64,000 nt of DNA. Source: Sphagnum magellanicum. Its lineage: Eukaryota > Streptophyta > Sphagnopsida > Sphagnales > Sphagnaceae. The notes beneath the pieces were generated by a model, which saw nothing but the letters and a program-made list of their open reading frames with translations, did not search any database and was not told the origin of the DNA. Of the stretch, positions 1 through 64,000 are shown in pieces (position 1 is the stretch's first letter; each line of letters starts with the position of its first letter). Location: the NCBI GenBank assembly GCA_021904315.1, contig CM038926.1, positions 2,450,718-2,514,717 of the forward strand, read 5' to 3'. The translations under genes were made by a program, and so were the position numbers.

Positions 1-2309
1 TACTGCTACTTGTTGGAATGCCCTTTCCAATTCAAATCTTAATTATAGGATCAATTGTTTATTCTTCCATTAGTAGAAAACCCCCCTTTTGCAACTACAT
101 TTTTTATTATTGTTCAACTATAAACCAAATCGAAAACTACACATATAGTTGCAATTTATTTTTTACAACTAGGAAATATTTTTTGCAATTGCTAACTAGT
201 AATGTCGAAAAGTACAAGTCGAGAGTGAAATTACAATCAAAAGTGTATGCCACGTGTCAACACCACAACAATAGCCATTACTTATTGATTTAGTTGAAAA
301 TTACTTTACTAATATAATCGAGGGATGTTGTCAACTGCATTTGATTAATGGATGAACTTCATCCACTAACTAAGCATGACACTAGCCAAAAATATAATTA
401 CAATTTCAACTAGGTTGCAACTATGTAAGTTGAACATTTCGACTATGTTGCAATTATGTAAATTGAACATTTGGCCAGTGGTTTGGCAACACATGGCACA
501 TTCATAAAATGTAGGGTCAACGCATAGTTAAATGACATGTGACACATCCACATCAATAGTTTAGGCCACATGGTGCTTAATAATAAGTTAGGTCTAAACC
601 TAGGCACCTAGGTTAAACCTAACATAGGTCATTTAATCTAGGCTTAAATTAGGGCTAGACCTAGGCACCTATGTTATGCCTATACCTAAACCACATGGCA
701 ATTAATAAATGAACTCTTATTTCATTTGGTTTAGCCTTTTAAAGTTGAACCTTTTTTATTGGCTCATCCCAAATGGCTATTAGATTTTTATGTTTATTTT
801 GTTCTTTAATAATCCTAGTGCACTCCTTTATATAGTTTGGATTCATGGAATGGAAACCAAATAATATGGGATAAAAGTTTTAATTGTAACCTAGGGAAAA
901 CACACTTATCATCGAACACTTAACAATATTGGATCATTATAACTTTTTTGTCCATGGTCTATTCCTTTTGAAACTTAAATTTTTTTTGTAATCCTCCACT
1001 TGGCGTATCCAAATCTGTAAAAAATGCTACAATCTAATGGAATATGAGCAAGATATGCCTTTTCAAAGTGAAGGTGGTTGTGCTTTGGATTTTTTCATAA
1101 GTGTTCAGTATGATTTTGAAGCTTTAACTCTTCAATTATTATTTTTTTAACTTTTCACTTTGAACATTTTTTATATATTTTGAGATAGCACATTTGTAGC
1201 CTTTGAAATCATTCAAAATGAATGAGAAATAAACAAGATATAGTTGTTGGAAGTAAAGGGGGTCTAGAAACAAAATTTGAGACAAAATATCACTTTTTCT
1301 TTTCTTGTGTTCTTTGTTTTGTTCCTTTGTTTTTGAGGTTCAAAGAACATTTGTAGCTCTTTATTTTGCACTTCCAATGACATTAAAAAAATTCAATTTA
1401 ATGTTGAAATGAAGGAAAACTTGAAAGTGGTTGGTGATAGAATACCATTTGCTGTCCACCCTAGTTGTAACTTAGTTGTAATTCAAATAATTATAATCTA
1501 GTTGTACAAGCTAGTCTAAGTTAATTAGGCCTAGACCTAAACTGATAATCTACCTAGCCTAGGTTTAGGTACTTACCTTAATTACTTATAATAATTATTC
1601 ATCAACTATTTTTAACCATAGAGTTGTATAATTAAATAATTAAACATATTATCATCATTTATTAAATAATATGTTGATTTTTTTTGAAAAATCAAATGTA
1701 TTTATCTATTAAATAATTAATTACCACCAAATATTTTTGAAAATTCGAAATTCATTATAAATTCTGATTAACATTTCATAAAACAAAGAATTAATTCAAA
1801 TATAAATATTTAGTAATAGGCTTTATATGATATTTTAATTACAGTAATCATTATGATGTTGTGATAATTAATAATTGACTACAATTACAAAAATAACATT
1901 AATAATAATATTGTAGCTAGTAATTAGGTTAGGCTAGTTATTTAATTATTTTTATTCATATTTTTATTTAACTTGTTGGAACTATTCAATGACCTAGTAT
2001 AATAAATATTAAATAAAAAAACATATATAGTATAATAGTGTTAAATAAAATAATTTCAGAAATTATATGATAAATTATAAAATATATTTACTACTTATTC
2101 AAAAAAATATTATAATTTAATCATAAATAAATACTTTTAATAGATGAAAATTTTATTGGAACTAATTGCAAAAATTAGAATAAAAAAAAAAAAATAATTA
2201 TTATTATGTCTCATTACATGATATGTTCTAAACCAAAATTGAATCTACATGAAAATAATAAATTACACATGTATTGAACATATATTTTTTAAAAAAACCT
2301 AAATATCCT

Positions 2310-3130
2310 TACTTGATATATTGTAAACTAAAATTGAATTACATGGAAATTATAAATCATGCATGTATTGAACATACACATTATTAAGTTGACTTATATT
2401 GCAAAATTTATTTAAAATTTATTTTCAGATTAAAGTGTAATATTTATATGCACACAAAAATTCATCATACATGTAATTAGTCATGTATACAAAAGCAATT
2501 TGCATGTACCTTAATAATTAATGAATATTTACTGCAATTTTAAAAGTATATTAAGACATCATACGTATAAAAATGTATAAACATTAAAGTTCCAAAATTT
2601 TATGAATTATGTATCATTACTTGATTTGTTGTAAATTAACATTTGATTTTCAAAGAAATAATAAATTACATATATTGAATTTACATTATTACAAACCTAT
2701 ATTTCAAAAATTCCTTAAATTTTATTTTGAAATTAAAATTTAATATTTATATGCACCAACAAAATTGCATCATACATAAGCATTCATTTCCATAAATAAA
2801 ATTTACATGTAATTTAATGTTTAATGAAATTTTATTGCAATTTTTTTAAATGTTGAGATATCATGTCTATAAAGATTAATAAACATTAAAGTTCCACAAA
2901 AATATATTAATTATGTATCATTATTTGATATGTTGTAAACTAAAATCCAATTTACATATAAATAATAATTAAGTGTATTGAACATGCATATTATTACAAA
3001 TTTATATTTCAGAATTTCCTTAAATTTCCTTCAATCAAATTTTATTATTTGTGTGCACAAAAAAAATTGCATCATACATAGCCATTCATTTTATACAAAG
3101 ATAATTTACACATAATGTAATCTATTAATG
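2310..3130. repeat. Degenerate ~300-bp tandem repeat, about three units
   Basis: Units start near 2310, 2625 and 2925. Each begins with a TTACTTGATATGTTGTAAACT-like stretch, followed by a TGAACATACA-like block, ATATTTATATGCAC, CATCATACAT and TAAACATTAAAGTTCC. A further partial unit lies at about 4020-4230. The same array is present at about 17932-18754 in the second duplication copy. The units are clearly diverged from each other although the two array copies are identical, so the array predates the large duplication. Confidence 0.7.
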
Positions 3131-4010
3131 AAGGTAGATTTTTTGTTTATTGTTTTATTCTGTCATGTTGAAATTTCTTAAACCAAATTACTTCATATAA
3201 TGCTATTGATATCTTTGAGAACCTAACAATGAATAAGGGTGCACTGACTTGGGTTGAAATGTTTTGGAGCTACAATGCAAAGGTTATTGATTATTGAACC
3301 ATTTAAAAATAAACATTAATAAAATCATAAATAAATTTTTTACTCAAATCCAAAAGTAACTTGGTGTTGTTGGAAAGTAATTGCTAAGCTAGATTTAATG
3401 AAATTTATTTCATAATTTTCATATTTAAGGTGTGGAAGATATTGAATTTTGAATGAATTTTATTGTTGAAAATTTGAACAAATTACAACAAATTGGGTTT
3501 AGAAAGGAAAATGAGTTGAATGTGTTAACATTTGGGGCCAACAACACATGTTACCTTATTTATCCATGAAGGAAGGTAGTTTGTTTTGTTTTGTCATAAT
3601 GATATTTCCCAAACCACGGTGTTTTAAGTTATGCTATGGAATTTGTCATCAAAAAGTTCTCAATGAGTAGGGGTGCAACAACTTGATTTAGAATGTTTGG
3701 AGTTACAGTGTGGAATCTATTGATTATTGAGCCATTTTTTCATTGAATTTTTTGAAAAACCAAGATTGAAAACTATATTGGAACTTGGGGGCATTATTAG
3801 TATTCTTGGACAGCCCTCACCAAGTTTGATTTAATAAAGTTTATTTCGTAATTTTGAGACCTAAAATGTGAACAATATTATTGAATTTTTGGTGGGTAAG
3901 TATTGTTGTTAGAAATTCAAACAAATTACAAACAAGGGGTTTGGGAGGAAAATTCAGTTGAATGCATTCAAACTTAGCCCAATGACATAGGGTACATTAT
4001 TTTTTAATGA
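3130..4010. repeat. Degenerate ~430-bp direct duplication
   Basis: Two halves (about 3130-3565 and 3570-4010) share ordered blocks: GAAGGTAG followed by T-rich sequence, AATGA(A/G)TA(A/G)GGGTGCA, TATTGATTATTGA(A/G)CCATTT, GTTTGG/GGTTTAG plus AGGAAAAT, and a final (C/T)A(A/C)AACA-like block. Divergence is high, roughly a quarter to a third by eye. The same pair recurs at about 18753-19634. Confidence 0.55.
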
Positions 4011-4737
4011 ATTTTTATCATAATTTTAAATAAATATTAAGATATCATGTGTATAAAAATGAATAAACATTAGTACTAACATATTTTTTAAAAATTCTTA
4101 AACTTTATTTTGAAATTAAAGCTTAATATTTATATGCACAAAAAAAATCATTCATTTATACAAATAAAATTTACACCTAATTTAATGTTATCATAATTAA
4201 ATAAATATTACAATATTATATGTACAAAATTAAAGTTGCCTATTAGTTGTTTAACTTAGTTGAAAAAGATAGTTGCAAACAAGATTGTATTTCATGCATC
4301 TTTTAGTACATTTTATCATCCAAAATAGTTGAACACTAGTCCATATTTTGATTGTGTGCCAGGTATAGAACTTTAGATGCCAAGAATATTTCAAAAATGA
4401 CTAGTTGAAACATGTTTCGCATTGTTTAACAACATAGTAATTGGAAGTTCCACTTGGAGACATTGTTGATGCTGAGAATATTCAACAAATGACCACATAG
4501 TTGAAAAATGCTTTCAACTATATACCAATATAATAAACGAATCAACTTAATTGGTAATTTCCATAATTTTATTTAAATTTTTAAAAGAATCCAATTGAAA
4601 CATAGTTGCAAATGTCATGTAGATGAAAACTTTTGGTGAAAAAAAGAAGATTTTCTATTAGTGTACCCATGCAATTCCATGTTCTTTGGGTGTTTTTTTT
4701 TTTTTTTTTGCATAGGTTTCCACATTAAATAACATGG

Positions 4738-5674
4738 TGTAACCAAAAAGAACGGGGACACGAACGAATCCAAGGCACAGAACTCGCACAGGTACCCGTC
4801 CGACCCCTCTTGCCACCACAACTGCATTCTTTCTAGGACAATCACTCTCAGCTGCTCTCCTAGTATTGCTGCAGTACAATACCACTCTCCCGAAGCACAC
4901 ACTACAACCTCTAAGCACACAAGCTACTCCTCTGAAACTGCAAATCTACTGAGACAATGTGCGATTCGGCCCATGACCCTCAGACCGGATCTCTCATCAT
5001 GTAGCTACACAACTAGATGACAAGATAGACACAAAACCGAACCCTCAAAACAATTGTTCGATCTTTATTTCATGTCGAATACTCCGATAGCACAAGCATC
5101 CATGCTACTAGGATTATCTTGATCTGTACTGCTACTCCTAGATTCAGAAGCTCACGTCCGTCAGTTGCAGATCGCAGTGGAAGAGAAAAACAATGCAGAC
5201 TGACCTAGAACGCTTACTAAGCTTCTGTTCTTCCTTTCTCTCACAACATCACCAACAAAAAAACAGATTGACTCCCTTCCATCTGGAGCTCTTCTCCACT
5301 TCTATTCCCAATGTCTACATTCTCTACCTCCTTCCTTACTGGTTCTTCTTCTTCTTCTTCCCCCCCGTTCTATTCTCCACTTCTGTTTAAATTAAGGTCC
5401 TACTTATCCTTCGTCTAACCGTTTCTGGTTTCTTCCAGAAGCTTGGTTAGCCCTTTGCAGATTGTTTCCCTCCAAAGCTCATCAATGAGGCGCCGCAATC
5501 CCTCATCAAATTCGCCGTCAAAGAGCCATGCATTCCATGCAAAGGAAATACCATCAACACAAAATCAGAGATCCGCTGTCACTCTCCATCAGAGGCGGCC
5601 AAACCGTCCCCTCGTTCACACGTCAAGTCCAGTCCAGAGAGTTTTCTGGAACGGTCACCCATTGTCCGGCTACA
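4738..5674 (-). mobile_element. LTR of truncated Ty3/gypsy copy 1 (element 3' LTR)
   Basis: This 937-bp LTR is base-for-base the same as 20362-21298 where I compared them. It begins TGTAACC and ends GGCTACA on the + strand (TG...CA termini). It belongs to the first duplication unit, so it is not an independent insertion. The matching 5' LTR of this copy is absent because the copy is cut at 7545. Confidence 0.92.
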
Positions 5675-5681
5675 TATGTAA

Positions 5682-5694
5682 CCTTTCCCCTTTT
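5682..5694 (-). other. Polypurine tract of gypsy copy 1
   Basis: On the minus strand this reads AAAAGGGGAAAGG, seven bases before the LTR start. That is the position expected for the primer of plus-strand synthesis. Confidence 0.8.
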
Positions 5695-5716
5695 GGAAAA
5701 ACTAAGTCCCTCAGCT

Positions 5717-6973
5717 TCAATCAGGAGGAACATAGTAAATCTGTAGGTCCCTGCGAGACCTTTCCCACCGTCGTCCATCAGCATCTTGGACAACACAGAT
5801 CCGGCACCCTTCTTCGAAGTCAAAATCTCCCTTACCATCAGCATGCCCTATGAACTGGTAAGGGCCTTCCCAGCTGGCACTGAGCGCTCTTCTTTTGCCC
5901 GGAATCTTCATTTTTATCATAGAAACCCCTGCAACCAATCCTTCAAACAAATGCTTGCCTGCTCGGTTCGCATACGTACCCCTCTGCTTCTTCTATGCTT
6001 GGCCAACGTTGAGTAATACGTCCTTGTGTATACTGGCGATTAGTTTGACTTTCTCCAGGAATTGCTCAGCAGCGTTCTCCACACTGGAGGAATCATCGAT
6101 CGCATCGGTCAGGGTGTTCAAGTGATTGTTCGCCCTGAGTCGGGGTGATCGACCAGTGAGGATCATGTACGGAGAAAGCTTCGTGCTTGCCTGCACTCCA
6201 CATCGATAACCAAATAAAACTTTGGCAAGGTGATCATCCTAACAATTTGTGTTAGCCGGGTCAGCTGCCAAAACAGTAATTCCATGTTTGAGTGTCTTGA
6301 TCATCCTCTCGGCCATCCCGTTGCACTGTGGCCACTGAGGTGCAGTGCGCTGGTGGTGTATGGCATAATCCCTGCACATAGCTTCAAATTTGGCATCCCA
6401 CTCACCCCCATTGTCAGTGAGAACAAACCTGGGAACCCCATACCTGCAAATCAGGTCGTCTTCCAAAAACCTAGCAGCAGTCTTGGCCCCGTGGTCAGCC
6501 ACTGCTTTGGCTTCGCACCACTTCGAGTAGTGGTCGATCGCCACAAGGATATACTTGTTGCCCGCACTTGTCTCGGGTAGGGGACTAGCCGTGTCCAAAG
6601 CGATTCGATGAAATAGGTCACAAATCGGGATGCTCTTTAGACGTTCGTCTCCAGAGCGGATGCTTCCCTCACTCCTTACCAGTTGACATTGTTGGCAAGT
6701 TCTGACCATCCTTTTCACGCATTCAGTGCGATTGCTCCAGAAGTACCTCTGACATATTTCTGCCAGGGTCCTTTGTTCCCCAAAATGCCCCAGGTCCTTG
6801 TGCATTTGGGTCACTAATTCCATGCGTTCTTTAGGTTTGGGTACACACAACCCTTTGAAGTATAATTTTCCTTCCTTCCAGCAATAATGTTTTGCCCGTT
6901 TCCGGACTCTCCTCTTTTCCTGAGAACTAACTTCGTCAGGGACAGAACCCTCTCTGAGCCATCCCATACACAT
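5717..6973 (-). pseudogene. Ty3/gypsy integrase, copy 1 (two in-frame stops)
   Basis: This duplicates 21341-22597. The main open segment (6973-6239) contains the HHCC zinc module (H58, H63, C93, C96) and the catalytic core with D127, D187 (L-T-D-N-G-G-E-W) and E222. A TAG at 6239-6241 and another at 5993-5995 split off the C-terminal parts. The last part (5950-5717) has the W-E-G-P-Y motif of a GPY/F module. No chromodomain is visible after it. The stops are identical in both duplication copies, so they arose before the duplication. Confidence 0.92.
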
Positions 6974-6994
6974 TGTATCTTCCCAGATGTCTGT

Positions 6995-7545
6995 TTAGTT
7001 CGAGTCAACAGCACCAGCTTCCTCAGACCTCGCATTGCTGTCCTGATGTGCATCATTATGCATTAGTCCTTGGGCAGCAAGTATCAGTTCCAGCTGCTGC
7101 TCCTTGTTATAGTACCTTGTTCCTCTTCTACAGACGATCTGTTTGCCCTTGGAGGATTCCGAGTGCGGGCTCTCATCATCTCCTGTCGCTTCGGGGCCTT
7201 CATCGAACGAGTCATCTTCCTCATCTGTTAATACTTCCAGCATGCATAGTTGTTGCGGTTCTGGTCTTTGCCTGTGGTTAATGCCAAAACAACATTCATG
7301 GTGCTGCCTCACCACTGCTGTTTGCCTCCTTAGACCAAGCCATTCGGACTGCCTGCCAAACTGGACAGAGAATATTCCTCCTGTCATGACAACTGAGTTT
7401 CCTGGCCCGGAAGTGACGTCTCGAATTTCTTCACAGAAATCATCATCCTCCTGCGCTTCCCCGATTGGGTTTCGGCTTAGCGCGTCCACATTAGTGTGCT
7501 TCATTCCAGGTCGATGCAGGATTTTGAAGCTGAAATCCTGCAGTA
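6995..7545 (-). pseudogene. RNase H tail and RT-integrase tether, truncated at the duplication junction
   Basis: This reads as the end of RNase H (F-K-I-L-H-R-P-G, then V-D-A-L-S-R) and an acidic linker of about 160 residues. It stops at TAA 6995-6997, a few codons before integrase in the same frame. At its N-terminal side the frame runs past 7545 into foreign CACTA sequence, so the first few codons of the apparent open frame are not pol. RT itself is missing in this copy. Confidence 0.9.
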
Positions 7546-9363
7546 TGTATTTCAATTATGTCCCTATCCCTAAATAGGTATTTCAAAATGTTTTCTGAAA
7601 CATTTTTCTCAATGTGCATGACATCCACAATGTTTCGTATGGGTAACTCTTGCAAAAGCACCACCTACATCATTAAATTTATAGGTTGAACTTTGCCTTG
7701 GATGCATGGCTCATTAAAAGATTAACTAACAAATTACCTATTATTACAACAAATTTCCTTCTCTTTTCTCTCACCATTGCATGATTAGATCCCATCCATA
7801 TGTCAAACTTTTCAGCACTGGGCAATAACTACATGCCCAACATAATCCCACTAATGCCCACTAGACACCTACCACATACCAATCCCACTAATTGGCCATT
7901 ATACTCCCACTCCTACAATAAAACCCAAAAGGATATAATGTGTATGTGATCCATGTTAACAAAATTTCTTACCTTCCAATACTCAAGCTAAAATAGTGCA
8001 CTCAACCTTTTGATTCTAGTTTGTGTAGTGGGGTTAGCTTGTAGTACAAAACCCTTTTGTGGTGCAACCCATAGTAATCCCATGTGCGAGCAAATCATGG
8101 ATCGTCCATAAGAGTACTGCATGAAGCCTAAATGTTGATTCCCCATTTGATTGCCTAGCATCTCGCAAATCTATGCCAACCTCCCATAACATCTTAAGCT
8201 CATCCAATAGAAATTCTAGATAAACATCAAAATGTTCACCCATTATGAACCAAGGTCTTGGTATGATCAAGGATAACGTCACAAAATGTTTTTTTGTGGT
8301 TAACCATGGAAGGATGTTATAATTCAACATAACCACTAGCCATATGGACCAATTAGACCTTTGGACTCCAAATGGGTTCACCCCATCCGTTGCTAATCCC
8401 AACCGTACATTGTGAGGCTCCATGGTAAAATATGGCCAACAGGCTTCCACAAAATTCCATTGGTGCAAATTTGTTGCATGTCGTATGAACTCATCTTGGT
8501 TGCGATTGTGGTGATGCCACACCATCAACTCTACTTGGTCAAGAGTGTTGTACATTTGTACTAGTCGAAGTGCGAGTGGGAATTAGTGAAGCACCTTCCT
8601 TGCTACCTTCGACTTCTTGGCCCATCTATACCGAGGCTTAGCACAATGTACACAATGCTCCACATTTGCATGGACTCCCTTAAACAACAAACATCCTTTG
8701 ATGCACACATCAATCACATTATATGCCAATCCCAATTTCTTTAACATGTGTGAGGCTTCATACTCAAAATTTGGGGATGTATTAGGGGTTGGTAGCATGT
8801 TATTGTTTTAACAACCTCAACAATTCAAATATGAAAGCATTTGATATGCCATGTGTTTGACAACAATTCAAAATTAGCAATGTTGCACACAAGTTTGATA
8901 GTTTAGAATTTTCATATAAACGAATTTTCTATGCCTCTTCAAATTCAACTTCACTGGGCCCAACATTCTCATCATGGTCATTAAACATGGCAGCTACGTC
9001 TTCTTGCTCTATGCCCGCCCCAATTCCTGGCATGTTGGAATATGCATCCACTTGATCTTCTTCAATGGCTTGTTCAAGATGTCCACCCACATTTGGGTGA
9101 TCTAATATTATAGGTTCATCATTCAACACGGGGTTGTGTTGGGCACTTATTGCTATTTGGTCTGCCATTATAAATGCATCATTCACCAATCTTGCCATGT
9201 CCACATTTGCGAATAGTTTAGGAGCTTCCATCAAATGGTCTATTATGTGGCTATCTACTTGATAGATCATTGCTACCCATTCTTCATCAAATGATTCCCA
9301 TGCCATAAACATGCAAATTAAATTGATCAAACCCTTCCAATTAGTTAAGTTCAAAGTATACAT
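7546..9363 (-). pseudogene. CACTA (En/Spm) TNP2-type transposase, decayed and truncated
   Basis: Read from high to low coordinates. A leading acidic segment (9363-8929) is followed by a stretch ending in M-L-P-T-P-N-T (8798). Next come the C-x2-C segment around H-C-V-H-C-A-K, the N-V-R-L-G-L-A-T-D-G-V-N-P-F-G block (8414-8370 region) and D-V-Y-L-E-F-L-L-D-E-L-K. After an apparent intron (about 7972 to 7669, with GTAAG donor and an AG acceptor) comes D-V-M-H-I-E-K-N-V (about 7630). These are hallmark TNP2/transposase_21 blocks in their usual order. Stops interrupt the frame (e.g. TAA at 8583-8585). The frame is still readable when it hits the junction at 7546, so the C-terminal part was cut off there. 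The relic cannot encode an active enzyme. Confidence 0.9.
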
Positions 9364-9439
9364 GAAAGCAATTGATTTTCATGCATCACTCATTATGAAC
9401 CATAGAATTAAAATTTTATTGGAGTAAGGAAAATGATGC

Positions 9440-9660
9440 ATGTACCTCTATCCAACTTCGGTTGTGAGGGTGTTGTCCAAAATCCAACAAATGTTTCTGA
9501 ATTGTGGTGCACTTAAAAGGTCAAACACCTAGGCATATGCGACAAACACATTTATATTGCTCCAACCTAGCAGCATTCACATGAGCTTCATCACGCTTCC
9601 ATAATTTGAAATCTCGGGCCTTTGTTTTTTTTTTTGGATCTATTAATGGGAATTGTCAAT
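9440..9660 (-). pseudogene. N-terminal CACTA transposase-associated region, degenerate
   Basis: Minus-strand translation shows C-V-C-R-I-C, then T-T-I-Q-K-H-L-L-D-F-G and H-N-R-S-W. This is the Cys-Cys then T-x3-H-L spacing seen in the transposase-associated N-terminal domain of plant CACTA proteins. In-frame stops are present and the frame does not join cleanly to 9363. I infer it is the first exon region of the same relic. Confidence 0.5.
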
Positions 9661-9776
9661 TTGTAAAGAATTCCATGCAGCCTACACACATATAAGGCCC
9701 CATCAAAAACACATTTCCATGACCTATGGCAACTTTAAACAATGAATTTGAACAATAACCACCACATGCGTTATGA

Positions 9777-9905
9777 ATACCATTATGTCCCCACTAACTT
9801 CCCACCACATGCCCATTGAACTACCATTATGTCCCCAACACGTGCACATTGTACTACCATTATTTCCCCATTAAGTTTCCACCACATGCCAATTGGACCT
9901 CCATT
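9777..9905. repeat. Imperfect ~45-bp direct repeats, three units
   Basis: Three units open with ACCATTATGTCCCC (the last with ATTTCCCC) and carry TTCCACCACATGCC. Similar words recur in opposite-flank sequence at 7845-7905 and in the next listed array. Arrays like this are typical of CACTA subterminal regions, which bind the element's own proteins (family knowledge). That assignment is inference here. Confidence 0.55.
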
Positions 9906-10811
9906 CACTCCACGCTAATTCCCATTATGATAAACCATTATGTTGATATGCACCTTGGAATAAGAACTCAACTACAATATTATGTACATTATATAACATC
10001 ATAACTACATTATTTATTGTGCATAGTGTTTTTTCAATTATGAAGTTTACCCACATGGGATAATAGCATACCCACTAGTAAGAGAACAAAACTCAATATG
10101 ATAAATCTAGCAATCCAACGCACATGATTATCAACAATCTTCATGGATAATTTATGCTGCTACAAATGTTTCAAGTTCACCATCAACTAGTATTCATTGT
10201 CTGCATCATGTGAAAAACATATAACATACAAGTTATGGTCAAGAACATTATATCAATAGTAGTTTAAATTTTTGAACATTACAAAGGTACCAAAGCATTT
10301 TACACCACTAAAGACATCCAACTTTGCTTGGTTCCTCCAAATGTCCAAGTTTTTATTAGAAGGAATTAACTACCATGCATGACTTGAATTGGTCATGCTT
10401 TGACCAATTCAATTAATCAACCAATTCAAAAATGTCAAAATGGCGCCTTTCACAAACAATCATGATTCCTAGGCACATTTTCATGATAGTTATAAGTTCA
10501 TTAATTGTTTCCTTGAAATTAGTGGCATCTAGGTTGGAAAGTTTTCAAAATTTTGATTCCTCAAAAAACATAGGTACCATATATGGTGGTTTGAGCCTTG
10601 TTTAATACACCAACATTGAGTATCAACTATAAGTAATTGTCCCCTTTTGTTTGCATACAAAACACACCATGTTCATATTACATTCATGGCGCAACACTTG
10701 TCCCCAAATGCATTTATGCAACGTCTTCAAACAGGATTGCACCTTCTCAAAATTCACTAAGAATATGTAATGTCCTATCCATTTGCCAATACAACCCATC
10801 ATCCTAGAACC

Positions 10812-10936
10812 CAACTTTGGTCCCATTGGGCTCCCATTATGTCCCCACCATATTTCCACTTTGGCCCCATTAGACTCCCACTATGGCCCCACCAAACTTC
10901 CACTTTGGGCCCACTAGATTCCCACTCAAAATTACC
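10812..10936. repeat. Imperfect ~44-bp direct repeats, about 2.5 units
   Basis: The unit is roughly GG(T/C)CCCATTxGxCTCCCA, TATGTCCCCACCA, then TTCCACTTT. It shares TATGTCCCCAC and TTCCAC words with the 9777-9905 array, linking the two as one repeat family within the CACTA neighbourhood. Confidence 0.6.
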
Positions 10937-13900
10937 ATTAGGAGTGAACTTTGCATGCTTTGTTTGCCACTACATTAAAATGTTCCTATGAGAAGTAAGG
11001 TGATAGAATGTGGATAGATCTATATTAAACTAGACTAATAATGCCAAAATAGCATGGATTTTAATTACATGTACTAATCTTCCCAAAAGAATAGCAATGT
11101 CTCATATTGGTTTCATCCCGTTAAGAAGATTTGATGGTAATGTTTGTTACTCTGGCTAGTTGCATGTAACTCTTGGTTGCACAAAGCCAATGCAAAAAAT
11201 GTTGTGCAGTCATTTTAAAGTAGACTCCTTGAATCTAATTTGGAACCTAACCAATTCAAGAAGACAATAACAACCTTGTTGCCATACACATACACTATCT
11301 CTCCAACATGTCCCAACATTAACATCCATGTATAGTTTAAATACCAGAACTCTATTAGTCTTGCATTGCTCCTTATGTGCATTATATTAAAATCAATTCA
11401 CTAAGTTCTGTTGAATGTTACATAACCTATGCACAACATGTGTATGAATTACAAAAATGCACCTAATGTTTACATTTGCAGAATGTTGCAATCCAAAATG
11501 TAATAATCATGTATACCCTTGTTGTACCTACCATGCATTACATGTTTAGGGAATGGAACACCTCTTGGCCTAGTGCCGCTCCTTATGTGCATTCATGAAA
11601 AAAATGTCACCTGGACAATCAATGAACCACTTACACAAATGCCACCATATCATATGATAATCCACCAAAAGAGATTACATTGTTATCTAAAATTCACACA
11701 TTTCTTACCTACCTACCACAACACACACTTGAATACGGTCAGGTTGTGAGCCAACACAACTAGACATCGATATTCTCTAGTTGGCATTCCTTAAGCAATC
11801 GTTGAAGATGGAACAACACCTACCAATCTAACATTGTCGACCAACATGTCGACCAACTAGGTAACCATAAACCTTTGCTTACCTAGGTTTCACACACATG
11901 ACTGCATATACTAATGCAAATCAACCATTAAAGCCAATGGTCAATGAACTAATGAGATTTCAAATGAACCACAAACGTAACAATGCCTAGTAACAAATAT
12001 GTCCATAATGTGAAAAAAAGAAGAAAGTAAAGTAGTTTATTACACATAATTTAATCATTTCAACTCGTTGTCCAAGTGGATCAACATGGTAGGTGCTTCA
12101 ATTGTGGTCAAATTCACACCTCTAAAGCTAAACAAAACACCATTTGTTAGATTGCATACATTGGCTACATTAGACATTGCCCTTAAATCCAACCCTAAAA
12201 ATAAAATTCGGCCTTAAATTAATGTAGTATTTGGGACTGCAATGACCAAAAACCAATATTGCCACAATACATATTACAATGTGCAATACATTAGGCTCAT
12301 GTGCAATTGTTTCAATGGTCAGATAAAATTAAGTTGTAGCCAAATGGGATTACACGGTCAAAATTAATTTGAACTTTTTGAAAACTCAATAGCCCTACTT
12401 AACAGGTGGTCTTTAAAGGCAAATCCTTTAATGAACCCCCCCCCCACCCTCCCCCTTTACAAAAAACTTGAAATCTAGGATTCCTACAATATTCCACGAA
12501 CAATGATCGAGGAAGGGATGTAGGCAAGGAATACACATGTACTTGATTATACCTCTAGTGTAGTTACATGCACATTGTGTTTTGGTGGAATTCCCAACCT
12601 CACAACCTCCATGAACGTTCTCGTCTACTCAAATTATGAGAGAATCAAATCTTGGCTATTAGCATTCAAATTAGAACTAGTAGCTCCATGACGAACTAAT
12701 TATTGCACTTGATCCTCCTTCGGCTTTAATCTTGCATCTTTGGCATTGAAACTATAGGTGCACATTACAAAGCTCACGCTTTACTAGGTGTTCAAGGTGA
12801 AGGTGGAGTGTATGTGACAAGGTGACAAAATCACACTATAGTGTCTATGGTGACAACTATGTATCATATTAGGGTTAATATAGTTGGTGAAAATATTTGT
12901 GGCAATTACGATTAGGGTTGATAGAATTGGATGGACGTGAATGGTGCATTCTACATGTCCATACAAAGGTTAAGATTCATACAACACCATTTTTGGAACT
13001 TCCATGGATTTGCTCCTACCCAAACACAAAAGGTAACACCTTTTCATAATTATTTGTTGCCATTTTTTTGTTTTCAATTTTGTTTTCAATATGAATTTTC
13101 AGCCCGCCATCTTCCCCTTCTTGTAGATTTTTTTTTTTGAATGTCATTATCCATAAATCCATGTAGTAGCATGATGTCAAAGCCAAGCGATGATTTAATA
13201 TTTTCACATATTGAAGGCGAAGACAATCAAATTGCTTCAACAAGTTCATTGTCTGGAGATGGAGAGGAGTCTAAGTATTAGCCTTCTTACCCCCCCACCT
13301 AGCAGCCCTTCATATAAAAACAAGTCATGTGGTGCATCTATATTTAATATCACACCATGCCCATGTACAAGGATGAAGGTGGTTGTAAACAAATTGATGA
13401 TTACTAGCTCGATGTTTATGCAATCGGGTGTTGACAAGATGCATGTAAGTTTCCTTACCTTAAGGGAATTGTAGTCCATGAGTGCATTTTTGGGTTGGCA
13501 AGTTTGAAACCAATCTTGCTCCTTTGAATTCTGTTTGAATTTTACAACATTTAATTAGGGTTTAAATAAACTTAATTGTCAGATTTTTATTTGTTGTTTC
13601 TCCATGCCTGGTGTTGGAATGGTTGCCTATATCTAATCAATATGAAATGAGGTGAAAGCTTATCTCGACATGCCTACAAACCTAGTTTGAATGAAGATTA
13701 ATACCCATGGGTTTTTTATTAGTAGTTTCCTTTTTGAGTGCTAGCCACCTCGTGCTTGAAGTTACATGTTTGCTGCTAGAAATGCATTAAAATTTGATAT
13801 GCAAACTCAACATAATGGTTTGCTGAAGTTTTGGGTAGAATGATGTATATAGAGTATCTACATTGTCCACTGTTGGGAGATGCAATAGTTAGGATTGGGT

Positions 13901-14949
13901 GGCATGTGGTCATGGCTATCCATTGAAACCTAACTCATCAAAGTAACATGGATATTTATTGAAAAGCCCAAGCTTGGATGTTTAGGTCCCAAATTATTTG
14001 TTCAACCATGCATTGATTTGCTCCTTACATGCAATCCATATTATCGGTAGGAGCAACAATCCCCATCCCTAGCTGTGTCATTAGCATTGGAAGCATTCCC
14101 ACGGTTCCTTACTTCATTTTGTGCCCTACACCCTACACCTATTCTCTCCCATCCATCAACCTCCAACCTTGCCATATACCCCCCCATTAAAGGCGCCCCT
14201 AAAATGCCTCCTTTAACCTAATTGACATTGTAGACATTCTTGGCATCATGCTTCATGCACTTGGCATTTGAGCCACCAAGTAAAATAACTATCATGCTAA
14301 TGTTACAAACTTGTAAGTTTATTCTAATGGGTTTATGCAATCCATCTTCCTTTTGATCATTAGATTTTTTCAGGAATCAAACAAAAACATCTTTAATTTC
14401 AACAAACTTATAGAGTCCCATTTCCCCTTTTAGATTCTAGGCAACAATATCTTAATGGATTTTTATTTTTTTGGTGTAGAAGAGGTATTCTAAGTGCCAA
14501 GAAAACCTTGGTAGGTTTTTCTTGGGCAAGGACAAAAAAAATTCAGAAGTTTTTTTTTGGCAAAAGAAAACATGTCGAGATACTCTTGGTAAGTGTTAGC
14601 GCAATTAGGTTCAAAAATGAACTTGTGCTTAATAGAAATTGTGTTCACAATTTAGGGTTTCTTCATATATTAGTTTAACAATGTTTATACATCAATTTAG
14701 GATTACATTTGTGAAGGTTGGATAAGTCCAAATAGATTAGTATTTGTGGAACTTAATTCAATTTGATGTTTGCTCCAAGACATGATGTTCTATTGCGGAT
14801 TTATCTACATCCACAAGTATGTGTTCTTCTTCAAAAAATTCATTCACAATCTTTGCATAAAAAAAATCTTTGACCATTTTTCACTTTACAAGCAACACTA
14901 TTAGGGCTACCAAAGCCTTGGACGCCAAATCTTGACTTTGGAATCGAAT
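10937..14949. other. Non-coding or unrecognised sequence 3' of the CACTA relic
   Basis: I see no supportable gene. Open frames up to 87 codons (around 13016-13479) have no family character and overlap on both strands. There is a C-rich run at 12427-12450 and scattered short homopolymers. The stretch may be interior or subterminal CACTA sequence if the element's far end is at about 15558. Confidence 0.5.
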
Positions 14950-15219
14950 ATGGAGGTATTTATGGAGGTGCTAGAGCTTCTCATTGAAATGGCCATGTTC
15001 GAGCTTGACGTTGAGCATGTTCACAGCTTCGATATTAACTACCCTGTCAAGAAACGTTCCATGAGGTTGCTTGATTGTGAGTAAGTTGTCCACTTGCATC
15101 AATATTATGCATTCCTTCAATTATTTATGTTGTATGCCTCACATTTTCCTCTCTTTATTTGCAGAGTGTTGTCTCCATTGAGGAGCTTCCTTTCATTTGG
15201 GGACGATGAAATGCTCTAA
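14950..15219 (+). CDS. Possible two-exon hypothetical ORF (61 aa), gene-fragment candidate
   Basis: The proposed CDS joins 14950-15080 to 15165-15219. The donor is a perfect GTAAGT and the acceptor is a pyrimidine-rich stretch ending TTTGCAG. Splicing keeps the frame open across the junction to a TAA. The product is acidic and hydrophobic at its N-terminus (E-L-L-I-E-M-A-M-F-E-L) with a basic P-V-K-K-R-S patch. I do not recognise it. The intron-like structure, unusual for random AT-rich DNA, suggests a captured host-gene fragment or an element gene. It could also be a remnant of a longer gene whose upstream exons I did not find. Confidence 0.3.
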
Positions 15220-15418
15220 GATCCTACCATTTCTTTTCTAGCTACCATCCTATGATGAGGTTCAAGCCCTGGCTCTCAAGTCCTTGGCTTCACCTCCTTC
15301 ATGAAAGCTTCCTGCAGTTATTATCCAAGAGTTAAAACTTTCATCAGTGAAGAAGCATTATAACATGTTTAGGATTTTTTTAAAGCTTAAGGGTGTTTCA
15401 TCGAGTTTATGAACCCGT

Positions 15419-15456
15419 TGGGTGGTCCTAAGGTTGGGTGGTCCTAAGGTTGGGTG
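15419..15456. repeat. Short tandem repeat, ~16-bp unit, 2.4 copies
   Basis: GGGTGGTCCTAAGGTT is repeated head to tail and followed by a third partial GGGTGG. There is no coding context. Confidence 0.85.
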
Positions 15457-15540
15457 GAGAACTCTAATGGTGTTTTTATGTTTTTCCCCAAACTTTCTTT
15501 TTATATTAGTTTTCATTCAAAGCTCCTTTTAAGTCATCTT

Positions 15541-15558
15541 CCTACAACACTTGTAGTG
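15541..15558. other. Candidate CACTA terminal sequence
   Basis: The + strand reads CCTACAACACTTGTAGTG. Its reverse complement starts CACTACAAG, the usual start of plant CACTA termini. It lies on the correct (5') side of the minus-strand transposase relic, about 8 kb away. The motif is also a small palindrome (CTACAA-cac-TTGTAG). The partner terminus is lost at the junction, so no target duplication can be tested here. Confidence 0.25.
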
Positions 15559-15622
15559 TCTATGTCGAAGCTTATACATACCACAATGTTGGAAATTTTT
15601 TTGTCAAACAAGATTGACAGTA

Positions 15623-18600
15623 TACTGCTACTTGTTGGAATGCCCTTTCCAATTCAAATCTTAATTATAGGATCAATTGTTTATTCTTCCATTAGTAGAA
15701 AACCCCCCTTTTGCAACTACATTTTTTATTATTGTTCAACTATAAACCAAATCGAAAACTACACATATAGTTGCAATTTATTTTTTACAACTAGGAAATA
15801 TTTTTTGCAATTGCTAACTAGTAATGTCGAAAAGTACAAGTCGAGAGTGAAATTACAATCAAAAGTGTATGCCACGTGTCAACACCACAACAATAGCCAT
15901 TACTTATTGATTTAGTTGAAAATTACTTTACTAATATAATCGAGGGATGTTGTCAACTGCATTTGATTAATGGATGAACTTCATCCACTAACTAAGCATG
16001 ACACTAGCCAAAAATATAATTACAATTTCAACTAGGTTGCAACTATGTAAGTTGAACATTTCGACTATGTTGCAATTATGTAAATTGAACATTTGGCCAG
16101 TGGTTTGGCAACACATGGCACATTCATAAAATGTAGGGTCAACGCATAGTTAAATGACATGTGACACATCCACATCAATAGTTTAGGCCACATGGTGCTT
16201 AATAATAAGTTAGGTCTAAACCTAGGCACCTAGGTTAAACCTAACATAGGTCATTTAATCTAGGCTTAAATTAGGGCTAGACCTAGGCACCTATGTTATG
16301 CCTATACCTAAACCACATGGCAATTAATAAATGAACTCTTATTTCATTTGGTTTAGCCTTTTAAAGTTGAACCTTTTTTATTGGCTCATCCCAAATGGCT
16401 ATTAGATTTTTATGTTTATTTTGTTCTTTAATAATCCTAGTGCACTCCTTTATATAGTTTGGATTCATGGAATGGAAACCAAATAATATGGGATAAAAGT
16501 TTTAATTGTAACCTAGGGAAAACACACTTATCATCGAACACTTAACAATATTGGATCATTATAACTTTTTTGTCCATGGTCTATTCCTTTTGAAACTTAA
16601 ATTTTTTTTGTAATCCTCCACTTGGCGTATCCAAATCTGTAAAAAATGCTACAATCTAATGGAATATGAGCAAGATATGCCTTTTCAAAGTGAAGGTGGT
16701 TGTGCTTTGGATTTTTTCATAAGTGTTCAGTATGATTTTGAAGCTTTAACTCTTCAATTATTATTTTTTTAACTTTTCACTTTGAACATTTTTTATATAT
16801 TTTGAGATAGCACATTTGTAGCCTTTGAAATCATTCAAAATGAATGAGAAATAAACAAGATATAGTTGTTGGAAGTAAAGGGGGTCTAGAAACAAAATTT
16901 GAGACAAAATATCACTTTTTCTTTTCTTGTGTTCTTTGTTTTGTTCCTTTGTTTTTGAGGTTCAAAGAACATTTGTAGCTCTTTATTTTGCACTTCCAAT
17001 GACATTAAAAAAATTCAATTTAATGTTGAAATGAAGGAAAACTTGAAAGTGGTTGGTGATAGAATACCATTTGCTGTCCACCCTAGTTGTAACTTAGTTG
17101 TAATTCAAATAATTATAATCTAGTTGTACAAGCTAGTCTAAGTTAATTAGGCCTAGACCTAAACTGATAATCTACCTAGCCTAGGTTTAGGTACTTACCT
17201 TAATTACTTATAATAATTATTCATCAACTATTTTTAACCATAGAGTTGTATAATTAAATAATTAAACATATTATCATCATTTATTAAATAATATGTTGAT
17301 TTTTTTTGAAAAATCAAATGTATTTATCTATTAAATAATTAATTACCACCAAATATTTTTGAAAATTCGAAATTCATTATAAATTCTGATTAACATTTCA
17401 TAAAACAAAGAATTAATTCAAATATAAATATTTAGTAATAGGCTTTATATGATATTTTAATTACAGTAATCATTATGATGTTGTGATAATTAATAATTGA
17501 CTACAATTACAAAAATAACATTAATAATAATATTGTAGCTAGTAATTAGGTTAGGCTAGTTATTTAATTATTTTTATTCATATTTTTATTTAACTTGTTG
17601 GAACTATTCAATGACCTAGTATAATAAATATTAAATAAAAAAACATATATAGTATAATAGTGTTAAATAAAATAATTTCAGAAATTATATGATAAATTAT
17701 AAAATATATTTACTACTTATTCAAAAAAATATTATAATTTAATCATAAATAAATACTTTTAATAGATGAAAATTTTATTGGAACTAATTGCAAAAATTAG
17801 AATAAAAAAAAAAAAAATAATTATTATTATGTCTCATTACATGATATGTTCTAAACCAAAATTGAATCTACATGAAAATAATAAATTACACATGTATTGA
17901 ACATATATTTTTTAAAAAAACCTAAATATCCTTACTTGATATATTGTAAACTAAAATTGAATTACATGGAAATTATAAATCATGCATGTATTGAACATAC
18001 ACATTATTAAGTTGACTTATATTGCAAAATTTATTTAAAATTTATTTTCAGATTAAAGTGTAATATTTATATGCACACAAAAATTCATCATACATGTAAT
18101 TAGTCATGTATACAAAAGCAATTTGCATGTACCTTAATAATTAATGAATATTTACTGCAATTTTAAAAGTATATTAAGACATCATACGTATAAAAATGTA
18201 TAAACATTAAAGTTCCAAAATTTTATGAATTATGTATCATTACTTGATTTGTTGTAAATTAACATTTGATTTTCAAAGAAATAATAAATTACATATATTG
18301 AATTTACATTATTACAAACCTATATTTCAAAAATTCCTTAAATTTTATTTTGAAATTAAAATTTAATATTTATATGCACCAACAAAATTGCATCATACAT
18401 AAGCATTCATTTCCATAAATAAAATTTACATGTAATTTAATGTTTAATGAAATTTTATTGCAATTTTTTTAAATGTTGAGATATCATGTCTATAAAGATT
18501 AATAAACATTAAAGTTCCACAAAAATATATTAATTATGTATCATTATTTGATATGTTGTAAACTAAAATCCAATTTACATATAAATAATAATTAAGTGTA

Positions 18601-20361
18601 TTGAACATGCATATTATTACAAATTTATATTTCAGAATTTCCTTAAATTTCCTTCAATCAAATTTTATTATTTGTGTGCACAAAAAAAATTGCATCATAC
18701 ATAGCCATTCATTTTATACAAAGATAATTTACACATAATGTAATCTATTAATGAAGGTAGATTTTTTGTTTATTGTTTTATTCTGTCATGTTGAAATTTC
18801 TTAAACCAAATTACTTCATATAATGCTATTGATATCTTTGAGAACCTAACAATGAATAAGGGTGCACTGACTTGGGTTGAAATGTTTTGGAGCTACAATG
18901 CAAAGGTTATTGATTATTGAACCATTTAAAAATAAACATTAATAAAATCATAAATAAATTTTTTACTCAAATCCAAAAGTAACTTGGTGTTGTTGGAAAG
19001 TAATTGCTAAGCTAGATTTAATGAAATTTATTTCATAATTTTCATATTTAAGGTGTGGAAGATATTGAATTTTGAATGAATTTTATTGTTGAAAATTTGA
19101 ACAAATTACAACAAATTGGGTTTAGAAAGGAAAATGAGTTGAATGTGTTAACATTTGGGGCCAACAACACATGTTACCTTATTTATCCATGAAGGAAGGT
19201 AGTTTGTTTTGTTTTGTCATAATGATATTTCCCAAACCACGGTGTTTTAAGTTATGCTATGGAATTTGTCATCAAAAAGTTCTCAATGAGTAGGGGTGCA
19301 ACAACTTGATTTAGAATGTTTGGAGTTACAGTGTGGAATCTATTGATTATTGAGCCATTTTTTCATTGAATTTTTTGAAAAACCAAGATTGAAAACTATA
19401 TTGGAACTTGGGGGCATTATTAGTATTCTTGGACAGCCCTCACCAAGTTTGATTTAATAAAGTTTATTTCGTAATTTTGAGACCTAAAATGTGAACAATA
19501 TTATTGAATTTTTGGTGGGTAAGTATTGTTGTTAGAAATTCAAACAAATTACAAACAAGGGGTTTGGGAGGAAAATTCAGTTGAATGCATTCAAACTTAG
19601 CCCAATGACATAGGGTACATTATTTTTTAATGAATTTTTATCATAATTTTAAATAAATATTAAGATATCATGTGTATAAAAATGAATAAACATTAGTACT
19701 AACATATTTTTTAAAAATTCTTAAACTTTATTTTGAAATTAAAGCTTAATATTTATATGCACAAAAAAAATCATTCATTTATACAAATAAAATTTACACC
19801 TAATTTAATGTTATCATAATTAAATAAATATTACAATATTATATGTACAAAATTAAAGTTGCCTATTAGTTGTTTAACTTAGTTGAAAAAGATAGTTGCA
19901 AACAAGATTGTATTTCATGCATCTTTTAGTACATTTTATCATCCAAAATAGTTGAACACTAGTCCATATTTTGATTGTGTGCCAGGTATAGAACTTTAGA
20001 TGCCAAGAATATTTCAAAAATGACTAGTTGAAACATGTTTCGCATTGTTTAACAACATAGTAATTGGAAGTTCCACTTGGAGACATTGTTGATGCTGAGA
20101 ATATTCAACAAATGACCACATAGTTGAAAAATGCTTTCAACTATATACCAATATAATAAACGAATCAACTTAATTGGTAATTTCCATAATTTTATTTAAA
20201 TTTTTAAAAGAATCCAATTGAAACATAGTTGCAAATGTCATGTAGATGAAAACTTTTGGTGAAAAAAAGAAGATTTTCTATTAGTGTACCCATGCAATTC
20301 CATGTTCTTTGGGTGTTTTTTTTTTTTTTTTTTGCATAGGTTTCCACATTAAATAACATGG
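15623..20361. other. AT-rich non-coding sequence, second copy
   Basis: This is a duplicate of 1-4737 with one extra A (run at about 17808) and one extra T (run at about 20316). It contains the same repeat arrays (about 17932-18754 and 18753-19634). No gene is supported. It is the flank into which the gypsy element inserted: the 4 bp immediately left of the LTR (20358-20361) are ATGG. Confidence 0.7.
20358..20361. repeat. Putative 4-bp target duplication ATGG (left)
   Basis: ATGG immediately precedes the LTR here and immediately follows the other LTR at 28446-28449. Four bases is shorter than the usual 5 bp for this superfamily, and a fifth base would not match (C versus G). Confidence 0.5.
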
Positions 20362-21298
20362 TGTAACCAAAAAGAACGGGGACACGAACGAATCCAAGGC
20401 ACAGAACTCGCACAGGTACCCGTCCGACCCCTCTTGCCACCACAACTGCATTCTTTCTAGGACAATCACTCTCAGCTGCTCTCCTAGTATTGCTGCAGTA
20501 CAATACCACTCTCCCGAAGCACACACTACAACCTCTAAGCACACAAGCTACTCCTCTGAAACTGCAAATCTACTGAGACAATGTGCGATTCGGCCCATGA
20601 CCCTCAGACCGGATCTCTCATCATGTAGCTACACAACTAGATGACAAGATAGACACAAAACCGAACCCTCAAAACAATTGTTCGATCTTTATTTCATGTC
20701 GAATACTCCGATAGCACAAGCATCCATGCTACTAGGATTATCTTGATCTGTACTGCTACTCCTAGATTCAGAAGCTCACGTCCGTCAGTTGCAGATCGCA
20801 GTGGAAGAGAAAAACAATGCAGACTGACCTAGAACGCTTACTAAGCTTCTGTTCTTCCTTTCTCTCACAACATCACCAACAAAAAAACAGATTGACTCCC
20901 TTCCATCTGGAGCTCTTCTCCACTTCTATTCCCAATGTCTACATTCTCTACCTCCTTCCTTACTGGTTCTTCTTCTTCTTCTTCCCCCCCGTTCTATTCT
21001 CCACTTCTGTTTAAATTAAGGTCCTACTTATCCTTCGTCTAACCGTTTCTGGTTTCTTCCAGAAGCTTGGTTAGCCCTTTGCAGATTGTTTCCCTCCAAA
21101 GCTCATCAATGAGGCGCCGCAATCCCTCATCAAATTCGCCGTCAAAGAGCCATGCATTCCATGCAAAGGAAATACCATCAACACAAAATCAGAGATCCGC
21201 TGTCACTCTCCATCAGAGGCGGCCAAACCGTCCCCTCGTTCACACGTCAAGTCCAGTCCAGAGAGTTTTCTGGAACGGTCACCCATTGTCCGGCTACA
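20362..21298 (-). mobile_element. 3' LTR of the gypsy element
   Basis: 937 bp, TGTAACC...GGCTACA on the + strand. It is bounded inside by the polypurine tract and outside by ATGG. It matches 27509-28445 along the whole length with about 3% differences and no indels. Confidence 0.95.
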
Positions 21299-21305
21299 TA
21301 TGTAA

Positions 21306-21318
21306 CCTTTCCCCTTTT
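21306..21318 (-). other. Polypurine tract
   Basis: AAAAGGGGAAAGG on the minus strand, seven bases upstream of the 3' LTR start in element orientation. This is the expected plus-strand primer. Confidence 0.82.
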
Positions 21319-21340
21319 GGAAAAACTAAGTCCCTCAGCT

Positions 21341-22597
21341 TCAATCAGGAGGAACATAGTAAATCTGTAGGTCCCTGCGAGACCTTTCCCACCGTCGTCC
21401 ATCAGCATCTTGGACAACACAGATCCGGCACCCTTCTTCGAAGTCAAAATCTCCCTTACCATCAGCATGCCCTATGAACTGGTAAGGGCCTTCCCAGCTG
21501 GCACTGAGCGCTCTTCTTTTGCCCGGAATCTTCATTTTTATCATAGAAACCCCTGCAACCAATCCTTCAAACAAATGCTTGCCTGCTCGGTTCGCATACG
21601 TACCCCTCTGCTTCTTCTATGCTTGGCCAACGTTGAGTAATACGTCCTTGTGTATACTGGCGATTAGTTTGACTTTCTCCAGGAATTGCTCAGCAGCGTT
21701 CTCCACACTGGAGGAATCATCGATCGCATCGGTCAGGGTGTTCAAGTGATTGTTCGCCCTGAGTCGGGGTGATCGACCAGTGAGGATCATGTACGGAGAA
21801 AGCTTCGTGCTTGCCTGCACTCCACATCGATAACCAAATAAAACTTTGGCAAGGTGATCATCCTAACAATTTGTGTTAGCCGGGTCAGCTGCCAAAACAG
21901 TAATTCCATGTTTGAGTGTCTTGATCATCCTCTCGGCCATCCCGTTGCACTGTGGCCACTGAGGTGCAGTGCGCTGGTGGTGTATGGCATAATCCCTGCA
22001 CATAGCTTCAAATTTGGCATCCCACTCACCCCCATTGTCAGTGAGAACAAACCTGGGAACCCCATACCTGCAAATCAGGTCGTCTTCCAAAAACCTAGCA
22101 GCAGTCTTGGCCCCGTGGTCAGCCACTGCTTTGGCTTCGCACCACTTCGAGTAGTGGTCGATCGCCACAAGGATATACTTGTTGCCCGCACTTGTCTCGG
22201 GTAGGGGACTAGCCGTGTCCAAAGCGATTCGATGAAATAGGTCACAAATCGGGATGCTCTTTAGACGTTCGTCTCCAGAGCGGATGCTTCCCTCACTCCT
22301 TACCAGTTGACATTGTTGGCAAGTTCTGACCATCCTTTTCACGCATTCAGTGCGATTGCTCCAGAAGTACCTCTGACATATTTCTGCCAGGGTCCTTTGT
22401 TCCCCAAAATGCCCCAGGTCCTTGTGCATTTGGGTCACTAATTCCATGCGTTCTTTAGGTTTGGGTACACACAACCCTTTGAAGTATAATTTTCCTTCCT
22501 TCCAGCAATAATGTTTTGCCCGTTTCCGGACTCTCCTCTTTTCCTGAGAACTAACTTCGTCAGGGACAGAACCCTCTCTGAGCCATCCCATACACAT
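21341..22597 (-). pseudogene. Ty3/gypsy integrase with two in-frame stops
   Basis: The integrase would insert the cDNA into chromatin. The zinc module has H58, H63, C93 and C96. The catalytic core has D127, D187 and E222, all present, with 34 residues between the second Asp and the Glu. The C-terminal part has W-E-G-P-Y (GPY/F module) and ends at 21341 with no chromodomain after it. TAG codons at 21863-21865 and 21617-21619 interrupt an otherwise single frame. A TAA at 22619-22621 separates integrase from the RT part of the same frame. The nearby W-E-D-T tract between that stop and the first Met reads as normal gypsy pol, so integrase does not begin as a separate gene. Confidence 0.95.
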
Positions 22598-22618
22598 TGT
22601 ATCTTCCCAGATGTCTGT

Positions 22619-24898
22619 TTAGTTCGAGTCAACAGCACCAGCTTCCTCAGACCTCGCATTGCTGTCCTGATGTGCATCATTATGCATTAGTCCTTGGGCA
22701 GCAAGTATCAGTTCCAGCTGCTGCTCCTTGTTATAGTACCTTGTTCCTCTTCTACAGACGATCTGTTTGCCCTTGGAGGATTCCGAGTGCGGGCTCTCAT
22801 CATCTCCTGTCGCTTCGGGGCCTTCATCGAACGAGTCATCTTCCTCATCTGTTAATACTTCCAGCATGCATAGTTGTTGCGGTTCTGGTCTTTGCCTGTG
22901 GTTAATGCCAAAACAACATTCATGGTGCTGCCTCACCACTGCTGTTTGCCTCCTTAGACCAAGCCATTCGGACTGCCTGCCAAACTGGACAGAGAATATT
23001 CCTCCTGTCATGACAACTGAGTTTCCTGGCCCGGAAGTGACGTCTCGAATTTCTTCACAGAAATCATCATCCTCCTGCGCTTCCCCGATTGGGTTTCGGC
23101 TTAGCGCGTCCACATTAGTGTGCTTCATTCCAGGTCGATGCAGGATTTTGAAGCTGAAATCCTGCAGTAGGTCTATCCAGCGTCCCCTCCTTCCATTCGC
23201 ATCAGAGACAGTCGCTAACCACTCCAACGGCTTATGATCTGTCCTTAGGGTGAAATGTGTACGATGGAGGTATTGTCTGAAGTGCATAATGCCCCAGATC
23301 AGTGCATAACATTCTCCTTCCATAGGATGGAATCTCCTTTGCGCAGAGGTTAGTCCCTTGCTGGCGTATGCTATGACTTTTTCCATCCTTCCGTCCCTCT
23401 GAGAGAGGATGGCACCGACTCCTTTCGGTGACCAGTCTACGTCTAGACAAAATGGCTTAGTGAAGTCAAGTCGAGTGAGAACAGGGGCAGCTACGAGAGC
23501 GCTTTTCAGGGTTTCGAAAGCCCTCTGACAACCCAAGTCCCACAAAAAAGAAACATCCCTCTTTGTCAGTTCAAATAAAGGAACAGCCAACCGAGAATAA
23601 CCCCGAATATAGTTTCGATAGTACCCAGTCAATCCTAGAAAAGATCGGACATTTGTGACTGTCCTTGGTATAGGAAAATGTGCAACAGCAGTAACCTTCC
23701 CAGGGTCTGGTCTAGTGCCTTCTTGACTGACCAGGTGCCCTAGGAACGTAATGCTCTTAACAACAAAACAACATTTCCCTGGATTGAGTTTTAGGTTCAC
23801 TTCCCTTAGCTTAGAGAATACTGCCTCCAAGTGCCGAAGATGGTCCTCCCAACACTCGCTGTGGACATTGAGGTCGTCCACGAACACTTTTAGAAACTTG
23901 TCACCCAATTCTTTGAATACCAGAGACATGGTTCTGGTAAAGGTGCTTGTTGCATTCTTGAGACCGAACAACATCACGTTCCAGTCATAGAGCCCTGTCT
24001 TGGTAATCAAGGTTGTCTTCTTCACATCCTCCGAAGCCATGCGTATCTGCCAGAACCCGGATTGCAAGTCCGATGTGGTAAACCAACTGGACCTTCCCAA
24101 TTGGGAAATGACATCTTCGACTAGAGGCATTGGGAATGAATCCCTTCTAGTCTGCAAATTGAGTGGTCTATAATCCCCACAGAATCTCATACTCCCGTCT
24201 TTCTTCATTGGCAAGGTAACCCTGCAGGCATATTCCGAATTGCTCGGCTTCATCTTGCCCAGTCCTACCAATACGTCAATTTGTTGCTTAACCTCAGCTT
24301 CCTCCCAGTAGGACAATCGTCCAGGAGTCGCCCTACAGGGCACAAATCCCTGAGTGTCAATGGAATGCTCACCCACTGTGCAACATCGAAGTTCTCCCTT
24401 ATTCCAGGCAAATACGTCTCGGTACCTCTCCAACACTCCCCATAGCATTAGTCTTTTGAGCTCATCCAGGCCTGGATCAATTCGCAGCTTTTCACATATG
24501 TCTTCCCACCTCGAATCCTTGTTCGATTCCTTTGTGCCGATAGCTTGGCCCTCTAGAACTTTCCATGATGCATTGTCGTCGACTTGTTGAATCTGTAATA
24601 GCATGGGTACCTCAGGATTGGCCAAGCCCGAGAGAGCCTGCCTTTTTCTCTCCTCATCAGCTACCCATTCAATCCAATCGGCATAATCGTCAGATTCCCA
24701 GATCTCCTCCTCCATGATGCGGTCAGCCTGTTCTTGCAGAGTTAGTTGTAAAATCTGCTCAGGCCCTTCCTGCTGGATCAATTGCTCCAATTCTGTGTCT
24801 TTAAATTCTGTCTCGACACAATCTGACTTGAACACCTGACACTCATCTTCTGAGCCCTCGGATGTATCAGAGTTCGAATCTGATGTTTGTACAGCCAT
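22619..24898 (-). CDS. Reverse transcriptase - RNase H segment of gypsy pol (759 aa open frame)
   Basis: Residues 1-130 are an acidic linker after protease. RT spans about 190-400, with the D-Y-R-P-L-N block at 242, T-S-D-L-Q-S-G-F-W-Q at 275-284, the catalytic F-V-D-D at 339-342 and the F-L-G-H-L-V motif at 385-390. RNase H spans about 480-600 with D488, E529 and D554. Residues 605-759 form an acidic, low-complexity tether before integrase. It is in frame with the protease segment (TAA at 24932-24934 between them) and with integrase (TAA at 22619-22621). Function: copies element RNA into DNA and degrades the RNA strand. All RT catalytic residues are intact, but the surrounding stops leave this a fragment of a polyprotein. 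Confidence 0.95.
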   Translation of the reverse strand: MAVQTSDSNSDTSEGSEDECQVFKSDCVETEFKDTELEQLIQQEGPEQILQLTLQEQADRIMEEEIWESDDYADWIEWVADEERKRQALSGLANPEVPMLLQIQQVDDNASWKVLEGQAIGTKESNKDSRWEDICEKLRIDPGLDELKRLMLWGVLERYRDVFAWNKGELRCCTVGEHSIDTQGFVPCRATPGRLSYWEEAEVKQQIDVLVGLGKMKPSNSEYACRVTLPMKKDGSMRFCGDYRPLNLQTRRDSFPMPLVEDVISQLGRSSWFTTSDLQSGFWQIRMASEDVKKTTLITKTGLYDWNVMLFGLKNATSTFTRTMSLVFKELGDKFLKVFVDDLNVHSECWEDHLRHLEAVFSKLREVNLKLNPGKCCFVVKSITFLGHLVSQEGTRPDPGKVTAVAHFPIPRTVTNVRSFLGLTGYYRNYIRGYSRLAVPLFELTKRDVSFLWDLGCQRAFETLKSALVAAPVLTRLDFTKPFCLDVDWSPKGVGAILSQRDGRMEKVIAYASKGLTSAQRRFHPMEGECYALIWGIMHFRQYLHRTHFTLRTDHKPLEWLATVSDANGRRGRWIDLLQDFSFKILHRPGMKHTNVDALSRNPIGEAQEDDDFCEEIRDVTSGPGNSVVMTGGIFSVQFGRQSEWLGLRRQTAVVRQHHECCFGINHRQRPEPQQLCMLEVLTDEEDDSFDEGPEATGDDESPHSESSKGKQIVCRRGTRYYNKEQQLELILAAQGLMHNDAHQDSNARSEEAGAVDSN

Positions 24899-24931
24899 TC
24901 GTTGCTCCTGAACTCTGTCATCCGTGTGTTG

Positions 24932-26015
24932 TTACTCTGCAACAACCTCAACCTCTCCATAATTCCGCGACTTTATTGGCGGCAAGGTCTCTGAATTTGA
25001 GGCCTGTAACATATTTACCACGGTCAAAGGTAGTACCTCTACATCTGACCCTGGTCCATGTCTTACCTGGATCAGTCCACGCTCCACATCAACTATCGCT
25101 CCTATCTTGATCAGGAAGTCAAGCCCCAAGAGCACATCGTAGCTGTCAGTGTCTACGATCATAAAGGTCCTAGCACACTGCACCCCCCCAGTTTTGACCG
25201 ACACCTCATCAATCCTTCCCATTGCCTGCGTAATCATCCCAGATGCAGTCTTGTAGGTTTCTGACCCAGAGACCAAATGCATCATCCCCATTTCTCTGAC
25301 CACCGCAGCGGCCATAACGGACATGGATGCCCCAGTGTCAACCAATCCCTCAATCAAGTAGCCATTAATCTCAACAGATAGGTGTAAAGTTTTGCTCCTG
25401 TGCGTCTTGTTGACACAAATCCTTCTCAAGTTCGGAGATGCAGACACCAGCGATACCTGCGTCGCCTCTGTTTCTGCATCCCTTTTTCTTCGAGCAACTT
25501 TAACCAAATTCTCCGGCTGCTCCAATTCTCCCGGTATCATCATTACTGTCTCCATCGGAGTCAAGGAAACCTTCCCTTTTATAAAATGGGCGAGGATCTT
25601 CGACCTGATGGAGTTCTCTCGATTCACTGCTCCTCCATCTTCGGCAATCTCAGCTTGTGGTACCACTCCTGCTGGTGTTAATTCAACCGGCATCCTTCTC
25701 CTAGGCACCCGCGTGTATGAGAACACATTCTCATCCCCACAGAGCCTGTTGAGCTGTTGCAACGTCGCCTCCTCATCATTCAACATTATCTCCAAGAAAT
25801 TCGCCGTCCCCGGATGTGCTTTCCCATCCTTATTTCTCTTCCAGCACCTGTCCTTCGAGTGCCCTAGTCCTGAACAAAAGGAACACTTTATACCGCAATT
25901 GTCAATCCTATGCGGCAGACCACATTTGGCACATTTTTGCCGTGGTTCATTTTGCCTTGGACATGATGCGGCCACATGGTCCCTTCCCTTGCAAACCTGA
26001 CATTCTTTAGACTGA
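24932..26015 (-). pseudogene. Zinc knuckles and aspartic protease of the gypsy element
   Basis: In this frame the sequence starts with a CCHC knuckle C-Q-V-C-K-G-R-D-H-V-A-A-S-C. A near-knuckle C-A-K-C-G-L-P-H-R-I-D-N-C (one residue short) and a third, C-S-F-C-S-G-L-G-H-S-K-D-R-C, follow. About 150 residues later comes the protease active-site motif L-V-D-T-G-A-S. The frame differs from the gag ORF (26646-25888), which it overlaps, so the knuckles were separated from the capsid part by a frameshift at about 26010-26035. The frame ends at TAA 24932, in frame with RT. Role: nucleic-acid binding and polyprotein processing. Confidence 0.9.
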
Positions 26016-26646
26016 AAGAAGATGATGGCATGGGATTCGGCAAACCTCCCTTAAAGAAATTGATCAATGTATCATTTAGAGTGGCAACCTGATGTTCCAT
26101 GGTTGCTTCAGCTATTCCCTCCTCCTGTTCCTCCTTGAGAGGCTCGAAGGGGGTTTCTCCTAGCTCACCTAGTACCCTTTCCACTTCACTGGCTGCTCCA
26201 ACCAATTCCTTTATATCAGTGAAATTTCTTACCACACATAGTTTCCGTATCTCAAGCTTCAATTTGGCCAAGAATCTTCTCTTCTGTTCAGCATCTGACG
26301 TTCTTCCCTTCCGAAAGAGTTGATCGAGATGTTCGAAATACCTCCGAACCCACTCTCTGGGTTCCTGTCGAATGGCATCTAGCTTTGCCCTGATATCATC
26401 ATCGTCGACATTGCCGTACTTCTGCAGTATCAAAGTTCTCAATTCGATCCAGTCAGCAGGGGCCGGATTTAGCCTCCTGAGCCACTCCCGTGCTCTGCCA
26501 CGCAGATTAAGTTTGGCAATTTTGAAAAGCTTGACCACGTCAAGGTCACGCACTTCTGCGGCCATTGTGAGCCTTTCGGCCCAATCAATAACGTCTTCAT
26601 GCTCACGCCCCCAGAACAGTTCATCCATACCCTGTGGACTCGACAT
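25888..26646 (-). CDS. Gag capsid-like ORF (252 aa)
   Basis: Opens with ATG at 26646 and shows a retrotransposon-gag (capsid) pattern: W-A-E-R-L near residue 23, W-L-R-R-L at about 55, Y-G-N-V at about 75, then F-x-x-L-D-Q-L-F and L-K-L-E-I-R-K. The last 45 or so codons (after about 26030) are out of the original frame, because the zinc knuckles lie in the neighbouring frame over the same DNA. This is more likely an indel than a programmed shift, since I see no obvious slippery heptamer at the crossing. It would form the virus-like particle. Confidence 0.85.
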   Translation of the reverse strand: MSSPQGMDELFWGREHEDVIDWAERLTMAAEVRDLDVVKLFKIAKLNLRGRAREWLRRLNPAPADWIELRTLILQKYGNVDDDDIRAKLDAIRQEPREWVRRYFEHLDQLFRKGRTSDAEQKRRFLAKLKLEIRKLCVVRNFTDIKELVGAASEVERVLGELGETPFEPLKEEQEEGIAEATMEHQVATLNDTLINFFKGGLPNPMPSSSFSLKNVRFAREGTMWPHHVQGKMNHGKNVPNVVCRIGLTIAV

Positions 26647-26777
26647 TCTTTGAAAGCGTCAAAATTACAAGAGAAATTGCAAAATGTTCACAGACTCACA
26701 GTCTGCAGATAGAAGAAGGAAAATATACAAACATAGACACCTATTTGCTGCAACTTGATCCTAACACCAAGACCGAA

Positions 26778-27432
26778 CTACACACCAAACTCAGATTGAA
26801 TGCCCTCATGCACAGGTGACAAGGGTTCAAAGTTAGAGGGGAAAGTTGAAAATCTTTGTTCATCTGACGACAATTGTTGGAACCGCCATCCCCCAGTCCG
26901 ATTTCTCCATATGCCCCAGCTAATGATGCGGGACTGCGAGCCACTGTGCTCGATTCGAACTAGGCGATCCCCTGGCGCAAACAGATCCTCTACGCCCGGC
27001 ACATACAATCTTATAAAGTGATTTGGCGAGATTTCAGACTTTGGTATCCAGACATCTCCCACCCTGGGGATGCTACTATGCCGTTCTGCAAACTCGGGAC
27101 TTACCCTACGCAAGGTAGGAAGTAAAATAGAAACTGGACTGGAGTTCGAAGGTGCATGTCCACCCCCTGTCTCCATCGACTACCTTCAGCCACACTCTTG
27201 CTCTGGTGAAGTACCCACAGTGGGTAACTTCCACTGCAATATCCCCCGTCCTTGCCTTATCAGAATCTATGCCGACCAACCTGACTACTCCAAATCCTAG
27301 AGCCCTCAGTATTACTGCTCCTCGATGAGGACCCTTCGGCACTGTACTAAAATCAAACCTCCTGATGATGCGATGTTCCCTGATCTCCTAAGCTGACTCT
27401 ATGGGAATATCCTCGTTACTAGAGGAAGACAT
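26778..27432 (-). pseudogene. Extra sense ORF between primer site and gag, unknown function
   Basis: An ATG at 27432 opens a frame starting M-S-S-S-S-N-E-D. It has a TAG at 27390-27388, then stays open to 27106. The neighbouring frame (27176-26778, 132 aa) continues with similar character. Together about 215 codons precede gag on the coding strand of the element. The protein looks globular and beta-rich: V-G-D-V-W-I-P-K, L-F-A-P-G-D-R-L-V-R-I and two W-rich turns. I recognise no domain. Some Ty3/gypsy lineages carry an extra ORF before gag, but I cannot link this one to any of them. Confidence 0.55.
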
Positions 27433-27504
27433 GACCCCTAGTGTGTCATCCTTAAACAGAATACACAGAAACTTTGTAACCCACCACAGTCATATGATCG
27501 ACAA

Positions 27505-27516
27505 GCTCTGATACCA
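27505..27516 (-). other. Primer binding site, initiator-Met tRNA type
   Basis: The minus strand reads TGGTATCAGAGC, the common plant PBS complementary to the 3' end of tRNA-iMet. It overlaps the last 8 bp of the 5' LTR as defined by similarity to the 3' LTR. There the other LTR has TGGTTACA instead of TGGTATCA. Confidence 0.88.
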
Positions 27517-28445
27517 AAAAGAAGGGGGACACGAACGAATCCAAGGCACAAAACTCGCACAGGTACCCGTCTGACCCCTCTTGCCACCACAACTGCATTC
27601 TTTCTAGGACAATCACTCTCAGCTGCTCTCCTAGTATTGCTGCAGTACAATACCACTCTCCCAAAGCACACACTGCAACCTCTAAGCACACAAGCTACTC
27701 CTCTGAAACTGCAAATCTACCGAGACAATGTGCGATTCGGCCCATGACCCTCAGACCGGATCTCTCATCATGTAGCTACACAACTAGATGACAAGACATA
27801 CACAAAACCGAACCCTCAAAACAACTGTTCGATCTTTATTTCATGCCGAATACTCCGACAGCACAAGCATCCATGCTACTGGGATTATCTTGATCTGTAC
27901 TACTACTCCTAGATTCAGAAGCTCGCGTCCGTCAGTTGTAGATCGCAGTGGAAGAGAAAAACAATGCAGACCGACCTAGAACGCTTACTAAGCTTCTGTT
28001 CTTCCTTTCTCTCACAGCATCACCAACAAAAAAACAGATCGACTCCCTTCCATTTGGAGCTCTTCTCCACTTCTATTCCCAACGTCTACATTCTCTACCT
28101 CCTTCCTTACTGGTTCTTCTTCTTCTTCTTCCCCCCCGTTCTATTCTCCACTTCTGTTTAAATTAAGGTCCTACTTATCCTTCGTCTAGCCGTTTCTGGC
28201 TTCTTCCAGAAGCTTGGTTAGCCCTTTGCAGATTATTTCCCTCCAAAGCTCATCAATGAGGCGCCGCAATCCCTCATCAAATTCGCCGTCAAAGAGCCAT
28301 GCATTCCATGCAAAGGAAATACCATCAACACAAAATCAGAGATCCGCCGTCACTCTCCATCAGAGGCGGCCAAACCGTCCCCTCGTTCACACATCAAGTC
28401 CAGTCTAGAGAGTTTTCTGGAACGGTCACCCATTGTCCGGCTACA
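27509..28445 (-). mobile_element. 5' LTR of the gypsy element
   Basis: 937 bp. It runs from the primer-site side (27509) to GGCTACA at 28445, followed by ATGG. It has the same length as the 3' LTR, with about 28 substitutions and no indels. This LTR lies outside the duplicated unit and so occurs once in the window. Confidence 0.95.
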
Positions 28446-28747
28446 ATGGGTTGTAAGAATGACTTCTACCTTGTAATGATTAAAACACACATCAAGGAAA
28501 ATCCAAAGTTTCATAAATTGTCCCCACATGAAATAATTTTTATTTGAAAGGAAATTTAATACCTATTACCTATTTGGAAGATAATTTAATATATCATTGC
28601 TTTCAAAATGATCTCGAACTTTATATGTTTTTTGGGAATGCTCAATCAAAGCATCCTTTTCATCTATGAAATTCTACAAAAGAATTGGGTTTTTTGCGAT
28701 TGGAATTCCATATTGGCTTGTACACATTATATGGTTGCCAAATAGAG

Positions 28748-28749
<2 letters not shown>

Positions 28750-28779
<30 letters not shown>
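28750..28779. repeat. (TA)n microsatellite
   Basis: An uninterrupted TA dinucleotide run of about 15 units. Confidence 0.98.
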
Positions 28780-28781
<2 letters not shown>

Positions 28782-29468
28782 TGTTTCATCTATGTTTGAG
28801 AATATCTATAGTTAAAATGTTAATGTACATGTTTTTTGGAAACATATTTCAAATTATATAATTGGATATTTTCATAAATAATTTATGTTGATGTTGCTTA
28901 TATTAAAATGGTTCTATTAGTATTTGATCAATCCTTTCAATTTTATCAGTTTAGCAACCTGACACACAAATGTATATAATTATTCATATTGTCAATACTT
29001 TTAATGATTGTTGTGCCATGTAGTGAAGAATTATACCTATCAATATTTAAACAATACCTAAACAATATATAACAATATATAACAATACATAACAATTTCC
29101 AATAAAGTTGGTGTCTACTTGATAACGAATTTCAAATTGAAATAGTGAATAACCACATTAAGAGATGGAATTTTATTTTACATATTTGTTACAATTGAGA
29201 TCAATCTTGGGTGGAACGTGTTTTTCAATTATGAATGTAATATTCATTATATTTGAAGCCATTTCCCAATTGTCTTGTTTCTAAATGGCCATACATATTT
29301 CATATTTCTTTCTATATCTTACATTACATCAGTGTTCAACATATTTTTGTGGAATCTGGTGTCAACTATTTTATCTAAAGTATGTTTCATACAATGAATA
29401 AAATTTCCATCCTAGCTCAATTCATATACACATTTCCAAGATTGTAGTGGGCAAAAAAAATTCAATTT

Positions 29469-29578
29469 CACTACTACAATATGTGGGTGCAGTTCATTAG
29501 TCCTCGTTCACTAGACCAGTGAATTCACTCAAAATCCAGTGAAATACTTGGCGTATAGCGACACCTTTTGTTGTAGTG
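29469..29578. mobile_element. 110-bp CACTA-type MITE
   Basis: The left end begins CACTACTACAATA and the right end reads TTTTGTTGTAGTG, giving inverted termini starting CACTAC. The 3 bp on each side are TTT (29466-29468 and 29579-29581), the target size expected for CACTA elements. It is too small to code for anything and must have been moved by a transposase supplied elsewhere, possibly from a relative of the relic at 7546-9650 (inference). Confidence 0.72.
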
Positions 29579-30878
29579 TTTCAAGTTGGATTTGTTAGTT
29601 CGTTTGATGGTCTTGCAAATCACTTTCCCATGGTTCTATTTCAATTGTAGTTGTTCAAACAAACATAACTTTCATTTGTCAACTCCTAAAAGAAAATTTA
29701 AAATGCATTGTTCGTTAAGCGACCATGATAAAAAAACCAAACACACATAAACAAATACACATCCTACACTAGTTCATAGTTATGACATTCTTCATTTTGC
29801 ACATTAAAATTCTTTAAAATTCTTCATTTAGCACCTTGTCATAACATTCTTTATTCGCGAATGTTTACCAAATTACACTGGTTGATCTATAAATTTTTAA
29901 AAAATTCTTTAAAATTCTTGCTTCTTTGGGCTTCCATAACATTCTCGCACCAAGAATGTCATAACTATGCACTAGTTCGTCTCTTTCATTTCAATAATGT
30001 TGATTCATTTTGAGGTCTTACAAATGACATTCGTATAGTTTTTTAATATTTTTTCATGGTTTTGAAATGTCATTGATGTCAATGGCCTTGTCTATGGTAA
30101 TATTGTGGAGAACCTTTGACAATTGGACCTGGTTCAGCATCCACTCCTTTGGATGATTCTACCATAGCTTTTGGCATTTCGGCATTATCATCACTCCAAG
30201 ATCCTTGCATTCTAGGTGGAGTCTAAAGGTTTGCTTTCACCCGTGGCATTGTTGCATCTATCTTCCTACAATAAAAAAATGTTGATGATTCATACTCATC
30301 TTCCTCTGGGTCACTTTGGTTCTCTGGTCACTTTTTGTTGATGACAATCTCAAAGGAATTATTAAGGGAGTAGTTATTAGTGGTAATAGTTAGTTAGTAT
30401 AATTCTATTTACTTAGTTGTTGTTTTAGGAATTACTAACTATATTACATAATTTTTTTTATCACTGTTTGAATTTGAATAGAACATAGGACTATTTTCTA
30501 TATATTTGGAAAAGAGGAAAAGATGGTATCATTGTAAAACATTATGTTTTGATGGAGTATGAGATAAGAGCACTTTGATTTCTGGAAAAGCTTCATTTCC
30601 ATAATGAGATTTGTTGTTTTAATGCTTGTTATCATACTTTCATTATTGTATTTTAATTCTGAAACTAGATATGAATAGATCTTAAAGAGAAGATTTTATT
30701 AGTATTAGTTTTATGACATGTTTTAGTCCAAATTAGATTAGAATATAGGATTAGAGATTTTATATTTTGTGATTAAATAAATAAAAATACATTAATTAAT
30801 TATTACCACTAGTAATTACTCCTTTAACATTACCCCACCTGTATTTTGCATTATGTCTCGAAATTCTAGATCAAAAAA

Positions 30879-31364
30879 TTGTTAAGAAATTTAATTGTTT
30901 TTGATCTTGTGATTCATAAATTTGATGCTAGAGATTTGGTATTTACCAGGAATACTTATTTGGAGACACCAATCCCAATAGATAATCAAACTGCTTCAAG
31001 AGACAAGTTTTATAGTTCCAATTTTTTGGGTGTGTTAACCATGGATTATCTCTTGGAGGTTGTAGTATACTGCTTAGAAAGTCCTCATCAAACATATAAA
31101 ACACCATCACGTAGATTTTGTAGTTTTACAAATCGTTTTTTTGTTGCCCAATATCCAACTTGTACTTCATATTCTACATCAATGGACTTCATTTTTTTCT
31201 TTTTGACAATAGGTACAAGCTTAAGTCATGAAGGGTTTAACAAGCCATGTCTATTGTCTTTTTCAAAATGGAGCAAAGCAATTGAGAGTGAAAGATTTGT
31301 GCAGAAAACTCATGGCACCACAAAACAACAATTGATAATGTGTGCACAAAAACCCACAAATTAA
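30879..31364 (+). other. Unassigned 161-codon open frame
   Basis: An open frame this long is notable in such AT-rich DNA. It contains F-T-R-N-T-Y-L-E-T-P-I-P and F-V-A-Q-Y-P-T-C-T-S-Y-S-T-S. Its upstream limit is a TTG; the first ATG is the M-D-Y-L-L codon at about 31038. I recognise no family and see no promoter or splice signals. It may be a fragment of an old element or captured gene. Confidence 0.25.
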
Positions 31365-34300
31365 ATATCCACCTCTTTAATAATTAGAATGTGGTTTACA
31401 TTGCATTATAATAATATCTTAACATGTGTAAAAATGGCCACAGTCCTATTGCATTTAATGACAATGGTAATTAAATTTTATATGGTTAGTTGTAGATAGA
31501 TATTGTTAGGTTGCATATAGATATTCATAATAGTGTACTTGTTAATTTCTCGCATTCTCTTTTTACATACCTATAATGATGCATTTAATTACCTAACCCT
31601 ATGTAGGATACATTTACAAACTGTGCATCAATTTTTCAATGTGGTTTTAGAATAGTTGCTTCACAATAATGTTGTTAGAATGGTTGAAATATCTTTTATT
31701 AGAAGATTTTTATATTGTATAAATAATTATTATAGTTAACCACTTGTGTTTTACTAACAAGTTCATGTTACATCTATGTTTAACTTGTCTCCCATTATAA
31801 TGGCCATGATGACAACGACCATGAATGATGTGGCAATGTAGAATATACTTTTGCGGACAGATAATATTTTGTCACATAAGACATGTCTAAAACCAGGGGA
31901 CATGATTATTAATAAAGTGCCCAAATTGTTTTTTGCTTCAACACATGGCGCACCAACCTTGGTAGATTCCTATATTTATGTTGAATTGAACAATGGTATA
32001 AATAGCTTGAAATGGTATAAATAATGTGAAGTGTTAGTGGGTACTTAATATTATTTCAATTCCTAATAGGCACATGTTTTTTCGTGGTGAATGGGTAATG
32101 TATGTATCAACACATACCTCTTGGTGGGTCATTAGGTTTATAATTTGGCATTGTATCAATTCCTAACGGGCATATGCCTCTTGGTGGTGAATGGGTGGAG
32201 TAAGGATTGGCAAATACCTATTGGTGGTTCAACAATTTTATATGCCATTGATTCACATTTAGTTAAATTTTTTTAATGGTTTAGATGCTGCAAAAATTCA
32301 TATTAAGGAAATATGAAGTATAACTTGAAGTATTGTGTCAACATTTTATGTGTTATATGTTTCAAGATAAGCCAACATGAAATTATTCCATCTTGTTTTG
32401 GTTGTTTAGTTTTTTGCAACAATTTTGTTGCCAATGTTAATTTGAAAGTTCATCCACAACACATGGAAAAATATTCCTCCATGTCAACAAATATTCCATC
32501 CTATTTGTCAAATAATATTCCATGGACGTCAACAAGATATTCTTGAAAAGATTCCCTTGGGCTCATTTGTTCACATTCACATGTTCACCGCTCATGCTCA
32601 CACACTCACAAAATAACATCCATGCGGATGTGTTATCTTTCAATGTAAAATTGAATAAATTAGTTATTTAATTCCTCATCTACCATTTCATTATTAGCTT
32701 TGATAGTGACTTTGAATACTCGTACATGAGCATCCAAATCAAAGTTTTTAAAATATTTATGATAATTTAGTGGTCTCTAGAAAGGTGTAAAATAGGGTAT
32801 TATGGGTTGCACATTATAGGTTGCACAAATCCTACTATTGTACCTCTTGGGGATTCTGGAGGTTCACCTTTTGGATTTGGTAATACTGATTTGGTAGTGA
32901 TTATGCTATGACTTGTCCATTAAACATACGTTCATTAATACTTCTACATCAAGGTCCACCACTACAAATTTTCTAACACCAAAACTAACAAGGTCTATTT
33001 TTAAACCACTAAAAAGGTTTCCTTCAAAAGTTTTAATTGGCTCTGCATGAACTTTATTATATAAAGAATCATTCTCAACTTGTACTACATGGATTTTGTC
33101 ATTTTAAACCAATATTGGATATCTAATCGTAATCACATCCACATATCGATTTGGGTATGCAATCATGATAGGAATTCTTTGCACCTCGTTAATAATTATC
33201 ATGAAAAATTATGGTATTGGGTTATTCCCATGAAATGGTATGCCACCGTTTTAAAAAACTATGGTATCTATAGTAGGGCTTTGGTCCTTAAGCTAGGCAC
33301 ATATTGTGTATTTTTGAAATTTGCAAATTGTGCATTGATCAAAGCAAGATGGTTGGAAGTCATTTTAACTTTCTTCGGAGCAAAATGATATGGTTTGGTG
33401 ATTTGGGGTATTGAACTAACCTCAAAAGGTGTCCTCTATAGATCATTTTTTTCAATAGTGTTACATAGATTTATGTAGTTTTGCGGTTGTGTTGTTTGTA
33501 CCATGCTTTGTGAAATGGCCAATAGATTATGATCATCTTTAGCATTCAGATTATTCTACGCTTGGATATGGAAATGATTGATCATTGCATTTCGTAAATT
33601 TCATCCAATGAACCCGACCATTTCGTAAGTGAATGATCTTCTTGTTTGTAGAAACTATAATGATTAGTTGTGAGTCTATAGTGTTGATTTGTGCTTTAAC
33701 CAAATTTGTTCTAGACCCGTTCTCTTGGTAATAATATGGGTTGATGGCTATGCTTGATCATAAACACATTAGTTTGCATTACATTAATATAATCTGCTTG
33801 TCATATTTTGATGTTAATTGTCGTCATTAATGGAGTGTTGCGCTTAACTTTATTCTCCATCCTGGCTTGATACATTGCTTCAGTTACAAAAAACTTGTTT
33901 CTCCAAATCTTTAATTTGTAGTATAGTCTCAACATACTATGGTAATACCTATTCAACTTCATCGTTGTCCAAGTCTTCATCCCATTCTTCATGGTTGTGA
34001 TGATATTGAGGTGAAGTAGATTGCCAAGCAAAACCTCTGTTTATGGATCTTATCTCCATACCTCTTTGTATTTTTTGAAGCGTATGTAACACTTCCTTGG
34101 ATTTGTACAAATTACCATGTCTTTGGGTTGATAGACTCATCTTCGTCCTTTCTTGTTCCTTTCATTGCAAATTTGCAAAGGTAACCTTAATTGCATTCTC
34201 CCCGTCCTTTTAATTCAACTTTTGGAGGTTCTACCTTCATTGGCAGCCTCGTTCGAACATTGGATCACCTCATCACTATACAAGTGAATGCTTTTTGAGG

Positions 34301-36377
34301 TTCCATAACTATTGCAAATGGCATCCTATACTCTACAAGTAATTCTTCTATTCTAGGTTTTCTTGGCATAATATATTATACTCTTTTCAGAGTATGAAAT
34401 TATGCTACATTATTCGCAAACACAATTATTTTACTACATTTTTTTCATCATTTTGTTACATAGCTACCTGATCTAATTGCTTCTACAGATTTCATGTCAC
34501 TACTCAATTTATGTTTTGCCATTTTATTGTTATTCATTGGAAAAAAATTTAAAATTTTTTTGCCACAAATTTAAATTCTTTCAACAACTATTTACTCATA
34601 TTTAATTCTTAACAATTTTCCTCACCAATGATGAATTTGTAGACTAGAAAAAAATAATTCTTCACAATAACCTTTTTGTACCCATTGCAAGATAATAAAA
34701 CCAAAGTGAATCATACAACTTAAATTTTTGATCCCAAATTCATCCTGAGGATGGTCACCAAATGGTAAATCCTAATATTCTAATAGGGGTTTAAATCAAA
34801 TTTTGTTTCTATACATGTTTAGTTTTAGTCATACAATCTATATTTAAACTCTTTACATAATCCAAAATGTTATCCAACAACACTTTCTCCCAACCATAGT
34901 ATTTGCACAGTTATGAATTTGCCATGATTTTACATTGTTTTACTTCTCATACTGATATAAAGGGAAAACAACATATCATAAACAAACATAGACAAACACA
35001 CCAAAACAAAATCTAGTAACTTTATGTTCATCATTAAACATTGTTCTATATCTTTGGAAAAAAACTAATTTATTATATCTCTACTCTATGCTCCAAAAAT
35101 AACCAAGAAAAAACTCCCTCAAAGAACTCCATAACCTCCTCTAATCTTCAATTCTCCTACCTTAAATTAATTTGAATTCCACCTCAATAGTCCTAATCTC
35201 ACCTACCCTATTTCTATTGAACTTGCTATGTCTAGCCTGCCCCAAAATAAACACCACAATACCTATTCCTTATCTCGATACACATATCTATTTGATTATT
35301 ACAATACAATCTTACCCTTAACATGAACCTCAATTTCATCAATTTTTTAGTTAATGACTGGGTATGGGGCAAGGCTACTAGCAATTGTTTACATGATTAA
35401 GGTCCATGATAAAATGTTTATAATTCATCGCATTGATGTATATTGAAATGGTAAAACTTGTATCTTGTTTTATAAAATAACATAAAATGTTGACATCATT
35501 ATGAAAAAATTAATGTAGTTTTTATATTATTGAATAGTTATTTTGACAACAATGCAACATTTCTGACCAATAAATATGTGTGGGAAAGTAATCATAAAAT
35601 AAATTAATGATGGAATGATCAAAACATTTATTTGAAACTTCATTTCACTTATGGTTTTCAAAACTTTCAATTAGTTTTTTAAAACCTTTAGCCATGTGTA
35701 GATTTTGAACCTTTTCATACAATTGAATATTATTGTGATTTAATGTTTAAATATTCATTTTCATGTATATTAAATTAAAATTTTACCAAATTTTATAAAA
35801 TTATTCATTTTATGTGTGTATTTTTAATAACTTTTAAAGTTATTACAATGTAAATTATTATAATCTTTTTATAAGTACATTGATTTCATTTGTGAAATTT
35901 GTTAAATATTCATTTTAAGGAATATTTTATGTTTTTTAAAAACCTTATAAATTATTTTTGAAAATAATGATATTTCATTTTCTATGTGAAATTAATGTAA
36001 TGGAACATTTCAAATATTCTATTCATAATTTTATCTTTTTAATATTATTGTTTTATTAAAATATGCCTAAGAATATCATTTATGTTATATGTGAGTAAAA
36101 TTACATGTGAACATTTTTTTTTTCATAATTGTATTAATTTTCATTAATAAAACATCTTTGAATTTCATTTTAGTTAACCATTTCACATATAGTTTCAAAA
36201 CCTAACATTAGTCTTTAGATCCTTTATTAATTTACTTTTCATGTAAAGCCTTTTATGATGAACTTTTTAAAGAAATGTTACATTTGAACACATAATGTGT
36301 GTAATTATAGTTTAATGCAAATGTGAACATTTATCAATTAATGTATCAGTTATTAGATTATATATATACATATATTA

Positions 36378-36417
36378 GGTGTTCAACACCAAGTTTTGTC
36401 CTTTGATTTCAAAGGAC
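36378..36417. other. Two adjacent small perfect hairpins
   Basis: GGTGTTCAACACC (36378-36390) and GTCCTTT-gatttc-AAAGGAC (36398-36417) lie 7 bp apart, just right of a TATA-rich stretch. I see no flanking element or gene that would give them a role. Confidence 0.4.
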
Positions 36418-39199
36418 ACAATTCATAAGTGGAAGTGTTCCACATTTAGAATAATTTGTAAATAAGGTGCATTACCCTTTATGAATAACTATTGGATTGG
36501 TATGCAGGGCAACAACACAAACTTCCAAATTAAAAATTTGTTGCATTTATGAAAATAATTATATTTATGTTCATACAATGTTTAATAATAAAATATATTT
36601 TAGCACTTGTTAAAATAACTAAAATGACATCCACATTACATTATATACCAATTCCCATTATTATTCTTCCCCTAAAAGTTTGTATTGAAATTCTTGCTAA
36701 TGGCCTAACAAGAACATGAATCCTAATGTTTTGTCTTTCCATTTTTTTATGTAGCCTTAATAACAAGCATTCCAAGAAAGATTTAATAGTAAATGGCAAC
36801 TTTTTACTATAACAAGTCAAGGGGGGAAAAAAAAAACACTGTTAGAATTTAACTATCTACAACAACCAACAGTTAAAATTTTGTTACATTGACAAAAAAA
36901 GCTACTTGTTAAACAAATTGTTTTCACAAAACTCAAAATCTTGCAACAAAATATTCTTTGTTTTAAAATATTTTGTACAACAATACAAAATTTTGCACCA
37001 CAAAAAAATGGCCTCATGGGACCTTACCGTACACATGAGTTCTATTTCAAGAGAACCGCTTAGAAAAAGGGGAATGTTTTGTTACAAGATTCTCATTTTT
37101 TGAGGAAAAAGTTCACCAAAAAAGTTGTTTTTGATTAGTATAGCTAGATTTTTATCGTTGCTTACAACATATAGCCAAACGATGACATGGTTTTGATGAT
37201 TTTTTTTTTATAATAAGTATTAGGAACAAGTTGTCAATTATTGTTAAATTTGTCTTGGGATCTCACTATTGACACCATAGAAGAAAATTGAAAATGAAAA
37301 CATTAATTTACCACGAGTGCTTGCTTTTTGAAATTCGTGAAGTGCATGAGTGGGTGAGTAAGGCTTTGATGTGAGTGTTTTTGGGGGGGAGGTTACAAAA
37401 ACAATTTCACTAGAATATCACAACAAGAATGAGATTTAATTAATTAATTAAATTAAATGAACCATCATTTAATTATAATAAATTCAAAAACCTTGAAATT
37501 TTCAGTTTCTCCTACATAAATTTTCTTGAAAAGGAAAATATTGAACTGTCAAGGATATTTCTTTTTCGAATCAATTATTTGACAAACATTGTCTTCATTC
37601 CACTTGAATTTTTAATTTTTTCTTTCCCTAAAAGAGAGACAAAAATATCTTGTCATATTTGACGAGCCGTGTTCACATTGAATGGTAAAGAGAAATATCA
37701 AACACTTTCGACTACTATGTGGCCTTTAAAACAAGGATAATATGGTTTTTATTAGCCGTGGCATGTTATGGGCACTTCAAAATAGGCTAGGTTTCACAAT
37801 AGGTTGTATTTGACATGTTATATGCACCATACAACATATCACATATGCAACATGGCATACTAAAGGTTTGGGCAAATCTAATGAGTCCCAAAATCATTAA
37901 ACATGCCAAGAACAAGCAAGGAACAAAACAAAAAAAAAGCCTACAAGTAAAAAAAAAACATTTTATATGTAACGTGTAACATACACCATATGTTTTTTAT
38001 GGAACGTGGCATGATTTATTAATGTTTTATGTAATGGTTATAATCATATAATAAGTAGAATATTTTTTCTTTTGAAATTTTTTGAAATTTTTTGTCATTT
38101 ATTAATCTTATATTAGTTGAAAATTTAAAAATATTAAAACACAATCAAAATGAAAACTATAATTCCATGCAAAAAAAAGTATGCTATTGATACCATAATA
38201 AAAAGTTAAAAGAATTTTTAAAAAATTACATATAACTAAATTGAAATGGAAATTTATTAACCTTGATTTTTATTTCATATGAGAACATTCACATGTTTTC
38301 ACTTTAACTTTGGATTGAAACTCAGATATCCTACAATCAAAAGCATACATAATTATTAAATCAAATATATACATCAATAATTAAACCTATAAATGAATTT
38401 TTAAATATATTTAACTTAAATTTATATGGGAAAATAAAAAATAGAAAATCTATTTTACAAAACCATAAAGCAAAAATAAGTAAACATGTATATTATAATA
38501 GAATGTTCAGGGATATTCAATATTACTACCATAGAAAAAAATTGAAAATATATTTCTAGGATCTTTCAATCCATAGGAAAATGTTCAATTATTCTCATAC
38601 CACTTATTCAACTTTGGATCAAAACTTTCATTTCCTACAACCAAAAAATTACACAATTATCAAATCAAACATACACATCAATAATTAACTTATTTAAACC
38701 AATTTCATGTAAAAAAATACAATATATACTAAAATTAAAGAACATAAATAAAAAATGTGTACATATAATACTTAATAAAATATTTAAATAATAATTACTT
38801 ATTATATTTGATTACATAAATATTTTTACTTCTATTAAAATGTGTAATGTTGTAATATTTAACAAATGATGTTAAATAATATTTTTTGTTTGAAAACAAA
38901 TATGTTTGCATAATATATTATAATGATAAATGCATTAAAAATATGAAGGTTTCAATTTTTTTTAAAGCATTAAATTTGAACAATTTGTAACTTTTGACAA
39001 CATAACATAAGTTAGACCTAGTGCAAATGAATTTTTTAATATCAATAAAAACTTTTGATTTAGTTGTTGCACCTTGTGCTTTATGACTAGTGATTGCAAA
39101 TGCTAGTACAATTGGAAATTATGCTTTATAATAATATGCTTCATACGTATATTTATGTTGCAATGTTTGTCTTTTTAATGTTATAAATGTATTTTAATT

Positions 39200-42100
39200 T
39201 TAAATAATAATAATGATGCTTATTATTATTTTATTGTTATCAAATTCAATAGATGTTATTATAACAATTGCCCCATTTACAGCTCCTTTTGAAATATTTG
39301 TATTTTCTGTAAGCATTAAAATTGCTCTTATTATTATATGTTTAATGTGATTAAATTTTGAATCATTTAACCAAGAATGCACATTTTGAATTCCCAAAAC
39401 ATTAGTTTCCATTGTTATATCAAAAATCTCAGTTGGAAGGAAAATTTTGTGTATCAACAAATTATAATATTTATCAACATCTTCTTGATGTGAACATAAA
39501 ATAATATTATTTATTATCAATATATGATAATAAATTTGATTCTAAAATATAACAAGATGAAAATATATCATCAATTTCATATTGCGTAGGTTGTTTTATA
39601 TGAATAAGATTTAAAATTTGAAGGAAAATAAGTTTTGTTGTGTGTTTAATGGAAGTCGTTAAAACATGATGAAGTACATTTGACCAACAAGGAGTAGTTG
39701 AAATATGACAATTTTTACAATATAATTCATTCGCTTTAAATGAATGTTTACATATTGTAAGTAAATGTATTAAATCCCCAACTAATAATACTAATACATT
39801 GTAAATGGAATTGTATTATTTTAAGCTTGTTGTAAATGTTATTCTATTGCACATAACATTGTATTAGTCACCATTGACATTTCATCAATAATTATAACAT
39901 GAACATTTTTTAATGTTTGTAATATATTGTTTGATCATGTAGAAAAATATCCATGTACTAGTATTCTGAATTGAGTACGTGTAGTACAAGCATGTTGTGA
40001 TCATCGTAATGTAGTAGTTCTTATTGTTGCTATTAACAAAACATTTTTACCTTGCATTTGAAGTTGATGTCTAATTTATATTTAATAAAATAATGTTTTA
40101 CCGCTCTTAGGTGTTCCTTCAGATATGTGTAATCCCATTGAATGTTCCTTTAAAATGTTAAATATTTGTAATTGTTCATATTTAGGATTTTTTTTATAAA
40201 AATCACTTTCACAATCATATTGAATGTATTTTGGCAAATTTGAAATATTTTCAATTTTATTTGATTTAAATATAGATGTAATACAATCATTTTTGAAATT
40301 TGGATATTTTTCTCAAAACATTTGCGTAAGTTGTGTGCATTTTTCATTTTCAAGTAAAATTTGGTTTGCATATTGCATTAAATATATATTCAACGAATCA
40401 ATATTATGAAATAATCTTTTAATTTGACATTCACGTACATATGACACTTCAACATTTACTTATGATAATTATTATTTTTCATTTTGAAATGATATATGTT
40501 GTAATAAAATATTTAAAAAATTACCCTCATTATTATAAATAGAATGAAAGTATGTGAATCATATTAATTTTTTATTTTCACAAATATTGAAATCAATATT
40601 ATCCTTGCTGAAATGTTGATAAGTGGAATACATTTTACGATCATGTGTATATTGTTTAAAATATTGCATGAAAGTTAAAATTTCAAATGTAATGGTTTAG
40701 AAACATAAATTATCAATTGGATGGAAACCCAAAATTATTGATTTTGTAACTAATTTTGTTTGATGTAATGGTGGTTTTGAATCAATATATTTAACTTTTT
40801 TTTTTGGTATAATTGATATTTTTGAATATATTATAGTTGCTTTTGCTGATGATAAAGGTTTTGATATAATCAAATGTGAAATGAATTGTAATTATGTTTT
40901 AGATCCATTTTGTAAACCAAATTGTTTTGCATTTTTTATATTCAAATATAATGTTCCATGTGGTCCACATTTCATTGCATATTTTAAAAGATAAAATGAC
41001 TAATAAGATGTAATTTAAGTAATATAAATGAGCTCCCCACAATAATAATAATGTTGGATGATATGGAGCAACATTTTGATCTTCATGTCGTGGTCTATAA
41101 TAGTCCCATTTATTTTTTGTTTTATTAAAAACTGAATTTTGTTCAATATGTGATAAAAAAAGAAATTCAAATTTGCAATTCCTATTTCAACCTTTTTGAA
41201 TGCATCATGGTTGACATTGATGAAGTCGTTTTCGTAACACCATATGAAATGATTTACATTGTAAACTATCATTGGGTAAAATAAATTTTGCATTTGGGTC
41301 ATCAAAGATTGTAGGCACAAATGTGATTATTTCATTTGTTATTCTTTCCAAATCAATTGTATCGACCCATAAAATAATACAAGTATGTACAAATCCATGA
41401 TATTGTAATTCATATCAAATAATATATTCTTTTACTTTTCCTAATATTCCTAGTATTCCTAATATTCTTAAATTTTTTGATGGTAAGAATCATTGCATGA
41501 TTAGACATATTGAATAATAAAGACAAGTTTTTAATTTCATCATTAAATTATTATTTAAATTATTATGTTATGTAATAATGTAATTAATAATGTTTGAAGA
41601 TAAAATACACATACTTCTAATATCATTTGATTGTTAAAAAAAAGTCATATATTGTTTATACCATTTAGTATTGATTACATTATAATTTAATATAGGAAGA
41701 ACAATACTTGAAAGTTTTTCTTTGGATATGTTTTTATTTAAAATACCATCCCAATTTAGTAATGGACAATTTAATAAACTAATATCCATAATTTCTCCAA
41801 TACTAAAACCCCAATTTTGATTTCGTATATGTAATCCAATATTCAAAAAAGATAATAATTGTACATAAAATGGATGTTATGATATAAGTGCTTCTATATA
41901 CATTGGTGATTGATAAACAACATATTTTCCATATATTGGTGCTACATGTTCATTATAACACTTTAAACACAAAAAACATATTTTTTCCATTTAATGTAGT
42001 TGTGAAATTAGACAAAAGATAAATTACTATACCATAAGATGTACAACCATGTTCAATGGAATCTAATTTATTATAAATACTATTCATTTTACTAAAATGT

Positions 42101-42250
42101 TCATTTTAATGAATCAATTTAAGTATTCCACATATTGCAAAATATAAGATTTCATCTTTTGAAACACATTTGTAGAAAAATTCATCCATTTATTATATAA
42201 TTCATGTCAAGCATTCCAACATTGATCATAAGGTTTCAATAACATTGCAT
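39200..42250 (-). pseudogene. Decayed Helitron Rep/helicase (PIF1-like) gene
   Basis: Read from high to low coordinates on the minus strand. Near 41360-41230 comes an I-T-F-V-P-T-I-F-D-D-P block, then (about 41110-41040) Y-Y-R-P-R-H-E-D-Q and P-Y-H-P-T-L-L-L-L-W-G, blocks typical of Helitron helicase-like N-terminal regions. Further down, the PIF1 helicase Walker A G-T-P-K-S-G-K-T (40117-40094) and Walker B V-I-I-I-D-E-M-S-M-V (39898-39869) are 73 codons apart in one frame. The C-terminal helicase block around 39520-39200 (E-D-V-D-K-Y, then L-T-E-N and V-N-G-A) is in that frame too. Many stops and at least one frame change make it a pseudogene. I did not find the CTRR/hairpin end that would bound the element. 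Confidence 0.82.
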
Positions 42251-45000
42251 TCATCATAAACGTAGTTATGTTTTTTTAATTTCATTTTTCATTTATATGA
42301 TATTATTATATGTATTGAAATGTATTATTTTCCTACAAGGAAAAACCACCTCCAAAAAACATTACATTTTACATAAAACCTATGAAATATATGAATATTA
42401 ACAAAATAAAATCATTTCAAAATCTGGAAAAAAAATCACTTTAAAAATCCAATGTTTTTCAACATCTACAATTTAAATATTTATTTTAAAAAAACATGAT
42501 TCATCAATGGATGAGAATAAAAAAAGTTTCCACAATTTCATTTGTGATAAATTTGTGATGAAACTTCATGTATTCAACACAAAATCATGAAATATAAATT
42601 AAAAATATAAAATATTTCCTAAAAAATCACAAATTCAAATGTTTTTTTTTTCTCCTCATTGATAAATTCAATATGTAAAAATATTAAATTTTTTGCTCAT
42701 CATTTTTTCAAAAAGCTTTGTTCAATTTGTTTCATAGGTATAATGTATACCATACGTAAAAATCACATTTCTCTATTTATTACGCACTCCTATTTATATT
42801 CCATGTTAACCCAATTGTTTTTTCTTTATATAATATTTAAAATTCATATATCTTACATTATCATTCATATTATTATTATTGTACATTAGAATTTGTTGAA
42901 ATGTTTGATAGATTTAATTTTTATGGGTTGTCTTTTTTGTAAGGTGTTAGTCTTAAATACTTATATTCAGGTCAGTTTATAGTTTCTGTGAATAATAAGA
43001 ATATAAATTCTCCAAAGTGTACCAAATAAGATATTGGTAAATGTAAATAATGTACATGTAAACATGTTTTTAAAAAATTCGATCAATGAAATATCCATGT
43101 GTTGAAGTTTAGAGGACAAGGATGGAGTTCCAGGTGTTTTGGATTGGTCAATTAGCCCTAACACCTATGATAACCAAAACAATCATTTGTAGATTGGATG
43201 GCAAAAACTTGAAACAATCACAAACAAAAAGGGATTATAAAGTGGGAATATAGTTTAATGTCAATCCATTAATAGCTCGAGGCCATTGAAGCTAATTTAA
43301 TTCCTTGGAGGTTGTCATGTGTTCTTCATTGATGGAACCAATATGCAGAAATCTTCCTTATAGCAAGTACTGAATTCGTGCATTTTCAAATCATTGAATA
43401 GGAAGCCAAGTGTAGTACTATTACAAACCATTTTTTGTAGTGGTATCACGTTCTCTACTATTTTTTTTGTATTGCAAGCATATTGGAATTGTGTTATCAA
43501 TATCAAATCACTAAATAAGAAGACCAATTGTAGTGGTACTACAAAACACTTTTGTAGTGGTATCACATTCAATATTGATTTTCTTTTGCTATAGCCAAAC
43601 AAAGGGTTTAAGAAATTAGGGCAAAAGCCCTACCTATGTTGCTATGAAGGTAATAACTTCAAGGTCATTAAGAAGAATTCCCCTAGTAAGTCTTTTATGT
43701 GCAAACACACATGTTGCATGAAGCTTCACCAACAGTTTTATGATCTTGTCCATCTAATTTTTGATATTCTCAATCTCTGTAAAGAAATGTGACAAGTTGC
43801 CATTGTTGCCGCACAACAACAAAACAAAGCAACAATAACAACATTGCGACATTTCCCACATGCAAATAAACAAACAAAGATGAAAGATGGACAATTCTTG
43901 CTTCACATAACAAGGATAGCACCCGCTCAAAAACTTAAAATCCTTGTAACCAAAACCCTTTCTTATTTGACCCCTAGATTGACAATGGCAACTTTCATTT
44001 TGTTGGCATCTTGCTCTATTTAAAAACATGAAATGAACATATCCCTTCACACATGCACTTGTCTAATCTCTTGAAGTGAAACCTCCTTCCCCCTCAATCC
44101 CACCACACACAACTACAATTTGAATTGCAAATTTTTCCAACATAGATTCCTTGCCAAATTTCTTGTCCCTAAACCTTAAACCCATGCCTTTCTTTATCAA
44201 CTTCTTTCGCACCTTCTCAATTTTGTTCCTGGTCTCAACAATATAAACCTATGAACACTAACATTTTCACTTAATTGACATAATCTCATGCCGTCAACGT
44301 TTTAATTTTTTTTGTTGTTGTAACAAAAATGAAATGGAATGCTTTCAAAAAATGTTGCATGCAGGACAAAAAAATTCAAGAATCACACTGAATTCACCAT
44401 TAACAAAAACCTCAAAAATAAAAAAAAATCTTAAAGCAAAAAACAATCTACTTATGCAACAACTCAACTCCAAAAACAACCACACCAAGAAACCAAGGGT
44501 CCAAAAACAAATCACACTCTGAAACTTATGATCCTGCTTTCTTCATCATCTCTAGGTAGAAGAAAAATTCCCACGTCCTAAGAAACAGCCAAACAAAACA
44601 ACACAACCCTACATCACAAAAAAAAAGAAAAAAAAAGAAAAAAAACTGAATTGAAACCTCATTTTGACACCTCAACTAAACAACTGAAGTGGCCATTTGT
44701 GGAGCCGGCATTTTTGGCCGCCCAAATAGGCTGCCTCCACAACAAAACAGACAAGGCAGGGGAGACTTGTACGCGGAGGCAAAAAGTCTAATTCGTTTAG
44801 CCAGTCCAACATCCATCCACACCCCTGCCCTCCCCCAACTCATCAAAAATGGATCCAACGCTCATCCAAAAAAGGAGCCAAACACGAGAAACACATAATA
44901 TTCACACTTGTAAAGAGAGGGAAAGAAAGTTGTCAAATCTCTTATATTAAAATTCTCACAAAAATGGACAAAAATGGCACAAAAATTTCATCAAATGTAC
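42251..45000. other. Intergenic sequence upstream of the ceramide synthase
   Basis: AT-rich, with no supportable gene. A TAGTGGTA(C/T)(C/T)A motif pair occurs at about 43437 and 43555 within a short duplicated AGTGGTATCAC context. An A-rich stretch with AAAAAGAAAAA repeats lies at 44618-44648. A locally GC-richer stretch (44690-44870) may be upstream regulatory sequence of the gene that follows, but I see no definite element. Confidence 0.5.
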
Positions 45001-45009
45001 TCTAGTTTG

Positions 45010-46007
45010 TTCTCCTTCCTCCCTCCAACCCTACTAACCCGTCGTCGTCGTATCTTGACCGTTCGTGGTCTCTGGCAGTCACGGAGACTGACAACGCGGA
45101 ACCAGCTAAGAACTGCGAATAGCATTCCGTAGAGAACAAAGCGAAGGCGCCGACTCTCTGTAATCTGGGCGTCCAGAAAGTAAATCAGTTGTATGTGACA
45201 GTGTTCAGGTCGATTCCACGACAGTAGCCCTCTCTCTCAGCTGTGGAGATTGTGAATGCTATGGCAGGTATAGTTTGTTCTCGGGAAACCAAGCATTCAG
45301 TCTGCCATTTGCGATGTCAATGCGGAAGTTTTGTTCAGAGATGTATCTTCCGTCTTACACTCGACTTTCGAATCGTTAAGCTCAGTTGTTGTAATAAATT
45401 TTCTTTCGCTGAAGTGAAGACTCTTCTTTTTTAGCTTGAAAGTGTAGCAAAATGTCCACGGTAAGATTTCCGCATTTAGGGTTCAACTCTTCAAATCTTT
45501 TGTTGGCAAGAGAAATCAGTGTCAGAGTAATCCAAGTCTTCATATCTTTTGACAAACCACAAAAAATCAGTATAAGAATTAATCAAGTCTTCAAGTCTTA
45601 TTGTTGGCAAAGGAAAAAAATCAGCATGAGAGTCATTCAAGTCTTCAAATCTGTTGTTGGCAAGGAAACAAAATCAGTATCAGAGTTACTCAAGTCTTTG
45701 AATCTTTTGTTAGCAAAAAAACACATCATCAGTGTGAGAGGTATTGCCCAGTTTTATCTTGGATTTGGATCTAAGATATGATGATGATTGAGCAATGTTG
45801 GACTTTGTTTTATGGTTTCCATGGAAATCCCACATGAATTTTGTTACATGTTTAGTTGTGTACCTGATGTATCATGCATCACAAAATATTGAGAAGTTTG
45901 TTATGAATAGAATAATGTCAAGCAGACATGAGGATGTCCTTTCTTCAAACACCAGAACCTGTTTTTTTCCTCATGATGCAGAGAGCCAGAGAGTGGGAAG
46001 TGGTGGA
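45010..46007 (+). promoter_or_regulatory. Probable promoter / 5' leader region of the ceramide synthase gene
   Basis: Base composition changes sharply at about 45035-45250 to a CpG-containing stretch (GTCGTCGTCGT, GCGAAGGCGCCG), unlike the surroundings, which fits a core promoter and first non-coding exon. A possible donor (GGCAG then GTATAG) is at about 45267. The acceptor for the coding exon appears to be the pyrimidine-rich TTTTTTTCCTCATGATGCAG ending at 45980. The leader intron would then hold the minisatellite. The transcription start cannot be placed from sequence alone. Confidence 0.5.
45488..45749. repeat. Five-unit minisatellite, 49-55-bp unit, in the ceramide synthase leader
   Basis: Units begin TCTTCAAATCTTTTGTTGGCA (variants), contain an A-rich centre and AATCAG(T/C)(G/A)T, and end AGAGT(A/C)ATTCAAG. 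Five successive copies can be aligned by eye. An ATG-started frame (45452-45781, 109 codons) stays open across all five and gives repeats of the type I-S-V-R-V-I-Q-V-F. That frame is probably intronic and not a protein. Confidence 0.85.
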
Positions 46008-48428
46008 ATGGATTTGGTGGTTAAATGGTTGCTATGGCAGCCTGACTGGGAGAAAGAGAGCTACCCTGAGATTAATGACCTAATTTTGATGCCAATCTTT
46101 GCCATCATCTTCCCCTTAGTGCGCTACCTGCTGGACTCCTTCATGTTTGAGGTTTGTTTTACAATCTTTATGCTTTTGTCTTTTGTCTTATGTTGATGAC
46201 TTCTTTTCAGGATTGCCCAAATAAATGAGAAAATACAAATTAGAGCAGCTGAATCTGCTGCTCTGTTTGTTTTGTGTTGTCAGGAGGAGGATTATATGCC
46301 TCAGAGAAATGAATGTAGTATTTTTAGAAAGAGTTTGCAATATTCTTTGTCTTGTGCTGCTCTGAGATGGGTGTGTGATTTATCCCTAGCATCCAGCAGA
46401 AGCCAATGGATTCATTGATGTAGTGAGCTCAATGTGGTACATTGATCTGCTGGGAGTTCAGTGACATTGAGAGGAGTCCATGCTCCATCTCATTCTGCAA
46501 TTGTTGCTGTGCAGAGGTTGGGAAAGCGATTTATTTCAGGATTTGCATGCTCATCAAAGAAGGGATTATCAGAAGTTGAGAAAGATGGCAATTATAAGAG
46601 ACTGGCCAAGTTTAAAGAGTCTGCATGGAAGTTTGTGTATTACTTGACAGCTGAGACATTGGCACTTACTATTACATACAATGAACCTTGGTTTAAAGAT
46701 ACCAAGCAATTCTGGATTGGACCAGACCAACAGTGTTGGCCTGATCAGAAAGCAAAGTAAGTTGCACCTTTGTTTTCATTTTATAAACTTTCTTTGCTAG
46801 CATTTCCTCAAACCATGTTTTTTACCATTTTCTATCCTGCATTACCATACTACACTTTCAGTAGGAATGATTATAAGTTTATCAGCACATCAATTTGTTA
46901 TCTCTGGTTATGCTCAACTTTTGCTCATTACTTGTGGGGTTGTTGAACAGGCTAAAATTGAAGTTGCTCTATACTTTTGCGGGTGGTTTCTACACCTACA
47001 GCATATTTGCCCTGTTGTTTTGGGAGACAAGGCGCAAAGATTTTGGTGTCAGTATGGCACACCATGTTGCAACACTGGCTCTAATTCTAATCTCTTACAT
47101 GTGCAGGTGCATGTCCTCTGACTACTGTGGCATATCTCTTGCAACAAGCTCATGATTCACTTAATTGTTGTGATAACCACCTGAAAGATCAAATGCTATA
47201 TCCAACTTGTCTCATCCGAATTGTACTGTTGGGTGAGTACTTTCCTCTCTTTGAAATGCCTCAAATGCCTTATTTTCTATCTTGTGATGGCAACAGGTTT
47301 TCTAGAGCAGGATCCATGGTGCTGGCACTACATGATGCAAGTGATGTTTTTTTGGAGATTGGGAAACTTACAAAGTACTGTGGCTCTGAGATTGTGCCAA
47401 GCATTTCCTTCCTTATCTTTGCCTTATCCTGGCTCATCCTTCGCCTCATCTATTTTCCATTCTTTATCATTTGGAGCACCAGGTATGTAATATTGATTGC
47501 TATGCTAGATGGATGTCTTTGGCTTGTTTGTCTGTCTAATATTCCAGCTCCTTGTTCTCTGTGCAAATGTTTAAGTACAGTTTTTATAGTTTGTCTTCAG
47601 CTCCAAGGACAATATTTGAAGGGATTCCTCTTAGCTAGTGACAACAAGAAATGGTTTAGCATACATATCTCTCCATCCCCTTCTTTACTTCAGCCACTAG
47701 AAGCATTCTTATGAAAGAGATCTCTTGCTTGACTGACACTTGGTAGTTTCTCTCTCCCTCTCCTCCTGCCTGGATAAATGGTGTGGCTGTTGTGAGTTCA
47801 CACGTGCATGTATTACACTAATCACCCCTGGGTATAATTTTTAGCTGCCCAAATCCAATTGCTAACCCTGTTCTTGTTTTGTTTTTTATGTGCCCAGCTA
47901 AGTCCCTAGCTTTGTTTGATAGAAGGTTTGACAAGCCAATTGCTAGGAAGGCATAGTGGAGCTTGTTTACTTGTTTTTCATGGTGGTTTGCTTGTTGTGC
48001 AGTTACGAGGTGCTGCTACTACTGGACAGGGAGAAAACCCCTGAAGGGCCATGGCTGTACTACATCTTGAACACTTTGCTCATCAGCTTGCTTGTACTAC
48101 ATATGTATTGGTGGATTCTCATTTACCGCATGATTGTGAGGCAGGTTGAGGCCCGAGGCAAGATGTCACACGATGTCCGCTCTGGTATGCTATTTGCTGC
48201 ATTTCTTTTTCTTGATTAGGTGGACAACAGGAGCTCAGTTTTGCACCAATGTAGCATCACAAGCAAGTTAAGGCTCCTCTGGTTACAAGACATTGAGTGC
48301 CTTGTGAACTCTGGTGTGGTTCATTGCTTCTTTGAAGTTAAATTTGCAAAAGAAGAGGGTTAACATCTGCAAGCAACACTTTGGTTCATGAATGTGCAGA
48401 TTCAGAGGATGAAGACAAAGTGGAGTGA
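46008..48428 (+). CDS. LAG1 homolog: Ceramide synthase, LAG1 / TLC-domain family (312 aa, six coding exons)
   Basis: Joins 46008-46151, 46515-46756, 46951-47106, 47297-47482, 48003-48184 and 48400-48428. All introns are GT...AG and the total is 939 nt. The enzyme N-acylates sphingoid bases with acyl-CoA in the ER membrane to make (dihydro)ceramide. Residues about 1-48 carry the first membrane segment after W-E-K-E-S-Y-P. The TLC domain starts at [13 protein letters not shown]. The Lag1 motif includes [11 protein letters not shown] with its two histidines, then [13 protein letters not shown]. The tail R-S-D-S-E-D-E-D-K is acidic and CK2-like, as in plant and yeast homologues. Length matches plant LAG1 proteins (about 300-310 aa). 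The start at 46008 is chosen because an acceptor-like AG lies at 45980 and the family starts a few residues before W-E. The frame is open further upstream with other ATGs (e.g. 45915). The gene looks intact. Confidence 0.96.
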
Positions 48429-50131
48429 TGAATATAAGCATAGTCTCTGAAGGATATATCTCACAATTTGCAGTAAAAGAGGTACTACAATTTTGAAGGT
48501 TGGTTGTAGTAAATGCACTTTTGGTGTTAGCAATTCTATGTAGCTGCAGTTGATCTGACATTGGATCATTTGCACTTCTGATTTAAAAACAGTTCAATCA
48601 TTGGTTGGCACTTTTACTCTCAAGCTCTCATCTCTTTATTAGTCAAATGGGAGACTCTCCAGATTGTGCTCACAAGAGTTGAGCAGTTGTATTCTTAAAT
48701 GAACATTATTTCCTTGCTGCTTGTGAAATGCAGATGGGTTGCACATGAAAGACATCAGTGGTAAAGTTTGTCGTTGGGTAGGAGTAGAATCATTGAGTTA
48801 TGCATGGTGTAATGCAGACAAAGGAATTGAGTTTTGATCAGTAATGGTTTTCAAGTATGGTAGTGTCTTTTGAAGTTGGGGAAATTTGGAAAGTCAGGGT
48901 GAAAACCAAAAAGAGTAATCATGATTTCTGTATTCATGATTAGGTTTCTGCATTTCAACTTGAGGTCAAAAGTCAATATGCATTCTTGATCATCGTAAAA
49001 CATGAGACCTGCTCCTGACAGGCACACATGGACTCTACACATTACCGATTGATCTCATATCATTCTGTATGATCTCTTACTTGAGAGCTGCTTGATAGAG
49101 TTCTTGAAATAATGGACACAATTGTAAACTTTGCTTTAAAGGCCTCTTTCATACAATGAATCCACTTGTGTGACCTCTTAGCTGTGGATTCATCAAAATG
49201 TGGTTTTAGGGAGAATTGTAGCTGTGTTTATCCTGATTTTTAACAAAATCTTGTCCTGTGAGATAGTGTATTGAGGTATTCTTGATTGTGATAATTGTTG
49301 AATTGTCAGTTGTTTGATGCAAACCACTTGATTGTGTCTGATCTCACAGTGTATATGTCTCTTTGCTAACTGAGATCATGACTGAATCTTCCAGTTGCTT
49401 CCAGAATGCAAAAGAAACTGAGGACACAGATTTCTGTAGCATTTTGTACTTAGATTATTGGCCTCAACTTTATACCAATTTTTTGCATAACAACCCTCTA
49501 CACCACCTATCAGGAGCTGATGAAGTCAGTGAGAGACTACCTAGTGGCAGATAGTAACTACCATTCATGGCCCAGGTGATGCTCTGAGAGTTTGTGGAGT
49601 GATACATAGGGTGATGACTGACTGTATGCATTCTTGTTATATTCATTCTGGAACATTTTGTTGTGAAATGCATTCCCCCTCATGGTTTGTTGTTGCCACC
49701 AACTGAACGATACCCAATGGACAGTAGTAGTATTGGTCCATGGGACATGTCTTTGGATGCATCTTTGGTATCATTCTCATTGAACAAGATGGTTTGACCC
49801 GGAGTGGCTCCATCCCTATAACATTGACATCATGGAAGAATATAATGCTACACTTTCTTGACTTGAACTTAGAATCTCAAATACACAATAAAGCCATTGA
49901 CACATGCAAATTATAAATTTTGAAAGTTGAAAACCACATGAAATGTCCTATTTCAATAATTGTGGAAACTTCACATGATTGTCTATATTCATTACATTCA
50001 AAACTTTTTGTTAACTTGGAAACCACATAATTCAATAAACCAAATAACAAATTGAAATTTACGTGGCCTTAAAAACAATTGAAACCAACTAAATCAAGTG
50101 GACCTGAAAACCAAATGGTGCATGTCACACA
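48429..50131. other. 3' flank of the ceramide synthase gene
   Basis: This probably contains the 3' UTR, whose composition (moderate GC, T-rich) continues like gene sequence to about 49700. No AATAAA could be singled out as the signal. After about 49850 the sequence becomes AT-rich with repeated GAAAGTTGAAAACCA words. No other gene is supported. Confidence 0.5.
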
Positions 50132-50136
50132 TCAAT

Positions 50137-51050
50137 TGTCGTAACCCTAACTTTGAGCTCGCGACCAAGGCAAGGGTTGGCAAAGGTACGAGCTAAGAGT
50201 GAAGTTTAAGAATCACATTTCATGCTCTAAGAGTGTAAGAAAATGTGAAGGAATGAACTCGCACACTCCCAAATGAGCTCTCACTTTGAAAGTTGGACTT
50301 CTGATGGATTCTTGAATTTTAGAGGGCGATTTTAGGGGTCAAAACTCATTGGATTGAATAAGTTTTTATATCGTTAAAAAGATTTTGGAATGTAGATGTC
50401 TAAAATGGGATCGCATGACCCATTTGGCCATTTAAAACATAAGTTATGGTCAAAAGAAGGGTTGGGAGTCAAATTCCCAAATTGATTCCCGACCATTAAA
50501 AATCAAGAATCGCCCTAATTTCCTGGCGTGCAGATAGTGTGCTACATAATGTTGAAAAACTCTTGACGAGGGTTAAAAATTTATCTTAAATCACACCTTA
50601 ATCGAAGGTATGCACACAAAGTTATGGGCCTTTAAAGTCGCAGGAGTATCAATTTCGAGAATTTCGGGACTCCAACTTAGGAGTCCCAAGACAAAATGAC
50701 ATTTGGATGCTGGCCCCGTGGCCAGGCATAAAGAATATTATAAAGGGGAGGGTGGCAGTGTCCCCCAAGTCCGGGCAATGGTGAGTCTTGTGAGTCTGTG
50801 TTTGCCCATGGTTTATCCGTGCACCAAAAGTGTTTCAACTACGCACTAACCAACTTATTGTTTGGTTTATGTAGGTCCGTGTGAATAAGTGAATTGCTTA
50901 TCACTCTTCCTAATCCCCATCACGAAGCTCCAACATGCCCCTCTACCTTAAAGTGCTGCGAGCCAGGGAGCGCACCCCAACTCCTTATCCTTTCGTTGTT
51001 TTCACCTCGGACTCACATTTGAGTTTATCAAGGAGCTTGGGAGTGCATCA
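50137..51050 (+). mobile_element. Solo LTR (914 bp) with 5-bp target duplication
   Basis: Starts TGTCGTAACC and ends GAGTGCATCA (TG...CA). It is flanked by a perfect TCAAT on both sides (50132-50136 and 51051-51055). A TATA box (TATAAAG, 50739-50745) followed by transcribed-looking sequence gives the + orientation. There is no internal coding sequence. The structure is the product of recombination between the two LTRs of a former element. It does not resemble the other LTRs in this window. Confidence 0.85.
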
Positions 51051-52245
51051 TCAATGATCATGTAAATTTCACATGGACATTATATTTATTAAGTACATTT
51101 CAAAATGAATAAAGTAAACAACTTCAAAAGATTGACCAAAAATTAATATGAATTTGAAACTTGAGACCTAGATCATTTTGATCATCAAATAAGCTAGAAC
51201 TTGAGAACCAAATATTTGGAAGGATATATATATGTATATACATTTGAAAGTTTAAAACCAGATCACTAATAAAACCAAATAGTGAGATAATTAATGAAAT
51301 TTGAAAGTTGACAACCATAAGTAGACCCTACATATGGAGAAATTTCAAAATTGCAAAAGTTTCATAACCAAAAAATCTAAAACTTGAGTAGTAGGTAACT
51401 AAAAAAACTATGATTAATATGGTTTGAATGAAAATAACTTAATAATGATGTGATGATAACTAGAAGATATATATATCATATATGAATAATCACACAAAGC
51501 TTTGTCAAAATGTGAAAATTGTGACAAGTTTTGGAATAAACAATATACCTTGATTGAAACAAATGGACTTGAATTTTAGAAATCTAAACTTGTAGTTATT
51601 TTTTTGAAAATCATGCCAATCTTTGTAAGATGATTTTATGTATAAAAGAAAGGAGAGGAATTGTGTCAAAGGCCATTGAATTATGTGATTGTATGTGTTG
51701 ATGAGATGTCATTGATTGTGAAGACTCACATGAACTTTGCATGTATTGACTAAATTTCCAAATGAACAAATCAAACAACTTCAATAGGGGGCTTGAAAAC
51801 TCATATGGGTTCAAAATGTGAGACGCAAAGAATTGTAATAACTAGATAACTTGAAACTTGAGAATGAAATATTTGGAAAACTATATAAATAAAATGGTTT
51901 GAAATTTCAAAACCAATTAATCAAAAAACCAAATCATGATATAACCAATGAAATTTGAAAATTTGAAAATGTTTATAACTAGGTAAACTACAAATTGGAA
52001 AATGTTCATGACCAAGTAAGTTTAACTAAAAAATGTTCAAATCCAAATAAGCTAAAACTTTAATAGAAAAATGGAGAAGCTAGAAAGTTGAAAACCTTAA
52101 ACCTTATCACTTCCAAATAATGAAATACCTTGAGAATGAAAGTTAAGAGCTACAAAATTAGAAAAGTTGAAATTTGAAAATTGGAAAATTTTGACATCTA
52201 AATAAAATAAAGCTTGAGTATCAACTAATCAAATAAACTTGATAG
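51051..52245. other. AT-rich intergenic sequence with short degenerate repeats
   Basis: Recurrent words such as AAACTTGAGAACC, GAAATTTGAAAGTTGA and AACCAAAT occur throughout, and similar words occur at 49900-50110 on the other side of the solo LTR. It seems to be one old repeat block interrupted by the solo LTR. No gene is supported. Confidence 0.5.
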
Positions 52246-52536
52246 TTGGGTTTTGAGGAATTGACTATTCCATATGTCGGGAGGGTTTACACCTTGCAGA
52301 TGGATGGAGGTGTGTATAATGTTTCAATCTCCCAAGAATCGTCGTGTACATGCCTTGATTGGAATTCCGCAGAACCACATGATTTGTGTCAAAGATTTTT
52401 TCCCTATAAACACTTGTATTGGATATACAACACTCACCTTTGCTGCAATAATGAACATTGTATTCATCAAGGTACTTTGGCAATCACTGAGGTGGACAAA
52501 ATATTGAATAGACGTTCCATGCCCTCCATTATGTGA
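52246..52536 (+). pseudogene. SWIM-type zinc-finger fragment
   Basis: The frame encodes Y-N-V-S-I-S-Q-E-S-S-C-T-C-L-D-W followed by C-Q-R-F-F-P-Y-K-H-L-Y-W. This resembles a SWIM finger (CxC ... CxH), with the usual third Cys next to K-H replaced by Tyr in P-Y-K-H and a spare Cys slightly upstream. No ATG opens the frame (TTG at 52246) and there is no upstream protein. SWIM fingers occur in MULE-type transposases and in some host proteins. The fragment ends 22 bp before the LTR at 52559. Confidence 0.5.
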
Positions 52537-52558
52537 CAAAATCCATTTTACTTTGTTG

Positions 52559-52869
52559 TGTCATGCCCGTATGCACGGCCTCATGCATGATGGCCGGTTA
52601 CGGGCATGCCCGTCATATCTTTTAGGGTTATTGTATGGTTGTAAGGTTATGAACGTTCTTAAGTGACTGTGCGCTATTAGGTTTAGGGTTTCAGCTTTTG
52701 GTGGCTATATAAAAGGGCCAAGCCCTTCCCTTATCCTTTAGTTTTTCTAGAATTCCTTTGTATGAAAGTTGCCTCCATAGTTCACTTGGATTTTCTAGAT
52801 GCTCATGGTGGTTACTACACGGCCACCATCTACATACACCTTCACTACTTCTTTGCAATTTATTTCAAT
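52559..52869 (+). mobile_element. 5' LTR-derived segment
   Basis: Matches 61374-61685 with about 8 substitutions and one indel, starting TGTCATGCCCG and ending TTTCAAT. The 167-bp U3 start that follows the polypurine tract at the 3' end is missing here, so this LTR seems 5'-truncated. Where U5 ends cannot be decided. A CACAACA at 53728-53734 is a possible end, but no clear primer site follows it. Confidence 0.75.
52706..52716 (+). promoter_or_regulatory. LTR TATA box
   Basis: TATATAAAAGG. The corresponding 3' LTR copy has TGTATAAAAAAAG at about 61525, with the motif damaged by substitutions. Confidence 0.65.
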
Positions 52870-53755
52870 TTTAGAAAAACTCTATTTCCTATTGCTTCAT
52901 GTTGAAAGCAACAGATTTCTTGCACTTTTGAAGTTCTTGAGTTGTTACTACTGGTGTGGTGTTGTTGCTGCCGGAGGGAGCGCAAGGAAGGAGCGCAAGT
53001 TGCTACTACTATTGTTGCGAGAGGGAGCTTTTGTGTTACATTCAAGCCAACCAACAGAGCCGGGAAACATGTTTCGAAGCCCTGTCTCTTTTCTCTCTGT
53101 CTTGCTCTCGTTCTCTCTTTGAAACTGTCGAGTAAAAAAAAACAAAAACAAAAACAAAAATTTCGGCGCTAGCCACCTGCCATCGCTGCAGAGCAGCGTA
53201 GCCCTGCCTGCCGTTACCACGATGTGAACTAAAGTAGCGTTATAGCGTTGTTGCAGCGCCTGTTGCAACAGTGCCGCAGCAACGCGAGCTGCAGCAGCGT
53301 TGTCGCGACGCGTGTTGCAACAGCGGCGTAGCGTTGCCGCGACGCGAGCTGTAGCATTATAACGCTGCGAGCTTGCAGTGCTATAGCAACGCGAGCTTGC
53401 ACCACTGCAGCTCCACGTTGCCATCGCCATCGCCACAAAGTTCACGGGCGAGCTGCGGCGTGGTGACCTTTGATGTTACGGTGCCGATTTCCGTCTGTTG
53501 ACTTCCGTCCACGAACTTTCGTCCGTCGGTCCTACGTCATGTCGTCCTGTTGTCTTGCGCCCTACGCCCTACTATTTACGTCCTGCCATTTTACATCCTA
53601 CCTTTTCATCCAACATCTATTTGACTTCCGTGCAATATTTGTGTGTCACGGGTTATTCCCAACAACGCACTTTATTCTTCAAATTGTGCGTTGTGTTAGA
53701 ATTTTGTAGTTAGTGTTGTGTACTATCACAACATTTTAGGGCATGGGACAACACC
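52870..53755 (+). other. Leader with GC-rich repetitive segment (53164-53460)
   Basis: There is no supportable ORF. 53164-53460 is strikingly GC-rich and CpG-rich compared with everything around it. It is built of short variant words such as GTTGCAACAG, GCGACGCG and GCAACGCGAGCT, several of which are mutually complementary. A strongly folded leader RNA (packaging or translation signal) is one possibility. (AAAAAC)n sits just before it (53137-53160). Confidence 0.6.
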
Positions 53756-56056
53756 ATGTCCTCGGATGATGAGAGCACTACCGCTAGGCCAGAGCCTAGG
53801 TATCAGCTACGAAGTAACACACAGTCCTTTGAGTCGATTTCTTTAAGCTCACGATCTTCATGACAATACCATCAAGCATCCACAACACCACCGTCATCTA
53901 GTACAACTCCTACGAGGAATTCAGGTTTAGGTTACACCACATCAACAGTACATCAAAGTCCATTTGGAGGGGTTAATCAATGGGGTACACCTATTGCTGC
54001 ACCTACTTTCACACCATCACCGTATACTCCGTTGCAAGCTGTGACTTCAACACCCATATAGACCATGGAGGTCAGCAGTTCCTCTGGGAGAATTAAGAAG
54101 TTCAGCGGAAGGCCAGGTACTATTTCTTTGAGGGAGTTCAAGGCAACCTTCTCAACTGTGGTTTATGAATTGGAGTTCAAGTACGACGCTAATTACACAG
54201 AGGCATTTGCATTCAAACAATTGGCTCGTTATATGCATTATGAGGCACTCGATGTCTACGAGCAACATTCTGCAAGGATTTTGGGTGTCACCCAAATTCC
54301 CAATCCAGCATACGCCATAGCCATTACCACCGCCTCTCAAGTTGCAATTGCACATCACGGGACTATGCCGAATAATCTAGACCCAGTACCTACCTCAATA
54401 AACCTTTCTCCTCAACAATTCATTGTTGCTACTACAAACATTCCTCCCACAACTGATGTGCCAGCTTTTGCTGATCCAGTGGGGGAATTCTTTCGAATTC
54501 TTAAGCTGGAATTTCCAGTCAAAAGTTCTGAAAAAATTCTGTAGCTCGCCACCTTCTCTCGACAAAAGGATGAAACCCTCAAGATGCTCTACAGGAGGCT
54601 TCTCAAACTCAAAGAGGATACCCAGAGCATCACCGACTTGGAAGCTGCCCACCGGTATCTTCGTTCGTTGGAAGGTACTCCAACACTCCACGCGCAGGTT
54701 TTACAACGGGTCTTTGCAGAATTTGGAGATTCATACACTTTGTTGGATGTGTACAACATTTCCGAAAAGTTGGAACTGGCTCATGCACACTATGAGGCCA
54801 GTACTATGAGGCCTCCATCACGTTCAAGGCCTCAGCCTACACAAGCTGTGCCAACTAGATCATCACATTCTTCTTCAAGAACTAAAGCGGTGCACACAAC
54901 TACACCCATCCTACCTTCTTGCAACTACTGTGGCAATCCTGCCCACAAAGCTAGTGAGTGCAACATTCCTTCTTAAGATCTCTTTTGTGATTATTGTGGA
55001 AAAGAGGGACATTAGGAATCTGTCTGTTTTGCCAAGTTCCCAGAGCGGAAGCAACTCCGATTACAATGGCAAAATCTGCCAGCATCTTCCGTTGTCCCTC
55101 AACCAAAAGCCAAGGCACCTCAGCCTTCCACTCAGGCTTTGCCCACCAAGGGTAATTCCAACAAGAATGCTAAGAAGAAGGAGCACAATGCTGACAAGAA
55201 GGAGGTGCTTCAAGCCCATGCAATTCAAGTTCAGACTTTACAAAATGAACTCGAATCATTGAGGGCTCAACTTGCTAATCTAAAAGGCAAGTCCTCCCAA
55301 CTAGCTAGTCATGCCCAACCTGTACAAAGTTCAGGATCACGAGAGGGACCTCCTAGGTCGTTCTATGGCCTTCCACACGATGCCATGGTTGGGGAGTATG
55401 TTCTTTCCACTCCACGCAATTCTAGTTTCACACCAGAAGTTGCTACTTCTTTTTGCCCTTCCTATGTCGCGGCACAAGAAGCTAGTGTGGCACCCAGAGT
55501 TTCTGCCACTAGGCAGGTAATTCAAACCGATGGACTCGCATCTAGTTCAAGTCCTATTACCAGGGCTAGAGGAGCTCGAGCAGTCATGCCACAATCTTTT
55601 CGTCCTCTCAACATGGAAGAGGAACACACCTTGTTGGCGAGGGGGGGGGAGACTACTACACCACAAGCTGTTAGGGCATCAAATTCTCGTGTCCCAGGAG
55701 TACATGTACATAAGGAAAACACACAATTTTCCACTAATCAACTTATGGAATGCCAACTTCAAATGCATGAAGTGGCGCAAAAGCTTGTGAGTACACCATT
55801 GTTTAGTTTTCAAGATTTGAAGCTAAGCACCAAGGACATAATTGCAATCTTAGAGGATACCTTGAACATTACATCAGGTCCTCTACCAATCCCTGATCCA
55901 CATGCTACAGAGGTCCCATCCAACACCTTGGAGAGACATTCGATTGGCTCACATGTTGCAGATGGCGTTCGTAATCTGGTCACTAGTTCTAGCATGGCTA
56001 AACTAGTAGGCTTTCCTACCTTTGATTCTACATTCACATATCAAAAGGGAGTTTAG
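53756..56056 (+). pseudogene. Gag region of the methyltransferase-bearing element
   Basis: The frame starts at ATG 53756 (M-S-S-D-D-E-S-T) and passes stops at 53861 (TGA), 54059, 54542 (TAG), 54974 (TAA), 55013 and 56054 (TAG) with no frameshift. A capsid-like helical region lies at about 54090-54780 (F-S-G-R-P-G-T near its start). Two CCHC knuckles follow: C-N-Y-C-G-N-P-A-H-K-A-S-E-C (54920-54961) and a second at 54986-55027 whose spacer contains the TAG at 55013. After them come a Lys-rich coiled-coil-like stretch (55140-55290) and a long Ser/Pro-rich linker. At 767 codons this is longer than typical Ty3/gypsy gag. Role: particle formation and RNA binding. Confidence 0.88.
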
Positions 56057-56899
56057 AACACCTCACTTGTAGATTTGTTACTTAGCAAAGGTGTTGTGGA
56101 TAGCCATGCTCTCCACAAAGTCTCTCACTCATTTTCGAAGGTGGTGCCTAGTAAGAGAACTTCCATCGCCACCGGAGTTGCCATTGTCGACAATATTGGG
56201 TCAGCAATCCAAGTGGGAGGACATACACCTAGAGTGGTACTTCTTGACACAGGTGCCCAACCAGTGATTCTTGGAGTTCAATTCGCCAAGAAGATGGGCA
56301 TGCTTGACTCCAAACTACGAAAATCTATGTGGCAGATTCGCACTGCTAGTGGGAGCGTAGAGGAGGTACTTGGGGAAAGCTCGGATTTGATTGCACTTAA
56401 GTTCAATGAAGGTACAGATCAAGAGCTTTGCTTACAGGTCATATGTTTAGTCACCAATGCCACAAGTTATGATGTGCTCATTGGGCAAGAGGCCCTGTTT
56501 CCACCAAGTTTCACAATTGACAACTGGTTCGAACATGCGTACTACAGAATGGATTGGGAAATTGATGGCCACCACTTGGGATACATACCCCTTGATTTAC
56601 ATGGGAACCATAGTCCTATGGCTCACCATTGCATGCTCAAGGAAGCACACACCATTTCCTACATCCAACAAGCTAGCCACGAATGGATAGAGGGAGATGA
56701 GGAGGAGATAGCTTACGTTCAAGCTACTGAAAGCTTGAAGGTGGTTCCTACTGACATCCAACATGGACCAGAGGTTTTACAAAGGTTCAAAGTAGCCCAC
56801 AAGCCCTTGGTCAAAGCTTTGTCTAGTTTTGAAAGCATGGAAAGCCATGGTGAACCGATTAAACCATTACTTCGTCAGCTCATCACCTGGACACCACCT
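56057..56899 (+). pseudogene. Aspartic protease and linker
   Basis: In frame with gag. The active-site motif is L-L-D-T-G-A-Q, Asp at 56246-56248. A second strand block S-Y-D-V-L-I-G follows about 75 residues later, the usual retropepsin arrangement. About 120 residues of linker then lead to the methyltransferase, with a H-H-x-G-Y and an acidic D-E-E-E stretch. I see no domain in the linker. It would cleave the polyprotein. Confidence 0.9.
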
Positions 56900-57872
56900 A
56901 AGGAAAGGATTACATTACTAGAGCTCTTTGGTGGTATTAGTACAGGTCTTGAAGCCCTACTACAGTCAGGGATGGTGGTTCGGAGGTATTTCTACGTAGA
57001 CATTGATCCTATTGCAAGGCAAGTGGTGGCATCAAGAATGAGAGAGTTCACAACAAGATTTCCGCAACAATTTGCAACCACCGCATGGAAGGCTAGTTTC
57101 ACATTTTTGCCCTCTGACATACAACTAATTCAGAAGAAACATATGGAATTACTTGGCCCTATCGACCTCATCATTTCAGGTTGGGAGTGTCAAGGATTTT
57201 CAGCGGCTAGATTTGGAGAAGGCTTGAATGACACAAGATCTGGTCTTTTCACGGACATGGTACGATTGATCACCTGGGCTCAATCCATTTCTCCTACACT
57301 TGGGTATGTAATTGAGAACACTCCTTCTCAGCTTGATCAGAGGGAGAAAGTCCAGGAGCACTACACACTAGTCAAGCATTACCTTGGAGAGCCGCTCTTA
57401 CTTGATGCGGCACAATGCGGTTCCTATGCGCACCGGCTGCGCAATTGGTGGACCAACTTGGCACCACTCTCAGTTCTGCAGCTAGCTCTAAAATACACTA
57501 TCAGAAACCCCAACCTGCAGGTTTTTCACATATTGGATGATCAAAGTTCTTGCCAACCAGTTACAAGGCAAGAAAAACTTCCTTAGTTTCCTGCGAACAC
57601 AATAGGAAAACCAAGAGGTGCTTGGCCCACCTTTGTCTCCTTCCCAGGAGCACACGCCTTTCAAGGAGATGGGCCAGGCCTGGTGTATCGTCATGCTTCA
57701 ACCATTTGGGATGAACCAAGCCCAGAAGAAAGAGAAAGGGCTATGGGGTTCCAAGCTGGCACTACTAGTCACACTAAGGTGACTAGATTGGAGCGTAATG
57801 CTCTACTAGGAGAAGCATGGACCTGAACTCTCTTACATGGTTATTGGTAACTTGTGTACTCTTTCAAATGTA
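56900..57872 (+). pseudogene. C5-cytosine DNA methyltransferase domain inside the retrotransposon
   Basis: In the frame opened at 56075, motif I is L-E-L-F-G-G-I-S-T-G (residues 282-291, SAM binding). The acidic D-I-D-P of motif II is at 309-312. Motif IV is I-D-L-I-I-S-G-W-E-C-Q-G-F-S with catalytic Cys372 (57188-57190); the usual Pro before Cys is Glu. D-T-R-S-G-L-F is at 386-392. Motif VI is E-N-T (414-416). A-A-Q-C-G-S-Y-A-H-R-L-R-N-W-W (445-459) resembles the DNMT3 A-H-R-A-R-Y-F-W region. After TAG 57584 the frame continues with P-S-P-E-E-R-E-R-A-M-G-F-Q (motif IX-like) and E-R-N-A-L-L-G, where motif X begins. The rest of motif X seems to lie in the RT frame. It would methylate cytosine in DNA using SAM. 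No PWWP or ADD module is visible. Subfamily (DNMT3-like versus other) is inference from motif flavour. Confidence 0.9.
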
Positions 57873-59793
57873 CACAACACCAACACTAGTTCAATCAACT
57901 TGCAATTCTAATGATGCAACCACATGGCACCTCGACCAAGTACACTTGCCTATCTTCAACACTCTACATTTCACTCTCAGTGTTGGGGGGGAAGAGGTAC
58001 CATGTAATTTGACTCAAGTTGTGTCTAATACACCTGGAGGTGCATCAGCTTCTGGAGAAACAATCACAACCTCCTACGAATCTACGCAGTTGGATAGTGG
58101 AGAACCCAATACATCAGGTTCTTCAAACACACTTTCCAACTCCATTCCAAGTGTTTCCAACTACCCTTTCATTATGGGGAACCGGCTCACCAAGAAGGAA
58201 AGAGACCAAGTCACAAACTTGCTAATTAAGTATGAGAATGTGTTTTCATTTTCAATGAAAGACTTAGGTAGGTGTAAGACCATGCAGTTTTCTATAGACC
58301 TTACAGATGAGACACCTGTTTATCGAAGGAGGCATAGGTTGAGCAAACATGAATGGGAACTGGTAGATGAAAGATGCAAAAAGCTCCATGAGGCCGGTCT
58401 CATTCAGCCATCAAGTTCTGATTTCGCAGCCGCTACAATAATGCTAGCAAAGAAAGATTCAGCTGGATTATGGACTGAGAAAAGGATGTGCAAGGATTAT
58501 AGGCCTTTGAACCTAGTTACACTGCAGGATAGGTACCCCATGCCCATCCCTGAAGAATTGTTTGATAGCATTGGAGATTCAAACATCTTCACAATTGTGG
58601 ATCTGAGGCAAGGTTTCAACCAGATTGTGCTCGCTGAGAAGGATCGCAAGAAAATAGCATTCCATGGAAGCAACAAGTTATGGGAATGGCTTGTGATGCC
58701 TTTTGGATTGAAGAATGCACTTGTCTTCTTTCAACGAGTCATGGACCAGGTTCTCAAAGGGGCAGATTTCCTGAAGTGTTACATAGATGACGTCCTAGTG
58801 CATAGCAAGGGACTCCTGTAGCATTTGGCTCATCTTGAAGAGTTATTCAAGAGGCTCCACGAAGTCAATATGAAGATCCATCCTAAAAAGTGTGAGTTTG
58901 CTGTCACCTCAGTAATCTACCTTGGACATAGAATTTTGCCAAATGGTACCATGGCTCATTGGGCCAAAGTAGTAGCCATTTTGGAGATGCCCAATCCTAC
59001 TAATGTTCACACATTGAGGAGCTTCATCGGACTATGCAATTACTACAGAATTTATGTCCAAGATTTTAGTACTATTGCTCATCCTCTCTATGCATTGTTA
59101 AAAAAGGATGTTGCTTGGACATGGAGTGATGAAGCTCAGGAAGCTTTCAACACACTCAAGGAAAAGCTTTCAGAGTTCCCCATTCTGAGAAGACCTGATT
59201 TCAACAAGGTTTTCATTCTACACACTGACTAGAGTGCTCTTGGTATTAGAGCTATTCTTGGCCAACTTGATGAGGAAGGCAAGGAATATGTTATCGCCTA
59301 TGCATCTCGAAGCAACAACAAGGCTGAGAGCAACTATTCCTCATACGAGGGGGAGTGCCTTGCTGTTGTATGGGCCATCATACATTTCAGGCCTTATCTT
59401 TATGGCACCAATTTCACTTTGTATACCGACCACCAACCTATCAAGTGGTTAATGACCAATGATAAGCTTACTGGTAAGTTAACTCGTTGGGCGCTTATAC
59501 TTCAAGAGTATGAGTTCAAGGTTATTCACCGACCTGGTATTACACATCAGAATGCGGATACCATGTCACGAAGACCCCTCACTACCTCTGAAGATTTTTC
59601 AGAAGCCAGGCAAGATTTTGACCAGATTCCAACAGTACCTGTATTTGAGGCATCTAGTTATCTTGCATTACTACAATGCAACTTGGTTGAGCAACCCATT
59701 CTCGATATATGGGAGGACTTAGACACTCTGAGGTTTCTTCAACATGGGGAATACCCTCCCCAAGTTACGTCAAGTCAGCGAGATCGCATATAA
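57817..59793 (+). pseudogene. Reverse transcriptase - RNase H
   Basis: The frame is open from an ATG at 57817 that overlaps the methyltransferase frame's TGA (ATGGACCTGA). A Ser/Thr-rich stretch precedes RT. RT blocks are D-Y-R-P-L-N, V-D-L-R-Q-G-F-N-Q and catalytic Y-I-D-D (residues 322-325). TAG 58819 falls just after the catalytic motif. RNase H follows with H-T-D (Asp directly before TAG 59230), Y-E-G-E-C-L-A and Y-T-D-H-Q-P. The frame then goes past R-P-G-I-T-H-Q-N-A-D to TAA 59791. Catalytic residues are intact; three stops break it. There is no frameshift within this part. Confidence 0.93.
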
Positions 59794-60985
59794 CAGCGGT
59801 CCAAATGCTATTCATGGAGGGACAATCACCTTGTCCGATGCTTACCACAAGGCGACAGAGTGGTTCCACCACCACATGAACGGCATGGTCTTATTCAAAA
59901 GGTACACTCGGAGCTTGGACACTTTGGAGTTAAACGTACTTATAGCCTTCTCACTCCTCATTACCATTGGAGAGGTATGTATGTTCAAGTCCGAGACATC
60001 ATTGCTAGGTGTGAACAATGTGATAGAGTGAGAACTTCTTTCTCCTCTCGACAGCTCACGCTTTCTCCACTCCCTATTCAGGGCATGTTTTATCGTTGGT
60101 CAAGTGATTTAGCTGGAGAGTTACCACAAACCTCTAGGGGTAATGTTTACATCATGATTATGATTGAGCATTTTTCAAAGTGGGTTGAACTTGTTGCGCT
60201 ACCAGAAAAGTCATCACACAGCACCAGTTAGGCTTTCTTACAACAGGTTCTAAGTAGATTTGGGGCTTATGCTAAGTGCCTTATTGATCAAGGATCAAAA
60301 TTCAAGGGAGAATTCCAAGACCTACTTGACCATGCTCTCATTGACCATCGTCGGACTTCAAGAGATCATCCCCAAGCTGATGGCCTTGCAAAAAGGATGG
60401 TTCAAACGTGCAAAAAAGGACTTCGGAAGATTTGCCTCACTAAGAACAAAGAGGATTGGGACCTGGCCCTCCCTTACATCGCCATGGGTTACAGGATGTC
60501 CAAACACGCCTCTTTATCTCATTTCTCTCCTTACTTTTAACTTTTTGGGAGACACCCCATTCCACCCTTTTCCATTACTGCTCAAATGGACCAGGTTGTG
60601 GACTTGGATTCCCCAGCCACTTGGGCTAGGGTCATTGCAGAAAGGGCTGCTCTATTTAGGAAGGTTATGCCCATGGCCATGGAAAACTTGTCCATTGCAC
60701 AACATCGAGACACCTTATGGTATGCACACACACGAGGTGGCAGTTACAAACCTAAGGTGAGACAATTTGATGTTGGTGATTTTGTGTATCTTCAGCGACA
60801 ACCCAATGATACTTTAGACACTTCTTCCGGTCGCACTATTTTGAGGATTAAGGCAATCAGGCCTTCAGGTGTGTTGGAGTTACAAGGAGCTGACGGACGC
60901 ACAATTCGTGATCATTCCAAAAATTGTGCGCCCTGCCACTTGCCGAACTTGGATCCTACCACATCACGTCGACTTGGATTCCTCC
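59794..60985 (+). pseudogene. Integrase with catalytic Glu replaced by Lys
   Basis: Continues the RT frame. The HHCC zinc module (H-S-E-L-G-H ... C-E-Q-C) is encoded at 59905-60021. The first catalytic Asp is in S-S-D-L-A-G-E (60106), the second in L-I-D-Q-G (60286). At 60391-60393, where Glu is expected (D-G-L-A-x-R-M), the codon is AAA (Lys). TAG 60229 and TAA 60538 interrupt the core. The C-terminal region has a V-G-D-F-V-Y-L-Q-R SH3-like start and R-I-K-A-I-R-P-S-G-V. It then runs towards the PHD finger, which is in another frame because of an indel near 60950-60985. Confidence 0.9.
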
Positions 60986-60989
60986 ACTT

Positions 60990-61154
60990 GATTATCCATG
61001 TCAAGTATGTCAGAGGACGGACGATGCTGATCAGATGTTACTTTGTGACAACTGTAATGGTGGATACCATCTCTTCTGCCTCAAGCCGGAGCTCACTCAA
61101 GTTCCCGTCGGCAATTGGTACTATTCATCATGTTCTCCTACAGCACCTTGATTC
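60990..61154 (+). pseudogene. PHD finger at the integrase C-terminus
   Basis: Encoded in the frame of 60924-61151. Ligands: C26-x2-C29-x11-C41-x2-C44-x4-H49-x2-C52, then a x14 gap, position 67, x2, C70. This is the C4HC3 PHD pattern with the conserved Trp (W65, two residues before position 67) and L-L-C-D-N-C-N-G-G-Y-H. Ligand seven is Tyr (TAT) in place of Cys, a one-base G-to-A type change. Family knowledge: PHD fingers read the N-terminal tail of histone H3. Here it takes the place that a chromodomain has in chromovirus integrases and may have guided integration (inference). It ends at TGA 61149-61151, about 40 bp before the polypurine tract. Confidence 0.88.
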
Positions 61155-61192
61155 CTACTCAGACCATGCCACGCTTTTCCCGGCTTAGGTCT

Positions 61193-61200
61193 GGGGGGGG
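61193..61200 (+). other. Polypurine tract (G8)
   Basis: Eight consecutive G residues directly before ATACATGAG. Its position marks the start of U3 at about 61201-61206, not at the TGTCATG of 61374. Confidence 0.7.
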
Positions 61201-61367
61201 ATACATGAGAATTTCATCTCAGCCTCCCTTGTGCATTGTGTATATATGTGTGTGCATGCATCTCTTTGATTAGTTTCTACCTTTAATTGGTTTTAGGCTA
61301 TTTGTTTAGTAAGTTTCCTGCGGATTCACACCTTTATGACACTGTATGTCACGACACTACACGTCAC
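61201..61367 (+). repeat. 167-bp block, first copy (U3 start)
   Basis: ATACATGAGAATTTC to ACACGTCAC. It repeats at 61686-61853 with about 4 substitutions and a 1-bp indel. It follows the polypurine tract immediately. Confidence 0.9.
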
Positions 61368-61373
61368 AACAGC

Positions 61374-61685
61374 TGTCATGCCCGTATGCACGGCCTCATG
61401 CATGATGGCCGATTATGGGCATGCCCGTCATATCTTTTAGGGTTATTATATGGTTGTAAGGTTATGAACGTTCTTAAGTGACTGTGCGCTATTAGGTTTA
61501 GGGTTTCAGCTTTTGGTGGCTGTATAAAAAAAGCCAAGCCCTTCCCTTATCCTTTAGTTTTTCTAGAATTCCTTTGTATGAGAGTTGCCTCCATAGTTCA
61601 CTTGGATTTTCTAGATGCTCATGGTGGTTACTACACGGCCACCATTTACATACACCTTCACTACTTCTTTGCAATTTATTTCAAT
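61374..61685 (+). mobile_element. 3' LTR-derived segment
   Basis: Matches 52559-52869. It is preceded by the first 167-bp block and directly followed by the second, so it is sandwiched between direct repeats. Its TATA box is altered by substitutions. Confidence 0.8.
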
Positions 61686-61853
61686 ATACATGAGAATTTC
61701 ATCTCAACCTCCCTTGTGCATTGTGTATATATGTGTGTGCATGCATGTCTTTGATTAGTTTCTACCTTTAATTGGTTTTAGGCTATTTGTTTAGTAGAGT
61801 TTCCTGTGGATTCACACCTTTATGACACTGTATGTCACGACACTACACGTCAC
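61686..61853 (+). repeat. 168-bp block, second copy
   Basis: Repeats 61201-61367. It begins exactly where LTR similarity with the 5' end stops and ends at the apparent right edge of the element. Confidence 0.9.
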
Positions 61854-64000
61854 GATAGTTGTTCTTATTCAATATATAATGCTTCTTAATACTTGTGTGG
61901 GGTTAAGTTTCCAAGAGCGTGCATTGGAGTTGCCATCCTATATGGTTATATTGAAAATGGGTTTCTAAAGACATGAGTTTCAACCCATCAATATTGATTT
62001 CAATTCTTTGTTATGTTCATTATTTTAAATACCAAATTTATATGATTTTGGCTTTAACATCAAACATTGAGTCATGGGATTTTTTTCGTGAACACCCACA
62101 ATCTTTGTCCACGATCATTGATTCAAACACTTGTTTTTCTTCCTTGCCAAATATTATTCAATATTTTTGCTACCATGTTTTTTTCAATTTTTAAAAAAAA
62201 ATTCTTCGCATATCCCCATATTTAGATCAATTACAAAAGGGTATCTGTGCATTCTTGGAAAATTTGTTTTGGTGAACACCTTCCAAGTGTTGTGTTTAAA
62301 CCCCCCCAACATGTCACAGTGTGGGTTATTTTTAAAAATACCATCATATTTTTTTCTTTAATGGATCATGGGTGTTCACTTGCAAACACCTACCATATTC
62401 GTCCACGATGATTGATTAGATATGGCAATATTTGTGGTACGATGTTCCTTTGATGATAAGGACTTTGAATTCCACACATATTCCCATGATTAATGATATT
62501 ATGGAATGATTTGTGTTCACTATTGACATTTTTGTTTTTTTGGCCGAAGAATGCCTACCCCTTTGTGTGCCTAAACCCACAAATTTACAATTTGCAAAGT
62601 TTGAAATCATAATTCAAAAGTTACAAATTGTATTGTTCCCCACATGTTCCTGCCATTTAATCTTCTACCACCCATCAACAAAATCTTCAAGTGGTAATGA
62701 TAACCAATGACATGGAACATTCAAACCAACCATTCAACCTTTGGCCAAAAACTATTGGACGTATTTCAAAGGTTTAAACCTTTCATTAACCCTAACAAAA
62801 TGTCCACCATTCAAACCATTGTTTTAAGCACCTAATAGAGATTGAAACCTTGAAAAATAACATATATAACATTGTGGAAAAGCAATTCAAGTATTACAAC
62901 CAAATGATAATAGAATCCAACTTGATTTCATGCACGGGCCAATCTTGTTTAAGCATACTTTCATATAATACACATGTCCACGGTGTTCAATGATTTAATG
63001 AATAATGCAATACCATAATCAAAAGACAAATATAAGTGTTGCAAAAAAAAGTTTGAACACGTTGTTTACAACTACCTTAGACAATCCTCATAACTTGTCA
63101 ATTAGTGAAAACAAGTGTCTGTTGTGTCCTTGGAAATTGATGAATTGCTAATAATGTTGTACCCTAGTGAGGTCAACAAAAAGGTCTTATAAGTTAGTGG
63201 ATGGTGCAAAGTCTTTACCATGGTTGACTTCCCATACATTATACTGCAACCAATGGGCAATAAACTACACTACAATTTTATTTGTGGTGGTTGTTTGTTT
63301 CGTTTTTAAACCTTTACATGTGTTGTTGAAAATTTTGAATAAGACTATACCCTTATCTTCTTGTGCTCTGACTGCAAATATGCTAGACTTAGATTTTACC
63401 CTCACCATATAATGTCCTATCCTTCACATTTCTTGCCCATTTGCCCTTTCTTTCCCCACCCTCTCCTAGGCAATGGATGTCAAGATCAAACCTCATTTGC
63501 ACCACTCCATAGAATGTGGAAAAACCATAGGCCTAACATTTGCCTTTTGGGTGATGAGTGCCAACTAATGTTTGTGCATCCTTACTATTACCTCTCAATG
63601 TAGTGGATGTTGCAATAGTTCGGATCTTTTCACCACAGTGCATTCCTATTTTCTTTGGCTCCATTGTTGTAGACATAGGGGCCACTGATCGCCAACCTCG
63701 CACTGGATTCAAAAGGTTTGTAACAGTCTTCTCATGTGTGGTAAGAAATTGTGCTGATCGACACCTATTATGTTCTTCATTGCACCTTCGATCATATCTT
63801 GCATTTTTACTTTTTGCTTCACTTGGACTTTGTGGACGGGTTAGAAAAAACTCTAATTTTGACTTTGAATTCTCTTCTTCCTCTATTTCATCAAGTATTC
63901 GAGTGCATTTCAAGGTTTCTCATACAACTTTGCTCATTTTTTTACTTTGGCTACTTCGACACTATGATATTTCCACTTATTAAACATGATGACACAATTC
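61854..64000. other. AT-rich intergenic sequence
   Basis: No gene is supported. 63533-63913 (minus) and 63558-63983 (plus) are overlapping open frames. The minus one (126 codons) is rich in Lys/Arg/Glu and Ser and could be a protein fragment, but I recognise no family. Words such as GGTGAACACC and GTGTTCACT recur at 62090, 62270 and 62365, hinting at an old dispersed repeat. Confidence 0.45.

Follow-up and report, generated by a model that had tools for sequence, protein, structure and literature searches.

The closest described system to the element reported here is KnitGypsy-Dnmt3 of Klebsormidium nitens, in which a Gypsy-type pol carries a DNMT3-type domain (de Mendoza et al. 2018, PMC5890265). 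The available text of that paper calls its repeats DIRS-like, reports purifying selection (Ka/Ks under 0.2), and proposes that the acquisition in K. nitens was independent; when this closest tested relative was expressed in yeast no methylation was seen, a result that its authors held to be inconclusive. The presence of such elements in green algae is also already in print there, at least in general terms. The same text describes SymbioDIRS-Dnmt3 and SymbioLINE-Dnmt of dinoflagellates; in yeast the DIRS-encoded enzymes carry out de novo methylation of CG (PMC5890265). These resemble the Sphagnum element in being retrotransposons that encode a DNMT, whereas their element classes (DIRS and LINE) are unrelated to it. 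The preliminary description of our locus had already named charophyte and dinoflagellate examples. Phygy and Selgy, from a moss and a lycophyte, are likewise Gypsy elements outside the chromoviruses (Neumann et al. 2019, PMC6317226); they are set apart from the present element by description rather than by sequence, as neither a methyltransferase nor a PHD finger is mentioned in the available text of that paper.

The window, that is, the whole stretch of DNA analysed, comprises 64,000 nt of Sphagnum magellanicum (GCA_021904315.1, CM038926.1, positions 2,450,718-2,514,717, forward strand). Below, L numbers denote loci of the same 439 Mb genome and P numbers denote protein rows. The window contains a single Ty3/gypsy-type element at 52559-61857 with GTTG on each flank. 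It is a decayed copy of a multi-copy Ty3/gypsy family whose polyprotein runs gag-protease-DNMT3-type methyltransferase-reverse transcriptase (RT)-RNaseH-integrase-PHD. A 2379-aa frame from a different copy, L013, is referred to as P0001 and served only as coordinate reference. The features, in window positions, are as follows.

52555..52558, no strand: 5' target-site duplication GTTG (flank comparison)
52559..52869, + strand: terminal repeat A1, 311 bp, start of the element TGTCATGCCCG; A2 is a 97% copy, and the edge was set from the 5' flanks of 17 copies
54038..56196, + strand: gag region, CCHC knuckle at 54920-54961, frame 2, several stops (tblastn with P0001 residues 1-1268 gives 54038-57817, 92%; motif position)
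56207..56497, + strand: retropepsin-like protease, LLDTGAQ at 56240-56260 (PF13975 E 4.8e-6, 27.5 bits, just below the curated cut-off of 28.2)
56900..57817, + strand: DNMT3-type C5-cytosine methyltransferase domain; its C-terminal helix runs on in frame 1 to about 58000
58330..59082, + strand: reverse transcriptase, YIDD at 58780-58800, frame 1 (RVT_1 E 1.7e-15; mapped from P0001)
59110..59532, + strand: RNase H (PF17917 E 2.3e-34; mapped from P0001)
59845..60672, + strand: integrase, H2C2 zinc domain and DDE core, with stops and an altered active-site block in the window copy (PF17921 E 2.3e-16; rve E 0.0053, one frame scanned)
60999..61133, + strand: PHD finger, frame 0 in the window copy (tblastn with P0001 residues 2318-2379 gives 60963-61148, 92%)
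61193..61200, + strand: run of eight G adjoining B1, the putative polypurine tract
61201..61371, + strand: repeat B1
61372..61373, + strand: GC linking B1 and A2; CACAACA-GC-TGTC in the window copy, GACA-GC-TGTC in 7 of 11 copies
61374..61685, + strand: repeat A2, with 8 differences from A1 over 311 sites, all transitions
61686..61857, + strand: repeat B2, element end CACGATA
61858..61861, no strand: 3' target-site duplication GTTG (flank comparison)

Just 5' of the element, at 51155-52216, lie AT-rich imperfect direct repeats of 49 to 62 bp.

Aligned with P0001 by tblastn (92 to 94% identity), gag, protease and methyltransferase of the window copy share frame 2 (54038-57817), RT to integrase lie in frame 1 (57811-60960), itself broken by stops, and the PHD finger lies in frame 0 (60963-61148). 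Frame 2 is interrupted, past its first Met position, by stops at 54542, 54974, 55013, 56054 and 57584, and the extreme C-terminus of the methyltransferase falls beyond the first frame change. The shared frame of the preliminary description thus holds for the methyltransferase with gag and protease, apart from these five stops, and ends there. With five frame-2 stops, the frame-1 stops and two frame changes, the window copy is dead. In P0001 all domains stand in one frame: protease, PF00145, RVT_1, two RNase H models, H2C2, rve and PHD (Pfam, 12 matches), the protease reaching 28.2 bits with PF13975 and the PHD finger an E of 5.4e-11 with PF00628. The gag part of P0001 has two zinc knuckles; that of the window has no Pfam gag match and a zf-CCHC match of only E 0.21, so that the name gag rests on position and zinc knuckles. 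With gag identified in this way, the Ty3/gypsy succession of gag and protease followed by RT, RNase H and integrase is borne out, as are the C5-methyltransferase between protease and RT and the PHD finger at the end.

The first search for relatives returned 18 polyproteins, 17 of them with RT. These 17 all have the methyltransferase after RNase H, and 16 have integrase and PHD after it in turn (P0019 ends inside the domain); one of these 16 is from the chlorophyte Monoraphidium neglectum. The best 120 of 387 matches of a second search include proteins of Calypogeia fissa, Marchantia polymorpha, Riccia sorocarpa, Sphagnum and K. nitens. Calypogeia P0059 joins a protease to a methyltransferase 64% identical to that of the window family, and Riccia P0133 joins the methyltransferase to RT. 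A protein of Sphagnum compactum, P0117, matches at 80%. A third search, with RT to PHD as the query, gave 113 new rows from the best 120 of 472 matches. RT precedes the methyltransferase in 73 of them (Haematococcus and Pleodorina included), with integrase after it in 72 and PHD in 69. The methyltransferase precedes RT in 21 (among them K. nitens P0186 and Closterium P0212, P0218 and P0234), where a protease was found in 11 and a PHD in 10; three rows have a methyltransferase without RT, and 16 have none. Klebsormidium and Closterium are streptophyte algae, and Pleodorina and Haematococcus are chlorophytes. The partnership between gypsy elements and the methyltransferase is therefore real and conserved, with relatives in liverworts and green algae. 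The partial P0186 reads protease-methyltransferase-RT-RNaseH-integrase, that is, it too has the methyltransferase before RT, and KnitGypsy-Dnmt3 is on record (PMC5890265), so the kind of element is not new.

Several side observations belong here. Five rows with the methyltransferase before RT (P0194, P0196, P0201, P0202 and P0207) match weakly (E 1.6e-20 to 2.1e-17) and show no recognisable motif IV pattern; theirs is perhaps a decaying or divergent enzyme. P0245, P0249 (Closterium), P0226 and P0246-P0248 are Gypsy elements without a methyltransferase that fall outside the main RT clade, and in the precomputed list P0226 and P0246-P0248 carry PF00628 (PHD). A second family in the Sphagnum genome (L001, L003, L004 and L031) has split repeats and, between protease and RT, a methyltransferase 42% identical to that of the first, with the canonical Pro-Cys. 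In L031 the repeats have the same layout as in the first family, B2 being truncated where the sequence stretch ends, and inspection by eye shows a PHD-like Cys/His pattern at the C-terminus.

In a quick, midpoint-rooted tree of RT and integrase (61 rows, with one in four of the chlorophyte-type rows without an organism name retained), the elements that carry the methyltransferase fall into one group (SH-aLRT 99). A streptophyte-type group (SH-aLRT 95) unites Sphagnum families 1 and 2 with Klebsormidium and Closterium, so that the RT and integrase of K. nitens P0186 and of Sphagnum share descent; a chlorophyte-type group has SH-aLRT 99, and P0165 is unplaced. Within the methyltransferase-bearing clade, six of the 61 RT rows have no such domain, and although several may be partial proteins, they indicate that the methyltransferase is not strictly needed. 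The methyltransferase tree (56 rows) had DNMT3A and Sphagnum DRM, both long, as outgroups, and included no host DNMT3 from plants or algae. All domains of the chlorophyte-type order belong to a single clade (100/99). The sister group of Sphagnum family 1 is here the algal clade (95/86), whereas in the RT tree it groups with the streptophytes; monophyly of the streptophyte-type methyltransferases was not rejected (AU test, p 0.333). The trees point to an element family that Sphagnum has in common with charophytes and chlorophytes, and not to the capture in a land-plant lineage that had been proposed at first. As far as these sequences go, the pattern reads as one old element family in which the position of the domain changed once.

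The strongest competing explanation is that there were two captures, the streptophyte elements having taken up a host DNMT3 before RT and the chlorophyte elements having placed one between RNaseH and integrase. The position of the methyltransferase does differ cleanly between the two RT clades, and a tree without plant or algal host DNMT3 leaves room for separate host origins. Against this, all the retroelement methyltransferases group together, separate from DNMT3A and Sphagnum DRM (99/99, with long outgroups), the Glu variant discussed below occurs at both positions, and the ancestry of RT and integrase is common, as is the PHD finger in many rows. We regard two captures as a serious possibility, though one with clearly less than an even chance.

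The methyltransferase motifs named at the outset are all present as stated, in frame 2 of the + strand. Those that we take to be motif I (56915-56947), motif IV (GWECQGFS, 57179-57202), motif VI (VIENT, 57308-57322) and a motif IX-like block (57716-57751) are accompanied by AHRLRNWW at 57428-57451. PF00145 matches the window domain with 35.1 bits (E 1.3e-8), above the cut-off of 22, and phmmer finds DNMT3A in the PDB (E 6.5e-8). The structure predicted for P0027 is a DNMT3-like fold with unpermuted motif order, about 24% identical in structural alignment to the catalytic domain of DNMT3A/DNMT3B. This catalytic domain is the best match of the element's methyltransferase in sequence and fold, whereas the ADD and PWWP domains of DNMT3A/DNMT3B are not among the Pfam matches of P0001. 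P0023 lacks motif I.

C5-methyltransferases usually have Pro before the catalytic Cys. The window domain keeps the Cys but lacks the Pro-Cys of DNMT3, having Glu-Cys-Gln instead, a change that had been singled out as an oddity. It is in fact the commonest state in the retroelement family: among 97 rows the residue is Glu in 46, Pro in 18 and another in 8, with no pattern match in 25. Judged from sequence, Glu at this position might lower catalysis. Its prevalence, and the yeast result for the K. nitens relative, held to be inconclusive (PMC5890265), would suit a domain that is kept for acting on RNA, or for binding nucleic acid without methylating it, with a structural role in the particle. 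We regard this as unlikely: the nine domains aligned show no change in the catalytic Cys, in the E-N of motif VI or in the AHR block, the predicted fold is that of DNMT3, and Sphagnum family 2 and Calypogeia P0031 retain Pro-Cys.

Across the 439 Mb genome PF00145 has 124 matches, host genes counted in. Judged from their translations, L002, L005 and L029 hold exons of host DRM, their motifs permuted, and L030 is MET1-like; these were set aside, and a host gene was rejected as a reading of the window domain. All 84 scored places (out of 1240 first-look candidates; a few cover the query only partly, and the set was chosen by the query itself) match the 509-aa window frame of protease and methyltransferase at 80 to 100% identity. 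Starting from RT instead, there were 119 scored places out of 3452, of which the best 60 loci were taken; in 53 of these a methyltransferase lies upstream in the same orientation, as counted against most of the 509-aa-query places and some of the PF00145 matches, with 5 of the 60 outside the check. In L034 the methyltransferase is present with a frame change, and in L033 just a 21-aa remnant lies within the 1.4 kb fetched.

Pooled pN/pS over 21 copies amounts to 0.25 for integrase, 0.31 for the methyltransferase, 0.33 for RT, 0.46 for the linker between methyltransferase and RT, and 0.57 for protease. Among methyltransferase variants the N/S ratio is 2.85 in singletons and 0.53 in those common to at least three copies (Fisher p 1.9e-6), the latter including two stops. 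Tested in the same way, gag (p 6e-6), integrase (p 2e-4) and the linker (p 0.01) also differ significantly between the two classes of variant, whereas protease (p 0.24), RT (0.45) and RNase H (0.55) do not, which shows the contrast to be a blunt measure. The methyltransferase is kept by purifying selection as an inherited working part of the element.

An action of the enzyme in trans, on the host genome instead of on the cDNA of the element, for example on chromatin at the insertion site or on host silencing, is improbable. A PHD finger beside the integrase could tether the complex to chromatin, and the copies in the genome are many; the domain, however, sits inside pol, which works in the particle, and among singletons C-to-T changes affect 18 to 26% of C sites, at least five times the per-site frequency of A/T transitions (3.3%; the CG/CHG counts are small and biased by a neighbour filter), an excess expected if silent copies are methylated and fitting copies that are silenced rather than freed. 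As for a one-off insertion of a host methyltransferase fragment, or chance similarity, the decay of the window copy is all that speaks for it, and the domain in 84 of 84 scored copies, the relatives in liverworts and algae and the selection signal rule it out for practical purposes; neither of the outcomes named beforehand as fatal, a missing C5-methylase match or other copies without the domain, occurred.

The assignment to Ty3/gypsy, sound as to domain order, does not extend to plain LTRs. Instead of two identical LTRs, one at each end, the element has a repeat A of 311 bp and a repeat B of about 171-178 bp arranged as A1-body-B1-GC-A2-B2, with ends TG...CA and 4-bp duplications. This layout is found in the window and in L010, L012, L016, L020, L022, L023, L026 and L027; L014 and the diverged L024 have the same 3' end, and L028 stops inside A2. 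A1-body-B1 only, with target duplications, is found in L011, L013, L015, L017 and L025, and without one in L018 and L019, while L009 and L021 are incomplete or atypical. By script, 4-bp target duplications are present in 13 of 17 copies, of both forms. The four exceptions are L016, L018, L019 and L021; inspected by eye, L016 does match, with a variant end. In ten copies the number of differences between A1 and A2 is 4 to 12 over about 310 sites. Tandem-like repeat arrays lie beside the element body in L009 (9162-9935) and L014 (9006-9893; positions on the locus, in its strand).

A2-B2 junctions occur at 51 sites in the genome with at most one mismatch (control 0). Of the 21 exact sites, six have no listed copy by eye; one of them, L037, is a solo A-B with CCTA on both sides, the sole clear solo among the six. 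In L035, L036 and L039 B precedes A at the site, and the layout of L038 and L040 is ambiguous. All three forms, A1-body-B1-GC-A2-B2, A1-body-B1 and solo A-B, are thus seen with 4-bp target duplications (the solo once). A DIRS/Ngaro element, which would have a tyrosine recombinase and not a DDE integrase, was considered and rejected, as H2C2 and rve integrase were found, no recombinase family is among the 12 Pfam matches of P0001, and the duplications are of 4 bp.

The run of eight G adjoins B1 in all four copies inspected, so that by the usual rules the LTR would start there and read B-GC-A. Directly after A1 (window 52870-53010) no tRNA primer site was recognised by eye. Inside B-GC-A the integrated ends meet as GACA-GC-TGTC in 7 of 11 copies; in the remaining four they are shifted by one or two bases. 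From these repeats we infer that the classical LTR is B-GC-A, starting just after the polypurine tract, and that the DDE integrase would use the near-palindromic internal junction, not the outer LTR ends. A two-LTR circle cut at one junction would then give A1-body-B1-GC-A2-B2, and one cut at two junctions would give A1-body-B1 or solo A-B. Recombination between repeats after insertion could equally give these same two short forms, which are therefore no proof of a circle.

As to function, the methyltransferase most likely methylates newly made element cDNA inside the particle or pol complex, so that the copy would arrive pre-marked like host DNA, and the PHD finger, placed after the integrase, probably serves to read the histone tails of the target site. 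Taken together, we consider it reasonably probable that the window holds a decayed copy of a family in which a selected methyltransferase marks cDNA, PHD reads the target and integrase uses the internal B-GC-A junction. Only tentatively, and with rather more doubt than belief, can this be extended to a single lineage of permuted-LTR Ty3 elements that has had its own DNMT3-type enzyme since before the chlorophyte/streptophyte split, and in which the enzyme would have moved once within pol, evolved Glu-Cys and methylated cDNA, with integrase cutting the internal junction of the circle to yield three product types per cDNA.

The Sphagnum element is of the same kind as KnitGypsy-Dnmt3, sharing the Gypsy-type pol, the DNMT3-type domain, purifying selection and a DIRS-like repeat arrangement, the last known for K. 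nitens by description only (available text of PMC5890265). It differs in belonging to a land plant and in its many copies, A1-only and solo forms and 4-bp duplications. A PHD finger is not mentioned in that text and was not found in the partial P0186, and the family that includes Sphagnum is wider than the independent K. nitens acquisition proposed there. In the titles and abstracts of the open-access papers that our searches listed, we recognised no report of such elements in mosses or liverworts, of the two methyltransferase positions, or of split-direct-repeat gypsy elements beyond K. nitens. The kind is known from K. nitens, and the Sphagnum family adds a wider distribution and a more unusual architecture. 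DNA methylation is a main weapon of the host against retrotransposons, and a conserved DNMT3-type domain in elements of green algae, liverworts and mosses suggests that an element can benefit from being methylated.
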